From positions 1 through 64,000 of the forward strand of contig JAPYOP010000013.1 of NCBI GenBank assembly GCA_029938115.1: a DNA stretch of 64,000 nucleotides. Reading direction: 5' to 3'. Below, piece after piece: positions 1 to 64,000 of this stretch (within the stretch, counting starts at the first letter, position 1; each line of letters opens with the position of its first letter). The stretch comes from Colwellia sp. (GTDB taxonomy: Bacteria > Pseudomonadota > Gammaproteobacteria > Enterobacterales > Alteromonadaceae). Both the position numbers and the translations under genes were made by a program. Below the pieces are notes generated by a model. It saw only the letters and a list, made by a program, of their open reading frames with translations. It was not told where the DNA came from and did no database searches.

Positions 1-1101
1 AAAGAAATTAAAAACCACGAGTATCGTATCGGCTTAACACCTGCAGGTGTTAAAGAATTAATCGTCAACGGTCATGAAGTGATTGTTGAAAATAATGGCG
101 GTGCTGGTATTGGTTTTGAAAATGAGCAGTATATTGCTGCGGGTGCAAAAATTATTGATAGCGCTGCAGAAATTTTTGCAACGGCTGAGATGATAATCAA
201 GGTAAAAGAGCCACAAGCCGTTGAATGTAAAATGCTACGTCCGGGGCAGATTTTATTTACTTACTTACATTTAGCACCAGATCCACAACAAACTGAGTTA
301 TTAGTTGCCTCGAAAGCAATATGTATTGCTTATGAAACAGTAACTGCAGGTTCTGGTGGTTTACCATTATTAGCGCCAATGTCTGAAGTTGCTGGCCGTA
401 TGTCTATTCAAGCTGGTGCGCATGCTTTAGAAAAAGCGCAAGGCGGTTTAGGTGCATTATTAGGTGGCGTTCCCGGTGTTGCTCCAGCGAAAGTATTAGT
501 TGTTGGTGGTGGTGTTGTTGGTACTCAAGCAGCACGTATGGCTGTTGGTATGGGCGCAGACGTTACTATTTTAGATCGCTCTTTACCGCGTTTGCGTCAA
601 TTAGATACAGAGTTTGACGGTCGTTTAAAAACGGTTTACTCAACTGCCGATGCGATGGACCAATTAATTGTTGAAGCTGATTTAGTGATTGGTGCCGTAT
701 TAATTCCAGGTGCTGCTGCGCCTAAGTTAGTAACAAGAGCGCACATCAAAATGATGAAAAAAGGCGCTGTTGTGGTTGATGTTGCAATCGATCAAGGTGG
801 TTGTTTTGAAACGTCTAAAGCAACTACTCATCAAGAGCCTACTTACGTTGTTGATGATGTTGTTCACTACTGTGTTGCTAACATGCCTGGTGGCGTTGCT
901 CGTACTTCAACCATGGCACTTACTAATGCAACCATGCCATTTGCTGTTACTATCGCAAATAAAGGTGCGAAAAAAGCATTGCTTGATGATGAACATTTAA
1001 TGGCTGGCTTGAACGTTGCAAATGGTAAAATCACATACAAACCGGTTGCTGATGTATTAGGTTATGAATATGTAGAGCCAAGTGTTGCTTTAAACGCTTA
1101 A
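1..1101 (+). CDS. ald: Alanine dehydrogenase, 5' end cut by window
   Basis: NAD-dependent oxidative deamination of L-alanine to pyruvate and ammonia in the cytoplasm. The open frame continues to base 1 (it begins KEIKNHEYRIGLTPAGVKEL, the typical family N-terminus after about six missing residues), so the GTG at 79 is not the true start. The substrate-binding Lys/Arg region is at the start, and the Rossmann motif VVGGGVVGTQAARMAVGMGA lies at about 495-555. The C-terminal half carries the conserved DVAIDQGGCFETS and CVANMPGGVARTST segments. The length to the stop fits the usual 370 or so residues once the missing start is added. A strong hairpin terminator follows, so the gene ends its transcript. 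The identification is secure. Confidence 0.95.
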   Translation, partial: KEIKNHEYRIGLTPAGVKELIVNGHEVIVENNGGAGIGFENEQYIAAGAKIIDSAAEIFATAEMIIKVKEPQAVECKMLRPGQILFTYLHLAPDPQQTELLVASKAICIAYETVTAGSGGLPLLAPMSEVAGRMSIQAGAHALEKAQGGLGALLGGVPGVAPAKVLVVGGGVVGTQAARMAVGMGADVTILDRSLPRLRQLDTEFDGRLKTVYSTADAMDQLIVEADLVIGAVLIPGAAAPKLVTRAHIKMMKKGAVVVDVAIDQGGCFETSKATTHQEPTYVVDDVVHYCVANMPGGVARTSTMALTNATMPFAVTIANKGAKKALLDDEHLMAGLNVANGKITYKPVADVLGYEYVEPSVALNA

Positions 1102-1124
1102 TATTTTCTACACTAAATTATTTT

Positions 1125-1162
1125 AAAAAGAGTACAAACTTTAAGTTTGTACTCTTTTTTTT
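1125..1162. terminator. Rho-independent terminator, probably bidirectional
   Basis: A near-perfect inverted repeat (AGAGTACAAAC against GTTTGTACTCT) is flanked by an A-run on the left and a T-run on the right. It begins 23 bases after the ald stop. The A-run on the left makes it usable on the minus strand as well, for the convergent peptidase gene that ends at 1281. Confidence 0.85.
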
Positions 1163-1280
1163 GTTTAAGAAAATGCTTTGTTATGTAAGATCAATATAAA
1201 ACGATATTCATGCCTATTTAAATTGGCATAATCACATCCGTATCAAAGACATAGGTGTTATTGTTTATCGCAATAATCGA

Positions 1281-3464
1281 CTATTGAGTTAGTGTTTTTA
1301 CACCCATGTTATACAAAGTAAAGCCAAACACATCAGCATATTGATTAATGGTTTTACTCGCTGGTGTACCTGCGCCATGACCACCGTTAGTTTCAATTCG
1401 AATTAACATTGGACCCGCGCTATGACCTTGTGACTGTTTTGCTTGCAGCTCAGCAGCAAATTTAAAGGAATGTGCCGGAACAACTCTATCATCATGGTCA
1501 CCCGTGGTAATCATAGTTGCGGGGTATTGCACATTCGTTTTCACATTATGTACTGGCGAGTAAGCGCGTAAATATTCAAACATCTCCTTGTTTTGCTCAG
1601 ATGTTCCATAGTCGTATGCCCAGCCGGCTCCAGAGGTAAAAGTATGATAACGTAACATATCAAGAACACCTACAGCTGGTAGTGCAACCGCCATAAGTTC
1701 AGGGCGCTGTAACATAACAGCAGCAACTAATAAACCGCCATTAGAGCCACCTTTTATCGCTAAATATTCACTTGAGGTGTAGTTTTTGTCACTTAAATAT
1801 TCTGCTGCGGCAATAAAATCATCAAAAACATTTTGTTTTTTAAGCTGTGTTCCGGCATTGTGCCATTGACGACCATATTCACCACCACCTCGTAAATTAG
1901 CGACAGCATAAATTCCGCCCTGCTCCATCCATACTGCACTAGTGATGCCAAAAGATGGCTTTAAGCTGATATTAAAACCACCATAACCATATAAAATAGT
2001 TGGGTTTTTACCATTCAATTCCAAGCCCTTTTTATAGCTTATAATCATCGGTACTTTGGTGCCGTCTTTTGAGTTATAAAATACTTGCTCTGAAACATAT
2101 AAACTAGAATCAAAGGCCACTTTTGCTTGATGATAAACTGAAGTTTGTCCTTGTTTAACCTCAAAAGCGTAAATACTTTTAGGGGTAGTGTAATTGGTAA
2201 AGCTATAGTACAGCGTACTATCGTCCTTTTTACCTGACATAGACGAAGCAGTTCCAACACCAGGTAAACTAATTTCACGTACTTTATTACCTTGGTAATC
2301 ATATTGGAACATTTTTGTTGCTGCATCGACCATATAACGTGCAAATAAGAAACCGCCTCCGGTAGAAATACTAAGCACATGCTCAGTTTCAGGAATTAAA
2401 TCAACCCAGTGTTCTGATGTTGGTTTAGCTACATCAAGGGTGACAATTTTTTTATTATCTGCATCAAGATTAGTGACTAAAAACAATTTACTGTCTTGGT
2501 TATCAATAAGATAGGTATCAGATTTAGTGTGATCTAAAATAGTGATTAATGGGCTGTTCGGCTTAGTTAAATCTTTTAGGTATAAATCGTTACCTGAAGT
2601 TGATACTGAGCCAGAAATCAATAAATAACGATTATCATCGGTTACTGTACCACCAACATAACGACGTTTTTGTTCAGGTGTTGCGCCAAATATTACTTGG
2701 TCATCCTTTTGCGGTGTGCCAAGTTTATGGTAATAAAGTTTGTGCTGATCAGTTTTAGCAGATAACTCGCTGCCTTTGGGTTTGTCATAGCTTGAGTAAT
2801 AAAACCCTTCATTTTTGTACCAAGCAATATCAGAAAATTTAACATCAACTAATTGTGGTTCAAGTACTTTTTTAGTTACTGCGTCTAAAATAATCACTTT
2901 ACGCCAATCACTACCGCCTTCTGAAATAGTATAAGCAACTTTAGAACCGTCATTGGTAAAACTAAGCTGTCCTAATGAAGTTGAACCATCTTCACTGAAT
3001 TGGTTTGGATCTAAAAACACTTGAGAGTCAGCTTGTGTTTGACTAGAAAAATAACGATAAACAACATATTGATTTTGCAAACCATCATTTTTATAGAAAT
3101 AAGTATAATCACCTTCTTTAAAAGGCGACCCCACTTTTTCATAGTTCCATAATGCCGTTAAGCGCAACTTTAAAGTATCTCGGTAATCAATTTGCTCTAA
3201 ATATTCTTGGGTAACATTATTTTGTGCTTTTACCCAAGTCTCAGTTTCTTCACTGAGATCATCTTCTAACCAACGATATGGGTCAGCAACGTCAGTACCA
3301 AAATAATTATCAACAGTATTACCTTGTTTAGTTTCTGGGTAAGTTAATGTGATTTTATTTTCACTAGGCTTATGCTCAGCAGTTGCATCAACAGATGGTT
3401 GTGAACATGCTGATAAACCACTTAACAAAGTAGTAGTTAACAGTAGAGGGATAAATTTTTTCAT
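1281..3464 (-). CDS. Prolyl oligopeptidase family S9A, lipoprotein
   Basis: Serine peptidase that cleaves short peptides after proline. The first 20 residues form a lipoprotein signal: MKK, a hydrophobic stretch and the lipobox LSAC with Cys20, so the mature enzyme is probably membrane-anchored in the periplasm. Residues from about 70 to 440 form the beta-propeller, and the C-terminal alpha/beta-hydrolase domain holds the triad: Ser in GGSNGG at about residue 571, Asp in GDHDDR at about 656, and His in NGGHGAG at about 695. The length of 727 is normal for the family with a signal added. It is a single gene, convergent with ald and divergent from trxB. The exact substrate is not shown by the sequence. 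Confidence 0.93.
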
Positions 3465-4736
<1,272 letters not shown>

Positions 4737-4857
4737 CGAGTTTAATAGGCATATATGCTGCATTATTGAGTTTGAAAATAAGACAAACTATTATCTTCAA
4801 TCAATGTATTGCCTCTATGCCTTTAAATTCTCACTAAAATGAGTATTTCTGCATAGT

Positions 4858-5586
4858 ATGGATCTATACCAACTCAGCAATAAAAACTTAACCTTTCCTC
4901 CAGTAGATTGCGCGTTAACTGAACCAAACGGCTTGTTAGCCGTTGGTGGTGATTTGTCACCCCAACGGTTAATATCAGCCTATAGCCAAGGTATATTTCC
5001 TTGGTTTAGTGAAAATGATCCGTTGATGTGGTGGTCACCTAACCCTAGAGCTATAATTAACCTTAATGAGTTAAGAATAAACCGCACGCTACGTAAAATA
5101 TTAAAAAAGTCTCCCTATAAAATAACCTTAAATACGGCTTTTGAAGAAGTCATTGAACAATGCGCTGACGCGCCCTTTCGTGATGATGGCACATGGATTT
5201 TACCCGAGATGGAAAGCGCTTATATTAATTTACATCAATTAGGTTATGCCCATTCTATTGAAGTTTGGCAAACAGCTACGTTTGATGGCTTGGAATCAAA
5301 ACAAGAACTAGTCGGTGGTTTATATGGCGTCGCTATTAATGGCTTTTTCTCCGGAGAGTCGATGTTCTATAATCAGCCCAATGCATCTAAATTTGCCTTG
5401 GTTGCTTTAGCTCGATTGCTCGAAACAATTGATGTTAGTTTTATTGATTGTCAGTTACTTAATCCTTTTCTAGAAGGTATGGGCGCGATAGAAATATCAC
5501 GTAAAAGTTTTATCGACAATAAAGAAACTGCTATAAATAAAGAGATACCTTTAGAATTTTGGCAAGCAAGAGAACTTGTTCTTTAA
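4858..5586 (+). CDS. aat: Leucyl/phenylalanyl-tRNA-protein transferase
   Basis: Moves Leu or Phe from tRNA to proteins with N-terminal Lys or Arg, marking them for ClpS/ClpAP. The 242-residue sequence has the family blocks FPPVDCAL, GLLAVGGDLSPQRLISAYSQ, GIFPWF and WWSPNPRAII in the first 65 residues, then GGLYGVAINGFFSGESMF and DCQL in the GNAT-like core. It lies 15 bases upstream of bpt, which encodes the second N-degron transferase, so the pair is a short operon. The ribosome site is weak. An ATG about 30 bases upstream runs quickly into a stop and is not used. Confidence 0.96.
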   Translation: MDLYQLSNKNLTFPPVDCALTEPNGLLAVGGDLSPQRLISAYSQGIFPWFSENDPLMWWSPNPRAIINLNELRINRTLRKILKKSPYKITLNTAFEEVIEQCADAPFRDDGTWILPEMESAYINLHQLGYAHSIEVWQTATFDGLESKQELVGGLYGVAINGFFSGESMFYNQPNASKFALVALARLLETIDVSFIDCQLLNPFLEGMGAIEISRKSFIDNKETAINKEIPLEFWQARELVL

Positions 5587-5601
5587 TATAAGTAGTAACA
5601 T

Positions 5602-6336
5602 ATGAACGATAGCAGCTTTAAAGTAGGGATCACCAAAACCTTTCCGTGCAGTTATTTACCTGAGCAAGAAGAGCGACTGTTAATTGCGATTGATGAACGT
5701 CTACAAAATAATCGCAGTTACACTATGTTGATGATGGAAGGATTTCGCCGCAGTGGTGAGCAGTCTTACCGTCCTCACTGTCCTAATTGTAGTGCCTGCC
5801 AGTCTATACGTGTTGTTATTGAAGATTTCAAGCCATCTAAAAGTCAAAAACGTTCACTAAAACGTAATGCCCATTTTGAAATAAGTACTTCAGACAAGTT
5901 AAAAGATAATTATTATCCTTTATATGAAAAATACATAAACACCTGCCACCAAGATGGTGCGATGTTTCCTGCAAATAACCAACAATTTAAGAGTTTTCTC
6001 TCGAGTAAATTAACTAAGCAATTATTTATTGAAACTTGGTTGGAAACTAACGGGGAAAAACAACTTGTTTGTGTGGCGGTTACTGACGTATTAATAAATG
6101 GGCTTTCAGCTGTTTATACTTTTTATCACCCTGATTTCAAAGCCAATGGCTTAGGTATATTTTCTATTCTCACTCAAATTAATTTGTGTAAGCAGCAAGG
6201 CTTACACTACTTATATTTAGGCTACCAAATTGATGATTGTAAAAAAATGAATTATAAAAATCGCTATTTCCCACACGAAAGATTTATGAATCAAGAATGG
6301 CTACTTGTTGAAAATAACAGCAATAACAAGATTTGA
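5602..6336 (+). CDS. bpt: Aspartate/glutamate leucyltransferase
   Basis: Arginyltransferase-like enzyme that adds Leu to proteins with N-terminal Asp or Glu, feeding the bacterial N-end rule pathway. The 244-residue protein has the conserved N-terminal Cys cluster at Cys60, Cys63 and Cys66 ([13 protein letters not shown]), the MMEGFRRSG block before it, and a C-terminal transferase half with [18 protein letters not shown] and [12 protein letters not shown]. It follows aat closely and precedes infA, the same grouping seen in many Gammaproteobacteria. Older annotations call it ate. Confidence 0.95.
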
Positions 6337-6489
6337 ACGAATTAAACCCCTCCAAAGACAAATAAACAAGCACAAAGCTTTACATTAGCAGTTCAATTAG
6401 GCATCATTCGCGCAGCTTTTTTTATCAGCCACAAATTTAAATAATATCATTTAAATTTTGGCTTGTTTGCACAACATATAGAGGTTTAG

Positions 6490-6714
<225 letters not shown>

Positions 6715-6763
6715 TTTTCTGCGCCAGATAGTCTTAGCGTAATTTAAATATTGCGTTAAAAAT

Positions 6764-6799
6764 AAAAACCAGCCTTTTTTACAAGTTGCTGGTTTTTTT
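6764..6799 (+). terminator. Rho-independent terminator after infA
   Basis: AAAAACCAGC pairs with GCTGGTTTTT across a 14-base loop, and the right arm runs into a T-tract. It begins 50 bases beyond the infA stop. Confidence 0.8.
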
Positions 6800-6812
6800 G
6801 TGTCTGAATCTT

Positions 6813-6847
6813 TTGTAGTGCCTCGTTTCACTCGTGACGATCTACAA
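6813..6847. repeat. REP-like palindromic element
   Basis: TTGTAG and CTACAA enclose an imperfect hairpin (TCGTTTCAC against GTGACGA). It lies between convergent genes. The right flank CTACAACTT recurs at 57190-57198 beside another hairpin, which suggests a small dispersed family. Only these two were seen here, so the call is tentative. Confidence 0.4.
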
Positions 6848-6869
6848 CTTACAAGAGCAAGATGAGGTG

Positions 6870-7253
6870 TTATTTAGGCATTTCCATATGAAAAGCATTT
6901 AACTTATTGCCGTCTAAATCACGAAAATAGCCAGCATAAAAACCTGTCATATCACCACGTTCTCCAGGCTTGCCCTCACAAGTAGCACCCAATTCAATCG
7001 CTTTATGATAGAAGGCATCAACCTTTTCATTCGTATCAAGCATAATTGCAACCATAGTGCCGTTACCCACAGTTGCAGGTTGTCCGTTAAATGGTTTAGT
7101 AACAGACACGCCGGGTTGATTCATTCCCGTTGTCCAAGCGACAAATGTTTCATTTTCTATAAAACGACCTGCGCCTATTGACCCAAAAAGTTGATCATAA
7201 AAAGATACCGCTTTTTCTAAATCATTAGTACCGAGAGTAACGTAACCTATCAT
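6870..7253 (-). CDS. VOC/glyoxalase-fold protein
   Basis: The 127 residues form one vicinal-oxygen-chelate domain: MIGYVTLGTNDLEKAVSFYDQLFG at the start, and FYAGYFRDLDGNKLNAFHM at the end, the typical paired beta-alpha-beta modules. Members include lactoylglutathione lyases, ring-cleavage dioxygenases and resistance proteins. The metal ligands are not clear enough to choose a reaction, and neighbours do not help. The substrate is unknown. Confidence 0.85.
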   Translation of the reverse strand: MIGYVTLGTNDLEKAVSFYDQLFGSIGAGRFIENETFVAWTTGMNQPGVSVTKPFNGQPATVGNGTMVAIMLDTNEKVDAFYHKAIELGATCEGKPGERGDMTGFYAGYFRDLDGNKLNAFHMEMPK

Positions 7254-7305
7254 GTGTAAATCCTTCTATTGGTTTGAATAACTTAAATACAAAATTAACT
7301 ATAAT

Positions 7306-7818
7306 TCAATTGGTATAACAACTTAACAGTTTTTTATCAAATTGTTCAGCGCTAATCGTTAAGTTTTTGTTAGCGATTGTTTCTTGTAAATCACTAAGGT
7401 CTTTATCCACTTTACTGATAGTTAACGTATTATCATCAAGTTGATAGACTTGTTTTAGGCTTTGATAATAAAAAGATAAAACAATGAAGGCATTGGTGTC
7501 ATTATTCTTTGCTGCCGCTTTTACTTTTTTGAGTTTTCTATAGATTAAATTTTGTATTTGCTTTACTCGCCAAACGTAATAAATTTCTATGAAAAAATCA
7601 GATCGTTTAAAGGTATGTAAAATTGCCGCACAGGCAAGTAAAGACAGTACAACGCCTAGTAGGTTATATCTAAAGTTACTCACTTCTGCTTGTGCGAAAC
7701 TGGCGATAAATACTTGTCCAAAAATTAGCGCTAATACTAATAAAGTACCAATAAAGCCAGCGATGACAATGTTTAAGTGTTTTCTATAACGTGTTTTATC
7801 AATATCAATTAACTGCAT
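7306..7818 (-). CDS. DUF3087 membrane protein
   Basis: The 170-residue protein starts with MQLIDIDKTRYRKHLNIVIA and has two hydrophobic spans, at about 17-42 and 50-68, followed by a soluble tail of about 100 residues with a basic segment (RKLKKVKAAAKNN). The N-terminal KTRYRKHLN pattern matches the DUF3087 family, found mainly in marine Gammaproteobacteria; the family name is from memory. Function is unknown. It lies just downstream of recD on the same strand, with a 54-base gap, so it could be co-transcribed. Confidence 0.75.
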   Translation of the reverse strand: MQLIDIDKTRYRKHLNIVIAGFIGTLLVLALIFGQVFIASFAQAEVSNFRYNLLGVVLSLLACAAILHTFKRSDFFIEIYYVWRVKQIQNLIYRKLKKVKAAAKNNDTNAFIVLSFYYQSLKQVYQLDDNTLTISKVDKDLSDLQETIANKNLTISAEQFDKKLLSCYTN

Positions 7819-7872
7819 TAGAGCTAGTATTCCTTGGAAATAAACGATTTTCGGTGACAGTACAAGTATAAA

Positions 7873-9864
7873 TCAAAGCGTTAAGCCAGAGTAACGTTTT
7901 ATTGCTGTTTTCACTCCCTGTTGCCAAGTTTGGCTATTAGAGGCAATGGTTAATTTTGTTTTTGCCCGGGTAATACCGGTATAAAGCAATTCACGAGAAA
8001 GTAATTGATGCCCGGCCTGTTTAGGAAGCACGATAGCAACATGCTCAAACTCACTGCCTTGAGTTTTATGTATAGTCATCGCATAAACACTGTCGTGTTT
8101 AGGTAAACGTGATGGCAGCAACACTTTATATGGTTTTTCAACAGCATCATCTTGTTTAGCGTTTTCAAAAAACGCCATTAAGTGACCATCATCACAGCGC
8201 CACAGCAAACCTATATCGCCATTAAAGAGCCCTAGACGGTAATCATTTTCACTGATCATAATTGGCATGCCGTGATAACCACTTGCCGATGCATGCAAAC
8301 GCTGAGACAACAGTTCTTTTATCCATTGATTAAGCGCATCAACGCCAAATTCCCCTTGGCGAGTAGCACAAAGCACACGAAACTTAGCCAACATTGTAAA
8401 AGCGTGGGCGATATCATCGCATTGTGCAATACCTCGATAATACTTATCAACTAAAGGCGTTAACCAAGTATCAAGGTTGTTGTTAACTAAATTTAATTGA
8501 TGTTCATCGACAGATATTACGGACTTATTACCTGTTGAGAGCTCACTAGCCGTTGAAAACTCTTTATCCGTTGAAGACTCTAATAACTGCCAGCTTTGTG
8601 CAGCTTGACCTTTGATCACATGATTGGCAAGTATGCCAATACCAGCCTCACCATCAAATCGACGGCTTTTCATTAAAAAGCTTAAATGATCATGACAAGT
8701 GTGTGGTGCTGAGTTTAGTGGTTCAAATGTATTCTGAAGTTGCTTTGAATCTAACTGACATACTTGCGCTAGGTAATTGAAATTATCAGCACTGTAACCA
8801 CCATGAGGTCTTAGCGCTATATCCGCCAACACGCTGCCAACAGCAACTGAAGGTAATTGATCCGCGTCACCTAACAAAATAATCTTAGCCGCTGGTTTTA
8901 ACGCTCTGAATATTCGCGCCATCATGGGTAAATCAACCATAGAGACTTCATCAATTAATAAAACATCACTGCTAAGTAAATTCTTGCTGTTATGCCTAAA
9001 ATTAGGGCTGTTAGGAATAACCCCCAATAAACGATGAATTGTTTTCGCCTTTGTCGGCATTACCGATAATATATCATCAGGAATTAAGCCTTTAAAATCC
9101 GAAATAGCCTTAATGATAGACTCAGACAAGCGTTGAGCTGCTTTTCCTGTTGGTGCAACCAAGGAGATTTCTAATGCTTGTTCATTGTTATCATTGTGAT
9201 TATCACTATTTTGGCTATTTTTGTTTAGCATTAACAATGCAGCAAGTAACTTGGTAACGGTATAGGTTTTTCCTGTGCCTGGACCACCAGCAATAACCGT
9301 AAAGTTTTTATTAATAGCATTAGCGACCGCTATTTTTTGCCAATCTATCTCATGTTGCTGTGTTTGTGTGCTTTCATTAGGAAACAACAGATTTACAATT
9401 GAGCTTATCTCTTCTAATGATACCGATGAATTTTGTGTCAAACGCTCTTTAATGCTCTGAGCCAGTTGATACTCAAATTGAAAATAACGACGCATGTATA
9501 AATTGTTATTGTCAAAAACCAGTACTTGTTGTGCGCTAGCACCAATTTCAAGTTCAGAAAGTAACTTTGTTAAGACATCTCTACATGGAAATACATAACC
9601 TTGATGGCTACAAAGCCCTTGCTCATCAAAGGCAGTAGCCCAATGAATATCACAAATTTCAGTTATTGGCAGACATGAGTGCCCTGCCCGTAAACTAACA
9701 CTTAAAGCAATAAATAAGTGCGTTAATATTTGTGCTTGTTGAACAGTTAATTCAGCGTTAACCGTTAAAGCACTGAGCATTTCTCTAGCAAAAAAGTAAT
9801 CAATAGCGGCGATATCAGCTAGCTGTTGCTGTGCTTGGTTAAAACTAGTGTATGTTTGAGCCAT
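7873..9864 (-). CDS. recD: Exodeoxyribonuclease V subunit alpha
   Basis: The 5'-3' helicase motor of RecBCD, which processes double-strand DNA ends for RecA. The 663 residues have an N-terminal RecC-contact domain, Walker A GGPGTGKT at 193-200, Walker B DEVSMVD near 300, the SF1 motif LGDADQLPSV, and C-terminal motifs YAMTIHKTQGSEF and LLYTGITRAK. The ATG overlaps the recB stop by one base (TAATG), so translation is coupled. It is the last gene of recC-recB-recD. Confidence 0.96.
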   Translation of the reverse strand: MAQTYTSFNQAQQQLADIAAIDYFFAREMLSALTVNAELTVQQAQILTHLFIALSVSLRAGHSCLPITEICDIHWATAFDEQGLCSHQGYVFPCRDVLTKLLSELEIGASAQQVLVFDNNNLYMRRYFQFEYQLAQSIKERLTQNSSVSLEEISSIVNLLFPNESTQTQQHEIDWQKIAVANAINKNFTVIAGGPGTGKTYTVTKLLAALLMLNKNSQNSDNHNDNNEQALEISLVAPTGKAAQRLSESIIKAISDFKGLIPDDILSVMPTKAKTIHRLLGVIPNSPNFRHNSKNLLSSDVLLIDEVSMVDLPMMARIFRALKPAAKIILLGDADQLPSVAVGSVLADIALRPHGGYSADNFNYLAQVCQLDSKQLQNTFEPLNSAPHTCHDHLSFLMKSRRFDGEAGIGILANHVIKGQAAQSWQLLESSTDKEFSTASELSTGNKSVISVDEHQLNLVNNNLDTWLTPLVDKYYRGIAQCDDIAHAFTMLAKFRVLCATRQGEFGVDALNQWIKELLSQRLHASASGYHGMPIMISENDYRLGLFNGDIGLLWRCDDGHLMAFFENAKQDDAVEKPYKVLLPSRLPKHDSVYAMTIHKTQGSEFEHVAIVLPKQAGHQLLSRELLYTGITRAKTKLTIASNSQTWQQGVKTAIKRYSGLTL

Positions 9865-12800
9865 TATTCTTCCTCCTTATCTAGTTCTATACTGAACTCT
9901 TCACCTAGTTTTTTACCGAGGAAGAGCTCATCTAATTGTGTTAATTCATTTGATGTGATTTTGCGGTGATAAACACCTGCACTTTGGTTACCATCGGCAT
10001 TACTCATACCACGTAAGTACAAGTAATAAATGCCGCCAAAATGTTTCTCTGCATTATAGTCGACTAAGTTTTGTTTTAGATAACGATGTAAAGCCAAACT
10101 ATAGATAAGATATTGTAAGTCATAATAGTTTTTCTCTATATTATGACGCAGTGCTTCAGGATGATAATCATCTATGCAGTCACCTAAATGAGTCGACTTA
10201 TAATCACAAACATAGTACTTACCACCTTGCTCAAACACTAAATCAATAAAGCCATGCATCATCCCCTTAAGAGATTCATAATTTGGTAATCGAACCTTAT
10301 TTGGGCTCAATTTTTTCTGGCTATCATGGCTTTGTGTTTCACTAGAGGTATTTCGGTGATCGGTTAGCAATTCCTCTAACACCGAGACCTTTGCTTTATC
10401 CATCGGGAAATAGAACTCACTTTCGCGCAAGGTACGCTGCATGTTAACGTCACTAAGACAAAAGCTTTTGGTATGATCATTATTAGCAAAAAGTGGTGTA
10501 CAAACAATTTCATTAAGCCAAGCAACCAAGTCATTTTCATTAAACCCTGTCGCTAATTCGCCATATTTAACTAACGGCCACTTAATACTTTCTAACAAGT
10601 TATTATCAATGTCATCACTGTTTTTGAAGTTGCAGTGTTCTAAAATGTCATGCAATAAATTACCGCTATGAGCACCTTTAGCTAATTGAAAGCGTAATAA
10701 TTTTTTGTCACGCTCAATATTAGTCTTTTCGCTAATTCCGGCATTACTGGCAGCTAACTCACTTGAGTCTCTATCGGGTGTAGAAACACCGCCATGGCGT
10801 AGATTTCGACTTAAAGCAGAAAAAGAACTTAACCACCAATCACGCTCTATCTTGCCAACAAATTTACTAACGACTAAATCTGGCTTTGATTTATCAAGTT
10901 GGTTAGGCTCTAAAATTTGGGCTTCGCCTATATCCGCAAATGATACTTGCGTTAAGCTAATAGCTTGCGGGGCTTTAGCTACTAACTGGTTTAAACTTTG
11001 GGTTATATCTTGCTCTGTTTGCCATTGTAATGTTTTACCCAATGGCGATAAGGCATACTTTTCAAAGGCTGTACTTAAAATATAACAGCGACGCTCTGCA
11101 CGCGTTATCGCAACATACAATAGACGAATGCTTTCTGCATAAGCTTCGTTTGCCATCGCTATTTTTGCCTGTTCATCACCATCTAGGCTTAAACATAGTT
11201 GTCCCTGCTCATCATGATATTCAAGGTAACTAACTGATTTATTGCCAAACTTAAGCGGATCTTTATGACGTGTTGCAAAAGGAATAAATACAACCGGGTA
11301 TTCAAGACCTTTTGCTCCGTGTTGAGTAACAATACGAATGAGATCGCCATCGCTTTCAAGACGCTGCTCTGCTTCTAATTCACTTATCGAACCGATATTG
11401 TCGTCATTACATTGTTGTTCAAACCAATAAAGCAGTTCTTGTGGCTGTAAAAATCGTTGGCTAGCGGCTTGTAAGATCTCAAATAAATGCAAAAGATTGG
11501 TTAACGCTCTATCTTTATTATCTAGTGTGGATTTTTTAGTGAAATCAAAGTGCTGATGCATTAAATTTATTGCCATGGTAATAAAACCTTGGCGTTGCCA
11601 TTGTGATCGGTAATCAAAAAAACTAAATTTTAATGCTTGATAAGCGCTTTCATCCTGCTGAAGTTTATACAGTGCCGTCGCATCAAGGCCAAGCAAACCG
11701 CAGGCAAGCGCACTTAAATAAAGACGCTCATTTTCAGGAGACAATATGCCTTTCAATAATTGCATAAGCTGCTTGGCTTGCTCACTATGAAACAAATTAG
11801 CGCGATCTGATAAATAAACGCTGGCTAAATTAGCCTTGAGTAAAGCCGCTTTTATATCGCCAGCTTCGCGACCATCTCGTACCAAAATAGCAATATCTTG
11901 TGGCTGCAGTTTCTTTTCTTGCGCTACTTCACTTAATAAGTCGACAATTTCATTGGCACACCATGTTGCCATTAAAGAGCGCGCAGATTGGTTAACTTTT
12001 TGACTTGCCTCATCGTCAGTAAAGTGAATAAATTGCAGTGCGCAATTAACTTTCGCTTGTCGGACTGAAGTCCAACCTACATTTTTACCTGCTAAAACTG
12101 CTTGGTATGGAATACCATAACCAAAGACCGAATTTTCATCATCACTGCTAAGGAATACTTGATTATAAGCTTCAACCATATCAGGGGTTGAACGCCAGTT
12201 GGTATCCATCAACCAGTGATAATCACAGTCATTACGTGCATTCAAATAGGCAAAAATATCACCGCCACGAAAACCGTAAATGGCCTGTTTTGGATCGCCA
12301 ATTAAATATAAAGCTTGCTCTGAAGCATCTGCTTGATAGTAAATTCCCTGTAAAATTGAAAATTGCTGTGGATCGGTATCTTGAAACTCATCCACTAACG
12401 CGACAGGATATTGTGCTAATAAGGTTTGCGCTAATACATTCTTTTTATTGACCTTTTTATTATTCTCTTCAATAGAATGTTCTTGCTGTTTTGATTCAGG
12501 ATGCGAAGCGCTTTGCAAACAGTCAGCTAAACAATTAATCAGATCATCAAAATCAAGATTATTCAATCGCTCTTTAGTTAGTTTTACTTGCACTCTTATT
12601 TGATAAATTGCGGTTCGTACTAACTGGTATGCCTTCGCTTTGTTAATATTTTTTGGCAGGTCTTTAACTTGTTTTTTTATTTCTTTAGTACTTGCCAGTA
12701 CTAAAGCTAATTGAGTTTTAAACGCTTTAGGGTGACGACCGCCATGTAGTAAATAATCTGGCATTGACTGGGCTAATACCGCCAGTAAAGAAGCCTCGTC

Positions 12801-13586
12801 GTGGCATTGGCTAGTTTCTGCCAACCAATTTTTAAGCTTAACTAACTCATCTACCCTTTTTTCTTGCTCTGCTGCTTTTTTATGACTAACCAAAACTTCA
12901 TCGAGCAAGTTGGCGTTATCGTTCAGATCACAACTTGCTTGTTTAGCTAATTGAGCAAACTTAATAACTAAGCTGTGGACATCAACAACCGAAAGCTCAC
13001 TTCTATGTGAAACTGCTTTTGCAAAGCTAGAGACAAAAGCGCTTGGCGTACTCCAAAATTGTTCTACTAAGGCAAAACCATCACTATTTTGCTTGGCAAG
13101 TTGTCTATACCAATCTTGCGTTGCTTCTAACACTAAGTCACTGCTATTGGTTGACATATTCGCATTAAAAGGTAAACCGCTAGCAAAAGCATGTTGTGAT
13201 AAAGCCCGCTGACAAAAGCCATGAATAGTAAAAATGGCAGCTTCATCTAAAAATAATAAAGCCCGTTTTAATAAGAATTTAATTTTATCATGACTAACTC
13301 GCTCATTAATTGCCTGAAAATAGCTATCTTCAAGACATAAGGTTTGCCAATTATTTAACGCTTCGCGAATAAAAGCATCGATTCTGCCACGAAGCTCTTG
13401 TGTGGCGTCTTTCGTGAATGTCATCAGTAGGATTTCTTCTACCCTTAACTCTCGCTCAAGCAGTAAACGTAAATAAATGCGCGTTATATTGTAGGTTTTA
13501 CCTGTACCTGCGCTGGCTTCAATTAAATGTCTACCTGTTAAATGAATGGTAGCGGCGTCTAAATTAGTTAAGGTTAATCGACTCAT
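9864..13586 (-). CDS. recB: Exodeoxyribonuclease V subunit beta
   Basis: The 3'-5' helicase and nuclease subunit of RecBCD. In its 1240 residues, Walker A is EASAGTGKTYN near 23-33, UvrD-type Walker B is LVDEFQDTDPQQF, and motifs GDPKQAIYGFRGGD and LLYVAITRAERR follow. The C-terminal nuclease domain has GFIDLVF and CDYKSTHLG, giving the catalytic Asp at about 1115, Asp at 1128 and Lys at 1130. The length is typical. Its start overlaps the recC stop by four bases (ATGA). The protease gene ptrA that sits between recC and recB in enteric bacteria is absent. Confidence 0.97.
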   Translation of the reverse strand: MSRLTLTNLDAATIHLTGRHLIEASAGTGKTYNITRIYLRLLLERELRVEEILLMTFTKDATQELRGRIDAFIREALNNWQTLCLEDSYFQAINERVSHDKIKFLLKRALLFLDEAAIFTIHGFCQRALSQHAFASGLPFNANMSTNSSDLVLEATQDWYRQLAKQNSDGFALVEQFWSTPSAFVSSFAKAVSHRSELSVVDVHSLVIKFAQLAKQASCDLNDNANLLDEVLVSHKKAAEQEKRVDELVKLKNWLAETSQCHDEASLLAVLAQSMPDYLLHGGRHPKAFKTQLALVLASTKEIKKQVKDLPKNINKAKAYQLVRTAIYQIRVQVKLTKERLNNLDFDDLINCLADCLQSASHPESKQQEHSIEENNKKVNKKNVLAQTLLAQYPVALVDEFQDTDPQQFSILQGIYYQADASEQALYLIGDPKQAIYGFRGGDIFAYLNARNDCDYHWLMDTNWRSTPDMVEAYNQVFLSSDDENSVFGYGIPYQAVLAGKNVGWTSVRQAKVNCALQFIHFTDDEASQKVNQSARSLMATWCANEIVDLLSEVAQEKKLQPQDIAILVRDGREAGDIKAALLKANLASVYLSDRANLFHSEQAKQLMQLLKGILSPENERLYLSALACGLLGLDATALYKLQQDESAYQALKFSFFDYRSQWQRQGFITMAINLMHQHFDFTKKSTLDNKDRALTNLLHLFEILQAASQRFLQPQELLYWFEQQCNDDNIGSISELEAEQRLESDGDLIRIVTQHGAKGLEYPVVFIPFATRHKDPLKFGNKSVSYLEYHDEQGQLCLSLDGDEQAKIAMANEAYAESIRLLYVAITRAERRCYILSTAFEKYALSPLGKTLQWQTEQDITQSLNQLVAKAPQAISLTQVSFADIGEAQILEPNQLDKSKPDLVVSKFVGKIERDWWLSSFSALSRNLRHGGVSTPDRDSSELAASNAGISEKTNIERDKKLLRFQLAKGAHSGNLLHDILEHCNFKNSDDIDNNLLESIKWPLVKYGELATGFNENDLVAWLNEIVCTPLFANNDHTKSFCLSDVNMQRTLRESEFYFPMDKAKVSVLEELLTDHRNTSSETQSHDSQKKLSPNKVRLPNYESLKGMMHGFIDLVFEQGGKYYVCDYKSTHLGDCIDDYHPEALRHNIEKNYYDLQYLIYSLALHRYLKQNLVDYNAEKHFGGIYYLYLRGMSNADGNQSAGVYHRKITSNELTQLDELFLGKKLGEEFSIELDKEEE

Positions 13587-16500
13587 GCGCGAGCTCCTTT
13601 GCCATCAACTTTTTTAACGTGTTGATACAAACCTTGATATACAGCGCTTATTTGCGGCAAGTGGATAAAAACATCCGGCGATTGCGGCCAAAAATAATGA
13701 ATGTATGGGTCTTCACCAAAACCTTTTGCCGCGTCTTTTCCTTGCATAGCTGAGCCTTGCCAAAACAGCTCAAAGCGCTCTTGGGTCATTTCTACGTCTT
13801 TGCCACGTGATTGTTTGAATACCTGCGCGGCTAAATCGCCGTTAAGGAATAACGCTTGTTTTTGGCCTTGTTGATATACGTTAACAAACTTGAGCAATTC
13901 CGTTATGGCATTGTCAGAAATAACCTCTGCGCCTATACCTATATTATCAACAATATACTGTTCAACCTTTTGCGCTTTAGCATTAAAGTAAAAACCGCAA
14001 CTACTTTGCACTTGGCTAAGTAGGTTGTCACTATAATTAGTTTTCGTCATGTTTTGTTGCTGCCAAACTTGCACTATTAATTGATGCAAGTACAAGGTAA
14101 ATAAATCTTTTGCTTTAGCGCTAGAACTGCGATAAAACACTAATTGTACACCTTGATTAGTTAGCTTAACGGGCAATTTAGCGCTTAAAGACACTACTTG
14201 TTCGAGCTGATTATCTTGTGCAATATTCAGACTTATATGGCAGTCAATAAATTCAGGGTTATCACCGCCATGCATTAAAATTTCATCACTAAATTGCGTG
14301 TTATCTTCTAACCAGCTATCAAAGTGTATTTGTGTACTTGGCAAATCAGGGAATTTTCCTGACAATTTAGCTGCCTTTATTATTTGCTCCGTGCTAAGTG
14401 CAACTTCATTTTGTGCATTTGCATCTGTTAACGAAAGGTTTGCCTCTAATAACGCTTGCTTTAATAAATAACTTTCTAAATGATCAGGGCTGAAAGGTTC
14501 AACATCCTCTAATTGCACGTTATTGACATCAAAATATAAATTGAGTGCTTGTTGGGCAAATACTTTACTTGGATGCTGAAAAAAGCGAATGAGATCGTTA
14601 GCCGTTAAGCTTTCTAGGTTTATCGTTTGATTCGTGATGACCAGTGCTGATTCATCTGTCTCATTGGATTTATTTCGTGCTAGTTTTAACCAGTTACCAT
14701 CAAAACTTGCTTTTACCGATGATAAAGCGTTGTCAGCTAAGTTAGACTCAATGGGTAAATAGTTTTCCTCACTAAAAGGCTGCATCGGCATTTGCTGTAA
14801 TTGATTTTTAAACTCACCTTTTTCTTCATCATTCATATTTTCAGTAAAGTGCCAACCATAACCTTGTCCAAGGTAATCCATTAATTCTTTTAGTACCAAT
14901 GACGGTTGTTTTTCATTATTATTTTTTATATTTCGACCTTGATAGCTCAGGTATAAAGCGTCTCGGGCAGAAATTAATGCTTCTAAAAATAAATAACGAT
15001 CATCACCGCGGCGCGATCTATCTCCTAATTTTGCTGGCGTTTGCGCCATTAAATCAAAACCTAACGGCTGACGTTGCCTTGGAAATTCGCCATCATTTAA
15101 ACCTAATACGGCGATAACCTTAAATGGAATACTGCGCATCGGCAACATAGAGCAAAAAGTAACTTGGCCAACCATAAACTGCCTGCTGGCATCGCCTTGA
15201 CTGAAATGATTATTAAGAAAATCAACCACGATAGCCAAGTCGATTGTTTCATCAAAATGCGCATGCGAGCAATATTCAACCAAGGCGGCAATGGCTTGTT
15301 CGATAATGCTTAAACTATTCTCAATTTGGCTAATAACCTGTGTACTTTGCTCTGCTTTTGTTTCGGTGGAAAAAAGTAACGCTAACTGACTTAGCAGAAA
15401 ACTCTGCCAATCTTGAGCTGTTCTGGCGGTATTTAATTGTTTTGCTAAGGTTTGTAACTGTTCTATGAATAAAATGAGTTGACCTAGCAATAGTGCATCA
15501 TCACCTTCAACGGTTGCTAGTAGCAATTGTTCTTGATAAATACTGTCAGTGTCTGAAAAGGCAAAACCGCGCATTAAACGTGATAAGCCTTGCTGCCAAG
15601 TAAAGGTATTGCTTGCATTGTCACCAAGCAACTGCGCTTTGTGAGCTTGATTTAAGCCCCAATGAACACTAGCTTGTTCTAACCATAGGCTGATTTTTTC
15701 GCTGTCTTCATCATTAATGGAAAATTTATTGGCCACAGCTGGTAAGCGAATGAAACTGAGCAGTTGCGATACTTGAAAACGAGAGTCAGGTAAGGTTAAC
15801 AATTCGCTGAACGCTGCAATTAGCGGATCACTGTCTTTAGCACTACGGTCAGCAATAGAACAAGGCAATGGCGGTACTTCATCATTTAAATCTTGCCAAC
15901 CACGCGTAAAGACAGCATTAACATAAGGGGCATATTGCTCTATTTGAGGACACATCACTAGAACATCTTTAGGGGTTAGCTTATCTTCTTTGTTTACACT
16001 GCTTAGTGCGGAGTCATTAAACTGGTGCAGCAAGTAATCATGTAACGCTTGAACTTCTCGCAAAGCACTATGACAGCTAGCAATGGTGATAGAGTTATCA
16101 ATTAATTTTACCGGGGATTGGGTAGCATCACTGAGTTCTAAAATATCATTTTGTATTCGATGTAAAATACGTTCAGTCGGTTTATCATTACTCTCATTTA
16201 TTTCATGATTACGTACATTAGCCGCTTTAACAAACAGCTCGACATTTACCGTGCTGTAATCTTGCAATAAAGTTAGAAACTCTCGCCCCTGCTGCCCTAG
16301 ATTAGCTAGCACGGGGTTACCAACAAAAATATGTTCATCAGCAACACTATTCGACCAGAGGGAAAGTTTATTTATTGCTTGTTTTTCACTAATGATATCG
16401 CCCCAATAGGAAAAACAGGGATTAAGATGAAAAAAATCTACTTCGATATGTTCACTTAACGCATTAATAAAGGTCAACCACATGGGTGCCATGCTATTAA

Positions 16501-17248
16501 TACCAAAGAAGCTTAAACGTTTGGGCAATAGTAAAGGGTCTGCAGCTAATTTAGTACCTATATTAGCGATAGCATCATTTAATAATTCAATCGGATTATA
16601 AGCAAGCTGTTTAACGAGTAACTGCCATAGTGTAGCTTGCCATTTATTATCCTTTGACAGCAGCGCTACCTCTTCACCTCTTTGCCATGAATCTAGCCAT
16701 TGAGGACGGAAAATTAAATACTGCTCAAACAAATCAGCCATTTGGGCCGAAAGTTGATAGCGCTTTAAATTATCTTGGCTGGAATGATTATCTTGGTTGA
16801 AATAGTCATTAGTAGGCTCTGATTGAGACGACCAATAACGAGTAGCAGGTGTAAATTTGCTATCACTAACAACCTCTTTTGACGCTAATAAAGTATAAAT
16901 ACGCCATGTTAGCACTTCCCTTGAATAAGGTGACTGTTCAGGCACCTTATCATCGCTAGCAAACGTTCTTATTAACTGCCACAAATATTGAGCTGGTAAC
17001 GCGTAACGCATATTCATACTAATGCCACGCTCTTTAGCAATGGCAAGGTTAAGCCAATGTTGCATTCCTGCATTTTGAACAACGATGACTTCTTGATTAA
17101 ATACACCTAGCGGAGAAACTTGGGAAATTTTATTGAGCAGCAGCAACAAATTTTCCATTTTGTTGGCGGGATAAAGGTTAATCAATTCAGTGTCTACCGT
17201 ATAAAGCTTGATAGTTAAATTTAACCACAAGCAGATATTGAACACCAT
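13583..17248 (-). CDS. recC: Exodeoxyribonuclease V subunit gamma
   Basis: Scaffold and Chi-recognition subunit of RecBCD. The 1221 residues begin with the usual pattern: IKLYTVDTELINLY, then EVIVVQNAGMQHWLNLAIA and ISMNMRYALPAQYLWQL. A dead helicase core (GQVTFCSMLPMRSIPFKVIAVLGLNDGEFPRQ) and the C-terminal domain that receives the 3' strand follow. The first 12 or so residues look extra compared with the family, so a TTG or GTG slightly downstream may be the true start. First gene of the operon; a region with nested inverted repeats lies upstream. Confidence 0.95.
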   Translation of the reverse strand: MVFNICLWLNLTIKLYTVDTELINLYPANKMENLLLLLNKISQVSPLGVFNQEVIVVQNAGMQHWLNLAIAKERGISMNMRYALPAQYLWQLIRTFASDDKVPEQSPYSREVLTWRIYTLLASKEVVSDSKFTPATRYWSSQSEPTNDYFNQDNHSSQDNLKRYQLSAQMADLFEQYLIFRPQWLDSWQRGEEVALLSKDNKWQATLWQLLVKQLAYNPIELLNDAIANIGTKLAADPLLLPKRLSFFGINSMAPMWLTFINALSEHIEVDFFHLNPCFSYWGDIISEKQAINKLSLWSNSVADEHIFVGNPVLANLGQQGREFLTLLQDYSTVNVELFVKAANVRNHEINESNDKPTERILHRIQNDILELSDATQSPVKLIDNSITIASCHSALREVQALHDYLLHQFNDSALSSVNKEDKLTPKDVLVMCPQIEQYAPYVNAVFTRGWQDLNDEVPPLPCSIADRSAKDSDPLIAAFSELLTLPDSRFQVSQLLSFIRLPAVANKFSINDEDSEKISLWLEQASVHWGLNQAHKAQLLGDNASNTFTWQQGLSRLMRGFAFSDTDSIYQEQLLLATVEGDDALLLGQLILFIEQLQTLAKQLNTARTAQDWQSFLLSQLALLFSTETKAEQSTQVISQIENSLSIIEQAIAALVEYCSHAHFDETIDLAIVVDFLNNHFSQGDASRQFMVGQVTFCSMLPMRSIPFKVIAVLGLNDGEFPRQRQPLGFDLMAQTPAKLGDRSRRGDDRYLFLEALISARDALYLSYQGRNIKNNNEKQPSLVLKELMDYLGQGYGWHFTENMNDEEKGEFKNQLQQMPMQPFSEENYLPIESNLADNALSSVKASFDGNWLKLARNKSNETDESALVITNQTINLESLTANDLIRFFQHPSKVFAQQALNLYFDVNNVQLEDVEPFSPDHLESYLLKQALLEANLSLTDANAQNEVALSTEQIIKAAKLSGKFPDLPSTQIHFDSWLEDNTQFSDEILMHGGDNPEFIDCHISLNIAQDNQLEQVVSLSAKLPVKLTNQGVQLVFYRSSSAKAKDLFTLYLHQLIVQVWQQQNMTKTNYSDNLLSQVQSSCGFYFNAKAQKVEQYIVDNIGIGAEVISDNAITELLKFVNVYQQGQKQALFLNGDLAAQVFKQSRGKDVEMTQERFELFWQGSAMQGKDAAKGFGEDPYIHYFWPQSPDVFIHLPQISAVYQGLYQHVKKVDGKGARA

Positions 17249-17253
17249 TTATT

Positions 17254-17302
17254 TAGAGTAAATTAGTGATAATTTATGTGACTAATTTATTCAACTACTC
17301 TA
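17254..17302. promoter_or_regulatory. Nested inverted repeats in divergent promoter gap
   Basis: Left arm TAGAGTAAATTAGT (17254-17267) pairs with ACTAATTT (17281-17288) and, after a seven-base insert, TACTCTA (17296-17302). The whole lies in the 97-base gap between recC and a divergent exporter gene, so it may be an operator or a leader structure. No regulator is known. Confidence 0.35.
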
Positions 17303-17345
17303 TGATCTAACGCTACAGTGAAAATCAGCTCAAAGACAAGAACCA

Positions 17346-18239
17346 ATGACACCAAGAAATATACTTGAATTACTTCTACTCGCTGCAATCTGGGGCGCTT
17401 CCTTTATATTTATGCGCATTGGTAGCCCTGAGTTTGGTCCTATTTTATTTATGGCTCTTCGCACACTTACCGCGAGTGTATTTCTATTACCTTTAGTTTT
17501 TATCACTAAAAAGCAAGCTGCATTTAAAGGCTATAAAGCTAAAATATTTGTTGTTGGCATATTCAATACCGCGATACCTTTTGTACTTTTTGGTTATGCT
17601 ACGTTAACGCTTTCAGGTGGTTTAACCTCAGTACTCAACGCTACAACACCTATGTTTGGCGCAATTGTGGCTTATATATGGTTTAGAGATAAATTAACAG
17701 TCATCGCCTCTTTTGGTTTATTAATTGGTTTTGTTGGTGTTTATTTATTAGTGCTCGATAAAGTCACTTTAGGACAACAAAATATTTTACTGCCAACACT
17801 TGCAGCATTATTAGCATCACTATGCTACGGACTAAGCGCTAGTTACACCAAAAGGTATTTAACTGGCATAAGCTCTACTGTATTAGCTAGCGGTAGCCAA
17901 GTTTCAGCCACCTTAGTTTTACTGCCTATCAGCTTTTTCTTTATTCCGACTCAATGGCCAAGTGATGCGGCAATAATGTCAGTATTATTGCTCGGCGTAC
18001 TGTGTACAGGTGTTGCTTATATTATTTTCTTTCACTTGATCGCAAATTTAGGTCCATCAAAAGCCATTTCAGTAACCTATTTGATTCCTGCGTTTGGTTT
18101 GTTTTGGGGCAGTTTATTTTTAGATGAAGTGATCACCGCGGGCATGATTATAGGGTGTGGCTTTATTTTAACAGGGGTTGCGTTAGCGACAGGTTTATTG
18201 AAGTTACCAAAAAGAAAAATCAGTATAAGTAAAAACTAA
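17346..18239 (+). CDS. EamA/DMT-family transporter
   Basis: Inner-membrane drug/metabolite transporter of 297 residues with about ten hydrophobic helices in two EamA repeats. The first repeat opens ELLLLAAIWGASFIFMRIG, a classic EamA N-terminus, and the second starts at about 150 (TLAALLASLCYGLSASYTKR). The end is basic (KLPKRKISISKN), consistent with a cytoplasmic tail. The substrate cannot be told. It is transcribed away from recC. Confidence 0.9.
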   Translation: MTPRNILELLLLAAIWGASFIFMRIGSPEFGPILFMALRTLTASVFLLPLVFITKKQAAFKGYKAKIFVVGIFNTAIPFVLFGYATLTLSGGLTSVLNATTPMFGAIVAYIWFRDKLTVIASFGLLIGFVGVYLLVLDKVTLGQQNILLPTLAALLASLCYGLSASYTKRYLTGISSTVLASGSQVSATLVLLPISFFFIPTQWPSDAAIMSVLLLGVLCTGVAYIIFFHLIANLGPSKAISVTYLIPAFGLFWGSLFLDEVITAGMIIGCGFILTGVALATGLLKLPKRKISISKN

Positions 18240-18287
18240 TACCGATTTTTAAGTATTTATAATTTTAGACCTGACAATAAGTCGGAA

Positions 18288-18380
18288 TTAATCTTTTACG
18301 ATTTTGCCACCTTTCATAACAAAATCAACATCGAGTTACTCTTCAATATTATTTAAAGGGTTATCGTCAATAGCAAAACA
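18288..18380 (-). pseudogene. C-terminal relic of a second amidohydrolase
   Basis: Read on the minus strand this stretch encodes AIDDNPLNNIEE, then an in-frame TAA, then LDVDFVMKGGKIVKD and a stop at 18288-18290. This aligns with the last 28 residues of the intact amidohydrolase just upstream ([11 protein letters not shown] through [12 protein letters not shown]), and the two copies also resemble each other at the DNA level. The fragment lies in a different frame from the intact gene and starts directly after its stop. It is best read as the remains of a tandem copy whose body was deleted. Confidence 0.75.
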
Positions 18381-18382
18381 GA

Positions 18383-19663
18383 TTAGTTTTTATAAACAAT
18401 GCCATCTTTCATGACAAAACTAATATTAGTCATTAAGCTGATATCTTTTAAAGGATCTCCTTGCACAGCAACTAAATCGGCTAATTTCCCTACTTCAATA
18501 GTACCTAATTTATCATCTATTCGAAGCAGTTTGGCTGCATGATAAGTCGCTGAACGAATAGTTTCAATCGCAGGCATACCACCTTTAACCATCAGTGCGA
18601 ATTCACCACCGTTATCACCATGTTCTGAAACACCGGTGTCAGTACCATAGGCTATTTTCACACCCGCTTTATACGCCTTAGAAAATGTATTCTGAATTAA
18701 AGGACCAATTTCTGCGGCTTTTGGTCTAACGACACTAGGAAAAAAACCATCAATTTTAGCTTTCTCGGCTACCCAATTCCCTGCAAGTATGGTTGGTACA
18801 TAATAAGTGCCGTATTTTTTCATTAATGCGATAGTTTCACGGTCCATATAAGTACCATGTTCAATTGATGTTACACCTGCTTTAATAGCTCGTTCCATAC
18901 CTTCTTTGCCATGAGCATGAACAGCGACAGTCATACCATAATCATTTGCTGTATCAACAACCGCTTTTAGTTCATCATTCATAAATTGTGGGTTTTGACC
19001 ATTTTTCGCTAAACTTAATACGCCACCTGTAGCGGTAATTTTGATCAAATCAGCACCATCTTTGTAACGCTGCCTAACCGCTTTTCTTAATTCAGCAACA
19101 CCATTAGCTACACCTTGCTCTGGCCCAGGATCACCCATAAATAACTTTGCACTACCATTAGTCGGGTCAGCATGCCCGCCTGTTGTGGCTATTGCTTTCG
19201 CTGCGGTATAAATTCTTGGGCCTGTCACTATCCCTTTGTTAATAGCATTGCGAAGTGATACCGACACATTATAGCTATCTCCTAAATTACGCACAGTGGT
19301 AAAACCTGCTTGTAAAGTTCTATTAGCGTATAAAGTACCAATAAGTGCATAATCTGCGGGATTTTTAGTAAAACGATTCATATAAGAAGTGCTACTAAAC
19401 TGCATCGTAATATGCGTATGCATATCCATTAAACCAGGCATTACTGTGGCATTTGATAAATCAATTAAGGTATCGTCTTTACCCGGTTTAGTAAATCCTG
19501 ACTTTATTGCTGATATTTCATTGTCATCAATAATAACGGTCATTGATTTTTGTACTTTATTGTCTTTAGCGGTAATTAATTTTCCCGCATGAATGTAAGT
19601 AGAGGCAAAACTACCAAAGCTGGTTAATGCTATAACGCTGATGGTTAAAAGTTTACAATTCAT
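18383..19663 (-). CDS. Exported metal-dependent amidohydrolase
   Basis: A 426-residue protein of the imidazolonepropionase/prolidase-like amidohydrolase group. Residues 1-20 form a Sec signal peptide ([20 protein letters not shown]). Metal-site residues are visible: HxH at His82 and His84 (MDMHTHITM), the Lys of [10 protein letters not shown], His of AVHAHGKEG and SIEHGTYMD, and Asp of AYGTDTGVS. The C-terminus [14 protein letters not shown] is typical. Relatives hydrolyse Xaa-Pro or Xaa-Arg dipeptides or cyclic amides, and which applies here is not shown. A decayed copy of its 3' end follows. Confidence 0.9.
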
Positions 19664-19948
19664 TCTGAATCCAATATGTTTTTTTTGATAGGTTTGTCAC
19701 ATTAAGTGAGTTCAACTTTAAGGTCAAGTGAAGTAGCTTGGTATAAAGATTTTTTGAGTTTGTGCTAATGAGTTGAAAGAAGTAAGGAGAGAAATAGTTG
19801 ATAAAAAATGGGATGAAATTTTAGTAGAAAATATTTTTCATAGTTATGGTGATTGCCTGTTATTGTTTATCGAATAAATTTAACTGCTAAAAAATTAACA
19901 GCTAAATTTATTTCGTCAATAACTGAACACTAACACATCATTTATAGC
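19664..19948. other. Intergenic region upstream of amidohydrolase
   Basis: 285 AT-rich bases between the amidohydrolase start and the stop of the SlyD gene (same strand). It probably holds the amidohydrolase promoter. No gene, terminator with a clear T-tract or strong repeat was seen. Confidence 0.5.
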
Positions 19949-20443
19949 TTAATGATGATGTCCACCAACACCATGTGCATGACCATGTTCTACTTCTTCA
20001 TCAGTAGCTGCACGCACATCAAGCACTTCAATATCAAAAGTAAGCACTTTACCTGCTAATGGCGGGTTTATATCAACCGTTACCATAAATTTACCTGTCT
20101 TAATTACAGTCACTTGGCGTTGACCTTGTTCTGTATGAACTACAGCAACCATGCCCGCTTTCCATTTAGCATTTTTACTCGGCAAGCCTTGTAAGTGCTT
20201 AGCAGGAACACGCTCAACTAAGTCTTCTTGGCGCTCACCGTAAGCCTCTTCAGGTTGAAGCGTTACGCTAAATTTGTCACCCGCTTCCTTGTCAGTTAAT
20301 GCTTTCTCTAACCCTGCTAAGGTGTTATTTGCGCCATGTAAATAGGCAAGCGGATCACTACTTTGAGATGATTCAAGCTCGACACCTGCTTCATCTTTTA
20401 AAACATAGTGAAACTGTACAACGGTTTTATCTGCTATTTTCAT
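19949..20443 (-). CDS. slyD: FKBP-type peptidyl-prolyl isomerase, SlyD-like
   Basis: Cytoplasmic prolyl isomerase and chaperone. Of the 164 residues, about 1-68 and 130-145 form the FKBP core (AGVELESSQ, FDIEVLDVR), with the IF insert domain between. The tail from about 150 is His-rich (HGHAHGVGGHHH), a likely nickel or zinc binding site as in E. coli SlyD, although shorter and without cysteines. The usual NHPLAG is here NPPLAG, a small departure. It follows the EamA gene on the same strand. Confidence 0.93.
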   Translation of the reverse strand: MKIADKTVVQFHYVLKDEAGVELESSQSSDPLAYLHGANNTLAGLEKALTDKEAGDKFSVTLQPEEAYGERQEDLVERVPAKHLQGLPSKNAKWKAGMVAVVHTEQGQRQVTVIKTGKFMVTVDINPPLAGKVLTFDIEVLDVRAATDEEVEHGHAHGVGGHHH

Positions 20444-20520
20444 TTTATTCTCTTTAACTTAATTCATTCTATAAATAATGGTGCGCAGTTTAACATTAAA
20501 CATCTCGACTTTAAGCCAAT

Positions 20521-21420
20521 TTATGCCCATAGGAGCAAAATAACCACACTGAGTACAATTAAAAACATACCAAGGTATTCAATAGCGGTTATTTTTTCTT
20601 TAAATAAGCGGTACGTTAGCGCAAGTGTAATGAAAAACTCTACTTGTCCAAGGGCTTTTACATACGCAGCGGTTTGAAAGGTTGCAGCCGTAAACCAGCC
20701 AATTGAGCCAAGTACACTAGTAACACCAACGAACAAACATAATCGCCAATGCTTTAGCATCAAACCAAGTTGTGCCCGGTCTTGAAAAGAAACGTATAAG
20801 ACAGAAATAACGGTTTGAACTGTGATCATAAAGACCAATGTTATTGCAGCGCTCACCATTAAATCAGTGTGAAGCGCCAGGCTAGATTCTCTTATCAATA
20901 AAGTCGTTATCGCTAAACCTAAACCGGCACCTAAACCAAAAGATAATCCGGTCATCGCATCAGAGCCAGATAAAGCATTACGAAAATTAAATTTCACTTT
21001 TGATACTAAAAAAACACCAGCAACACCGACCACCACACTAAACCAGCCCATAAAGCTCAAGGGCGCTGCAAATAACAAGGCACCAACAATAGCAACTTGA
21101 ATGGCCTCTGTTTTAGCAAGGCTAGTCGCAACAGCAAAGTTTTTATAACGAAATGCGGCAACTAGACAGACAGTACCAATAATTTGAGTTACACACGCAA
21201 TTAGGGCGTAAACTAAAAAATCATTATTGAGTGTTGGTACAGCTACATCACGAAAATCGAGCATCCACCATAAATATGCCCATGCAAAAGGCAGTGCATA
21301 GACATAACGCACCGCAGTGGTTGCCATTGCGTTTAACTTGCCAGAGAGCTGTTTCTGTCCGGCGGTTCGTACTGCTTGCATCGTGGCAGCAAGCAAGGTG
21401 AAATAAATCCAAGTTTCCAC
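20521..21420 (-). CDS. EamA/DMT-family transporter
   Basis: Integral membrane protein of 299 residues with about ten helices in two repeats, starting METWIYFTLLAATMQAVRTAGQ and ending with the helix AIEYLGMFLIVLSVVILLLWA. It differs clearly in sequence from the EamA protein at 17346. It begins 26 bases after sbcC on the same strand, so it may be read from the sbcDC transcript. The substrate is unknown. Confidence 0.88.
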   Translation of the reverse strand: METWIYFTLLAATMQAVRTAGQKQLSGKLNAMATTAVRYVYALPFAWAYLWWMLDFRDVAVPTLNNDFLVYALIACVTQIIGTVCLVAAFRYKNFAVATSLAKTEAIQVAIVGALLFAAPLSFMGWFSVVVGVAGVFLVSKVKFNFRNALSGSDAMTGLSFGLGAGLGLAITTLLIRESSLALHTDLMVSAAITLVFMITVQTVISVLYVSFQDRAQLGLMLKHWRLCLFVGVTSVLGSIGWFTAATFQTAAYVKALGQVEFFITLALTYRLFKEKITAIEYLGMFLIVLSVVILLLWA

Positions 21421-21446
21421 GAATGTTCCTTTTATGGCAGCTAATA

Positions 21447-24400
21447 TTAATAAGAGAATTGTTTATCTAGGGTGCTGATACCTAAGCCACTTTGTTTCTC
21501 AACTTTTACCTGTACAGCAATACGCTCTTTTAAAGCTTCTACATGACTGATAATGCCAATCATTTTTCCGCTCGCATTAAGGTTATCCAAAGCATCTAGC
21601 GCGATTTCGAGCGTATCATTATCTAACGTACCAAAACCTTCATCTAAAAAGAGTGAGTCGATACTGGTTTTATTACTGACCAAATCAGAAAGTGCTAGTG
21701 CTAGTGCTAAACTGACCAGAAAGCTCTCACCACCTGAAAGGGTTTTAGTATCGCGAACACTATCCCCTTGCCAAGTATCAAGTACTTCTAAAGTTAGGGT
21801 GTCACTTTGCTGACATTGTAATTGATAACGACCATCAAGCTTATTAAGCTGTTCATTCGCTAAATATACAAGGTGATTAAGCGTTAAACCTTGAGCAAAC
21901 TTTCTAAATTTCGCGCCATCGGCTGAGCCTATCAAGCTATTTAAATAGCCAAGTTCATCTAAATTAATTTGCTCAGCTTGAATTTGATTGAGTAACGTTT
22001 GCTGTGCCTTTTTACTCTGCTGATCATGATTTATCGTTTGTTGAACTTGTCCTAATTTCAATTGCTGTTGCTTTAATAGTTCAGTCAATTTTTCAAGTTC
22101 AAATTCAATATTTGTCAATGAAAGTAGTTTTAACTTATCAACATCACCTTGGCTTTTCTCAATAGCCTCAATGAGTGATTTCTCAGCCGTCATTTTAGCT
22201 TGTTCATGCTCTTTAATGTGCTGTTGCACTCTTTGTTGTTGTCCTGAAATTTGCTGTAACTGGGCTGTTATACCTTGTTGGCTATTTTGTAGCTCGGTAA
22301 GCTTCATTTTAGATGAATTCATTTGCTCATTTATTGAATTCCTTATAAATACAGATGATTGGATGTTATCATCAAGATAACCTAACTCAACAAAAACAGT
22401 AACGCGTAACTTGTTTTTGTCTTGTAACTCAGCTTTTTGTAACGATAGCTGTTGCTCTGTACTAGCTAACTGCCTTGCGACATTGTTTACTTGCTCTTCT
22501 ACTAAAATATCAGTTTTTTCACATGATGAGAGTCGCACAGAAAGTGTCTGTTGATGTGCATTTTTCTGCTCAAATAAGTTTAACTGTTCTTGCAACTCCT
22601 GCAGCCACTGATTGGAATTAACTAACATATCGCCATCATTTAGGTGAGTTAAAATCTGAGAAAGTTGCATTGCTTTAACATCAGTAATTAATATATTTTC
22701 CATGTTAGTTTGATCAAGATTCAATTGTTCTAATCCTTTATTTTGCTCTGCACTTTGCTGATAATTATTGTTAAGCTTTTCTTGTATTAAGGCATCTTGG
22801 CTCTGTGTTTGTGCCAATGCTTGCTGAATTTGTAGCCGTTGCTGTTCAATGCCAGAATTTTGCCGTGCTAGTTGGTTAAATTCACCTTGAAATTGACTAA
22901 GCTGTTCAACTTGTGTGTTTATGTTGGTATGAGCTTGCTCAATTTTTTCTATTTCAGATAATTCAACTTGGCTAAATTCAGTCAATTCAAAACGAGAAAA
23001 ACTTGATAGCAGCTCATTTTGCTCAGTAATGATTTTCTGCACCCGATCATCATTAGCTTTTAAATCTGCGCTTAACTGATTTTCCTGTTGAGCAAGCTTT
23101 TTACCCTGCTCTTCTAAGCGCTCTAATTCACTATTGATATTATATAAACGACTTTGCTGTTCACCAAGGTTAATGGCTTGATATTCAGTGATAGCAGGAT
23201 GTTCAACAGAGCCACACAAGGGGCAAGCTTGCTCTGGTTGTAATTTAGCTCTATGTTCGCTCAATGCCATAATGGTTTGCTGTTGAGCAATTAAAGTTTC
23301 AACATCAAGCTTTTGCTGTTTTAGATTTGAAAACTGCTTACGTAAATCAGTTAACTGCTGTTTTATATCTTGCAGAAATGGCGTTGAAATTTGTTTATTC
23401 TTTATCAGTTGTACTTGCTCTTGTACAAGTACGTTATTGCGATTAGCAAGCTGTAAGACTTGCACAGCACTACTTTGTTGTTGTTGGCAATTATTTACCT
23501 CAGCACTTAACACCTCGATTGTTAGCGTATTAACGTCAAGGTGAACTGAATTCAACAATGAGGTATTTTGCATTACCAAGTGTTTGTATCTACTTTTTAG
23601 TTCTCTATCTTGTTCTTGCAGGTTTTGCTGCTGCTGTTGGTTTTTAATCAAGTCAGCTTGCTGATTATTTTGTTCAACAACAAGTTGTTGGCAATTATTT
23701 TGTATTGAAGTTAATTGTTGCTCTTTCTCACTGATACTTGCTCTTATTTGTTCTAACTGGCTGACTCGATGGCCCCATAAGGGTAGCTTTTCTTTAACAC
23801 TATCCAGTACTTGATGCTCTATTAAGTAAAGCTGTAACTGTGCAATTTCTATCAGTAATTTTTGTTTTTCAGCTTTAATAGACTGTTGTCTTTCTTTTGA
23901 TTCATTAAGTTCTTGAGTTTGCTTACTTTCATTTTCAGACTCCTTTGCTAACTGCGCGGTGATATTGGCAATATCACTATCTAGCGGCAGAATATTATTG
24001 ATCAACTTATCTTCAATAATCTTATGCTGAGTTTGCTGTTTTTCTTGTGCTATTAAACACTCATCTAGAACTGATTGACTCGCAGCAGCTTCTTTTGTTG
24101 CTCGCTGCTCTAATAAAACTAACTCTTCAAGTTGGGCTAACTGTGCTTGATGAGCTTCATTAAGTAGCGTTACATTTTTTAATACCAAATAGGATGATTG
24201 CTCTAAGTTAGCTTGTTTACTTTGCTGTTCTAGTTGTATCTTTTCTGCATGTAAATCTTTAAGGACTTGCTCAGTTAACAAACTAACCCCTTGTGATTTT
24301 GCTTGCATTAATTGTAATGATTTTTCCGCTTGTTTATGGTTTTCAAAAACTTGCTTCGATATGTCGCCGTATATTTGTGTGCCCGTTAATTGCTCTAATA

Positions 24401-24908
24401 GCTGCGCTCGGTCGTTAGCTTGAGCGTTCAAAAAGGCAGCAAATGCTCCTTGGGACAACATCATCGATTTAGTAAATCTAGAAAAATCTAAGCCGGTAAT
24501 TTCCGCTATTTTATCTTTAACATCTTTTAACTTTTCCGCAAGAATAGTACCGTCAAGCAAAGATAATTGCGTAACAGGAGCCAGTAAGTTGCCATCAATT
24601 TTATTACGTGCTCGTTTTTGACTCCAAAAAGCGCGATAGCCTTGTCCTTTAACTTCAAATTCGACTTCCGCCATACAATGCGCGGTAAAGCGAGTCATTA
24701 ACTGGTTTTGACTTGCTGATACTTTTAACCGTGGCGTTTCATGATATAAAGCTAAACAAAGTGCATCAAGGATACTCGTTTTTCCTGATCCAGTTGCACC
24801 AGTAATAGCAAAAATCCCATTACTATCAAACGGCTCTTGAGTAAAATCTAGTTGCCAAGCATTCTTTAAAGCATTTATATTCTCAAAACGTAAGCGTAAT
24901 ATTTTCAT
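21447..24908 (-). CDS. sbcC: Exonuclease subunit SbcC (Rad50-like)
   Basis: ATPase half of the SbcCD nuclease, which opens hairpins and processes DNA ends. The 1153 residues show Walker [14 protein letters not shown] at about 37, a long Gln-rich coiled coil, the zinc hook CPLC at about 562, the return coiled coil, then the ABC signature [17 protein letters not shown] at about 1056 and Walker [13 protein letters not shown]. Start overlaps the sbcD stop by four bases (ATGA). Confidence 0.96.
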
Positions 24909-26203
24909 GACTTACCTGCTGCTAATACTTGCTCGACCGTCTGCTTAAATAAAGTCTGTAACTGTGTTTTACGCGCTAAACTGTCTGAACTTACTTGTTT
25001 GTCATCGTCAGACTCTTCATGGTCTAGCCATGTTTCTTGATTTAAACGAGAGGCAAACACTTCATCTAAAGTTAATTCATTTAACGTACTTTGATCTTGG
25101 TGATTCTCCATCATTAAACGTTTTCTGACTTGTTTCTCTCGCCTAACTAGAAGAACCTCTACGGGGAAACTTTTAACTAAGGCCATAATTTTTGGCTGTA
25201 TATCGTTTAATAAGCCGGTATTTGACAGTTCAATATCAAGCCAAATATTCATTTCGTCACTATTTTTGTTTAAAACGCTGACTAATTCTTCTACATCTTG
25301 GCTTAAGTTTTCCATGGTCGTTTTCACCATAGCTAATGGCTGAAAACATGGCACAATTAAGTCTGTTACTGTTGCTAACTTACCTCGTTCAAAATCAGCC
25401 ATTAATACTCGTTTATTTTGCTTAGCTTCATCAAAACTTAAAGCGATTGGAGAGCCACAATAGCGAATATGTTCAGTTTTACCGACTTTTTGTGAACGAT
25501 GAATATGGCCTAAAGCAATATAATCAGCCAAGGGGAACGCATTGCTTGGCAAGGCTTCTAATGTGCCAATATAAATATCTCTTACCGAGTCAGAGGTAGT
25601 GACACCCAATGCAGTTAAATGCCCCGTAGCAATGATGGGCATTTCAACTTTGCTCTCTTTAACTAATTTTCCAGCCTGTTCAAACAGTTTTTCGTAATGG
25701 CTAACAATAGCTTGTTGTAAGCTTTTAGATTTATCGGTAGCAGACTCCCCTGCTTTACTTTTAATGACATCTCGAGGTCGAATAAAGGGCACGGCACAAA
25801 TCACCGCTTGCGGCTTTCCTTGTTTATTTTTTATTGCAAAAACTTGCTCGGTTAAATTGCTCTCAATACTGGTATCTGTAACACTAGCAATCACACGAGT
25901 ATTTAAAGCGCCAAGTAACTCCTTAGACTCGGCCAGCATACTAACAGAGTCATGATTGCCAGCTAATACAATTAGTTGACAGTCAAGTGTTTGCATAGCA
26001 CTAATAAAGTTAAAGTACATTTGTCGTGCATAACTAGGTGGTGTGGCGGTATCAAAAATATCGCCGGCAACAATAATGACATCTATGTCGTGGTCTTTAA
26101 CTTGTGCTAATAGCCAATTCAAAAACTGTTGATGTTCATTGACGCGGCTTTTGCCGTAAAAATATTGACCAAGGTGCCAGTCAGAAGTGTGAATTATGCG
26201 CAT
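24905..26203 (-). CDS. sbcD: Exonuclease subunit SbcD (Mre11-like)
   Basis: Mn-dependent nuclease half of SbcCD. The longest frame opens at 26335, but its first 44 residues are hydrophobic and unlike the family, while the internal Met at 26203 gives the standard [15 protein letters not shown]. From that start it has 432 residues. Phosphoesterase motifs follow in order: [30 protein letters not shown] and LGHIHRSQ. It forms a two-gene operon with sbcC and is divergent from the ybaK gene across 111 bases. Confidence 0.95.
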
Positions 26204-26314
26204 AAAGAACAATGAGATAATAAGGAAACAAGAGGTGGATAATTCTACCTGATTAATTCGTTCGGTATAAGAAAAATAAACCATTAAAATTATCAAGAAA
26301 GTAGCAGCTAATAT

Positions 26315-26794
26315 ATGACTCCAGCCACCAAACAATTAAAGCAATATAAAGTACCTTTTGAAATACTCCAATACCACCATGATATTAATGCTAGCTCATT
26401 TGGTCTTGAAGTCGTGGAAAAGTTGTCTCTTAAAGCGGATCAAGTTTTTAAAACACTCGTGATTTGTTCTGATACAGATGAATTATTCGTTGCTATTGTA
26501 CCTGTAAATTTAAAACTTAACTTAAAAGCTATTGCAAAAACATTGAAAATCAAAAAAGCTAAAATGGCCGATGCAAAACGGGTAGAAACCAGTACGGGTT
26601 ATGTTTTAGGTGGCGTAAGTCCATTAGGGCAAAAGAGGTCGTTAAAAACGGTCATTGATAAAAGAGCACAAGAATTTGACAAAATTTATGTTAGCGGTGG
26701 TAGAAGAGGTTTGGAAATTGAATTATCTCCGATTGATTTGGCTAAAATGTGTCGTGCAACCTTTGCTGTGATTTCAATTGATATAACCAGCTGA
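26315..26794 (+). CDS. ybaK: Cys-tRNA(Pro)/Cys-tRNA(Cys) deacylase, YbaK/EbsC family
   Basis: Clears tRNA(Pro) mischarged with cysteine. The 159-residue protein starts MTPATKQLKQYKVPFEILQYHHD and carries the family blocks DQVFKTLVICSD, GYVLGGVSPLGQKR and IYVSGGRRGLEIELSP. The Lys in VFKTLV is the expected active-site lysine. Its 3' end overlaps the 3' end of the convergent GGDEF-EAL gene by 21 bases. Confidence 0.94.
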   Translation: MTPATKQLKQYKVPFEILQYHHDINASSFGLEVVEKLSLKADQVFKTLVICSDTDELFVAIVPVNLKLNLKAIAKTLKIKKAKMADAKRVETSTGYVLGGVSPLGQKRSLKTVIDKRAQEFDKIYVSGGRRGLEIELSPIDLAKMCRATFAVISIDITS

Positions 26795-28855
26795 AAAATC
26801 GATTAGCTGTGTCGGTGGAACAGGCTTACTAAAGAAATAACCTTGCAGATAATCACAACCTAATGTACTTAATAGTTCAACTTGTTCTTTAGTTTCTACG
26901 CCTTCAGCTACAATTTTTAAACCTAGGCTTTGTGCCATAGCTATTATGGCATTTACTAGCTCACAATCTGCTTCATTTTTAGGTATACCTTGAATAAAAC
27001 CTCTATCTATTTTCAGTACATCAAAGGCATATCGTCGTAAATAGCTCAATGAAGAATACCCAGTACCAAAGTCATCCATAGACAATTTAATCCCCAGTTT
27101 ATTAAGCTCATTTAAGGCATCATCGATATAAGATTGACCGATCATCAATACCCCTTCTGTAATTTCAAGCTCTAAACTATCAGCGGTTACATTAGCATCA
27201 TCTAATGATTTTTCGATAAAACGGAGTAACTTTTCATCTCTGAACTGACGAGGAGATAAATTGACAGCCACCCTGTAACTTCGGTGGTGTAATCTTTGCC
27301 ATTCATTGAGAAAAGTTAAGGCTTGTTTTACAACAAATTGTCCAATAGGCACAATTAAACCTGTATGCTCGGCAATTGGAATAAACTCATCGGGGCCAAT
27401 ATTGCCTAAAGCGGGGTTATGCCAGCGAAGCAGAGCTTCTGCGCCAATAATATTTGCTTTTTTAACATCAAACTGGGGCTGATAGTATACTTCAAATTCA
27501 TTGCGTTCTAGGGCACCATGCATTTGCTCTTCAACTTCTAGACGACGTAACATGGTTGTATTCATTTCTTTTGTAAAAAATGAATAGGTGTTTCGTCCTA
27601 ATCCTTTTGCTTGGTACATGGCTGTATCTGCATTTCGCAACAAATCTGAGGCACAGAGACCATTATCAGGATATATGGCAATGCCAATACTCAATGTTAA
27701 CAATAATTCTCTACCATCAATTTTAAAAGGGTCTCTAAAGGTTTTAAGCAAATTTTCTGCAATAGTTACCGCGTTATGATCATCAGTTAAACCTCTTAAT
27801 AAAACGATAAACTCGTCACCACCTAAGCGACCAACAGTATCGCCTTTACGAACAATCTGATTCAATCGCTTTGCTGATTCTATCAGTAGCTTGTCACCAA
27901 CTTCATGGCCTAATGAGTCATTAACTTTTTTGAAATCATCTAAATCAAGAAAAAGTATTGCTGTTTTTTCATTATTTCGCTCGGCCTCATTTAACATTTG
28001 TGATAAACGATCAAGGGCTAAAAATCGATTTGGTAATAAAGTTAAGGTATCAAAATAGGCGTGATGGCGTATGACTTCCGCCGTTTTATGTTTTTCTGTA
28101 ATATCCCGAACGATTGTCACAACGTGATTATGCTCAGGTAAGTGGCTGATCCTTGCTTCAAAAAAAGCTTTGCCGTATGGCATTGTAAGCTCATATTCAA
28201 AACTTTCGACATCCTTTTGTAAAATTACTTTTGCGATGTTAACTTTGAATTGATGTGCTACTTCATCAGGTAGGATATCAACCATCGGTTTACCAATAAA
28301 ATCTTCTGGTTTTACGTAAAGATTCTTTTTATTGCTAGCATGATAATCAATGATGGTGCCATCTTCTTTCATCAAGAAAAATAAGTCAGGTATCGCTTCA
28401 AATGCAGCTTCTAGCATGTGCTCTTTAAATATAGCTTGTGCTTGTGCCTGTTTAACATCAGTTAAGTCAACATCGATACAGTACATTTGCTTTTTGTTGA
28501 ACTTATTAGTAAATAACACATGACTTGAGAAAACACTGACATCATTACCATTTTGATGGCGTAGGATAAGCTCTGCAGAAGGTATTTCTATACCTTTATT
28601 TACCCAGTCGCTATGCGCAGTAATAACAAACTCACGCATAGACTTAGGTATGATCAGCTCTTCTAGTTTTTTTCCTAATGCTTCATCTTTTTTGTAACCG
28701 TAAAGACGTTCACTACCTTTATTCCAGTAGATAACGTTACGGTTTTCATCATATCCTTGAACAGAAATAGCATCCACTGCATCAAATAGGTGATGGAGTG
28801 GATCGGTGAGAACAAGTTGTTCAGCTAATACTTTGACAACATCCGTTGGTGTCAT
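26774..28855 (-). CDS. PAS-GGDEF-EAL cyclic di-GMP enzyme
   Basis: Soluble protein of 693 residues with two PAS domains (about 15-135 and 140-260), a GGDEF domain with the intact motif GRLGGDEF and an inhibitory RKGD site five residues before it, then an EAL domain with EALLRWHNP, ITEGVLM and DDFGTGYSS. Both catalytic domains look complete, so it could make and degrade cyclic di-GMP. No membrane segment is seen. The longest frame begins at a TTG three codons earlier; ATG at 28855 is preferred. It lies 83 bases after the formate dehydrogenase subunit gene on the same strand, and may be co-transcribed with it. Confidence 0.92.
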   Translation of the reverse strand: MTPTDVVKVLAEQLVLTDPLHHLFDAVDAISVQGYDENRNVIYWNKGSERLYGYKKDEALGKKLEELIIPKSMREFVITAHSDWVNKGIEIPSAELILRHQNGNDVSVFSSHVLFTNKFNKKQMYCIDVDLTDVKQAQAQAIFKEHMLEAAFEAIPDLFFLMKEDGTIIDYHASNKKNLYVKPEDFIGKPMVDILPDEVAHQFKVNIAKVILQKDVESFEYELTMPYGKAFFEARISHLPEHNHVVTIVRDITEKHKTAEVIRHHAYFDTLTLLPNRFLALDRLSQMLNEAERNNEKTAILFLDLDDFKKVNDSLGHEVGDKLLIESAKRLNQIVRKGDTVGRLGGDEFIVLLRGLTDDHNAVTIAENLLKTFRDPFKIDGRELLLTLSIGIAIYPDNGLCASDLLRNADTAMYQAKGLGRNTYSFFTKEMNTTMLRRLEVEEQMHGALERNEFEVYYQPQFDVKKANIIGAEALLRWHNPALGNIGPDEFIPIAEHTGLIVPIGQFVVKQALTFLNEWQRLHHRSYRVAVNLSPRQFRDEKLLRFIEKSLDDANVTADSLELEITEGVLMIGQSYIDDALNELNKLGIKLSMDDFGTGYSSLSYLRRYAFDVLKIDRGFIQGIPKNEADCELVNAIIAMAQSLGLKIVAEGVETKEQVELLSTLGCDYLQGYFFSKPVPPTQLIDFSAGYIN

Positions 28856-28938
28856 ATTAAACAAAACTCAATAAAACCTAACAATATCTTTATACTAGAC
28901 GTAAATAACTAATTTTGCTCATTTTAATTACATAATAA

Positions 28939-31782
28939 TTAAGCGAGATCAAACTTTTCAATGTTAACAGCGACTACTTTGTATTCAGGGCACTTGGTAT
29001 GCATATCAGTTACATCACCCGTAACTCTGTTGATCATCAACTCAGGAAAATGAAATGTAGTAAAAAGAATACCTTGCTTAACTTTGTCGCTAATTTGTGC
29101 GGTTAATGTGATTTCACCTCGCGCAGAAAATAATTTAACTTTACTTCTTTGGGTAATGCCTTTAGCTATTGCATCGACTTTACTAACCAATAAAACATCT
29201 TCACTTACTATGTCTTCATTGCTGGTTCTTCGCGTCATTGTACCTGCATTATAGTGTTCTAAATTACGACTAGTCGTTAAAATAAACGGAAATTCATCAA
29301 TATTTTGTAGTACTTCTTGGCTTTCTTCAAATTCAAAAAAGTGAAATTTACCTAAACCTCGTTTGAATGTATCTACATGCAATATTTGAGTATCGACACC
29401 GCCTTTTGCTACTGGCCATTGCAAACCATTAACACCTAAGTTCTGCCAAGTAATTCCAGCAAAAAATGGTACAACTTGTGATATTTCTGCCAGCACTTTT
29501 TCAGCTAAATCAACACCACTAGTGTATTGCTCTTGTTGATAACCTAGGGCGTTCATCATATCAACAATGATTTCACCGTCTGTTTTACAACCTGTTCTTG
29601 GTGGCACGGCCGCATTAACTTTCTGTACTCGACGTTCGCCATTAGTAAAAGTACCACTTTTCTCTAGGAAACTAGTACCGGGTAATACAACATCAGCCAT
29701 TTTGGCCGTTTCTGATAAAAAGATCTCTTGTACAATAAGTAAATCTAGATTTTCAAGGCTGGCAACAACATGCATTTGGTTAGGATCGGTTTGCACCACA
29801 TCTTCACCTAAAATCCACAGCACTTTTAAATCACCGGCTAAAGCAGCATTAAACATTTCTGGAATTTTATAACCATCCTTAGTTGGCCACTGGCTTAAAT
29901 TAACCATTGAATTGTCAGAGATTTGATAATGTTCTTGGTAGTATCGAATACTATCGCTATCTTCTACAGGAAAATATCCTGCCCCTTGATGTGGTTGACA
30001 GCCCATGTCAGCTGCACCCTGTACGTTATTTTGTCCTCGTAATGGGTTCATACCAACACCTTGCCTACCAACATTTCCCGTTAGCATAACAAGGTCGGCA
30101 ATACACATAATGGCGCGACTACCTTGGCTGTGTTCAGTTACTCCTAAACCATGAAAACTCATTGCGTTATCAGCTTGTGCATAAGCAATGGCGGCTTGTT
30201 TAACTAAGTTTTGATCGACACCGGCAATACTTGCAAGCTCATGAATATCTAGGGCTAAAATAGCTTTACAATAACTTTGGTATTCTTCTGTGCGGGTATT
30301 AACAAAATCATCATCAACTAAGCCTGATTCAATAATAAAATACGCCATCATGTTCAAAACTGCGACATTAGTGCCAGGTCGAAGCTGAATATGCCAATTA
30401 GCATAGCGGGCAAGTTCAGTCTTAACGGGATCAAGGACAATAAGCGGCGTGCCTTTCATTACTTTTTGTTTAATTTTAGCGCCAGTAACTGGATGCGCAG
30501 CAGTTGGGTTTGCGCCAATCAGTAAAATAAAATCAGTCTGTTTTAAATCTTCAATGGAATTAGTTGCAGCGCCTGTACCAAAACTATGTTGCATGCCATA
30601 CGCGGTAGGCGAATGGCAAACTCGCGCACAACAATCAATATTGTTGGTTCCGATGACTGCACGCATCATTTTTTGTAATAAATAGTTCTCTTCATTGGTA
30701 CAACGCGCTGATGATATTCCCGCAATGGCATCACTACCATGATTAGTTTTAATGTCAGTTAAGCGGCTGGCTATATACTTAAAAGCATAATCCCAACTAA
30801 CTTTGGTTAACTCGCCATCAATTTTGACTAAAGGTGAATCAAGCCTATCTTTATGATCATAAAACCGCCATGCATAACGTCCTTTTAAACAAGTATGACC
30901 GCTATTAACCGCCGCGTATTTCGGCGCTTCTATGGACAAAATCTTATTGTTTTGCACCGAAACTTCGAGGTTGCAGCCCACACCACAGTATGAGCATATA
31001 GTACGTGTTTTTTCTATCGGTGCTTGCTTATTTAAGCTTTCGGCTTGTGCTAGTTGCTGACGGAAAACATCTGATATAGCACCTGTTGGACACGTTTGCG
31101 CACAAGCGCCACAAGAGACACAACTCGATTCATTAAAACTAACATCTTGCCCTTTGATAATTCGAGCATCGAAACCACGTCCTGCCACACTCAATACTTG
31201 CTCACCTTGAATTTCATCACAAGCGCGTACACAACGGTTACAATCTATGCATAGAGATAAATCCATGCGCATATAGGGATGACTATCATCACATAGACTA
31301 AGTTCAGCTTTTTTATTTAACGTTAAAGGGACACTGGATATACTTTGTCTAGCTTGCTTAAAACGTACTTCCCCTACACCGGTATCTTTAACGACTTGCT
31401 CGAACTCTGTACCAGGGTGATTTTGGCAATTGTCTAGAGTTTGCTCGGGTAAATCACTAAGTACTAATTCAATAATGTTTTTACGTAGCTTTTCAATACG
31501 TGGTGAATGCGTATGAATATGCATGCCCTCACCTATTGGCGTATGACACGAAGCCATTACTTTTTTTGGACCATCAGCGGTTAAAGCGACATCAACACTG
31601 CATACTCGACAACTTCCGTACGGCTCTAACCGCGTATCATCACATAGCGTTGGAATTGCATTGACATCATTTAAACGGCGGCTAAAAGATAAAATTGTTT
31701 CACCACTTTTTATGGGATAAGCAACGCCATTTAGAAAAGCTTGTTTACTTTCTAGTTTAGACGCTTGATTGTTTTGGCTCAT
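28939..31782 (-). CDS. fdsA: Formate dehydrogenase alpha subunit, Cys-type, NAD-linked
   Basis: Molybdenum or tungsten enzyme subunit that oxidises formate to CO2. Order in 947 residues: [2Fe-2S] domain with Cys47, Cys58, Cys61 and Cys79; two ferredoxin clusters (Cys178/181/184/188 and Cys221/224/227/231); the cofactor-domain [4Fe-4S] site Cys263/266/270/298; and CARVCHSPTAYG, whose Cys389 takes the place of selenocysteine. The dinucleotide-binding C-terminal domain begins around 830. The usual N-terminal His-Cys cluster ligands appear to be missing (only Cys119 in DNCQNHPGTEF). No signal peptide, so it is cytoplasmic. The start overlaps the fdsB stop by four bases. Confidence 0.94.
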   Translation of the reverse strand: MSQNNQASKLESKQAFLNGVAYPIKSGETILSFSRRLNDVNAIPTLCDDTRLEPYGSCRVCSVDVALTADGPKKVMASCHTPIGEGMHIHTHSPRIEKLRKNIIELVLSDLPEQTLDNCQNHPGTEFEQVVKDTGVGEVRFKQARQSISSVPLTLNKKAELSLCDDSHPYMRMDLSLCIDCNRCVRACDEIQGEQVLSVAGRGFDARIIKGQDVSFNESSCVSCGACAQTCPTGAISDVFRQQLAQAESLNKQAPIEKTRTICSYCGVGCNLEVSVQNNKILSIEAPKYAAVNSGHTCLKGRYAWRFYDHKDRLDSPLVKIDGELTKVSWDYAFKYIASRLTDIKTNHGSDAIAGISSARCTNEENYLLQKMMRAVIGTNNIDCCARVCHSPTAYGMQHSFGTGAATNSIEDLKQTDFILLIGANPTAAHPVTGAKIKQKVMKGTPLIVLDPVKTELARYANWHIQLRPGTNVAVLNMMAYFIIESGLVDDDFVNTRTEEYQSYCKAILALDIHELASIAGVDQNLVKQAAIAYAQADNAMSFHGLGVTEHSQGSRAIMCIADLVMLTGNVGRQGVGMNPLRGQNNVQGAADMGCQPHQGAGYFPVEDSDSIRYYQEHYQISDNSMVNLSQWPTKDGYKIPEMFNAALAGDLKVLWILGEDVVQTDPNQMHVVASLENLDLLIVQEIFLSETAKMADVVLPGTSFLEKSGTFTNGERRVQKVNAAVPPRTGCKTDGEIIVDMMNALGYQQEQYTSGVDLAEKVLAEISQVVPFFAGITWQNLGVNGLQWPVAKGGVDTQILHVDTFKRGLGKFHFFEFEESQEVLQNIDEFPFILTTSRNLEHYNAGTMTRRTSNEDIVSEDVLLVSKVDAIAKGITQRSKVKLFSARGEITLTAQISDKVKQGILFTTFHFPELMINRVTGDVTDMHTKCPEYKVVAVNIEKFDLA

Positions 31783-33488
31783 GAGTGCGCTCCTTCAGCT
31801 ATTTCTTTATCACTAAAGTATGGTGTCAGTTCATGCTCAAAATACTTTAAAATATTTTGTATCGGCAAAGGCACTCCGCCCCCTAAAGCACATAAAGATC
31901 CGAGCTGCATGGTTTCTAATAAATCATTTAACAATTCACTATCTATTAACTGTTCACCTGAAACCGCTTGTTCAAACATTTCTTGACCACGTACTGCCCC
32001 TATTTGACACGGATAACATTTACCACACGACTCAAGCGCAGTAAATTCAAATAAATGAGCAATATAGTCAATCATCTTCATTGATTCAGGTACGCCAATA
32101 ATACTGGCGTGACCAAGTAAAAAACCATTTTGTGCAAACGACTCGAAGTCGATAGTAAGCTTATGCACTTCACCGAGCGGCACTACGCCTCCAAGTGGGC
32201 CACCAATATGTAATGCTTTAATGTCTTTAGTAAAACCACCAGCAAGTTCAATGATTTCAGTTAATGGTGTACCCATAGCCACTTCAATAATACCTGAATG
32301 TGTAAAAGAGCCATCAAGTGAAAGTAATTTACTACCCGTTGATTTACCATTACCTAAATTTTTATATTTTTCTACGCCGCTGTTTTTATTTTCAGATAGG
32401 TTAGAGAAAATATAATGAATTGAGCCAAAAGTCTCAACATTATTAACAACAGTCGGACAACCAAATAATCCACTTTGGGTTGGAAATGGAGGACGTACAG
32501 AAACCACTGGCCGTTGACCTTCAATAGAGCGAAGTAATGCAGTTTCTTCACCACAAATATAAGCACCCGCCCCTTTGATTATTTTGAAGTTAAAGTCGGT
32601 AGCTAATCCTAATTGTTCAAATTCGCTAATAGCCTGTTCAGTTTGTGTAATAGCAACTGGATATTCAGCGCGAATATATAAAACACCGATTTTTGCCCCC
32701 GTTAAAAACCCTGACATTAACATACCAAATAAAACTGCATGGGGTCTTTGTTCTAGCAAATACCTGTCTGAAAAAGCTCCCGCATCCCCTTCATCAGCAT
32801 TACAAACTATATATTTTTCATTATGTTGCTCATTTAAACAAGATCGCCATTTAATGCCTGTAGGAAAGCCTGCACCACCTCGGCCACGAAGACCTGATTC
32901 AACCAGTTTATCTAATAATTGTTCATGTTCTTCTCTGGTAACAAACTGCTTTGATAATTCATTAAATAATTGATAATACTTTGCTACATCTGAAATTTCA
33001 GCACTAAGAATAGGCTCGGGTAAGGTGCAACGTACTTGATAGTGTTCATTTGAGGCAGTATCGGCTTCATTAGCAATAACAGCTAAATTATTAATATCTG
33101 TTCCGGAGAAATTATGTTCGTCGACTTGAAAGGCTCCATTTTCAGCACACCGCCCTAAACAGGTGATATGACCAACATTTGCAGCGCCAAATTTATCCAC
33201 TAGCTTTTCTTTAATGTTCACTTGAGTTTGGGCACATAAACAAGAAGAACCATTACAAACGTAAGCTTTTTTATTGGCATTTTGATTATTACTACCATCA
33301 TCTAAAAAATCATAAAAGCTCGCAGCACCATGAATAACAGCCTCCCCCATTAAAAACTCTTTGGCTAAGGTTTGTCGTTGTTGTTTTAAATTAGCTGATT
33401 TATCACCTGCATCTGTAACAACGAGCTTTTGAAACAAAGTATTGTCAATGCCTTGTCTGCGAGCTAGTTGTGATAAATTTTTTGACAT
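31779..33488 (-). CDS. fdsB: Formate dehydrogenase beta subunit, NuoE-NuoF fusion
   Basis: Passes electrons from the alpha subunit to NAD. The first 165 or so residues resemble NuoE, with [2Fe-2S] ligands in VCNGSSCLCA and TCLGRCAENG. The rest is NuoF-like: GLRGRGGAGFPTGIKW (FMN/NADH site), CNADEGDAGAFSDRYLLEQRPH and the [4Fe-4S] motif ESCGKCYPCQIG near 487. The fusion means that no separate gamma subunit gene is needed, and none is present. It lies between fdhD and fdsA with an ATGA overlap to the latter. Confidence 0.94.
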   Translation of the reverse strand: MSKNLSQLARRQGIDNTLFQKLVVTDAGDKSANLKQQRQTLAKEFLMGEAVIHGAASFYDFLDDGSNNQNANKKAYVCNGSSCLCAQTQVNIKEKLVDKFGAANVGHITCLGRCAENGAFQVDEHNFSGTDINNLAVIANEADTASNEHYQVRCTLPEPILSAEISDVAKYYQLFNELSKQFVTREEHEQLLDKLVESGLRGRGGAGFPTGIKWRSCLNEQHNEKYIVCNADEGDAGAFSDRYLLEQRPHAVLFGMLMSGFLTGAKIGVLYIRAEYPVAITQTEQAISEFEQLGLATDFNFKIIKGAGAYICGEETALLRSIEGQRPVVSVRPPFPTQSGLFGCPTVVNNVETFGSIHYIFSNLSENKNSGVEKYKNLGNGKSTGSKLLSLDGSFTHSGIIEVAMGTPLTEIIELAGGFTKDIKALHIGGPLGGVVPLGEVHKLTIDFESFAQNGFLLGHASIIGVPESMKMIDYIAHLFEFTALESCGKCYPCQIGAVRGQEMFEQAVSGEQLIDSELLNDLLETMQLGSLCALGGGVPLPIQNILKYFEHELTPYFSDKEIAEGAHS

Positions 33489-33557
33489 AATGCTTCTCTT
33501 TTATTAATTTGTAAGACCTGAACTTTAAGTTTTTATTATAAATTTTATTTATAGTCT

Positions 33558-34454
33558 TTAGTGACTTATGCGCCAATCGCCATGATAAAGATTAAAGCTT
33601 TCATTATTTGTAAAGCCTATTAAAGTTAATTCAAATCGTTGTGCTGCTTTAATGGCTAGATCAGATGGTGCGCCAACAGCAGCTAAAATACTAATACCCG
33701 CCATCACGGCTTTTTGTACTATTTCAAAACTGACTCGACCACTAACAAGCATTATCAACATTTCCTTGGGTTGCGGTGATTGTTGCGTATATAAACGCTG
33801 ACCAATCAATTTATCTACCGCATTATGTCGACCAATATCTTCAAAAACAGACAATAACTCTGCTTGTTGATTGAAAAGTGCAGCACCATGCACCCCTCCC
33901 GTGAGTGAAAATAGTTTTTGTTGCTCTCGCATCTTATCAGACAAGATATAAATAAGATCAGCGTTAAACGTTAAGTTTTCAGTTAACGTCAATAAATTAG
34001 GTGGATCCTTTAACTCCAGTGCTTTCAATGACGTAGCACCACACAAACCGCAACTTGAATAAGTTGTTTGAAAACGTTCAATAGAAGTTAGTATAGGTAC
34101 TTTCCCCATAGCTAACTGTACTTGCCAGCGATTTCCTTTTGCATCTTCATCACTATTATCGATAAAAATACTTTCTACTTCAGAGACGTTATTAATAACA
34201 CCTTCACTAAACAATAAGCCAAGAATCAAAAATTTGTCATCACCTAAAGTACGCATGGTAATAGCAAAAACTTTTACTTTAAGCGCTTGTTCTTTACTAT
34301 CTGTGCTAATACAGCGCCAGTGCAAATTAATTTGTAACGGTTGCTCAGTCACAACATCATCGTGTTCAAGCATCCGGCTATGTTTGCCAACACGAGAATA
34401 AATAACTTTATCCACTCGTTTGGTTATTTGCTGTTTAGCAGCAATTTCTGTCAT
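33558..34454 (-). CDS. fdhD: Formate dehydrogenase sulfurtransferase FdhD
   Basis: Transfers sulfur from IscS to the molybdenum cofactor of formate dehydrogenase. The 298 residues include the CxxC motif in YSSCGLCGATSLKAL, the block LTGGVHGAALF, FEDIGRHNAVDKLIG and VSGRVSFEIVQKA. It is the first gene of the fdhD-fdsB-fdsA operon (69 bases ahead of fdsB), which strengthens the assignment of the two subunits as a formate dehydrogenase rather than another NADH-linked molybdoenzyme. Confidence 0.95.
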   Translation of the reverse strand: MTEIAAKQQITKRVDKVIYSRVGKHSRMLEHDDVVTEQPLQINLHWRCISTDSKEQALKVKVFAITMRTLGDDKFLILGLLFSEGVINNVSEVESIFIDNSDEDAKGNRWQVQLAMGKVPILTSIERFQTTYSSCGLCGATSLKALELKDPPNLLTLTENLTFNADLIYILSDKMREQQKLFSLTGGVHGAALFNQQAELLSVFEDIGRHNAVDKLIGQRLYTQQSPQPKEMLIMLVSGRVSFEIVQKAVMAGISILAAVGAPSDLAIKAAQRFELTLIGFTNNESFNLYHGDWRISH

Positions 34455-34808
34455 ATCTATCCAATTATTTTATAACGATTAAATTAAGTTTAGCGCCTTA
34501 AAATTAAAGTGGAAACCTAAAAGTACAAAGGAGATTTTTAATTATTGAGTTAAATGTAAGCCTTTTGTTGCAAATTAAGTGTTTCTTGCTAAGTTAATCA
34601 CACATAACAATAAAATAAATATATCTAAGCGAACTCAAAATGCACACTTCAAAACGACTGAGGTAAGAATATACTAGGCGCTTCTATTTACTTAAGGTTG
34701 TATCCATAAAAAAGAATACCACAAAAGAAAGTGCTTGCTCAGCTCCCCCATAGGGTTAGTTTACAAACATGCAGTATGAATTCGCTTGAATATTAACAAG
34801 GATTTACC
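34455..34808. other. Divergent promoter region fdhD / fhs
   Basis: 354 AT-rich bases between two divergent formate genes; both promoters should be here. The fhs end has a good ribosome site (CAAGGA, 6 bases before ATG). A TATACT at about 34670 could be a -10 box for fhs, with a poor -35 match. No coding sequence or strong palindrome was found. Confidence 0.5.
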
Positions 34809-36473
34809 ATGACCTCTGATGTAGAAATCGCACAACAATTTACTCCTCGTCCTATCAATGAAATTAGTGATTTGCTAAATATAAGTCCAGAGCATGTTTT
34901 ACCTTATGGCCGAGATATGGCAAAAATATCCCTTGATGCATTGAACAAAAAATCAACTAAGCAAGGTAAATTAATTTTAGTGTCAGCCACAACGCCAACG
35001 CCATCAGGTGAAGGTAAAACCACTACAACTATTGGCTTAGGACAGGCATTTACTCAACTCAATAAATCAGTTTGTCTAGCTTTACGCGAACCCTCTCTTG
35101 GTCCTTGTTTAGGAATGAAAGGTGGCGCCACTGGTGGCGGCTTCAGCCAAATAATGCCCAGTGACAAAATCAACTTACATTTTACGGGTGATTTTCACGC
35201 CATTACTAGTGCGAACAACTTACTTTCTGCGGCAATTGATAATCATATATATCAAGGTAATGTACTCAATATCGATCCTAGGCAATTAGTATGGCGTCGA
35301 GTAATGGATATGAACGATCGCAGTTTACGAAAAATAGTGCTTGGGCTGGGCGGAAAAATGCAAGGCGTACCACGGGAAGGCGGTTTTGACATAACAGCCG
35401 CTTCTGAAGTCATGGCGATGCTGTGTTTAGCGAATAATTATGAGGATCTAAAAATAAGACTCGATCGTACTTTAATTGGTTATACCTATGACAGTAAGCC
35501 TATTTACGCAAGAGAATTAGGTGTTACAGGCGCGATGATGGCATTATTACGTGATGCTATGCAGCCTAATTTAGTACAAAGTTTTGAAGGCACGCCAGCG
35601 TTTGTTCATGGCGGTCCATTTGCCAATATTGCCCATGGTTGTAATAGTGTTATTGCCACGCGAATGGCAATGCACCATAGCGATTGGGCAATTACAGAAG
35701 CCGGATTTGGCTTTGATTTAGGCGCAGAAAAATTCTTTGACATAAAGTGTAGAATTGCTGAATTAGACCCAGACGCTGTTGTATTAGTAACGACGGTTCG
35801 TGCGCTAAAAATGCATGGTGGTAAAGATAAAAAACAACTTATTGATGAAGATTTAAGTGCAGTTGCTAAAGGCTTAGAAAATTTAGATAAACATATTGAA
35901 AGTGTTGAAATATTTAATAAACACCCCGTTGTTGCATTAAACCGTTTTGCTTCTGATACTGATGCAGAAATAGCATTAATTAAAGCACGTTGTGTTGAAC
36001 ATGGTGTTTCTTTTGCTGAAACCACTCATCATGCTGACGGTGGTAAAGGCGCAATAGCACTTGCTAAAGCGGTAATAGAGTCGATAGATAAAAGTAAACC
36101 ATTTCAGCCTTTATATGAGCTAGACACTTCTGTAGTTGATAAAGTACGCAAGGTAAGCCGTGCTATGTATGGCGCAACGGATGTGGCTTTTTCAAAACAA
36201 GCTGAAAAAGATTTAAAACATGTTGAGCAATTAGGGTTAACTCACCTGCCTATTTGTATCGCCAAAGCGCCTAGTTCTTTGTCTGATGATCCAACCTTGC
36301 ATGGCAGACCAAGAGATTTTGAAGTAACCGTTAGCTCTGTTCAGATCAATGCTGGCGCAGGATTTTTAGTCATTCTCACCGGTAATATTATGCGTATGCC
36401 TGGCTTACCGAAAAAACCTGCCGCTAATGATATTCAATTATTGGCTAATGGGGTAATTGAAGGGTTGGAGTAA
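34809..36473 (+). CDS. fhs: Formate-tetrahydrofolate ligase
   Basis: Monofunctional ATP-dependent enzyme that makes 10-formyltetrahydrofolate from formate. The 554-residue sequence has the P-loop PTPSGEGKTT at 63-72, EPSLGPCLGMKGGATGGG, FTGDFHAI and VWRRVMDMNDR. The C-terminal ITGNIMRMPGLP-like block (LTGNIMRMPGLP) is intact. Facing the formate dehydrogenase operon, it places two fates of formate, oxidation and assimilation, side by side. Confidence 0.97.
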   Translation: MTSDVEIAQQFTPRPINEISDLLNISPEHVLPYGRDMAKISLDALNKKSTKQGKLILVSATTPTPSGEGKTTTTIGLGQAFTQLNKSVCLALREPSLGPCLGMKGGATGGGFSQIMPSDKINLHFTGDFHAITSANNLLSAAIDNHIYQGNVLNIDPRQLVWRRVMDMNDRSLRKIVLGLGGKMQGVPREGGFDITAASEVMAMLCLANNYEDLKIRLDRTLIGYTYDSKPIYARELGVTGAMMALLRDAMQPNLVQSFEGTPAFVHGGPFANIAHGCNSVIATRMAMHHSDWAITEAGFGFDLGAEKFFDIKCRIAELDPDAVVLVTTVRALKMHGGKDKKQLIDEDLSAVAKGLENLDKHIESVEIFNKHPVVALNRFASDTDAEIALIKARCVEHGVSFAETTHHADGGKGAIALAKAVIESIDKSKPFQPLYELDTSVVDKVRKVSRAMYGATDVAFSKQAEKDLKHVEQLGLTHLPICIAKAPSSLSDDPTLHGRPRDFEVTVSSVQINAGAGFLVILTGNIMRMPGLPKKPAANDIQLLANGVIEGLE

Positions 36474-36564
36474 ATTAACATGCCTTGATCGATTTCACTA
36501 ACTCAACAGAGCTAAAATAAGATAAAATAGTGGCACTAATCTTAGCTTTGAGCCTTTGACATTA

Positions 36565-37863
36565 ATGATCCCTACCACCACGCCAACCAACTTTGCAGCA
36601 TTAGGGCTTATCCAGCCCTTGTTAGTTCGACTAACTGAGCTACAATATCAGCAGCCAACCCCCATCCAAACACAGGCTATCCCAAGTGTATTAGCGGGAC
36701 GTGACTTAATTGCAGGAGCAAATACTGGTTCAGGTAAAACAGCCACTTTTGCACTGCCTATATTGCAAAAAATACACGCTGAAAAATCATTGGCTAATAA
36801 TGGAAGTAAAAGCAGCAAAGGTAACTATGTTGCGGGACTAATATTGGTGCCTACCCGTGAACTAGCTAAGCAAGTTGCTGACAATATAAAATCTTATGCT
36901 GTCCATTTTAATGGTGAAATTAAAACAGTTGCTGTTTTTGGTGGTGTATCAGCGAATACTCAAATGCTCGCTTTACGCGGTGGCACTGATATTTTGGTGG
37001 CAACGCCTGGTCGTTTACTCGATTTGATTTCAAGTAATGCCATTAAACTTGATAGAGTTAAAACCTTAGTGCTTGATGAAGCAGATAGGATGTTAAGCTT
37101 AGGTTTTACTGATGAGCTATCTGCGCTGTTGGTATTATTACCAAAGAAAAAGCAAATTTTATTATTTTCTGCAACATTTCCGGAGCAAGTACAGACTTTA
37201 ACCCAAGAACTGCTTAACAATCCCGTTGAAATACAGTTGCAAAGTAGCGACGTTAGCACCTTAGTACAGCGCGTTTTTACCGTTAATAAAGGTGAAAAAA
37301 CTGCCCTGTTGGCGCATTTGATCAAACAACACCAATGGCGACAAGCGCTTATTTTCGTCAATGCAAAAAATAGCTGTAAGCACTTAGCTGAAAAATTATC
37401 TAAACGTGGCATTAGTGCAGAGGTATTTCATGGCGATAAAGGTCAAGGAGCTCGTAGTCGTGTGCTTGAAGCGTTTAAAGCAGGTAATATTGAAGTGTTA
37501 ATTGCCACAGATATTGCTGCTAGGGGGCTCGATATAGAAAAACTGCCCGTGGTGATAAATTTTGACTTACCCAGAAGTCCATCAGACTACATGCATCGTA
37601 TTGGTCGTAGTGGCCGCGCTGGTGAAGTCGGTTTAGCATTATCACTTATCGACTATGAAGATTATCATCATTTCCAAGTAATCGAAAAGAAGAACAAAAT
37701 CCGCCTTGAGCGTGAACAAGTAATAGGTTTTGAAGTCGATGATGTCATCAATGATGCTCTTTTAAATGCGAATAAACCGATGGCAAAACCTGAAGGTAGT
37801 GGTAAGAAAAAACGTAAAAATAAAACGTCAGTGAATGCAGATATTTGGTTGAGAAATTCTTAA
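36565..37863 (+). CDS. DEAD-box ATP-dependent RNA helicase, RhlE-like
   Basis: RNA unwinding enzyme, likely for ribosome assembly or RNA decay and often needed in the cold. Motifs in order: Q-motif PTPIQTQAIP, ANTGSGKTATFALP, PTRELAKQ, GGVSANTQ, TPGRLLDL, DEAD in VLDEADRMLSLGF, SATF, and HRIGRSGRAGE. A short basic tail (KKKRKNKT) may bind RNA. The longest frame uses a TTG three codons upstream; ATG 36565 is chosen, giving 432 residues. The leader contains an imperfect inverted repeat (36510-36547). The subfamily within the DEAD group is a best guess. Confidence 0.92.
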   Translation: MIPTTTPTNFAALGLIQPLLVRLTELQYQQPTPIQTQAIPSVLAGRDLIAGANTGSGKTATFALPILQKIHAEKSLANNGSKSSKGNYVAGLILVPTRELAKQVADNIKSYAVHFNGEIKTVAVFGGVSANTQMLALRGGTDILVATPGRLLDLISSNAIKLDRVKTLVLDEADRMLSLGFTDELSALLVLLPKKKQILLFSATFPEQVQTLTQELLNNPVEIQLQSSDVSTLVQRVFTVNKGEKTALLAHLIKQHQWRQALIFVNAKNSCKHLAEKLSKRGISAEVFHGDKGQGARSRVLEAFKAGNIEVLIATDIAARGLDIEKLPVVINFDLPRSPSDYMHRIGRSGRAGEVGLALSLIDYEDYHHFQVIEKKNKIRLEREQVIGFEVDDVINDALLNANKPMAKPEGSGKKKRKNKTSVNADIWLRNS

Positions 37864-37933
37864 CCAAAATATAAGGCAATTTTACAATACAGATAACTAT
37901 ACAAAAAAAGAAACAAGCCTGAAGAAGTATGGC

Positions 37934-39469
37934 ATGCAGATATTAGAAAAAGATTATCAAGTTAACAGCGTACGTAAGGCTATCGAGGCGGGGTGTGATT
38001 CCATTATAGCTTTACCTACTGGTGGCGGTAAGAGCATTTGTATACTTAAATTATGCCAAGCCATGCCTGATAAGAAAGTAGTAATAAGTCTACGTAATGC
38101 AGCCTTAATTCCTCAAATATTACACACACTCACCATTAACGGACTGTCTGTGAGTGTTGTTAAATCGGGTTATAAATATGTTGCTGGCGGTGATGTGACT
38201 TTAATTATGGAACAGTCGTTTGGCAGAAGAAAACACCTAAACATAGAATGTGATGTTCTGCTACGTGATGAATATCATGTTGGGTGCATGGGTGGTGTCT
38301 ATATCGCAATGCGTGAAGAATTATCCCCTGACTTGATTATAGGCCTTACTGCCACCCCCATTGATAGATTAGGCGTCTACATTGATAAATCGATGCTATT
38401 GATTGAAGAGACGACGACTAAGCAGTTGATTGAATTAGGTGAGTTAGCCAAGCCAGTATATAAAGTACCGAGTCTATCCCAAGAGATAGATTATAGTGCA
38501 GTTAAAATGTATCGAGGTGACTTTAGTGTATCCGATTTAGACTGTATATTATTGGAACATTGCTCTTTAGTTGCACAACAGACCGTTGATGACGCACTAT
38601 CTCATGGTCGAAAAGTTATGCTATTTGCTAACTCTATCAAACATGTAGAGGCATTATCTGAGGCTTTTACTTTGATAGGCATTCAACATGAGCTTGTTCA
38701 CTCGAAGCGCTCGATTGATGATAATAATGAAAGCATACGTAGATATAAATCAAACGAGATTAGGCTAATAATTAATATGTCTATGCTTACCATTGGCTTT
38801 GATGATCCGACTACAGATTGCGTTGTTTTAGCTCGACCAACCAAAATATTAAGATTGTACTTACAGATTATCGGCCGGTGCTTACGTGCATCAAAAGGAA
38901 AGGTGAGTGCTTTAATCCTAGACTTAGCTCAATGTATTTCTACCCATGGTTTTGCTGAGGATTATAGAGACTTCACTCGTAAAACAGCTAAGTCTGCAGC
39001 AATAATGTCTGAGAGATTGAGTGTGACTAACATAGGTCAGTTTGTCGATGGCGAGTTCAGCTTTAATGAGTCTATAGAGCGCAAGATTGTCAAAAGAAAA
39101 TCATCAAGTACCCGTAAAAATATTCGGCGTAGGTTAGTAGTCAGTAAAGAGTTTGCTGATAGGGCTGCCAGCAAGAGAGCTGAAGCATTGCTCAGACTTA
39201 ACCCTAGAATGGAAAAACTAGTCAGCACTATTGAGCTGGTTAATATCGTTTATGAGCAACAAAACGAAAGTAACAAGATGCTTGATGAAATAGGTATGGT
39301 TAAAGTAGTAGCATTGATAGGGTTCGCCTACAGTGACTCATTAGTTGATAGTTGTACTAAATTAGTTGAGGGGTTACATGCTCAAGACAAGTCAATTAGA
39401 GGTTTATTGCTTAGAATTAGTAATTTGATAACAGCAATAGCTCGAAAAGAGTTAGCTATCAAAGCATAA
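37934..39469 (+). CDS. Phage-like superfamily 2 helicase, orphan
   Basis: Helicase of 511 residues related to the SSL2/UvsW type. Seen: Walker A LPTGGGKS at 27-34, motif II DEYH at 112-115 in place of DEAH, motif III LTATP at 138-142, and motif VI QIIGRCLR at 311-318. The last 150 residues are basic then helical, with no recognised domain. There is no nuclease, methylase or phage gene beside it, so it is not part of an obvious restriction system or prophage. It sits between two ordinary host genes and may have been acquired. Exact role unknown. Confidence 0.8.
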   Translation: MQILEKDYQVNSVRKAIEAGCDSIIALPTGGGKSICILKLCQAMPDKKVVISLRNAALIPQILHTLTINGLSVSVVKSGYKYVAGGDVTLIMEQSFGRRKHLNIECDVLLRDEYHVGCMGGVYIAMREELSPDLIIGLTATPIDRLGVYIDKSMLLIEETTTKQLIELGELAKPVYKVPSLSQEIDYSAVKMYRGDFSVSDLDCILLEHCSLVAQQTVDDALSHGRKVMLFANSIKHVEALSEAFTLIGIQHELVHSKRSIDDNNESIRRYKSNEIRLIINMSMLTIGFDDPTTDCVVLARPTKILRLYLQIIGRCLRASKGKVSALILDLAQCISTHGFAEDYRDFTRKTAKSAAIMSERLSVTNIGQFVDGEFSFNESIERKIVKRKSSSTRKNIRRRLVVSKEFADRAASKRAEALLRLNPRMEKLVSTIELVNIVYEQQNESNKMLDEIGMVKVVALIGFAYSDSLVDSCTKLVEGLHAQDKSIRGLLLRISNLITAIARKELAIKA

Positions 39470-39504
39470 GCAACGGCTAGTTAAAGAGCATTAATACATG
39501 AAGC

Positions 39505-39541
39505 AAAAAAATGAGCCTAATTAAATATTAGACTCATTTTG
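39505..39541 (-). terminator. Terminator between helicase and ppsA
   Basis: AAAATGAG/CTCATTTT plus an inner CTAA/TTAG form a hairpin with one mismatch. On the minus strand it is followed by seven T, so it best serves ppsA, which ends at 39581. It may also stop the convergent helicase transcript. Confidence 0.75.
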
Positions 39542-39580
39542 ATAAAGCTTAATTTAGACTGATACGTCTATAAAGGCTTT

Positions 39581-41959
39581 TTATTTTTCGGCAAGTTTCT
39601 CAGCTAGATATAACCATGTAGGTAATACTGTGTCTGGGTTAAGCGAGACACTATCAATGCCCTGCTCTACTAACCATGCTGCAAAGTCTTCATGATCAGA
39701 AGGGCCTTGACCACAAATTCCCACGTACTTACCACGCTTTTTACAAGCGCTAATGGCCATAGAAAGTAATATTTTAATCGCAGGATCACGTTCATCAAAT
39801 AAGTGAGCAATCAAACCTGAATCTCTGTCTAAACCAAGAGTTAACTGAGTTAAATCATTTGAACCAATAGAGAAACCGTCGAAATAATCAAGGAATTGAT
39901 CCGCTAATAAAGCGTTTGAAGGTAATTCACACATCATAATAATACGCAAGCCGTTTTCACCACGTTTCAAACCATGTTCAGCCAATATATCAATAACTTG
40001 CGATGCTTCTTCTACTGTACGAACAAATGGGATCATCACTTCAACATGTGTTAAATCCATGTCATTACGAACACGCTTTATCGCTTCACACTCAAGGGCA
40101 AAACAATCACGGAAGTCTTTGGAAATATAACGCGCCGCACCACGATAACCAATCATAGGATTTTCTTCGTCTGGCTCGTACTCTTCTCCGCCAACTAAGT
40201 TTGCATATTCGTTTGACTTAAAATCAGACATGCGCACAATAACTTTTTCAGGCGAATAAGCTGCTGCTAGTGTTGAAATACCTTCTGTTAATTTGGCTAT
40301 ATAAAACTCAACAGGGCTTTCATAACCTACAATAATATCATTGATTTCATCTTGTAAATCAGCTGACTGCTCATCAAAGTTCAGTAATGCTTTAGGATGA
40401 ATACCAATCATTTTATTGATAATAAACTCTAAGCGGGCTAAACCAATACCTGCATGAGGTAATTTAGCAAAAGTGAACGCTCTGTCAGGGTTACCGACAT
40501 TCATCATGATTTTAAGAGGTAACTCAGGCATCGAATCTATTTCAGATGTGGTTACAGTATAATCAAGCTGGCCTTGATAAATAAAACCGGTATCACCTTC
40601 TGCACACGAAACCGTTACATTATCCCCTGTTTTAATAACTTCAGTGGCATTACCACAACCGACAACAGCAGGAATACCCATTTCACGAGCAATGATGGCC
40701 GCATGACAAGTTCTGCCACCTCGATTAGTAACAATGGCAGAAGCGCGTTTCATAATTGGCTCCCAATCAGGGTCGGTCATATCAGTAACTAACACATCAC
40801 CAGGCAGAATTTTATCCATTTCGGCCAAAGAGGCTAATACTTTAACTTCACCACTACCAATTTTTTGTCCAATAGAGCGTCCTTCACAAATGACTTTTGC
40901 CGATGTTTGCAACTGAAACTGCTCCATTACATTGACATTTTCTCTACTTCGCACTGTTTCAGGGCGTGCTTGCACAATATAAAGCTTATTATCCAAGCCA
41001 TCTTTAGCCCATTCAATATCCATTGGGCGACCATAATGTTTTTCAATAATCACCGCTTGTTTGGCTAGTTCTTGCACTTCATCATCGGTTAATGAAAAAC
41101 GGTTTGAGTCTTGCTCATCAATATCAACAATTTCAACTTGCTTGCTGTGTTCTTGTGACTGGGTATAAACCATTTTAATAGCTTTGCTACCAATATTACG
41201 GCGTACAACAGCCGGTTTACCTTTAGCTAATGTTGGTTTATGCACATAAAATTCATCTGGGTTAACAGCGCCCTGCACCACCATTTCACCTAAACCAAAG
41301 CTAGAAGTAATAAATACTACATCTTCAAAACCGGACTCTGTATCAATAGAAAACATTACGCCAGAAGATGAAATATCGCTGCGCACCATTTGCTGAATAC
41401 CCGCAGATAAAGCAACACCACGATGATCATATCCTTGATGTACACGATAAGAAATGGCTCTATCATTAAATAGCGAAGCGAAAACATGCTTAATAGCAAC
41501 CATCACCGCATCGAAACCACGTACATTTAAAAAGGTTTCCTGTTGACCTGCAAAGGAGGCATCGGGCATATCTTCAGCCGTTGCCGATGAACGGACAGCA
41601 AATGAAGCGTCATCAGCAAACTCACCCGCTAATTTACTGTATGCCGCTTCAATATCTTTCTGCATATGTGGTAAGAAAGGCGTGTCAATAATCCACTGAC
41701 GAATGGTTTTTCCGCACTTTGCTAATTCACTCAAGTCACTAACATCTAAAGTATCAAGTAGTTGATATATTTTTTCGTTAATGCCGCTTTGCTCTAAAAA
41801 TTCATTAAAAGCAAAAGAAGTCGTTGCAAAACCTGTTGGTACTTGCACACCAACGTTCGCTAAATTTGAAATCATCTCACCAAGTGATGCATTTTTACCG
41901 CCGACGCGATCAACATCACCCATTCCCAAGTTTTCATACCAAAGTACGTTTTCTTGCAC
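39581..41959 (-). CDS. ppsA: Phosphoenolpyruvate synthase
   Basis: Makes PEP from pyruvate and ATP for gluconeogenesis. The 792 residues have the ATP-grasp domain at the start (GGKNASLGEM, SFAVRSSATAEDMP, FAGQQETFLNV), the phosphohistidine swivel motif GGRTCHAAIIARE with His at about 417, and the PEP-binding TIM barrel ending in GQGPSD. It faces its own regulator ppsR across 191 bases, and the group matches the E. coli order of ppsA, ppsR and aroH. Confidence 0.97.
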   Translation of the reverse strand: MQENVLWYENLGMGDVDRVGGKNASLGEMISNLANVGVQVPTGFATTSFAFNEFLEQSGINEKIYQLLDTLDVSDLSELAKCGKTIRQWIIDTPFLPHMQKDIEAAYSKLAGEFADDASFAVRSSATAEDMPDASFAGQQETFLNVRGFDAVMVAIKHVFASLFNDRAISYRVHQGYDHRGVALSAGIQQMVRSDISSSGVMFSIDTESGFEDVVFITSSFGLGEMVVQGAVNPDEFYVHKPTLAKGKPAVVRRNIGSKAIKMVYTQSQEHSKQVEIVDIDEQDSNRFSLTDDEVQELAKQAVIIEKHYGRPMDIEWAKDGLDNKLYIVQARPETVRSRENVNVMEQFQLQTSAKVICEGRSIGQKIGSGEVKVLASLAEMDKILPGDVLVTDMTDPDWEPIMKRASAIVTNRGGRTCHAAIIAREMGIPAVVGCGNATEVIKTGDNVTVSCAEGDTGFIYQGQLDYTVTTSEIDSMPELPLKIMMNVGNPDRAFTFAKLPHAGIGLARLEFIINKMIGIHPKALLNFDEQSADLQDEINDIIVGYESPVEFYIAKLTEGISTLAAAYSPEKVIVRMSDFKSNEYANLVGGEEYEPDEENPMIGYRGAARYISKDFRDCFALECEAIKRVRNDMDLTHVEVMIPFVRTVEEASQVIDILAEHGLKRGENGLRIIMMCELPSNALLADQFLDYFDGFSIGSNDLTQLTLGLDRDSGLIAHLFDERDPAIKILLSMAISACKKRGKYVGICGQGPSDHEDFAAWLVEQGIDSVSLNPDTVLPTWLYLAEKLAEK

Positions 41960-42150
41960 AACAATTCTCCATTAAGAGTCAATAAAAAGTTAAATCTGTT
42001 TGTAAATGCTATATATGCTTATTTATGTATAGCACTATATTTATAACTTAGGACATTCTACACTGCCAACTATTGAAACTAAAAGTTAAAATGAAATATA
42101 ACTTAGAAGTTTTCACTTTGATCTTCATAACAACAATATAAGGATTTTGC

Positions 42151-42960
42151 ATGCGCACAGCTTTTTACATTTCCGACGGTACTGCTATTACTTCTGAAGT
42201 TTTCGGCCATGCTTTATTATCTTTATTTCCAACAGAGTTTGAGCATCAAACCATTTCCTTTGTAGAAACAATTGAAAAGGCTAACGAAGCTAAAGAGCAA
42301 ATTAATAAAGTTTGTGCTCGTTCTAATGAGGCTGCTTTGGTTTTTCATACGTTTGTTAATAACGACATCAGAGAGATTATTGACAGTTGTGATGGTATTA
42401 TTTATAACTTTTTAGAGCATTTTGTCGCGCCACTTGAAAAACAGCTAGGCATGAAAGCGAAACCTAAAGCGCATAGAACTCACAGTATTCATGAAAATAG
42501 TTATGATTATCGCATTGAAGCCGTTAATTACGCACTTGCTAATGATGATGGCTCTGTGGTTACTAATTATGAAGATGCTGATGTTATATTGGTTGGCGTA
42601 TCACGTTCAGGCAAGACCCCTAGTTCACTATACTTGGCGCTACAATACGGTATTAAAGCCGCAAATTATCCCTTTACCGATGATGATATGGATGAACTTA
42701 AACTTCCGGTGTTTTTAAAAGCTCACAAGAAAAAATTGTTTGGGTTAACCATTGATGCACAAAGATTAATGGATATTCGTGAAGGTAGAATGTCAAATTC
42801 AAAATATGCCTCGGCAAGACAGTGCCGTATGGAAGTACGAGAAGTTGAAAAACTTTACAAAAAAGAGAGAATTCCTTTTATCAATACCACCAAGTTTTCT
42901 GTTGAAGAAATTACCGCAAAAATACTCAGTGAAACGGGATTGCAAAGATATAAATACTAA
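42151..42960 (+). CDS. ppsR: PEP synthase kinase/phosphorylase regulator
   Basis: Bifunctional regulator (DUF299) that inactivates PpsA by ADP-dependent phosphorylation of a Thr and restores it by phosphorolysis. The 269 residues include [19 protein letters not shown] at the start, the P-loop [11 protein letters not shown] at about 149-159, and [16 protein letters not shown]. It is divergent from ppsA, its target. Confidence 0.96.
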
Positions 42961-42979
42961 TTAACGTTCTACATTAAGG

Positions 42980-43011
42980 AACGATATCAATTTTTCATTA
43001 ATTATATCGTT
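42980..43011. repeat. Inverted repeat between ppsR and aroH
   Basis: AACGATAT at 42980-42987 and ATATCGTT at 43004-43011 form a perfect eight-base inverted repeat with a 16-base loop, starting 20 bases after the ppsR stop. There is no T-tract, so it is a weak terminator candidate or a regulator site for aroH. No match to the TrpR operator was seen. Confidence 0.35.
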
Positions 43012-43124
43012 AAAATAGTTCACATTAGTCCTTATTTTAGCTATGTTAGCGCCCATAATTTAGTTTATGCCCAAGCGAAGTCAAAATACAGATTTTAGCT
43101 TATTTTTAAATAGAGCTTCGCATA

Positions 43125-43144
43125 AAACAAACAAACAAACAAAC
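43125..43144 (+). repeat. (AAAC)5 tandem repeat in aroH ribosome-site position
   Basis: Five exact AAAC units end seven bases before the aroH ATG. No Shine-Dalgarno-like purine run is present in this interval, so the repeat occupies the place of the ribosome site. Unit number could change by replication slippage. Confidence 0.9.
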
Positions 43145-43151
43145 GAATACC

Positions 43152-44201
43152 ATGACTATTAAAACTGATGAACTACGCACAAGTTTAATTGAACACTTAG
43201 TGTCTCCTGAGCAATTAGCTCAACAAATACCACTGAACCAAAAAACGGCTGACTTTATAATACAAAGTCGGCAAGAAATAGAAGCCATAATAAGTGGTGA
43301 AGACAAGCGCTTGTTAGTGATAATAGGTCCTTGCTCAATTCATGATACTAGTGCAGCTATTGATTATGCTAAACGCTTAAAAATCTTACGTGATAAGTAC
43401 AACAATGAGCTACTTATTGTGATGCGTGTTTATTTTGAAAAGCCGCGTACGACCGTGGGTTGGAAAGGGTTAATAAGTGACCCAGATTTAGATAAATCAT
43501 TTCACGTTGCTAAAGGTTTAAACCTTGCGCGTCAACTATTGGTAGATATCAATGAAATGGGCTTACCTGCAGGCACTGAATTTTTAGATATGGTTACCGG
43601 TCAGTATCTTTCTGACTTAATTAGTTGGGGTGCAATTGGCGCTCGTACCACCGAAAGCCAAGTACATAGAGAATTAGCATCAGCGCTTTCTTGCCCTGTT
43701 GGCTTTAAAAATGGTACTGATGGCAATGTAAAAATAGCCCTTGATGCAATTAAAGCATCAAGTGTTCCCCATGTATTATATTCGCCAGATAAAAGTGGCC
43801 AAATGTGTATTTATCGTACCCATGGCAACCCATTTGCACATGTGATTTTACGTGGTGGTAAAGTGCCTAATTATCACAAGGAAGATATTAACGAGACTTG
43901 TGAAAAGCTAGCAAAAGCTGGGTTAAAACAAAGTATTATGGTTGATTGCAGTCATGGGAACAGCTTTAAAGATCACAATAAGCAAATTGATGTCGCACGT
44001 TCGCTTGCTGAACAAATAAACCAAGGTGAAGAAAGCGTTTTTGGGGTGATGATTGAAAGCTTTATTGAAGCAGGAAATCAAGCAGTAAAAGCAGATACAC
44101 CGCTAATTTACGGAAAGAGCATTACTGATGCTTGTATCGACTTAGACGTTAGCGAGGATATTTTAGACTTGTTCGCGACAGCGGTTAAACAACGACTTTA
44201 G
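43152..44201 (+). CDS. aroH: DAHP synthase, AroH-type (class I)
   Basis: First step of the shikimate pathway: condenses PEP with erythrose 4-phosphate. The 349-residue sequence is closer to the Trp-sensitive E. coli AroH than to AroF or AroG, judged by the shared N-terminal TDELRT, EDKRLLVIIGPCSIHD, GLISDPDL, EFLDMVTGQ and SPDKSGQM. Active-site blocks MRVYFEKPRTTVGWKG and GARTTESQ are intact. Its place after ppsR also matches E. coli. Feedback by Trp is inferred from similarity only. Confidence 0.93.
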   Translation: MTIKTDELRTSLIEHLVSPEQLAQQIPLNQKTADFIIQSRQEIEAIISGEDKRLLVIIGPCSIHDTSAAIDYAKRLKILRDKYNNELLIVMRVYFEKPRTTVGWKGLISDPDLDKSFHVAKGLNLARQLLVDINEMGLPAGTEFLDMVTGQYLSDLISWGAIGARTTESQVHRELASALSCPVGFKNGTDGNVKIALDAIKASSVPHVLYSPDKSGQMCIYRTHGNPFAHVILRGGKVPNYHKEDINETCEKLAKAGLKQSIMVDCSHGNSFKDHNKQIDVARSLAEQINQGEESVFGVMIESFIEAGNQAVKADTPLIYGKSITDACIDLDVSEDILDLFATAVKQRL

Positions 44202-44221
44202 TTTTTTTAAGCTACAAAAAT

Positions 44222-44260
44222 AAAAAAAGGATAGAACTGATTTAGTTTTATCCTTTTTTC
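44222..44260. terminator. Bidirectional terminator aroH / phosphatase
   Basis: AAAAAAAGGATAGAACT pairs with AGTTTTATCCTTTTTTC over a five-base loop, with a single G-T wobble. An A-run on the left and T-run on the right suit both convergent genes. Confidence 0.85.
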
Positions 44261-44272
44261 ATGAAAATTGTA

Positions 44273-44758
44273 TTATTTTATTTGTGCTAATAAACCGTCA
44301 CTGGCGTCTTCAACTAAATCTAACACAAAACGAAATCCATTCGCACCACCATAATAGGGATCGGGTACTTCACTTTCTTCATGATTTTTAGCAAAATCTA
44401 AAAATAGCATCGCTTTGCTCTGTAAATGCTCAGGTGCTATTTTTTGTAAATCTTCTAGATTGGCATTATCCATCGCTAAAATAAGATCGAAATCTTCAAA
44501 ATCTTTTACTGTCACTTTACGTGCTTTAATACCGTCAAAGCTATAACCACGCTCAACACCTACCTTTTGAGCTCTATGATCTGGCTTTTCCTTTGCATGC
44601 GCACCAACAGTACCGGCAGAGTCGACACTTAATGATAACCCTTGCGCTTTAGCCTTATGCCTAAAGACCGCTTCGGCACTGGGTGAACGGCATATATTGC
44701 CCATACACACAAAAAGAACACTCTTAATTCCCTTTAAATTCAACGCATTATCAGTCAT
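44273..44758 (-). CDS. Low-molecular-weight protein tyrosine phosphatase
   Basis: Cys-based phosphatase of 161 residues. The P-loop is CMGNICRS with Cys18 and Arg24, and the general acid Asp is in VPDPYYGG. The longest frame starts four codons earlier, but GGAAGGA lies just before the ATG at 44758, so that start is preferred. No exopolysaccharide or tyrosine kinase genes are nearby, so the target is unknown. Confidence 0.9.
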   Translation of the reverse strand: MTDNALNLKGIKSVLFVCMGNICRSPSAEAVFRHKAKAQGLSLSVDSAGTVGAHAKEKPDHRAQKVGVERGYSFDGIKARKVTVKDFEDFDLILAMDNANLEDLQKIAPEHLQSKAMLFLDFAKNHEESEVPDPYYGGANGFRFVLDLVEDASDGLLAQIK

Positions 44759-45382
44759 TCTTCCTTCCATTACCTGTTGGTTTTTGTGTCTTTACACACT
44801 AATAAAATCAATAACTTGTAGTTATGTTTTGGGGAATATTTATAGGATTATAAATTCTATATTCAAACGCTACGTTGAAATAATAACTCAATTTTTAAAA
44901 AAAAAATATAGTTTAATATCACTAAGTTTTTGCCTATGTATTTCATCAAAGGCAACTTTTAAACTGGATTTTCAAGTCAAAAGATAAAAAATCAAACTAA
45001 AAGTAAAAAGTAGCCCTGATAATATTTAACTTCAGATGCCCACTTTCAAGAAGCTTCATACAGCAATGTATACATAGATAACAAGCATCAAACTCATTAC
45101 TGTGGCAATAAAATAAATCGCATAATATCTCCAAATTTCAACTTTATTTTATAAATCAGAAACTAATTTAGTATTATGGGGAAAGTATAGCTTAAGGTAG
45201 GTTAACGCAATGTTATCGAATGAATAAATTAAGAGGAAAAATTAAAGATAATTAACGTATGACACCTATCTCATCAATAATCATAATTTTTTGTAATTCA
45301 ATCAAATTAGAATGTATATTTTTATTTTTTTGGATAGACTATAGCGATACAGCTTCTGAATTTTTATTAGTAGGATATTCAT
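44759..45382. other. Long AT-rich intergenic region
   Basis: 624 bases between two divergent genes, with no supported gene. It includes a run of ten A near 44898. Possible promoter for the acyl-CoA dehydrogenase: TTGTAA at about 45291 and TATATT 18 bases later. A minus-strand hydrophobic frame at about 45055-45148 has no start codon. The dehydrogenase ribosome site is TAGGAT, about 8 bases before ATG. Confidence 0.5.
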
Positions 45383-46564
45383 ATGAACAAAAAACTCAGC
45401 TCTTTTAATTGGCAAGATCCTATGAGCCTTGAACAGCAATTGTCTGAAGAAGAGCGCATGATCCGCGACACTGCCCATAGTTATTGTCAGGAAAAATTAT
45501 TACCCCGCGTATTAGATGCGAATAGAAATGAAAATTTTGACCGAAATATTATGAATGAGCTTGGTAGTTTAGGTCTGCTTGGCTCAACTTTACCCGCAAA
45601 ATATGGTGGCAGTGATATCAACTATGTTAGCTATGGATTAATTGCTCGAGAGGTCGAGCGAGTTGATAGTGGTTACCGTAGTGCTATGAGTGTTCAATCG
45701 TCACTGGTTATGCACCCTATTTATACTTTCGGTAGCGAAGAACAACGAATGAAATATTTGCCTAAACTTGCATCAGGTGAATGGGTCGGCAGTTTTGGGT
45801 TGACAGAGCCTAACTCTGGCAGTGACCCTGCATCACTAACAACTCATGCAACTAAAGTTGATGGTGGATTTCGTTTAACTGGCAATAAAATGTGGATCAC
45901 TAATTCACCTATTGCTGATATATTTGTTATATGGGCAAAACTCGAAGGTGTTATCCGAGGCTTTGTACTTGAAAAAGGCATGGCCGGTTTATCTGCACCT
46001 AAAATTGAAGGGAAATTTTCACTGCGCGCTTCTATCACAGGTGAAATAGTGATGGATAATGTCTTTGTTCCTCAAAACAATATATTTCCTGAGGTTCAAG
46101 GATTAAAAGGCCCATTTAGCTGTTTAAATAAAGCACGTTATGGCATTGCTTGGGGAGCCATGGGCGCTGCAGAATTTTGCTTCAATAGCGCTCGTACTTA
46201 TACTTTAGACCGAGAACAGTTTAAACGACCATTAGCGGCGAATCAGTTAATTCAAAAAAAATTAGCCGATATGCAAACTGAAATAAGTCTTGGCTTACAA
46301 GGTTGCCTGCAAATGGGTCGTCTAATGGATGCACATAATTGTCCCGTTGAATTAATATCACTAATGAAACGTAATAATTGTGGTAAAGCGCTTGATATCG
46401 CCCGTGTTTCACGTGATATGCATGGCGGCAATGGCATTAGTGATGAGTTTGGAGTTATACGTCACATGATGAATCTAGAAGCGGTAAACACCTATGAAGG
46501 TACGCATGATGTTCACGCTTTAATACTAGGTCGTGCTATTACTGGAATTCAGGCCTTTTATTAA
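45383..46564 (+). CDS. gcdH: Glutaryl-CoA dehydrogenase
   Basis: FAD enzyme that oxidises and decarboxylates glutaryl-CoA to crotonyl-CoA in lysine and tryptophan breakdown. The 393 residues show [19 protein letters not shown], the flavin segment [18 protein letters not shown] and the catalytic Glu372 in [17 protein letters not shown], a sequence typical of the glutaryl-CoA branch. The stop overlaps the next gene by one base (TAATG). Confidence 0.94.
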
Positions 46565-47778
46565 TGGCAAATGCATTAGACAATATTAAGGTAATCGATC
46601 TTAGTCGAATATTGGCAGGTCCTTGGGCTTCGCAGATGTTGGCTGATATGGGTGCAGAAGTGATAAAGGTTGAACGACAAATAACGGGAGATGATACTCG
46701 CTTTTGGGGACCTCCTTATATTAATTCAAACAGCAATGAACAAACACCTCAAGCTGCGTATTTTCACTGTGCTAACCGAAATAAACAATCTATTGCTATA
46801 GATATATCATGCAAAGAAGGACAGCAGGTAGTTAAAGACTTAATTGCTCAAGCCGATGTTGTTATTGAAAATTACAAAGTCGGCGCTTTAGCTAAATATG
46901 GATTAGATTATCAATCAGTTAAAGAAAGCAACCCGCGACTCGTTTATTGCTCTATTACCGGTTTTGGTCAAGATGGCCCTAGCGCACATAAAGCTGGCTA
47001 TGATGCAATGATCCAAGGTGAAGGTGGCTTGATGAGTTTAACCGGAACAGTCGACGGCATGCCAATGAAAGTGGGTGTTGCATTAGTTGATGTAATGACA
47101 GGATTATATAGTTGTAATGCTATTTTAGCGGCTCTTATGGCACGTCATCATACACATAAGGGGCAATACATTGATATTTCATTGCTTGATGTACAAGTCG
47201 CTACTTTAGCAAATCAAGGCATGAATTATTTAACAACAGGTGAAAATCCACCACGGCTAGGTAATGGACACCCAAATATTGTCCCTTACCAAACCTTTGA
47301 CACTAAAGATGGCTGCATTATTCTTGCTATAGGTAATGATAGACAATTTGAAAAATTTTGTACGATAACTAATTGTAGCAAAGTTACAGATGTGCCACGC
47401 TTTGCAACGAATAAACTGCGAGTAATTAATAGGGTTGAACTTATCGCTTTATTAACAAATATGCTTGCCGAGCAAACAACCCTTTGGTGGCTTGAAAAAC
47501 TCGAACAAATCTCTGTGCCTAGTGGACCTGTGAATACCTTAGAACAAGTATTTAATCATCCTCAAATTAAGCATCGTAAAATGGTAAAACAAGTGCCCGA
47601 TAAACGAGGTGACTTTGTTAACACAATTAGCTCTCCAATTAATCTTTCTCAGACACCGCTAAAATATCATAGTGCATCACCTGATTTAGGACAACATACC
47701 CGTCAAGTGTTAGCCAAAAACCTTAATTACAGTGAAGCGGTAATCAAACAATTATTTAGCAATAAAACGGTATCTTAA
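46564..47778 (+). CDS. Class III CoA-transferase, probable glutarate CoA-transferase
   Basis: CaiB/BaiF-family protein of 404 residues: LSRILAGPWASQMLADMGAE at the start, the catalytic Asp147 in AGYDAMIQGEGG, and GQYIDISLLDVQVA. It is translationally coupled to gcdH, which suggests that it activates glutarate to glutaryl-CoA with succinyl-CoA as donor, as the human SUGCT does. The family also has other substrates, so this specificity is an inference from the neighbour. Confidence 0.88.
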   Translation: MANALDNIKVIDLSRILAGPWASQMLADMGAEVIKVERQITGDDTRFWGPPYINSNSNEQTPQAAYFHCANRNKQSIAIDISCKEGQQVVKDLIAQADVVIENYKVGALAKYGLDYQSVKESNPRLVYCSITGFGQDGPSAHKAGYDAMIQGEGGLMSLTGTVDGMPMKVGVALVDVMTGLYSCNAILAALMARHHTHKGQYIDISLLDVQVATLANQGMNYLTTGENPPRLGNGHPNIVPYQTFDTKDGCIILAIGNDRQFEKFCTITNCSKVTDVPRFATNKLRVINRVELIALLTNMLAEQTTLWWLEKLEQISVPSGPVNTLEQVFNHPQIKHRKMVKQVPDKRGDFVNTISSPINLSQTPLKYHSASPDLGQHTRQVLAKNLNYSEAVIKQLFSNKTVS

Positions 47779-47849
47779 TACGGTTATTTTCTGCGGTTAA
47801 ATAATCGTATATGATGAGTAAATCAGTGTAAAAATAAATAAAGAAATAA

Positions 47850-49223
47850 CTAGGCCGCAGAAACAATTAACTCTTCATTGATATCGCACATTACTATTTC
47901 TAACTCAGCAACAACGCCCTGTAATAATTGTTTGAAGCTATCGAACTGCTGTTCATTAATCGCTGTATCAAGTAACTTTGCAGCTTCAAATAAAGGCATA
48001 GCCCCAACTGAACATGCCACACCTTTAAGTGTATGAGCTAAGTGTTTCGAAGCTTGAAAGTCATTGCATTTGATTGCACAGCTAAGTTTACTTGCATCAT
48101 GATGATGGTCTTGATAGAACATTTTTAATATATCTTTATATAACTTTTCGTCATCTAGAACATTGCTCATACCCAATTTCACATCAATACCTTCTATCGC
48201 AAAAACAATACTCAGTGCATTTGAATTTAAACTTTCTTTTTCTTGAATAAACTGTTTTTCTTCTGCTGTATATTCACTTCTATCACCTAAAGTAACGATG
48301 TCATTATCAAGTAACTCGTCTGCATTAACGACCTGATTACGCCCATGAGCTTTGGCATGATATAAACCAATATCAGCTTGTTTGAGTAAACAAGCCATAT
48401 CTAAAGAAACACTGCTACTTGAAGATACACCTATACTTACAGTGATACCGACTTCTTTCTTTGAACCGTTATTTAGCGGAATTCTCATGTATTCAATACT
48501 GGCACGGAACCTTTCGCATGCATTAAAAGCATCATCAATTGATGTGTGAGGTAAACACACCGCAAACTCTTCACCACCAATACGCGCAACAATATCATAA
48601 TTTCGAAAACATTCAGTTAAACGCTTAGCAAAGGCAATCAGTATTTTATCACCTATATCATGTCCATAATCATCATTAACAACTTTAAAGAAATCAATAT
48701 CTAGCATTGCTATTACTAACGGTTGTTCAGTGCGTTGTGCTTGGCTTACTGCACTGCTCGTTTGCTCATCAAAGCATGCTCTGTTATTAATGCCGGTTAG
48801 AAAATCAATTTTAGCCAGATCTTCTAAGATTTTTGTTTTCTCCCTTAACCGTAATGCTGTTCGCATGCGTGCAAATAATACTTTCCTTATATAAGGCTTA
48901 ATAACGTAATCATCTGCACCTAACTCTAATGACGATACAACCCCCTCCTCTGCATCGGAAGACGATAGCATTATCACAGGAATCATTTGCCAATGAACAT
49001 TATTTTTCAAACGCGCTAACGTCGCTAAACCTGACAAACCGGGCATGTGCATATCAAGTATAATTAAATCAATATCGGTTGAGTCTAAAATAGATAAAGC
49101 TATTTCACCTGAGCCTGCAGAAATAACGTCACAACCTGCCGCTTGCAAATCGAATGAAAGAAGCATTTGGCTGTCTTTGGCATCGTCTACCACAAGGATT
49201 CTATAATGTTTATCAAAGATCAT
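47850..49223 (-). CDS. REC-GGDEF-Hpt response regulator
   Basis: Output protein of 457 residues. REC domain 7-125 with phospho-acceptor Asp57; GGDEF domain about 135-300 with active motif GGEEF at 216-220 and inhibitory site RNYD at 207-210; C-terminal Hpt domain with His397 in HTLKGVACSVGA. It should make cyclic di-GMP under phospho-control, and the Hpt domain could relay phosphate from the hybrid kinase encoded just upstream (31-base gap). Last gene of the chemosensory cluster. Confidence 0.93.
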   Translation of the reverse strand: MIFDKHYRILVVDDAKDSQMLLSFDLQAAGCDVISAGSGEIALSILDSTDIDLIILDMHMPGLSGLATLARLKNNVHWQMIPVIMLSSSDAEEGVVSSLELGADDYVIKPYIRKVLFARMRTALRLREKTKILEDLAKIDFLTGINNRACFDEQTSSAVSQAQRTEQPLVIAMLDIDFFKVVNDDYGHDIGDKILIAFAKRLTECFRNYDIVARIGGEEFAVCLPHTSIDDAFNACERFRASIEYMRIPLNNGSKKEVGITVSIGVSSSSSVSLDMACLLKQADIGLYHAKAHGRNQVVNADELLDNDIVTLGDRSEYTAEEKQFIQEKESLNSNALSIVFAIEGIDVKLGMSNVLDDEKLYKDILKMFYQDHHHDASKLSCAIKCNDFQASKHLAHTLKGVACSVGAMPLFEAAKLLDTAINEQQFDSFKQLLQGVVAELEIVMCDINEELIVSAA

Positions 49224-49254
49224 TTTAAATACTCCTTGGCAGATTTAATTGGTA

Positions 49255-51435
49255 TTACTTAGCTAAAAACTCGGCAAGTTCTTTAGAGTTAAATGGTTTA
49301 CGTAACACTGGATATTCCCAACTTCGATCTTCAATGGCAATATAACCACTAATTGAATATACATCTATTTCTGGAAACTTATCCTTAACCATATTGACAG
49401 CTTCACGACCTGATAGATCAGGCAAAATCATATCCGTAACGAAAATATCAAATTCACTATTTTGTTCAATTGTGTCAATTAATTCCTCTTTAGTGTTTGC
49501 CATAACCACATCAGCTCCTTTGCTTTCAATAAATAAAGCGACAAACTCAGCAATACTAATCTCATCATCAAGAACTAAAACTTTTTTCCCTTTGAGCTTG
49601 CTATTATCTTGAACGTTTTCAGTAACTTTATATCGCTCTTTTAACTCTCGGCATTTAAAAACCAAGGTGAAATGCGCGCCACCTAATTCACTTGTGCCTT
49701 CAACCTGAATTTGTCCATTATGTTTGTACATGGTGTTATAAACATTGGCTAATCCAATGCCATTCCCTTTGTTTACAGATTTAGAACTATAAAAAGGATC
49801 AAATATTTTAGTTAAATTTTCTTCCTGTATACCTATACCACTGTCTTTTACATGTATTTCTAACCGATTGCTTGCTGACAAGTTAGCTGAGACCTCTATT
49901 TGCCCACTTAAACCTTTTTCTTGAATAGCATCTTGCGCATTAAGTACTAAGTTAAGTAAAATATTTATGAACTCTCCTTGTGGAAAATTTATAATGCAAT
50001 GCATAGGTTCAAACTTAAAGTTCATGCTAATAGTACTTAACAATAACTGCTTAAATAGGTACTTATTATCTTCAATATCTTGAACCGGATCAAAGCTCAC
50101 TACTTTGATTGTTGGTTTTCGAGTAAAGGCTAACAACCGTTCGGTAACACTTTTCCCCTTATCAATAGCATTTTTCACTCGCTCTATATAAGTTGAAATA
50201 TTTTGATCACCACGAGCAAACTTCATTTCTAACATTTCAATGGCACCAAGCGCTACGCCCAATACATTGTTTATATCATGTGAAACATTTCCGAAGGTAT
50301 TGCCTAATAAAGCTAAACGATTTGATATAATTTGCTGTTGTTCTTTTCTGAATTTGTCAGTGACATTTTCAACTATCCAAATATAAATCCCTTCATCTGG
50401 TTCATAAGTAACCGACAAGTCAAAGACAGTATTATATTTATCAAAACTAACATTAGATTCTTTTATCTGCCCTTGTAACATCGCTTTCTTTTTGTAATTC
50501 ATATATTCAGTGATGCTGAAATTAATGTAATTAAACAGCACTGAACTTTCATTATCATGATGTGGTGAAATATCTTGATATACCACATTGTCGTTATCAT
50601 CAATAAAAAATATTGGCACTTTTATCGTTAAGTTAACCATGGCTAACAGTTTAAGTTTTTCAAAAATATTTTCTTGTCGTGAAATATCTTTTACAACGCC
50701 AAATAAACCTTGTGCTACGCCATTGTAATCAAAATCAATTTCAGCAATCACCTCGAGCTTCACTTTTGAACTATTACTTTTTTTAATAGCTCCTTTAAAG
50801 TATAAAGGGGTTAAATCTGTAATAGTTACATTCATTTTTTCTTTGAATGAATTGCAATCTTTATCAATAAATAAAGCAGCAATATTATCAAGTGTAGGGG
50901 TGAATGATTGTTCAGAAAGTCCGTGTATGCGGTAAACTTCAGATGACCAACTAAACGTTGTCTCTTTAAAATCATAACGCCAATGTCCTAAATTACTCAC
51001 TCTTTCAGTTAACGAAAGCCAATCATTTTGTTTTTTTAACTGTGAATATATTATTTTACTGTCAGTAATATCTTTAACTGTGCCAAAAATCAAACTAGCA
51101 CGGTCACCATTATATTCAATGATTTTAGCTACCGCGTGAATCCAAATGGTTTTATCATTGTTTGTTTTTAGTGGGTAAGACACATCCACATTATTGACCT
51201 CACCTTTAAGGTGACGTTCAAAATGTTGAAATATTTCAGTTAAATGTTCATCTAAAAAGTGTTTAGGCCAAAACTCTCTTGAGTCTTTAAATGCTTTTGC
51301 TTTATAACCTAAAAGCAACATCAATTGAGCTGAATAAAAAACGGTATCTTGCTCAAGATCCCATTCCCAATAAGCCTCATCGACCCCTTCAAGTAACTTG
51401 TGGGCATACTCAAAACTGAGTGAACGTGGCTTCAA
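49255..51435 (-). CDS. Soluble PAS hybrid histidine kinase
   Basis: 726 residues without clear membrane spans: three PAS-like regions (about 13-125, 140-255 and 262-360), HisKA with His386 in NVSHDINNVLG, an ATPase domain (LNLVLNAQDAI, DSGIGI, NGIGLANVYN), and a C-terminal REC domain with Asp668 in FVTDMILPD. The start is TTG, overlapping the preceding stop (TTGA) with GAGGA nine bases ahead. The next Met is 38 residues in, inside the first PAS, so TTG is supported. A REC-to-Hpt relay to the next protein is likely. Confidence 0.9.
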   Translation of the reverse strand: MKPRSLSFEYAHKLLEGVDEAYWEWDLEQDTVFYSAQLMLLLGYKAKAFKDSREFWPKHFLDEHLTEIFQHFERHLKGEVNNVDVSYPLKTNNDKTIWIHAVAKIIEYNGDRASLIFGTVKDITDSKIIYSQLKKQNDWLSLTERVSNLGHWRYDFKETTFSWSSEVYRIHGLSEQSFTPTLDNIAALFIDKDCNSFKEKMNVTITDLTPLYFKGAIKKSNSSKVKLEVIAEIDFDYNGVAQGLFGVVKDISRQENIFEKLKLLAMVNLTIKVPIFFIDDNDNVVYQDISPHHDNESSVLFNYINFSITEYMNYKKKAMLQGQIKESNVSFDKYNTVFDLSVTYEPDEGIYIWIVENVTDKFRKEQQQIISNRLALLGNTFGNVSHDINNVLGVALGAIEMLEMKFARGDQNISTYIERVKNAIDKGKSVTERLLAFTRKPTIKVVSFDPVQDIEDNKYLFKQLLLSTISMNFKFEPMHCIINFPQGEFINILLNLVLNAQDAIQEKGLSGQIEVSANLSASNRLEIHVKDSGIGIQEENLTKIFDPFYSSKSVNKGNGIGLANVYNTMYKHNGQIQVEGTSELGGAHFTLVFKCRELKERYKVTENVQDNSKLKGKKVLVLDDEISIAEFVALFIESKGADVVMANTKEELIDTIEQNSEFDIFVTDMILPDLSGREAVNMVKDKFPEIDVYSISGYIAIEDRSWEYPVLRKPFNSKELAEFLAK

Positions 51436-52589
51436 AATAATTCATCCTCATCATCAAGTTCTTCACTTTCGACAGCTTGTTGAATACTTAGCATTTGCAA
51501 TTTATCAACACTCAGTAAAGCACTATCAAGTAACTGAATGACTTCTATAAAGTTAACGTCATCTTGGCTGTGTTTTTTAAGAGAATCATGAACAAGATCC
51601 GTTAAATATTCTTCTTGTTCCACATTCAAATCTAGCACATGAAAACTAAAGCCTATCTTTTGAACTATTTCACTCATCACCTCTTGTTGATGATGTTTAG
51701 ATATTTCCACCATTTTTTTCGTTGAATTAACGGCTTGCGTAATTTGCTCTTGCACACCAACTAAAGAATTTTTATAAGCGATAAACTCCATTCTTGCGCC
51801 TACACACTCAATAACAGATGCTAAAGCATCAATGTAAATATCAGTATCGACAGTCCCTTGTTCAAGGTTCAAAATAAGAATAGAAACTAAAGAATGATTG
51901 AATATGGTTCTAGGGCCAAATTGATATAACCTAGGTTTGACCTTTAATAATTCCATAACTTCAATTTCAACAGGTGAACATATGCCCTTTTGTGCACTAA
52001 AAAACTTTGGATGTTCACTTAAAGGATAAAAAGCAATGCAACCATGCAGTCCCATACTATAAAAGTATGAAAAAACTTCATCTCTAATTTTTTCATAAGT
52101 AGAGCATTGATTAAGTTTAGAGGTAAGCTGCATACAGCTTCCATATTTAGATGCTTGCGCCATTGAAATATTAATGACATTTTCTTTCGACTTTATTTCA
52201 GCTTCAAAATCATTGATTTTGTCTTGATAAGAAATTAAGTGCTGTAATTTGTTGCGTAAAGTCAGCAAAGAAATGGGTTTAGCCAAAAAATCATCTGCAC
52301 CACATTCCAAACCTTTAAGAATAGCTTCATCGGTGGCTAACCCCGAGTATAAAATAAAGGATGTTGGTGCTTTATCGACATTTTGTTTGGATTTAATCCA
52401 ACTCGAACCTTTCTCATCGCCAATATATTCATCAACTAAAGCGATATCAAATTTTATTTCCTTTAATAAATCATCAGCAACAGAGAGGTTATTAGCACAT
52501 TTAATCTCAAAATCATCTTCTAGACTTTCAGCTAATAACTTAAGGTATTCCAAATCATCATCAATGATCAAAAGGTTATGTTTACTCAT
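51432..52589 (-). CDS. REC-domain regulator with GAF-like and helical region
   Basis: 385 residues. REC at 3-120 with IDDD and acceptor Asp53 in ALVDEYIG, Lys of FLAKPIS. Then a coiled segment, a GAF-like region (about 150-275) and a helical C-terminal part. No enzyme motif or DNA-binding domain was recognised. The end is strongly acidic, EELDDEDELF, resembling the C-termini of CheD and of the protein at 54763. Coupled to the hybrid kinase gene by a four-base overlap. Confidence 0.8.
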   Translation of the reverse strand: MSKHNLLIIDDDLEYLKLLAESLEDDFEIKCANNLSVADDLLKEIKFDIALVDEYIGDEKGSSWIKSKQNVDKAPTSFILYSGLATDEAILKGLECGADDFLAKPISLLTLRNKLQHLISYQDKINDFEAEIKSKENVINISMAQASKYGSCMQLTSKLNQCSTYEKIRDEVFSYFYSMGLHGCIAFYPLSEHPKFFSAQKGICSPVEIEVMELLKVKPRLYQFGPRTIFNHSLVSILILNLEQGTVDTDIYIDALASVIECVGARMEFIAYKNSLVGVQEQITQAVNSTKKMVEISKHHQQEVMSEIVQKIGFSFHVLDLNVEQEEYLTDLVHDSLKKHSQDDVNFIEVIQLLDSALLSVDKLQMLSIQQAVESEELDDEDELF

Positions 52590-52646
52590 TGCTACTTATC
52601 CTTGTGTTACAAAATAAATTTCCTAATGTGTACTCTTTATAGAAAC

Positions 52647-54386
52647 TTAATGTTTGATGTTATGCCAAACATAGCTGGCCGAGACTAAAGTACCGTTATC
52701 TTGGTAGTCTAAGGTGTCACACAGTTGGTTTACTAACTCTATGCCACGTCCACTTAAATTTAGGCCCTTATCTTGTGCATAACTATTACTTTTTAAGACA
52801 TTAAAAATGTCGAAACCTTCACCACTGTCTTTAATGCTAATAAACATTTTTCCACCGTGACTAAATGGAAAATAATAAAGTTCGATACGAACAAAGCCAT
52901 CAAGTAAATATTCTAAACGCTTTGAGCGTTCTTTATAGTACTGACTAAACCCTTCAGCAGAGTTTTTAAGAGAAGAGTCCATACCTAGCACCCCATGATC
53001 TAATGAATTAATAAACAGTTCAGTAATAATGGTGTACAAACTTTGCCAATGCTCACCGGCACCTTCAATATCATTTATTTGGTTCATGATAATGGGGATT
53101 GGATTTACACTAGCAAGTAATTTATCGGTTAGTTCTAACTGCCATGACCAACTAGGAGAGGTATTATAAAAGGCTTCTTCTACAATAAAGGTTTCTGGCA
53201 TTTGAGGTTGATTAGCTTTATTAATGGATTCACTTTCTTGCCAGCCTGAACAAGGAACATCAACAAGGGACATATCATCTTCCAGAGGCATACTTTTACA
53301 AAAGTTTTTTAATCTTAATGCAACTTTTGTGGCTATATCACCATTTAATAATCCCTTCTCTGCTGCCTGTTCGAAATGCAACACGCCAAACTCTTGCCCT
53401 TGTTCATTTCTAGCTTCAATAATACCATCCGTTATTAATACAAACCTATCGCTAGCATCCACAGACACAATGGCAAGTTCAATATTAATAATAAGTTTAG
53501 GCAAAATTCCTAGCGGCGGATGAATAGATTGAAAACGATGCTTAATGACACCTGATTGAGAAAAAAGGTAGCCATCCGGTAAGCCCGCATTAAATACATA
53601 TAAGGATTTATCATGCTCTGAAATACAAGCAAAACACGCGGCAAAAAATAAATCTTTAGGCAATAAATCACATAACTGCTTATTAATTTGTGCAATTATG
53701 TCTAAGATAGAAAAACCTTTTTTTGTCATTGCTCTAAAAGTTTCAGTAACGGGTATGGCACCAATAGAAGCTCTTAAGCCATGTCCGGTAAAATCGCCTA
53801 ACAAAACGTGTATATCGCCATTTGGGCATAACGATGTTAATTGCATGTCACCACTAAAAATAGTAGCAGCTTGTTTAATAACGCTTATTTTATTTAAAGC
53901 AAAATTTCTAGACTCTATCACATCAGACATAAGCTTTTCAGCCAGTTCAGCATCTTTTTGCTGTTCTTGCTGCAATTTTTTAACTTGAAAATATAAATCA
54001 CTTATTCGTTGAATCGACTTTATTTTTGCTTTAAAGACTTGCGGAGAAAAAGGTCTAACTAGAATGCCATCTCCGCCAGCTTCAACACTATCTATATAAG
54101 ATTGTTCGGTATCCATGCTGGTTATAAAAATTAATGGGGCTAGGTTTTCTTTACAAATATTTTTTATTCGACGAGTTGCTTCATAACCATCCATCACTGG
54201 CATGTTTATATCCATCAAAACTAAGTCGGGTTGATACTCAACATACATTTCAACACCACAAGCGCCATCATTAGCAACAACAACTTGATAGTTTTCTTCC
54301 TTTAAAAGCGCAGACAGCATCATACATTGCGTCATAGAATCATCAACTACGAGTGCTAATTTTGCATGTGTGTTAATATTTGTCAT
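52647..54386 (-). CDS. REC-PP2C-HATPase partner-switch regulator, HsbR/CrsR-like
   Basis: 579 residues in three domains. REC with Asp59 in LVLMDINMPVMDG; SpoIIE/PP2C phosphatase (about 165-380) with GDFTGHGLRASIGA, LITDGIIEARN and EDDMSLVDV; and an RsbW-like ATPase/kinase (about 430-579) with TELFINSLDHG, DSGEGFDI and GRGIELVNQL. The same architecture is known in P. aeruginosa HsbR and Shewanella CrsR, which dephosphorylate or phosphorylate a STAS partner. That partner is encoded 18 bases upstream. Confidence 0.93.
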   Translation of the reverse strand: MTNINTHAKLALVVDDSMTQCMMLSALLKEENYQVVVANDGACGVEMYVEYQPDLVLMDINMPVMDGYEATRRIKNICKENLAPLIFITSMDTEQSYIDSVEAGGDGILVRPFSPQVFKAKIKSIQRISDLYFQVKKLQQEQQKDAELAEKLMSDVIESRNFALNKISVIKQAATIFSGDMQLTSLCPNGDIHVLLGDFTGHGLRASIGAIPVTETFRAMTKKGFSILDIIAQINKQLCDLLPKDLFFAACFACISEHDKSLYVFNAGLPDGYLFSQSGVIKHRFQSIHPPLGILPKLIINIELAIVSVDASDRFVLITDGIIEARNEQGQEFGVLHFEQAAEKGLLNGDIATKVALRLKNFCKSMPLEDDMSLVDVPCSGWQESESINKANQPQMPETFIVEEAFYNTSPSWSWQLELTDKLLASVNPIPIIMNQINDIEGAGEHWQSLYTIITELFINSLDHGVLGMDSSLKNSAEGFSQYYKERSKRLEYLLDGFVRIELYYFPFSHGGKMFISIKDSGEGFDIFNVLKSNSYAQDKGLNLSGRGIELVNQLCDTLDYQDNGTLVSASYVWHNIKH

Positions 54387-54404
54387 GGCTATAAAGCTCT
54401 AGGT

Positions 54405-54713
54405 CTAATGCTGAATAGTCATTAATCGGTGAAACTGAGCTATTTCTAGAATTTTATTTACCGTATCACTCGGCTTACTAATAACCAGCTTACTCGAATG
54501 TAAATCTACATGATCTTTTAGAAGTAAAATCATACCCAAAGCAGAGCTATCCATATAATCTGTTTCACTTAAATCTAAAACATAACTCATGTGCTTATCC
54601 AAGCAATGACTATAGGCATCGCGAAATTGCTGATGCAGTGAAAAGTCAAAGCGCTCATTAACACTTATAATAACCTGATTATTCTCTTGTGAAATATTGC
54701 AGTTTACAGACAT
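54405..54713 (-). CDS. STAS-domain anti-sigma factor antagonist, HsbA/CrsA-like
   Basis: The 102 residues form one STAS domain. The phosphorylation motif DYMDSSALGM has Ser56 and Ser57; Ser56 is the regulated residue in P. aeruginosa HsbA. A good ribosome site (AGGGAGA) is present. It is expected to be switched by the HsbR-like protein encoded next to it and to bind an anti-sigma factor. CrsA in Shewanella acts on RpoS; HsbA acts on FlgM and a diguanylate cyclase. Which output applies here is unknown. Confidence 0.92.
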   Translation of the reverse strand: MSVNCNISQENNQVIISVNERFDFSLHQQFRDAYSHCLDKHMSYVLDLSETDYMDSSALGMILLLKDHVDLHSSKLVISKPSDTVNKILEIAQFHRLMTIQH

Positions 54714-54762
54714 CTATATTCTCCCTAAAGTGATCTTTAAATTCTCATTCAATATTTTTTCT

Positions 54763-55314
54763 CTAAAATAAGTCTACACTACCCTCATCCATCGTTAATT
54801 GTTTTACACTTCTAGCATCTTCAGTTTGCTTGGTTTCATAATAAATCTTTTGACACCTGTCCTTTAATGCGAGTAGTTGTTCATGAACAGGGGTTTGCTT
54901 ATTTTGTTCGAAGCTAATCAAAACATCACTGATATCATGTATGCTTTGAATATTAGCCTCTAAAGACTCTAATGATTGTCTGGTTAAATCTTCAAATTGT
55001 AAGGAGCGAACGCCTTGAGAAACAGCCTCAGCAATTTTCGGTGAAATACCGGCTAATGTCTTTATAACTTCAGTGATATTACACTCTACTCCAGCTTGAA
55101 TGACTGTTTGCTGGTTAGTCGTTAAGGTTTGTAAATCTTTGAAACTTGATGAAATATCCCCAACAGCCTCTTCAACAATTAGTCGGGTTCTATTAAGCTC
55201 TGCTTCTATAATATTTATCTCTTGATGTAAAAACTGCTGTAATTCAAATACAACATTATGAATTAACACATTGTCAACATCGGGCATCTCTTCAAATCGT
55301 TCAACCGAAGTCAT
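54763..55314 (-). CDS. CheZ-like helical protein of the chemosensory cluster (candidate phosphatase)
   Basis: 183 residues, almost all predicted helix, no membrane span. A long helix (about 15-70), a second helical stretch, and the motif QFEDLTRQ at 106-113, with Asp109 and Gln113 spaced as in the CheZ catalytic motif DFQDLTGQ (Asp143/Gln147 of E. coli). A linker then leads to the C-terminal peptide DEGSVDLF, which recalls the CheY-binding tail of CheZ. Annotation pipelines may call it a chemotaxis or hypothetical protein. Gene start overlaps the cheB stop (ATGA). The phosphatase role is an inference. Confidence 0.65.
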   Translation of the reverse strand: MTSVERFEEMPDVDNVLIHNVVFELQQFLHQEINIIEAELNRTRLIVEEAVGDISSSFKDLQTLTTNQQTVIQAGVECNITEVIKTLAGISPKIAEAVSQGVRSLQFEDLTRQSLESLEANIQSIHDISDVLISFEQNKQTPVHEQLLALKDRCQKIYYETKQTEDARSVKQLTMDEGSVDLF

Positions 55315-56393
55315 AAAGCCTCTCTCATTTCATCTCTATTTAAGGAGGCATAGTCCAAAATTGATTTACCAATATCATTTAATGGTAACTCTAAACAATG
55401 TGCATCAATTGCATGAGCTTTACCTGGCATTCCCCAAATCAAGCTTGTATTTTTGTCTTGCACAATAGTTTTTGCGCCTTGTTTTTTCAACCTGAGCATC
55501 CCTTGCGCTCCATCTTGCCCCATACCGGTTAATAAAACGGCTTGGACATTTCCAGCAAGATCTAACAGTGAATCAAATAGAACATCAACAGCAGGTTTAT
55601 GCCGATTAACTTCTGCAGAATCAATTAAAGTACAAAACAATGCCCCGTTTTTATGAACAACTTCTAAATGTAAATCTCCGGGCGCGATATAAACATTACC
55701 TTGCTTTATTTTTTGACCATGACTCGCTTCATGAACTTGCATTGGGCATAGTTCATCTAAACGCTTAGCAAAACTTAAACTGAAACTCTTAGGAATATGC
55801 TGTGCAATAACTATTGGTGGTGAATTTTCAGGCATAGTTATCAACAGTTTTTTAAGTGCTTCTGTGCCGCCCGTTGAAGCGCCAATTGCCACAATATGAT
55901 TACTTCGTTTAACTCCTTCAAAATTATGTACATTAATACTTTCAAGGCTATCTTTAGTTAAGTTAGAACTTAGTTTAAAGTTTTTTTGATCTACGGTGGC
56001 AGATTGAGTTATTTTATAAATCAATGTTTCCTTGAAACTATCTTTTGTAGCTAATAGCTCTTGAACACTGGGTTTCGCAATGAAATCTACCGCCCCAAGT
56101 TCAAGTGCTTGCAGAGTGATATTGGCACCTTTCGTTGTTAGCGTCGAAAGCATAATGACAGGCATGGGTCGTAAGCGCATTAAATTAGTAAGAAAGGTAA
56201 TGCCATCCATTTTGGGCATTTCTACATCAAGCGTTAAAACATCAGGATTTAATTTTTTAATTAACTCACGAGCTACAATTGGATCTTCAGCTTCTCCCAC
56301 AACCACAATATTAGGCGCTTGACTCAGTGCATCCTTAATTATGTTACGAATAACCGTTGAATCATCAATTACTAACACCTTAATGGTACTCAT
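55311..56393 (-). CDS. cheB: Chemoreceptor methylesterase/deamidase CheB
   Basis: 360 residues: REC with Asp56 in TLDVEMPKMDG, then the methylesterase domain with the triad Ser (GASTGGTEAL, about 173), His (AQHIPKSFS, about 199) and Asp (GMGQDGAQGM, about 292). It removes methyl groups added by CheR, and is active when phosphorylated by CheA. Ribosome site GGAAG lies before ATG. Confidence 0.97.
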   Translation of the reverse strand: MSTIKVLVIDDSTVIRNIIKDALSQAPNIVVVGEAEDPIVARELIKKLNPDVLTLDVEMPKMDGITFLTNLMRLRPMPVIMLSTLTTKGANITLQALELGAVDFIAKPSVQELLATKDSFKETLIYKITQSATVDQKNFKLSSNLTKDSLESINVHNFEGVKRSNHIVAIGASTGGTEALKKLLITMPENSPPIVIAQHIPKSFSLSFAKRLDELCPMQVHEASHGQKIKQGNVYIAPGDLHLEVVHKNGALFCTLIDSAEVNRHKPAVDVLFDSLLDLAGNVQAVLLTGMGQDGAQGMLRLKKQGAKTIVQDKNTSLIWGMPGKAHAIDAHCLELPLNDIGKSILDYASLNRDEMREAL

Positions 56394-56460
56394 ATTTACT
56401 TCCTTTCACCGTAATCACCTATTTAGCAGGCACCATTGCAAAGAGCACGCCCCACTACAG

Positions 56461-56472
56461 TATATATATATA
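56461..56472. repeat. (TA)6 dinucleotide tract
   Basis: Six TA units lie in the 94-base gap between cheD and cheB, about 70 bases upstream of the cheB start. It could be a slippage-prone promoter spacer, but such a tract is also not rare in AT-rich DNA. Confidence 0.6.
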
Positions 56473-56487
56473 TTGATTAAAAAATGT

Positions 56488-57147
56488 TTAAAACAGTTCC
56501 ACGTCTCCATCTACTTTAGTAGATTCAATTTCACTACTGTAATCTGTTTCACGTTTAACAATTGTATTGTTATGCAAGTTATCTAATCGTTTAACAAATG
56601 CTCGACCATTGTGAGGAACAAATAAAATTTTTCTAGGATAAATATCACCTAAATCAGTACTTTCTATCTCAATCCCTTCTTGAGCCAAGTAATCAAAAAC
56701 AAAATCAATATTTCGCTGACCAACATCAGACATTTGTTTTAGTACTTTTCCGCCACCAAATAATTTTGCTTTTAAATTTATTCGTCTACCACCACATTTT
56801 AAAATTTCATTAATTAAGTGCTCCATAGCATAATTACCATAACGTGTCGCATCAGTTAGTTTATCTCGGCTCCCCCATGTCACTTCATGACGTTTTTTGT
56901 CAGTGACAGGCAACATAAAATGGTTCATGCCACCAATTTTAACCCGGCTATCCCAAATACATGCTGAAATACATGACCCTAATGTGGTTGCTATAGCTAC
57001 ATTGCCAGTAGTCATGTAAAACTGGCCAGGCAAGATTTTTGCAACCACAATATCTCGTTGCTTATCCCAGTAATGATTAATATGGCTGAACTCAGGTAAA
57101 CACTTTGCCATACAGGCTTGTACCATTGGGTGTTTATCTCGACTCAC
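56488..57147 (-). CDS. cheD: Chemoreceptor glutamine deamidase CheD
   Basis: Deamidates glutamines on chemoreceptors. The catalytic Cys is in TLGSCISACIWD (about 59) and the His in GGMNHFMLP about 17 residues later; a Thr/Ser is expected in the FGGGKVL region. The longest frame begins at TTG 57165; the GTG at 57147 has GAGG five bases ahead and is preferred, and an ATG at residue 8 of that frame is another option. The protein ends DGDVELF, an acidic tail that resembles two other proteins of the cluster. Confidence 0.93.
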   Translation of the reverse strand: MSRDKHPMVQACMAKCLPEFSHINHYWDKQRDIVVAKILPGQFYMTTGNVAIATTLGSCISACIWDSRVKIGGMNHFMLPVTDKKRHEVTWGSRDKLTDATRYGNYAMEHLINEILKCGGRRINLKAKLFGGGKVLKQMSDVGQRNIDFVFDYLAQEGIEIESTDLGDIYPRKILFVPHNGRAFVKRLDNLHNNTIVKRETDYSSEIESTKVDGDVELF

Positions 57148-57173
57148 ACTTCCCTCACTTTTCAATAGACTGC

Positions 57174-57211
57174 CGGCATCAATGCCGACCTACAACTTGG
57201 TAACAGTTACC
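57174..57211. repeat. REP-like hairpin between cheR and cheD
   Basis: CGGCAT-CA-ATGCCG at 57174-57187 is followed by CTACAACTT and then a second inverted repeat, GGTAAC-A-GTTACC, at 57199-57211. The CTACAACTT flank is shared with the element at 6813-6847. It lies in the 87-base gap upstream of cheD and could be a translational or RNA-stability element. Confidence 0.45.
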
Positions 57212-57234
57212 TAACCTTAAGCTTTGGTATAATT

Positions 57235-58095
57235 TCATAGTGGTTTTCTAAAAACAGTTCGCCCAACATTATCGAAATGCTGCTGGTAAGCGCCTAAATT
57301 TTCACTATGTCCCAACATTAACAGGCCACCTGGAGCTAATAAATCATAGTACCGAGTGAATAACTCTTGCTGTGTCGGTTTATCAAAATAAATAATCACA
57401 TTGCGACAAAAAATAACATCAAAAGGTCCTTTCATTGGCCAGTCATGCAATAAGTTCAATTGCTTAAAGGTTATCAAGTCACTCAATCCTTTATTAACCT
57501 TTATGTTATTTTCATTTTCTCCAAAACCACGCTTAAAGTATTTGTGTTTAAAATCTTCATTAATATTTTCAATTCGCTTGTACTCATAAACACCTGTTTT
57601 TCCTTTAGCTAAAACATTTGAATCAATGTCGGTGGCAAGGATTTTTACATCCCAAGCAGATAACTTTTTGTGCATAGTTTCTAATACTGTTATGGCAATA
57701 CTATAAGGCTCTTCGCCAGTAGAGCTTGCGGAAGACCATATACGTAAACGCTTTTTACCATTAGCTTGCACATTTCTGTTCTTCATTAACCGTGGCAACT
57801 CTTCGGTTGCCAAATAATCAAAATGATGCTGTTCTCTAAAGAAACTAGTCAAATTAGTGGTAATAGCATTAATAAAATAGTCTTTTTCTTGTTCTCCATG
57901 ATTACGCAATAACTGACAATAAGCGCTAAATGATTTAAGTTTACGTTCTCTAACTATACGAGTAAGGCGGCGGTACACCATTTCACGCTTATTATCATTG
58001 AGTACTATCCCTGTAGACTGATAAACAAACTGACATATAAAATTAAAATCTTCATCTGTCAGTCGTACCGCTGTATCTCGAGTATCTTTAATCAT
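57235..58095 (-). CDS. cheR: Chemoreceptor methyltransferase CheR
   Basis: SAM-dependent methylation of receptor glutamates. The 286 residues have the N-terminal helical domain (DFNFICQFVYQSTGIVL, TNLTSFFRE), the SAM motif IWSSASSTGEEPYSIA, and FDVIFCRNVIIYFD. The receptor encoded six bases upstream ends in a WxxF pentapeptide, the docking site for this type of CheR. Ribosome site GAGGAA falls inside the receptor stop region, so the two are coupled. Confidence 0.97.
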   Translation of the reverse strand: MIKDTRDTAVRLTDEDFNFICQFVYQSTGIVLNDNKREMVYRRLTRIVRERKLKSFSAYCQLLRNHGEQEKDYFINAITTNLTSFFREQHHFDYLATEELPRLMKNRNVQANGKKRLRIWSSASSTGEEPYSIAITVLETMHKKLSAWDVKILATDIDSNVLAKGKTGVYEYKRIENINEDFKHKYFKRGFGENENNIKVNKGLSDLITFKQLNLLHDWPMKGPFDVIFCRNVIIYFDKPTQQELFTRYYDLLAPGGLLMLGHSENLGAYQQHFDNVGRTVFRKPL

Positions 58096-58101
58096 TAGTA
58101 A

Positions 58102-60873
58102 TTAAAATTCCTCCCATTCTTGATCGCTAGCTGTTTGGATTCTTGGCACTGACTTCGCTTTAGCTCGTTGAGGTCTTTTCGTTGCTGTTCTTGGTTTTCT
58201 TCTAACAGGTGTTTCAATTTGTGGCTCTTCTTCTTCGCCATTATTGAAGAATGCTACTTGATCTAGCAGTGCTTGTGATTGCTCTTCCATTGATTTACTT
58301 GACGCAGCGGCTTCTTCAACTAATGCAGCATTTTGCTGTGTCATTTCATCCATTTGACTAACGGCGGCACTAACTTCGCCAATACCGGCAGACTGTTCTT
58401 TACCTGCGCTATCAATATCACTAATCATGTTGCTAACGTTTTCAATTGAAGAGACTAACTCTTCAAATGTTTTGCCTGTTTCGTCAACTAGTTTAGTTCC
58501 TTGCCCAACGGCTTCAACACTGTCATTTATTAATCCTTTAATTTCTTTAGCTGCACCTGCTGAGCGTTGAGCTAAGTTTCTCACCTCAGCGGCCACTACC
58601 GCAAATCCTCGTCCTTGCTCTCCTGCTCTTGCTGCTTCAACTGCAGCATTTAAAGCAAGTAAATTGGTTTGGAAAGCGATTTCATCTATGACACTAATGA
58701 TATCCGCGATTTTTTTACTGGATTTGTTAATGTCGCTCATGGCGGTAATTGCGTTACGTACAACCGCGCCACCATTGGTTGCTTTTTCCATAACAGAGTT
58801 TGAAAGCTTACTAGCTTCAGTCGAATTTTCTGCATTTTGTTGCACTGTACTTGTTAATTCTTCCATTGCAGAGGCTGTTTCTTCTAAGCTAGATGCTTGT
58901 GATTCTGTTCTATGACTTAGCTCATTATTACCTTGAGCAATTTCACGTGCCGAATCAAAAACATTCGTTGAAGCACCACGAATTTCATCGACCATATTAC
59001 TTAAGTTATCCATAGAGCCATTCATGGCATTGGCTAAGGCTAAAAATTCACCGCCATAACCATCGCGCATACTTTGCGTTAAGTCACCTTCTGAAAGCGC
59101 TTGCGCTACATTAATGGCATCAGTTATGGGATCTACAACGGCATTCATTAATCCATTAATATTTTCACCTAAATCTTTCATAAAACCTTGGTAATCATCA
59201 GTAGTTATTCGACTATCTAATTTACCTGAGGTAGCATCATTAATAAGACCCTCAATTTGCGTTTGAGCATCATTTTCTTCAGTTAAATCTAACCATTGAA
59301 CGGCAGTGCCAACATGTTCTCCCTCTTCATTTGTTAATGCAATACCAATTAAGCTAAAGGTTAATCCTGCGACAGATATCTCAGTGGTGTAGGGTAAATT
59401 AGCGGGATTTGATAATAAATTTTGTTGATGTGCAGGGTTCTTATGAAAGGTATCAAAATTAGTCCCAACCATACTGTCCACTCTAAACGCAGGTAAAACC
59501 GCTTGCAATTTCGCTTCTCTTCGTCGTAACATCGCTATAACAGCTGGATTAGCATAAACAATTTTACCGTCCCTATCAGACATCATAATATTAGTTGTCA
59601 TGCCTTCAACTGCAGAAGTCAAACGGCCTACTTGTAAAGATTTTTCTCTTATTAATGTAACATCTTGCCATTCTAGTGAATTGCCGATGTACTCACCACT
59701 GGCATTCATAATTGCGGTAACATTTAATCGAAAGACTAAATGTTTGATTTGAATGTCAGTTGAATAAGGTAACTTATTTGGATCATCCAACATTTTACGT
59801 TGATGAGCAGGGTTTTTATGAAAGCTGTCGATATTAGTGCCAATAATCATCTCGGGGTCAGCTTTAAAACCCGGCCAATTTTGTGCGAAGGTTTCTTCAT
59901 GTTCTTTTAAAAGGCTCAAAGTTGCTTCATTGGCATAAGTGATTACAAAATCTCTATTAATCATGATAGTCGCAGTAGCTGACTGGTCAATTGCACCTTG
60001 TAATTGTGCTGCTTTGTCTTCTTGTTCACGAGATAAAGTAATATCTTGCCATTCAAGGCTATTGCCAATATACACACCATTGCCATCTAAAATAGCGCTA
60101 ACATTTAGCTTAAATATTAAATGTTTTATTTGAATTTCAGTTGAATAAGGCAAGTTATTTGGATCATCAAGCAATCGACGTTGATGTGCAGGGTTTTTAT
60201 GAAAGCTGTCAATATTTGCACCCAAAATCAGTTTTGGATCGGCTTTAAATCCTGGCCAATTTTGAGCAAAAGTCGCTTCGTGTATTTTTAATAAAGCTAG
60301 CGTTGCATCATTAGCATAGGTAATAATAAAATCCCTATCGATCATGATAAAAGCGGTAGCTGATTGATCAAGTGCACCTTGCAATTGTATAGCTAAATCA
60401 TCCTGTTTTTCAGTTTTAGTGGTTTTCATGTCCATAGTAGATCCTTTTTCACTGTTAATTTTTTCCGCAGCTTCAGCTGCTTCAATCATTGTGGTTGCAA
60501 GGGTTTTATATACTGCTGTCCAAGCTTTTTTTATCCCTGGTGTAAACTCTTTATCTAAACCAATCGCTAAGGTTTTAAGTAGGGCTGCGCCTACCGTGTC
60601 ATAATGTTCAGGTTTAGTACCATAAGAGACATGTCGGGCACCTAATTTTTGTACCGCTGGAATTAACTTCTCTGGTTCATTAAGCAATTTAACGGCAGTA
60701 TCTAACATGGACATTAATTTTTTGCCCTGTTCAGCCATATCATTTGGGAATAAATCCTTCAATGAGGGATCCATTTCAAAAAGTGTAGTGTAAAATATAT
60801 CCGCTGCTTGTGGCGCTATAGGTAATACTTTGGTCCAGCTTTCTTGCACTAAACTTACTTGTTTGGGAGTCAT
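58102..60873 (-). CDS. Soluble chemoreceptor: globin, three PAS-haem-like domains, two HAMPs, MCP
   Basis: 923 residues, no membrane span. Globin at 1-135, of the single-domain/flavohaemoglobin type: TyrB10 at 28, PheCD1 at 42, GlnE7 at 49 and the proximal His at 81 (ARHVSYG). PAS domains at about 163-281, 290-408 and 415-532 each hold FHKNPAHQ (His225/230, His352/357, His477/482) and, exactly 50 residues after the first His, a Trp (275, 402, 527). This matches the haem His234, His239 and oxygen-related Trp283 of P. aeruginosa Aer2. Two HAMP-like units (about 537-625) lead to the signalling hairpin (tip at [20 protein letters not shown], 731-750). A basic linker ends in the CheR-docking pentapeptide EWEEF. 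Gene position matches aer2 in F7 clusters. Confidence 0.93.
59278..60387 (-). repeat. Three tandem PAS-coding repeats within the receptor gene
   Basis: Units at about 60031-60387, 59650-60006 and 59278-59631. Units 1 and 2 are alike over nearly their whole length ([14 protein letters not shown] against [14 protein letters not shown], and [12 protein letters not shown] against [12 protein letters not shown]); unit 3 keeps FHKNPAHQ and the end but has diverged. The DNA around the FHKNPAHQ codons is nearly identical in units 1 and 2, a sign of recent duplication. Confidence 0.85.
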
Positions 60874-60938
60874 AAGTTTTCCTGTTTGTTATTAGTGGTA
60901 CAACCGTTTTAAACTAGGTTATGTTTTCAAAAATAAAC

Positions 60939-61475
60939 CTATACCTTTTCTATTTCATCTTCATTTGCTTTTATTACTGATTGCTCTTCAATATTGCTTT
61001 GGTTAGCTTCAGCTTTGTCAATACAATATAAATCGTCTTCATTGAGTAACACTTTACTGTCGAGCAAAATAATGAGTTTTTCTTCTATTGACGCTAAACC
61101 CTTTAAAAAGCAACTATCAATGTTGTTACCAAAGGCTGGTGCTTTTCGAATTGATTTATTATCAAATTTATAGACTTCTGAAACGGCATCAACAACAATA
61201 CCAACAACCATAGTGCGTTCATTAGACTGATGGCGTAATATAATGGTGACTGTTTGCTCGCTATATTCCAGAGCCTCTTTGCCAAAACGCAGTCGTAAAT
61301 CAATAATAGGAATGATAACGCCACGCAAATTAATAACGCCTTTTATATAACTTGGTTTATTCGGCAATTCGGTTACTGAGCTCCACACTCTAATTTCTTG
61401 TACACACAGAATATCCACGCCATATTCTTCACCTTGTAGCATAAAGGTAAGATATTCTTGTTCTATTTCAGCCAT
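60939..61475 (-). CDS. cheW: CheW coupling protein, copy 1
   Basis: 178 residues. It links receptor tips to the CheA kinase. Core motifs EYLTFMLQGEEYGVDILCVQEIR, IKGVINLRGVIIPIIDLRLRFG and GIVVDAVSEVY fill 5-150. A polar, acidic tail of about 25 residues follows. It lies between the second cheW and the receptor gene, with a GGGAGA ribosome site. Confidence 0.96.
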   Translation of the reverse strand: MAEIEQEYLTFMLQGEEYGVDILCVQEIRVWSSVTELPNKPSYIKGVINLRGVIIPIIDLRLRFGKEALEYSEQTVTIILRHQSNERTMVVGIVVDAVSEVYKFDNKSIRKAPAFGNNIDSCFLKGLASIEEKLIILLDSKVLLNEDDLYCIDKAEANQSNIEEQSVIKANEDEIEKV

Positions 61476-61493
61476 ATCATTTCTCCCTTTTAA

Positions 61494-62021
61494 CTAATGT
61501 TGTAAAGTATGTTTTTCGACTTTTTGTAAATGCTCAACATTCAATAAAGTGACAACGTTTTTATCAACATTTATTAAACCTTCAACATATTGAGGCTGAA
61601 CACAACCACCAAATGCTGGAGAGCTTTGAATATCGTTCTCTTTCACATTTAATACATCTGACACCGCGTCAACAACGAAACCTATCGTTCTTGAAAAGTC
61701 ATCTACATGGTAAGTAAGCACAATGACCACAGTTGTTTCATGGTAGCTTGCTTCACCGATGTTAAACTTAAGACGTAAATCAACAATGGGAACAATAATA
61801 CCGCGCATATTAATTACACCCTTTATGTAACTTGGCGAATTAGGAATTTTAGTTGGTTGTTCCCAGCTTCTAATTTCTTCAACACAAAGAATATCAACAG
61901 CGTATTGTTCTTCCGCTAACATAAAGGTTAAGTACTGTTCACCACTGGTAATAAAATCTATTCCCTCGATTGAATGTTCACCTTCTACGGGAATGTCTGT
62001 GGCTAGATCTTGAATATCCAT
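61494..62021 (-). CDS. cheW: CheW coupling protein, copy 2
   Basis: 175 residues, about half identical to the copy next to it, with an extra N-terminal segment of about 25 residues before EQYLTFMLAEEQYAVDILCVEEIRSW. The ATG at 62021 overlaps the cheA stop by one base (TAATG); the longer frame from 62027 needs a TTG and is not preferred. Two CheW genes in tandem also occur in V. cholerae cluster III. Confidence 0.95.
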   Translation of the reverse strand: MDIQDLATDIPVEGEHSIEGIDFITSGEQYLTFMLAEEQYAVDILCVEEIRSWEQPTKIPNSPSYIKGVINMRGIIVPIVDLRLKFNIGEASYHETTVVIVLTYHVDDFSRTIGFVVDAVSDVLNVKENDIQSSPAFGGCVQPQYVEGLINVDKNVVTLLNVEHLQKVEKHTLQH

Positions 62022-64000
62022 TAGCAAAACTCTCCTACTTCACTGCTACTTTGTTGCTTTTTTTGAGCATAACTAAGTGCCATTTGAATCATTCCGGGGA
62101 TATCTAAAATCATAGCGACAGAACCATCGCCCAATATAGTGGCACCTGAAATACCTATAACCTGTTGATAATTATCTTTTAAACTTTTTATCACCACTTG
62201 TTGCTGAGCAAGTAAATCGTCAACCATTAAGCCCACTTTTTGGCCATCTGCTTCAACAACAACAAGTAAAGCATTGTCAATTTCAGTGAAATCTGTTGCT
62301 AAACCAAACAATTGATAAACAGGTAAAATTGGTACATTTTCATCTCGCAGACGATATAGGGTCATATCGCCTGAAACTTTATTAATTAGCTCTCGATCAA
62401 CTTGTAATGATTCGACAATAGAAATCAAAGGTATGATGTAAGTCTCTGACCCTACTTTCACTAGTTGTCCATCTAAGATTGCTAGCGTTAATGGCAAGTT
62501 AACTTTAAAGCAGCTTCCTTTACCAATAGCTGATTCAACCTGAATACGGCCACCTAAAGATTGAATGTTACGTTTAACAACATCCATGCCGACACCGCGA
62601 CCAGAAATATCGGTTACTTGGTCAGCCGTTGAAAAGCCGGGCTCAAATAACAAGTCGAATACTTGACTGTCTGTGAGTGTGTTATTTGGCTCTACAATGC
62701 CTTTTTCTACCGCTTTAGCAAAAACTTTTTCTCGGTTAATTCCGCCGCCATCATCTGAGATTTCAATAACGATATTACCGCCTTGATGGTATGCATCAAG
62801 TGAGATAGTACCCTTTGCAGACTTGCCATTAGCCAATCGAACATCCGCTGGCTCGATGCCATGATCTACTGCATTTCTTACTAAATGTACAAGCGGGTCA
62901 CCAATTTGCTCCATGACAGTTTTATCTAACTCAGTTTGCTCACCTTTGATGACCAATTCTATTTCTTTGCCTGTTTTATTTGCTAAGTCATGCACTAAGC
63001 GAGGAAAACGATTGAAAGCAAAACTTATCGGCAACATACGAATACGCATAACACTTTCTTGCAACTCTTTGGTGTTCTGTAAAAGTTGTTCTAGACCGTT
63101 GGTTAAACGTTCAATGTTATCCATTTGAAAATCGTTACCTAATTCAGACAACATCGACTGTGTAATGACTAATTCACCTACTAAATTAATCAAGTGATCA
63201 ACTTTATCGACACCCACCCTAATTGAGCTAACTTCAACTTTGGCTTTGGCTTTGGCTTTTGTTTTTTCCTTAGGTTTACTTGTGGTTGTTTGTTCAGTGT
63301 CAGGGCTTGGAGTGTCTTTTGTTTCAGCCACTTGTTCTTGTACTTGTACTTGTTCTTGTACTTGTTCTACGGCTAAGTTTTGTGTTTGTTCAGGGGCTTC
63401 TTGATTAATGGCATCGGCCAGTGTGATTTCTAATAAACACTCATCTTCTACCCACTCAAATACTTCATGTATGTCTTCTTTATTCGCGCTGGTTTTTAAA
63501 GTTAAATCCCAACTTAAATAAAGTTCTTGTGGGTCTATATCATTTAAAGCGGGTAACTCACTTGTGTTAGCTTTAATTGTTAATTCACCAAGTTCTGCTA
63601 ATGCATTAAATAAAAACAGCGGATCATTACCCGTTTTGGCTAAATCGTGTTCTGGAACAAAATGAATTAGATAAGTCAACAATTCATCATTTTCCTGGTT
63701 ATCCGATGCATTATTTACCGTTTGAGTTGTTTGTTCTGAATTAGTGACATTTGTTGTTTCATTACTCGCTAAGGTTTGACTTAACTCCTTAGTCGTTTTT
63801 GATACTTTATCTTCATCATAGCTTTCTTTATCTCGCGCAGCTTCAATGAGTAGTCTCATACAGTCGACAGAAGAAAGTAATATTTCGATATCTTTTTGTA
63901 CAACCTCGCGGCGACCATCTCGCATTTCATCTAATAATGTTTCAACTAGATGGGTAAACTCGGTTACAACATCAAAACCAAAGGTACCAGCGCCACCTTT
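62021..64000 (-). CDS. cheA: Chemotaxis kinase CheA, N-terminus outside window
   Basis: The open frame runs to the last base, starting KGGAGTFGFDVVTEFTHLVE, the end of the HxxKG Hpt motif, so the phospho-His lies just outside and the Met at 63925 is not the start. The visible part has a linker, a P2-like region, the dimerisation domain (DKVDHLINLVGELVITQSML), the ATPase with LVHLVRNAVDHGIE, DDGGGI and GRGVGMDVVKRNIQ, and a CheW-like P5 domain. The linker has a CTTGTW DNA repeat coding for Val/Gln/Glu and an (AK) run. Confidence 0.97.
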   Translation of the reverse strand, partial: KGGAGTFGFDVVTEFTHLVETLLDEMRDGRREVVQKDIEILLSSVDCMRLLIEAARDKESYDEDKVSKTTKELSQTLASNETTNVTNSEQTTQTVNNASDNQENDELLTYLIHFVPEHDLAKTGNDPLFLFNALAELGELTIKANTSELPALNDIDPQELYLSWDLTLKTSANKEDIHEVFEWVEDECLLEITLADAINQEAPEQTQNLAVEQVQEQVQVQEQVAETKDTPSPDTEQTTTSKPKEKTKAKAKAKVEVSSIRVGVDKVDHLINLVGELVITQSMLSELGNDFQMDNIERLTNGLEQLLQNTKELQESVMRIRMLPISFAFNRFPRLVHDLANKTGKEIELVIKGEQTELDKTVMEQIGDPLVHLVRNAVDHGIEPADVRLANGKSAKGTISLDAYHQGGNIVIEISDDGGGINREKVFAKAVEKGIVEPNNTLTDSQVFDLLFEPGFSTADQVTDISGRGVGMDVVKRNIQSLGGRIQVESAIGKGSCFKVNLPLTLAILDGQLVKVGSETYIIPLISIVESLQVDRELINKVSGDMTLYRLRDENVPILPVYQLFGLATDFTEIDNALLVVVEADGQKVGLMVDDLLAQQQVVIKSLKDNYQQVIGISGATILGDGSVAMILDIPGMIQMALSYAQKKQQSSSEVGEFC
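63238..63366. repeat. Short tandem repeats in the cheA linker
   Basis: Six tandem CTTGTW units at 63331-63366 and three CTTTGG units at 63238-63255. Both unit lengths are six bases, so gain or loss changes the linker by two residues without breaking the frame. Confidence 0.85.

Follow-up and report, generated by a model that had tools for sequence, protein, structure and literature searches.

P0001, a receptor encoded in a 64,000-nucleotide stretch of Colwellia sp. DNA (the window), is by its sequence a soluble Aer2-type receptor that carries a second haem-type fold, an N-terminal globin, and it represents a real, conserved and recurring variant of these receptors. Four predicted haem sites per chain, in two unrelated folds, are supported at the sequence level, in line with the count of up to four haems given by an earlier note on this DNA (Table 1). 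In the reading preferred here, which is given a probability of about one half, P0001 would belong to an F7 chemosensory array, the globin would provide a second, separate gas input, PAS3 would act as the transmitter and the output would reach a CrsR/CrsA partner switch. For P0001, we infer haem occupancy, ligand, affinity difference, signal direction and output.

Table 1. Features of P0001 and of the genes around it (positions in the window).
Feature	Positions	Strand	Basis or remark
P0001, globin–PAS–PAS–PAS–HAMP–MCP receptor, Aer2-type	58102..60873	-	923 aa, ATG, open frame
Globin domain, P0001 residues 1–133	60475..60873	-	Pfam, alignment, predicted model
His81 codon, predicted proximal haem ligand of globin	60631..60633	-	His in 27/27 globin domains
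Globin–PAS1 linker, P0001 residues 134–160	60394..60474	-	pLDDT mostly <50; length varies among relatives
PAS1, P0001 residues 163–280, His225, Trp275	60034..60387	-	
PAS2, P0001 residues 290–407, His352, Trp402	59653..60006	-	
PAS3, P0001 residues 417–532, His477, Trp527	59278..59625	-	matches V. cholerae and P. aeruginosa Aer2 PAS structures
HAMP region, P0001 residues 561–625	58999..59193	-	Pfam
MCP signalling domain, P0001 residues 689–845	58339..58809	-	Pfam
EWEEF, P0001 C-terminal pentapeptide	58105..58119	-	fits CheR tether motif
cheA	62021..64000	-	Pfam; 5′ end past window
cheW, first copy	61494..62027	-	Pfam
cheW, second copy	60939..61475	-	Pfam
cheR	57235..58095	-	Pfam
cheD	56488..57165	-	Pfam
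cheB	55311..56393	-	Pfam
Short McpA-like receptor relative, 183 aa	54763..55314	-	name by position and likeness
STAS anti-sigma-factor antagonist, CrsA/HsbA-like	54405..54713	-	TIGR00377 above cut-off
Receiver–PP2C–HATPase regulator, CrsR/HsbR-like	52647..54386	-	Pfam; domain order as described in PMC6482189
Response-regulator protein, 385 aa	51432..52589	-	after crsR in most family loci read
PAS hybrid histidine kinase	49255..51435	-	Pfam
Receiver–GGDEF–Hpt protein	47850..49223	-	

At the sequence level, P0001 has features of Aer2-type receptors: PAS-haem His residues with a distal Trp, PAS domains followed by HAMP and MCP parts, and a C-terminal tether. Pfam places Globin at residues 27–129 (E 1.3e-17), then several PAS families, HAMP_2 at 561–624 and MCPsignal at 689–845. 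Residues 655–877 pair at equal length with residues 1–223 of the solved chain 1qu7, methyl-accepting chemotaxis protein I, and the C-terminal pentapeptide fits the CheR tether motif x-[HFYW]-x(2)-[HFYW] (PMC7184735). The NCBIfam model NF041847 (Aer2) spans residues 135–923 at 1051 bits and does not reach its curated cut-off of 1200; because this model is named for Vibrio, the score lowers the apparent equivalence, not the kinship. The term chemoreceptor, used in the earlier note, is apt as the name of the protein family and is not taken here as a taxis role, because the genes of the operon indicate that a CrsR/CrsA partner switch is addressed.

Each of the three PAS domains has the motif FHKNPAHQ (first His at 225, 352 and 477; second His at +5) and a Trp at +50 from the first His (275, 402 and 527), exactly as had been read from the sequence before. 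In P. aeruginosa Aer2, which is taken to bind haem via His234 and to sense O2 via Trp283, this Trp is at +49 by these residue numbers, and the PAS domain aligns with PAS3 of P0001 with a single one-residue gap. A further statement, that V. cholerae Aer2 has two such PAS domains, cannot apply to both, because its solved PAS domain (6ceq) has Leu in the column of the PAS3 Trp. Of 114 PAS domains from 39 receptors (two of the receptors with an eroded globin), 112 have the His ligand and all 114 the Trp.

PAS1 and PAS2 of P0001 are identical at 96 of 127 residues, and PAS3 is 37–39% identical to both. The number of Aer2-type PAS domains per receptor ranges from 1 to 7 in relatives, and in seven of the nine multi-PAS receptors compared the front copies are alike and the last differs (the exceptions are L023 and L024, the latter with its last three copies alike), a pattern that would arise if the last PAS stayed fixed and the copies in front of it were duplicated in tandem again and again. 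The PAS–PAS linker, taken between profile matches, has 9 residues in 125 of 128 cases. The globin–PAS linker has 14–31 residues in 63 of 70 receptors and is longer in seven, in a set that includes at least four duplicates with identical globins (L154/L023, L163/L033, L161/L076, L167/L047) and two eroded-globin receptors. The long gap holds PAS_3-type domains in L030, L076 and L078 (L161 being the repeat of L076), and L135–L137 also have a long gap, with no domain assigned.

An AlphaFold2 model of residues 1–540, built from 16 window and relative sequences, has a mean pLDDT of 80.6 and a pTM of 0.34, so that the fold of each domain can be trusted, but not the way in which the domains are placed relative to one another. 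The modelled globin fits O2-bound HGbI (TM 0.95 by target length, 1.1 Å) and the modelled PAS stretches fit Aer2 structures (TM 0.91 for 6ceq, 0.85 for 4hi4 and 0.80 for 3vol); a structure prediction of this region had been proposed in the earlier note. When the structure search of the model is sorted by E-value, the top rows are multi-PAS DosP chains with TM of only 0.2–0.3. Given the nearly constant 9-residue PAS–PAS linkers against a globin–PAS1 linker that varies in length and is modelled with pLDDT below 50 over much of its course, the PAS stack resembles a rod with its domains in line, to which the globin seems to be tethered as a cap. With such a flexible, poorly predicted linker, it is hard to see how a signal would pass rigidly between the globin and the PAS domains, which, together with the low pTM, counts against the mechanism proposed next.

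In that mechanism, PAS3, which is joined to the HAMP unit, would be the direct transmitter, by analogy with V. vulnificus Aer2, where all three PAS domains are haem-binding, their O2 affinities are similar and PAS3 transmits the signal, PAS2 regulates and PAS1 is termed 'largely indispensable' (PMC13401364, a review). PAS1 and PAS2 would serve as duplicated modulators rigidly stacked on PAS3. The globin, on its flexible linker, would be a site for O2 (possibly NO) that differs in affinity from the PAS domains, and would bias the PAS/HAMP stack via dimer contacts of its own; HGbI has very high O2 affinity (PMC4476040). The array would drive CheA, with the CrsR/CrsA partner switch of the same operon (RpoS, sessile versus planktonic life) as the likely target.

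The operon itself is the main evidence for this output. A cheY gene (122 aa; L148 176–544) lies just outside the window upstream of cheA, and the order is cheY–cheA–cheW–cheW–aer2–cheR–cheD–cheB, followed by genes for the McpA-like protein, the STAS protein, the CrsR-like regulator, the response regulator, the hybrid kinase and the GGDEF–Hpt protein; by gene order, it is of the F7 chemosensory type. The McpA-like protein lacks the membrane segment and the signalling hairpin of a 395-aa protein in L124. Receiver–PP2C–HATPase and STAS genes thus stand within the che operon of P0001, as in CrsR/CrsA-coupled systems, in which CrsR holds RpoS sequestered until CrsA is dephosphorylated (PMC6482189); rpoS is present in the genome. 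Likewise, the che1 locus of S. oneidensis includes CrsR/CrsA genes, and the Che1–RpoS link in that species is itself proposed from gene order (PMC9855816). Because CrsA/CrsR-like genes stand behind cheB of the F7 operon in 21 of 22 family loci (L139 is the one without), gene order makes output to the general stress response (RpoS) likelier than swimming. The link is weaker for the other globin-bearing receptor type, since crsR was found in only 6 of 22 tabulated globin-bearing loci from genome_contigs, five of them of the P0001 type, several of these loci ending early.

Classical aerotaxis, in which CheA and CheY would carry the signal of the receptor to the flagellar motor and the globin would merely extend the O2 range, would account for the cheY gene upstream of the che operon, and Aer2 of P. 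aeruginosa, V. cholerae and V. vulnificus mediates O2 responses when expressed in E. coli (PMC13401364, a review). It is an unlikely account of P0001 nonetheless. The genome has two further cheA genes, one of which (contig C13) probably belongs to the flagellar system, as a sigma-factor gene that is taken to be fliA lies 2–3 kb away. Overproduction of Aer2so, a Che1 receptor with b-type haem spectra, leaves swimming of S. oneidensis unchanged (PMC9855816). Moreover, the function of stage 1–2 F7 systems is termed unclear, a change of F7 function is said to coincide with the switch from Aer2-like to Tar-like receptors (PMC7184735), and the review that describes the E. coli responses also calls Aer2 aerotaxis roles controversial or unproven (PMC13401364).

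The case for the globin as a gas input to the F7 array begins with its lineage and pocket. In the nomenclature of PMC4476040, Tyr28 is B10, Phe42 is CD1, Gln49 is E7, Lys52 is E10 and His81 is the proximal His. Residues 1–132 align with HGbRL without gaps (E 4e-26), and Tyr28, Phe42, Gln49 and His81 also align gaplessly with their HGbI counterparts, which bears out the N-terminal globin proposed earlier. Given that E-value and the fit of the model to HGbI (and of the PAS parts to Aer2 structures), the likeness to these domains is beyond chance. From sequence comparison, the domain is a globin of the single-domain/flavohaemoglobin lineage, with HGbRL and HGbI the nearest solved relatives: it matches PF00042 (8e-19), has TyrB10 and GlnE7, and has no helix D in the predicted secondary structure. 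The HemAT type, which had been set apart from P0001 before, is excluded by the match to PF11563 (E 0.09), at 13 bits under a cut-off of 25.

A pocket of this lineage on a flexible linker would also suit a tethered chemistry, in which the globin stores O2 or clears NO beside the PAS haems without giving any signalling input. Genes for NorQ-like and COX3-like proteins lie upstream of cheY, as does one for a truncated globin, with counterparts in two Colwellia loci; Pfam assigns VWA, COX3, CbbQ/NirQ/NorQ C-terminal and Bac_globin domains to these neighbours, presumably NorD, NorE and NorQ, and none of the four genes has an NCBIfam match above cut-off. A fourth COX1-family gene of the genome (466 aa, contig C83), with only a weak NCBIfam match to ccoN, may be norB. 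This account is quite unlikely, however. The Pfam table of P0001 has no FAD/NADH reductase module as in flavohaemoglobin NO dioxygenase, which leaves little in favour of the NO dioxygenase-like chemistry raised earlier; the nor-like neighbourhood occurs in only two of the six P0001-type loci among genome_contigs (L009–L014), which rejects NO physiology as the main context; and a signalling role is suggested by the related globins that are found within CheW or joined to STAS.

That the globin is maintained as a haem protein is suggested by its conservation. Tyr is present in 25 of 25, Phe in 25 of 25, Gln in 26 of 26, the proximal His in 27 of 27 and Lys E10 in 25 of 26 globins, from 27 globin domains in 24 ORFs in which only domains reaching each position were scored, and all five residues are kept in the 17 intact-pocket family receptors L124–L140. 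The globin dN is 0.17–0.22 against three relatives, with dS of 1.76 or saturated, so the domain is under purifying selection; for the same relatives, this dN is similar to that of PAS3 (0.15–0.22) and lower than that of PAS1 (0.29–0.37). In five further family receptors (L141–L145), E7 and CD1 are changed, and the proximal His is also lost in L142 and L143; three of them (L142, L144, L145) have PAS_3-type domains and no Aer2-type PAS. Invariant residues and low dN thus make the pocket look selected where it is retained, and the five eroded receptors make the fold look able to persist without it, so that a globin-like domain can apparently serve without haem in some lineages. From a tree of receptor bodies, pocket loss probably occurred three times, and at least twice: one starred branch pairs L141 with the intact L130, another unites L142, L144, L145 and L015 (in which no globin was found), and L143 is placed with support of only 90. 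A structural role, with the globin as a dimerisation or docking cap and haem incidental, has a precedent in B. subtilis RsbR, whose globin is without haem (PMC4476040), and agrees with the first helix and Trp118 being kept in all five eroded globins, but is the least likely account, because a cap alone would not need the TyrB10, PheCD1, GlnE7 and proximal His that are invariant in intact copies across two deep globin clades.

The architecture recurs in many gammaproteobacteria, as found by a database search for the same domain order of the kind recommended in the earlier note. When the best 80 of at least 587 matching genome_contigs loci are taken together with P0001 itself, an Aer2-type receptor with a globin is encoded by 24 ORFs. 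Three genomes recur in the later family set: L009, L013 and L014 are taken as the same genomes as L126, L131 and L132, and they were dropped from the trees and from the PAS-pocket and linker/dN sets and kept in the ORF, globin-pocket and neighbour tables. A globin match at E 1e-8 occurs in 55 of 118 family genomes, and 23 of the 118, the window's included, have a globin inside the receptor at the operon place of P0001 (18 with an intact pocket, one of these split by an assembly gap, and five eroded). No globin match at E 1e-8 was found in two of the four members of the genus searched. In a class-level sample, 111 of 369 genomes have a globin match at E 1e-15, and 42, again counting the window's, have one in a stop-free ORF of at least 592 aa. 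Aer2-type PAS domains lie behind the globin in all 30 of the best class-level loci (one ORF has only 401 aa); because these loci end before the MCP part, we infer that they are receptors from ORF length. Only 4 of 1978 matching plasmid records cover at least 80% of the receptor, and the best three plasmid matches are Vibrio records that start at P0001 residue 144, past the globin.

In the body tree, made by a quick method for which long branches are a warning, 58 of 99 receptors are labelled globin-less, or 57 if L129, which an N run splits into two ORFs of which the front one carries the globin, is set right; the label degenerate that L031 bears there is due only to a globin that stops short in the frame read. 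With the two genus members, these globin-less receptors indicate that the globin is dispensable on the family scale, which weighs against the preferred reading. Both globin-bearing groups are in one half of the tree, a globin-less Vibrionaceae clade is on the branch of the P0001 type, and the long globin-less rows L068 and L083 are nearby. The globin tree (132 columns, unrooted) holds only globins above 100 bits, so the eroded ones are absent, and omits L149–L153 as repeats of free globins already included. There, the nearest companions of the P0001 type are free single-domain globins from its own family, and those of the second fused type are the CheW and STAS globins (support 100), which suggests, though not firmly, separate acquisitions by the two fused types, so that the globin was gained once or perhaps twice.

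Globins also occur elsewhere in these systems. L024 has four globins and four PAS domains, and L125 has one globin and seven PAS domains. In L184 and L185, where no other che genes were found, a CheW protein with a globin inserted mid-protein is encoded directly upstream of the globin–Aer2 gene; a model of a CheW–globin protein (mean pLDDT 68.7) is confident for the globin and poor for the CheW part. In L186 and L187, a globin–STAS protein is encoded between cheW and the globin–Aer2 gene; the operon is full and also has STAS and crsR genes. In all four globins, the residues at B10 (Tyr), CD1 (Phe), E7 (Gln) and E10 (Lys) are retained, as is the proximal His. It may tentatively be proposed that globins of the single-domain type serve as mobile, haem-active inputs to the F7 array and to its partner switch, gained by Aer2 perhaps twice, inserted in CheW, fused to STAS and multiplied (four globins and four PAS domains in L024, seven PAS domains in L125), and that P0001 would be a two-tier gas sensor, in which a high-affinity globin above a lower-affinity PAS stack would make the availability of RpoS depend on O2, NO or both.

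Should the globin prove to be a working input, two haem folds would be united in one receptor, and the variants (intact, eroded or absent globins, 1–7 Aer2-type PAS domains, and CheW or STAS globins) would form a natural experiment on gas sensors in arrays. The role of F7 systems in bacteria that do not swim with them would become testable via the CrsR/CrsA link.

The domain combination as such is not new in print, because Sharma et al. (2018) listed seven PAS+Bac_globin+MCP proteins in 8,075 genomes, named Colwellia sp. MT41 and Glaciecola nitratireducens among the bearers, and proposed improved oxygen sensing through domain combination (PMC6194562). Like P0001, these proteins have globin, PAS and MCP parts within one receptor, and the list probably includes the P0001 receptor type. 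Their focus is Corallococcus Cc_4972, with a PF01152 globin, and the word Aer2 is absent from the text (PMC6194562). A separate PF01152-type receptor behind that list was considered and set aside, as no PF01152 match within a long ORF was found in 18 fused-receptor genomes searched, which the listed strains may fall outside. Among the matches listed from open-licence literature, of which PMC6194562 is the closest, none describes a globin on Aer2-type PAS domains or its F7/CrsR setting, nor CheW–globin, chemoreceptor-linked globin–STAS or eroded-globin receptor forms.

Among known receptors, Aer2 of V. vulnificus, V. cholerae, P. aeruginosa and S. oneidensis shares with P0001 the PAS-haem FH...H motif, mostly the Trp, the HAMP and MCP tip, the C-terminal tether motif and an F7 operon, and V. 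vulnificus Aer2 also has three PAS domains (PMC13401364); unlike P0001, all four are without a globin in the architectures published in the available parts of PMC13401364, PMC7184735 and PMC9855816. HGbRL and HGbI of Methylacidiphilum infernorum, the closest solved globins by sequence, have the same B10, E7 and E10 residues, and HGbRL, like the globin of P0001, is part of a fused putative sensor (PMC4476040). HGbRL has fused E–F helices and swapped sites (PMC4476040), whereas the globin of P0001, modelled as a monomer, has separate helices at 46–62 and 67–83, so that an HGbRL-like swap is not favoured; like HGbI, P0001 has Pro72 and Gly78 in the region of helix 67–83. HemAT sensors also join a globin to an MCP signalling domain, but their globin is of the protoglobin family PF11563 (PMC6194562) and that of P0001 is of PF00042. 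In RsbR globin–STAS stressosome proteins, the globin feeds a partner switch, and globin–STAS genes adjoin globin–Aer2 genes in L186 and L187; unlike RsbR, P0001 would act, if at all, through CheA.

Domain number varies in the related receptors of other genomes (Table). In the seven-PAS chain (locus L125), PAS2 to PAS6 are alike at 85–97%. Three other relatives (L135–L137) have 91–92 residues between the globin and the first PAS domain, a stretch to which no domain was assigned, and in L136 and L137 the haem-binding His of PAS1 is replaced by Leu. The receptors of L141–L145 occupy the same operon place as the window's globin-Aer2 receptor and have eroded globin pockets; in L142, L144, and L145, PAS_3-type domains replace the Aer2-type PAS domains.

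Globins also occur in other signalling proteins encoded beside globin-Aer2 receptors. The receptor gene lies immediately downstream of the CheW-globin gene in both L184 and L185, and the globin-STAS genes of L186 and L187 sit within a full che-crsR operon.

Features in the window, its genome (L146, L148), and relatives' genomes
Feature	Location	Strand	Remark
Single-chain receptor, 4 tandem globins, 4 Aer2-type PAS	L024:1-4599	+	
Receptor, 1 globin, 7 Aer2-type PAS	L125:5035-9378	+	
CheW, globin inserted mid-protein	L184:10982-11923	-	pocket residues retained
CheW, globin inserted mid-protein	L185:5035-5976	+	pocket residues retained
Globin-STAS protein, RsbR-like order	L186:11086-12030	-	between cheW and globin-Aer2
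Globin-STAS protein, RsbR-like order	L187:5618-6568	+	between cheW and globin-Aer2
VWA protein, truncated globin, COX3-like, NorQ-like genes	L148:1437-6066		upstream of cheY, adjoining che operon
AMP-binding enzyme, C-terminal globin fusion	L146:5593-7359 (contig C121)	-	
183-aa protein	window 54763-55314	-	like parts of 395-aa McpA-like receptor (L124)

The L148 gene group, some of whose members have counterparts in Colwellia loci L010 and L012, possibly represents an NO-related neighbourhood. The 183-aa protein lacks the membrane segment and signalling hairpin that are present in the McpA-like receptor.
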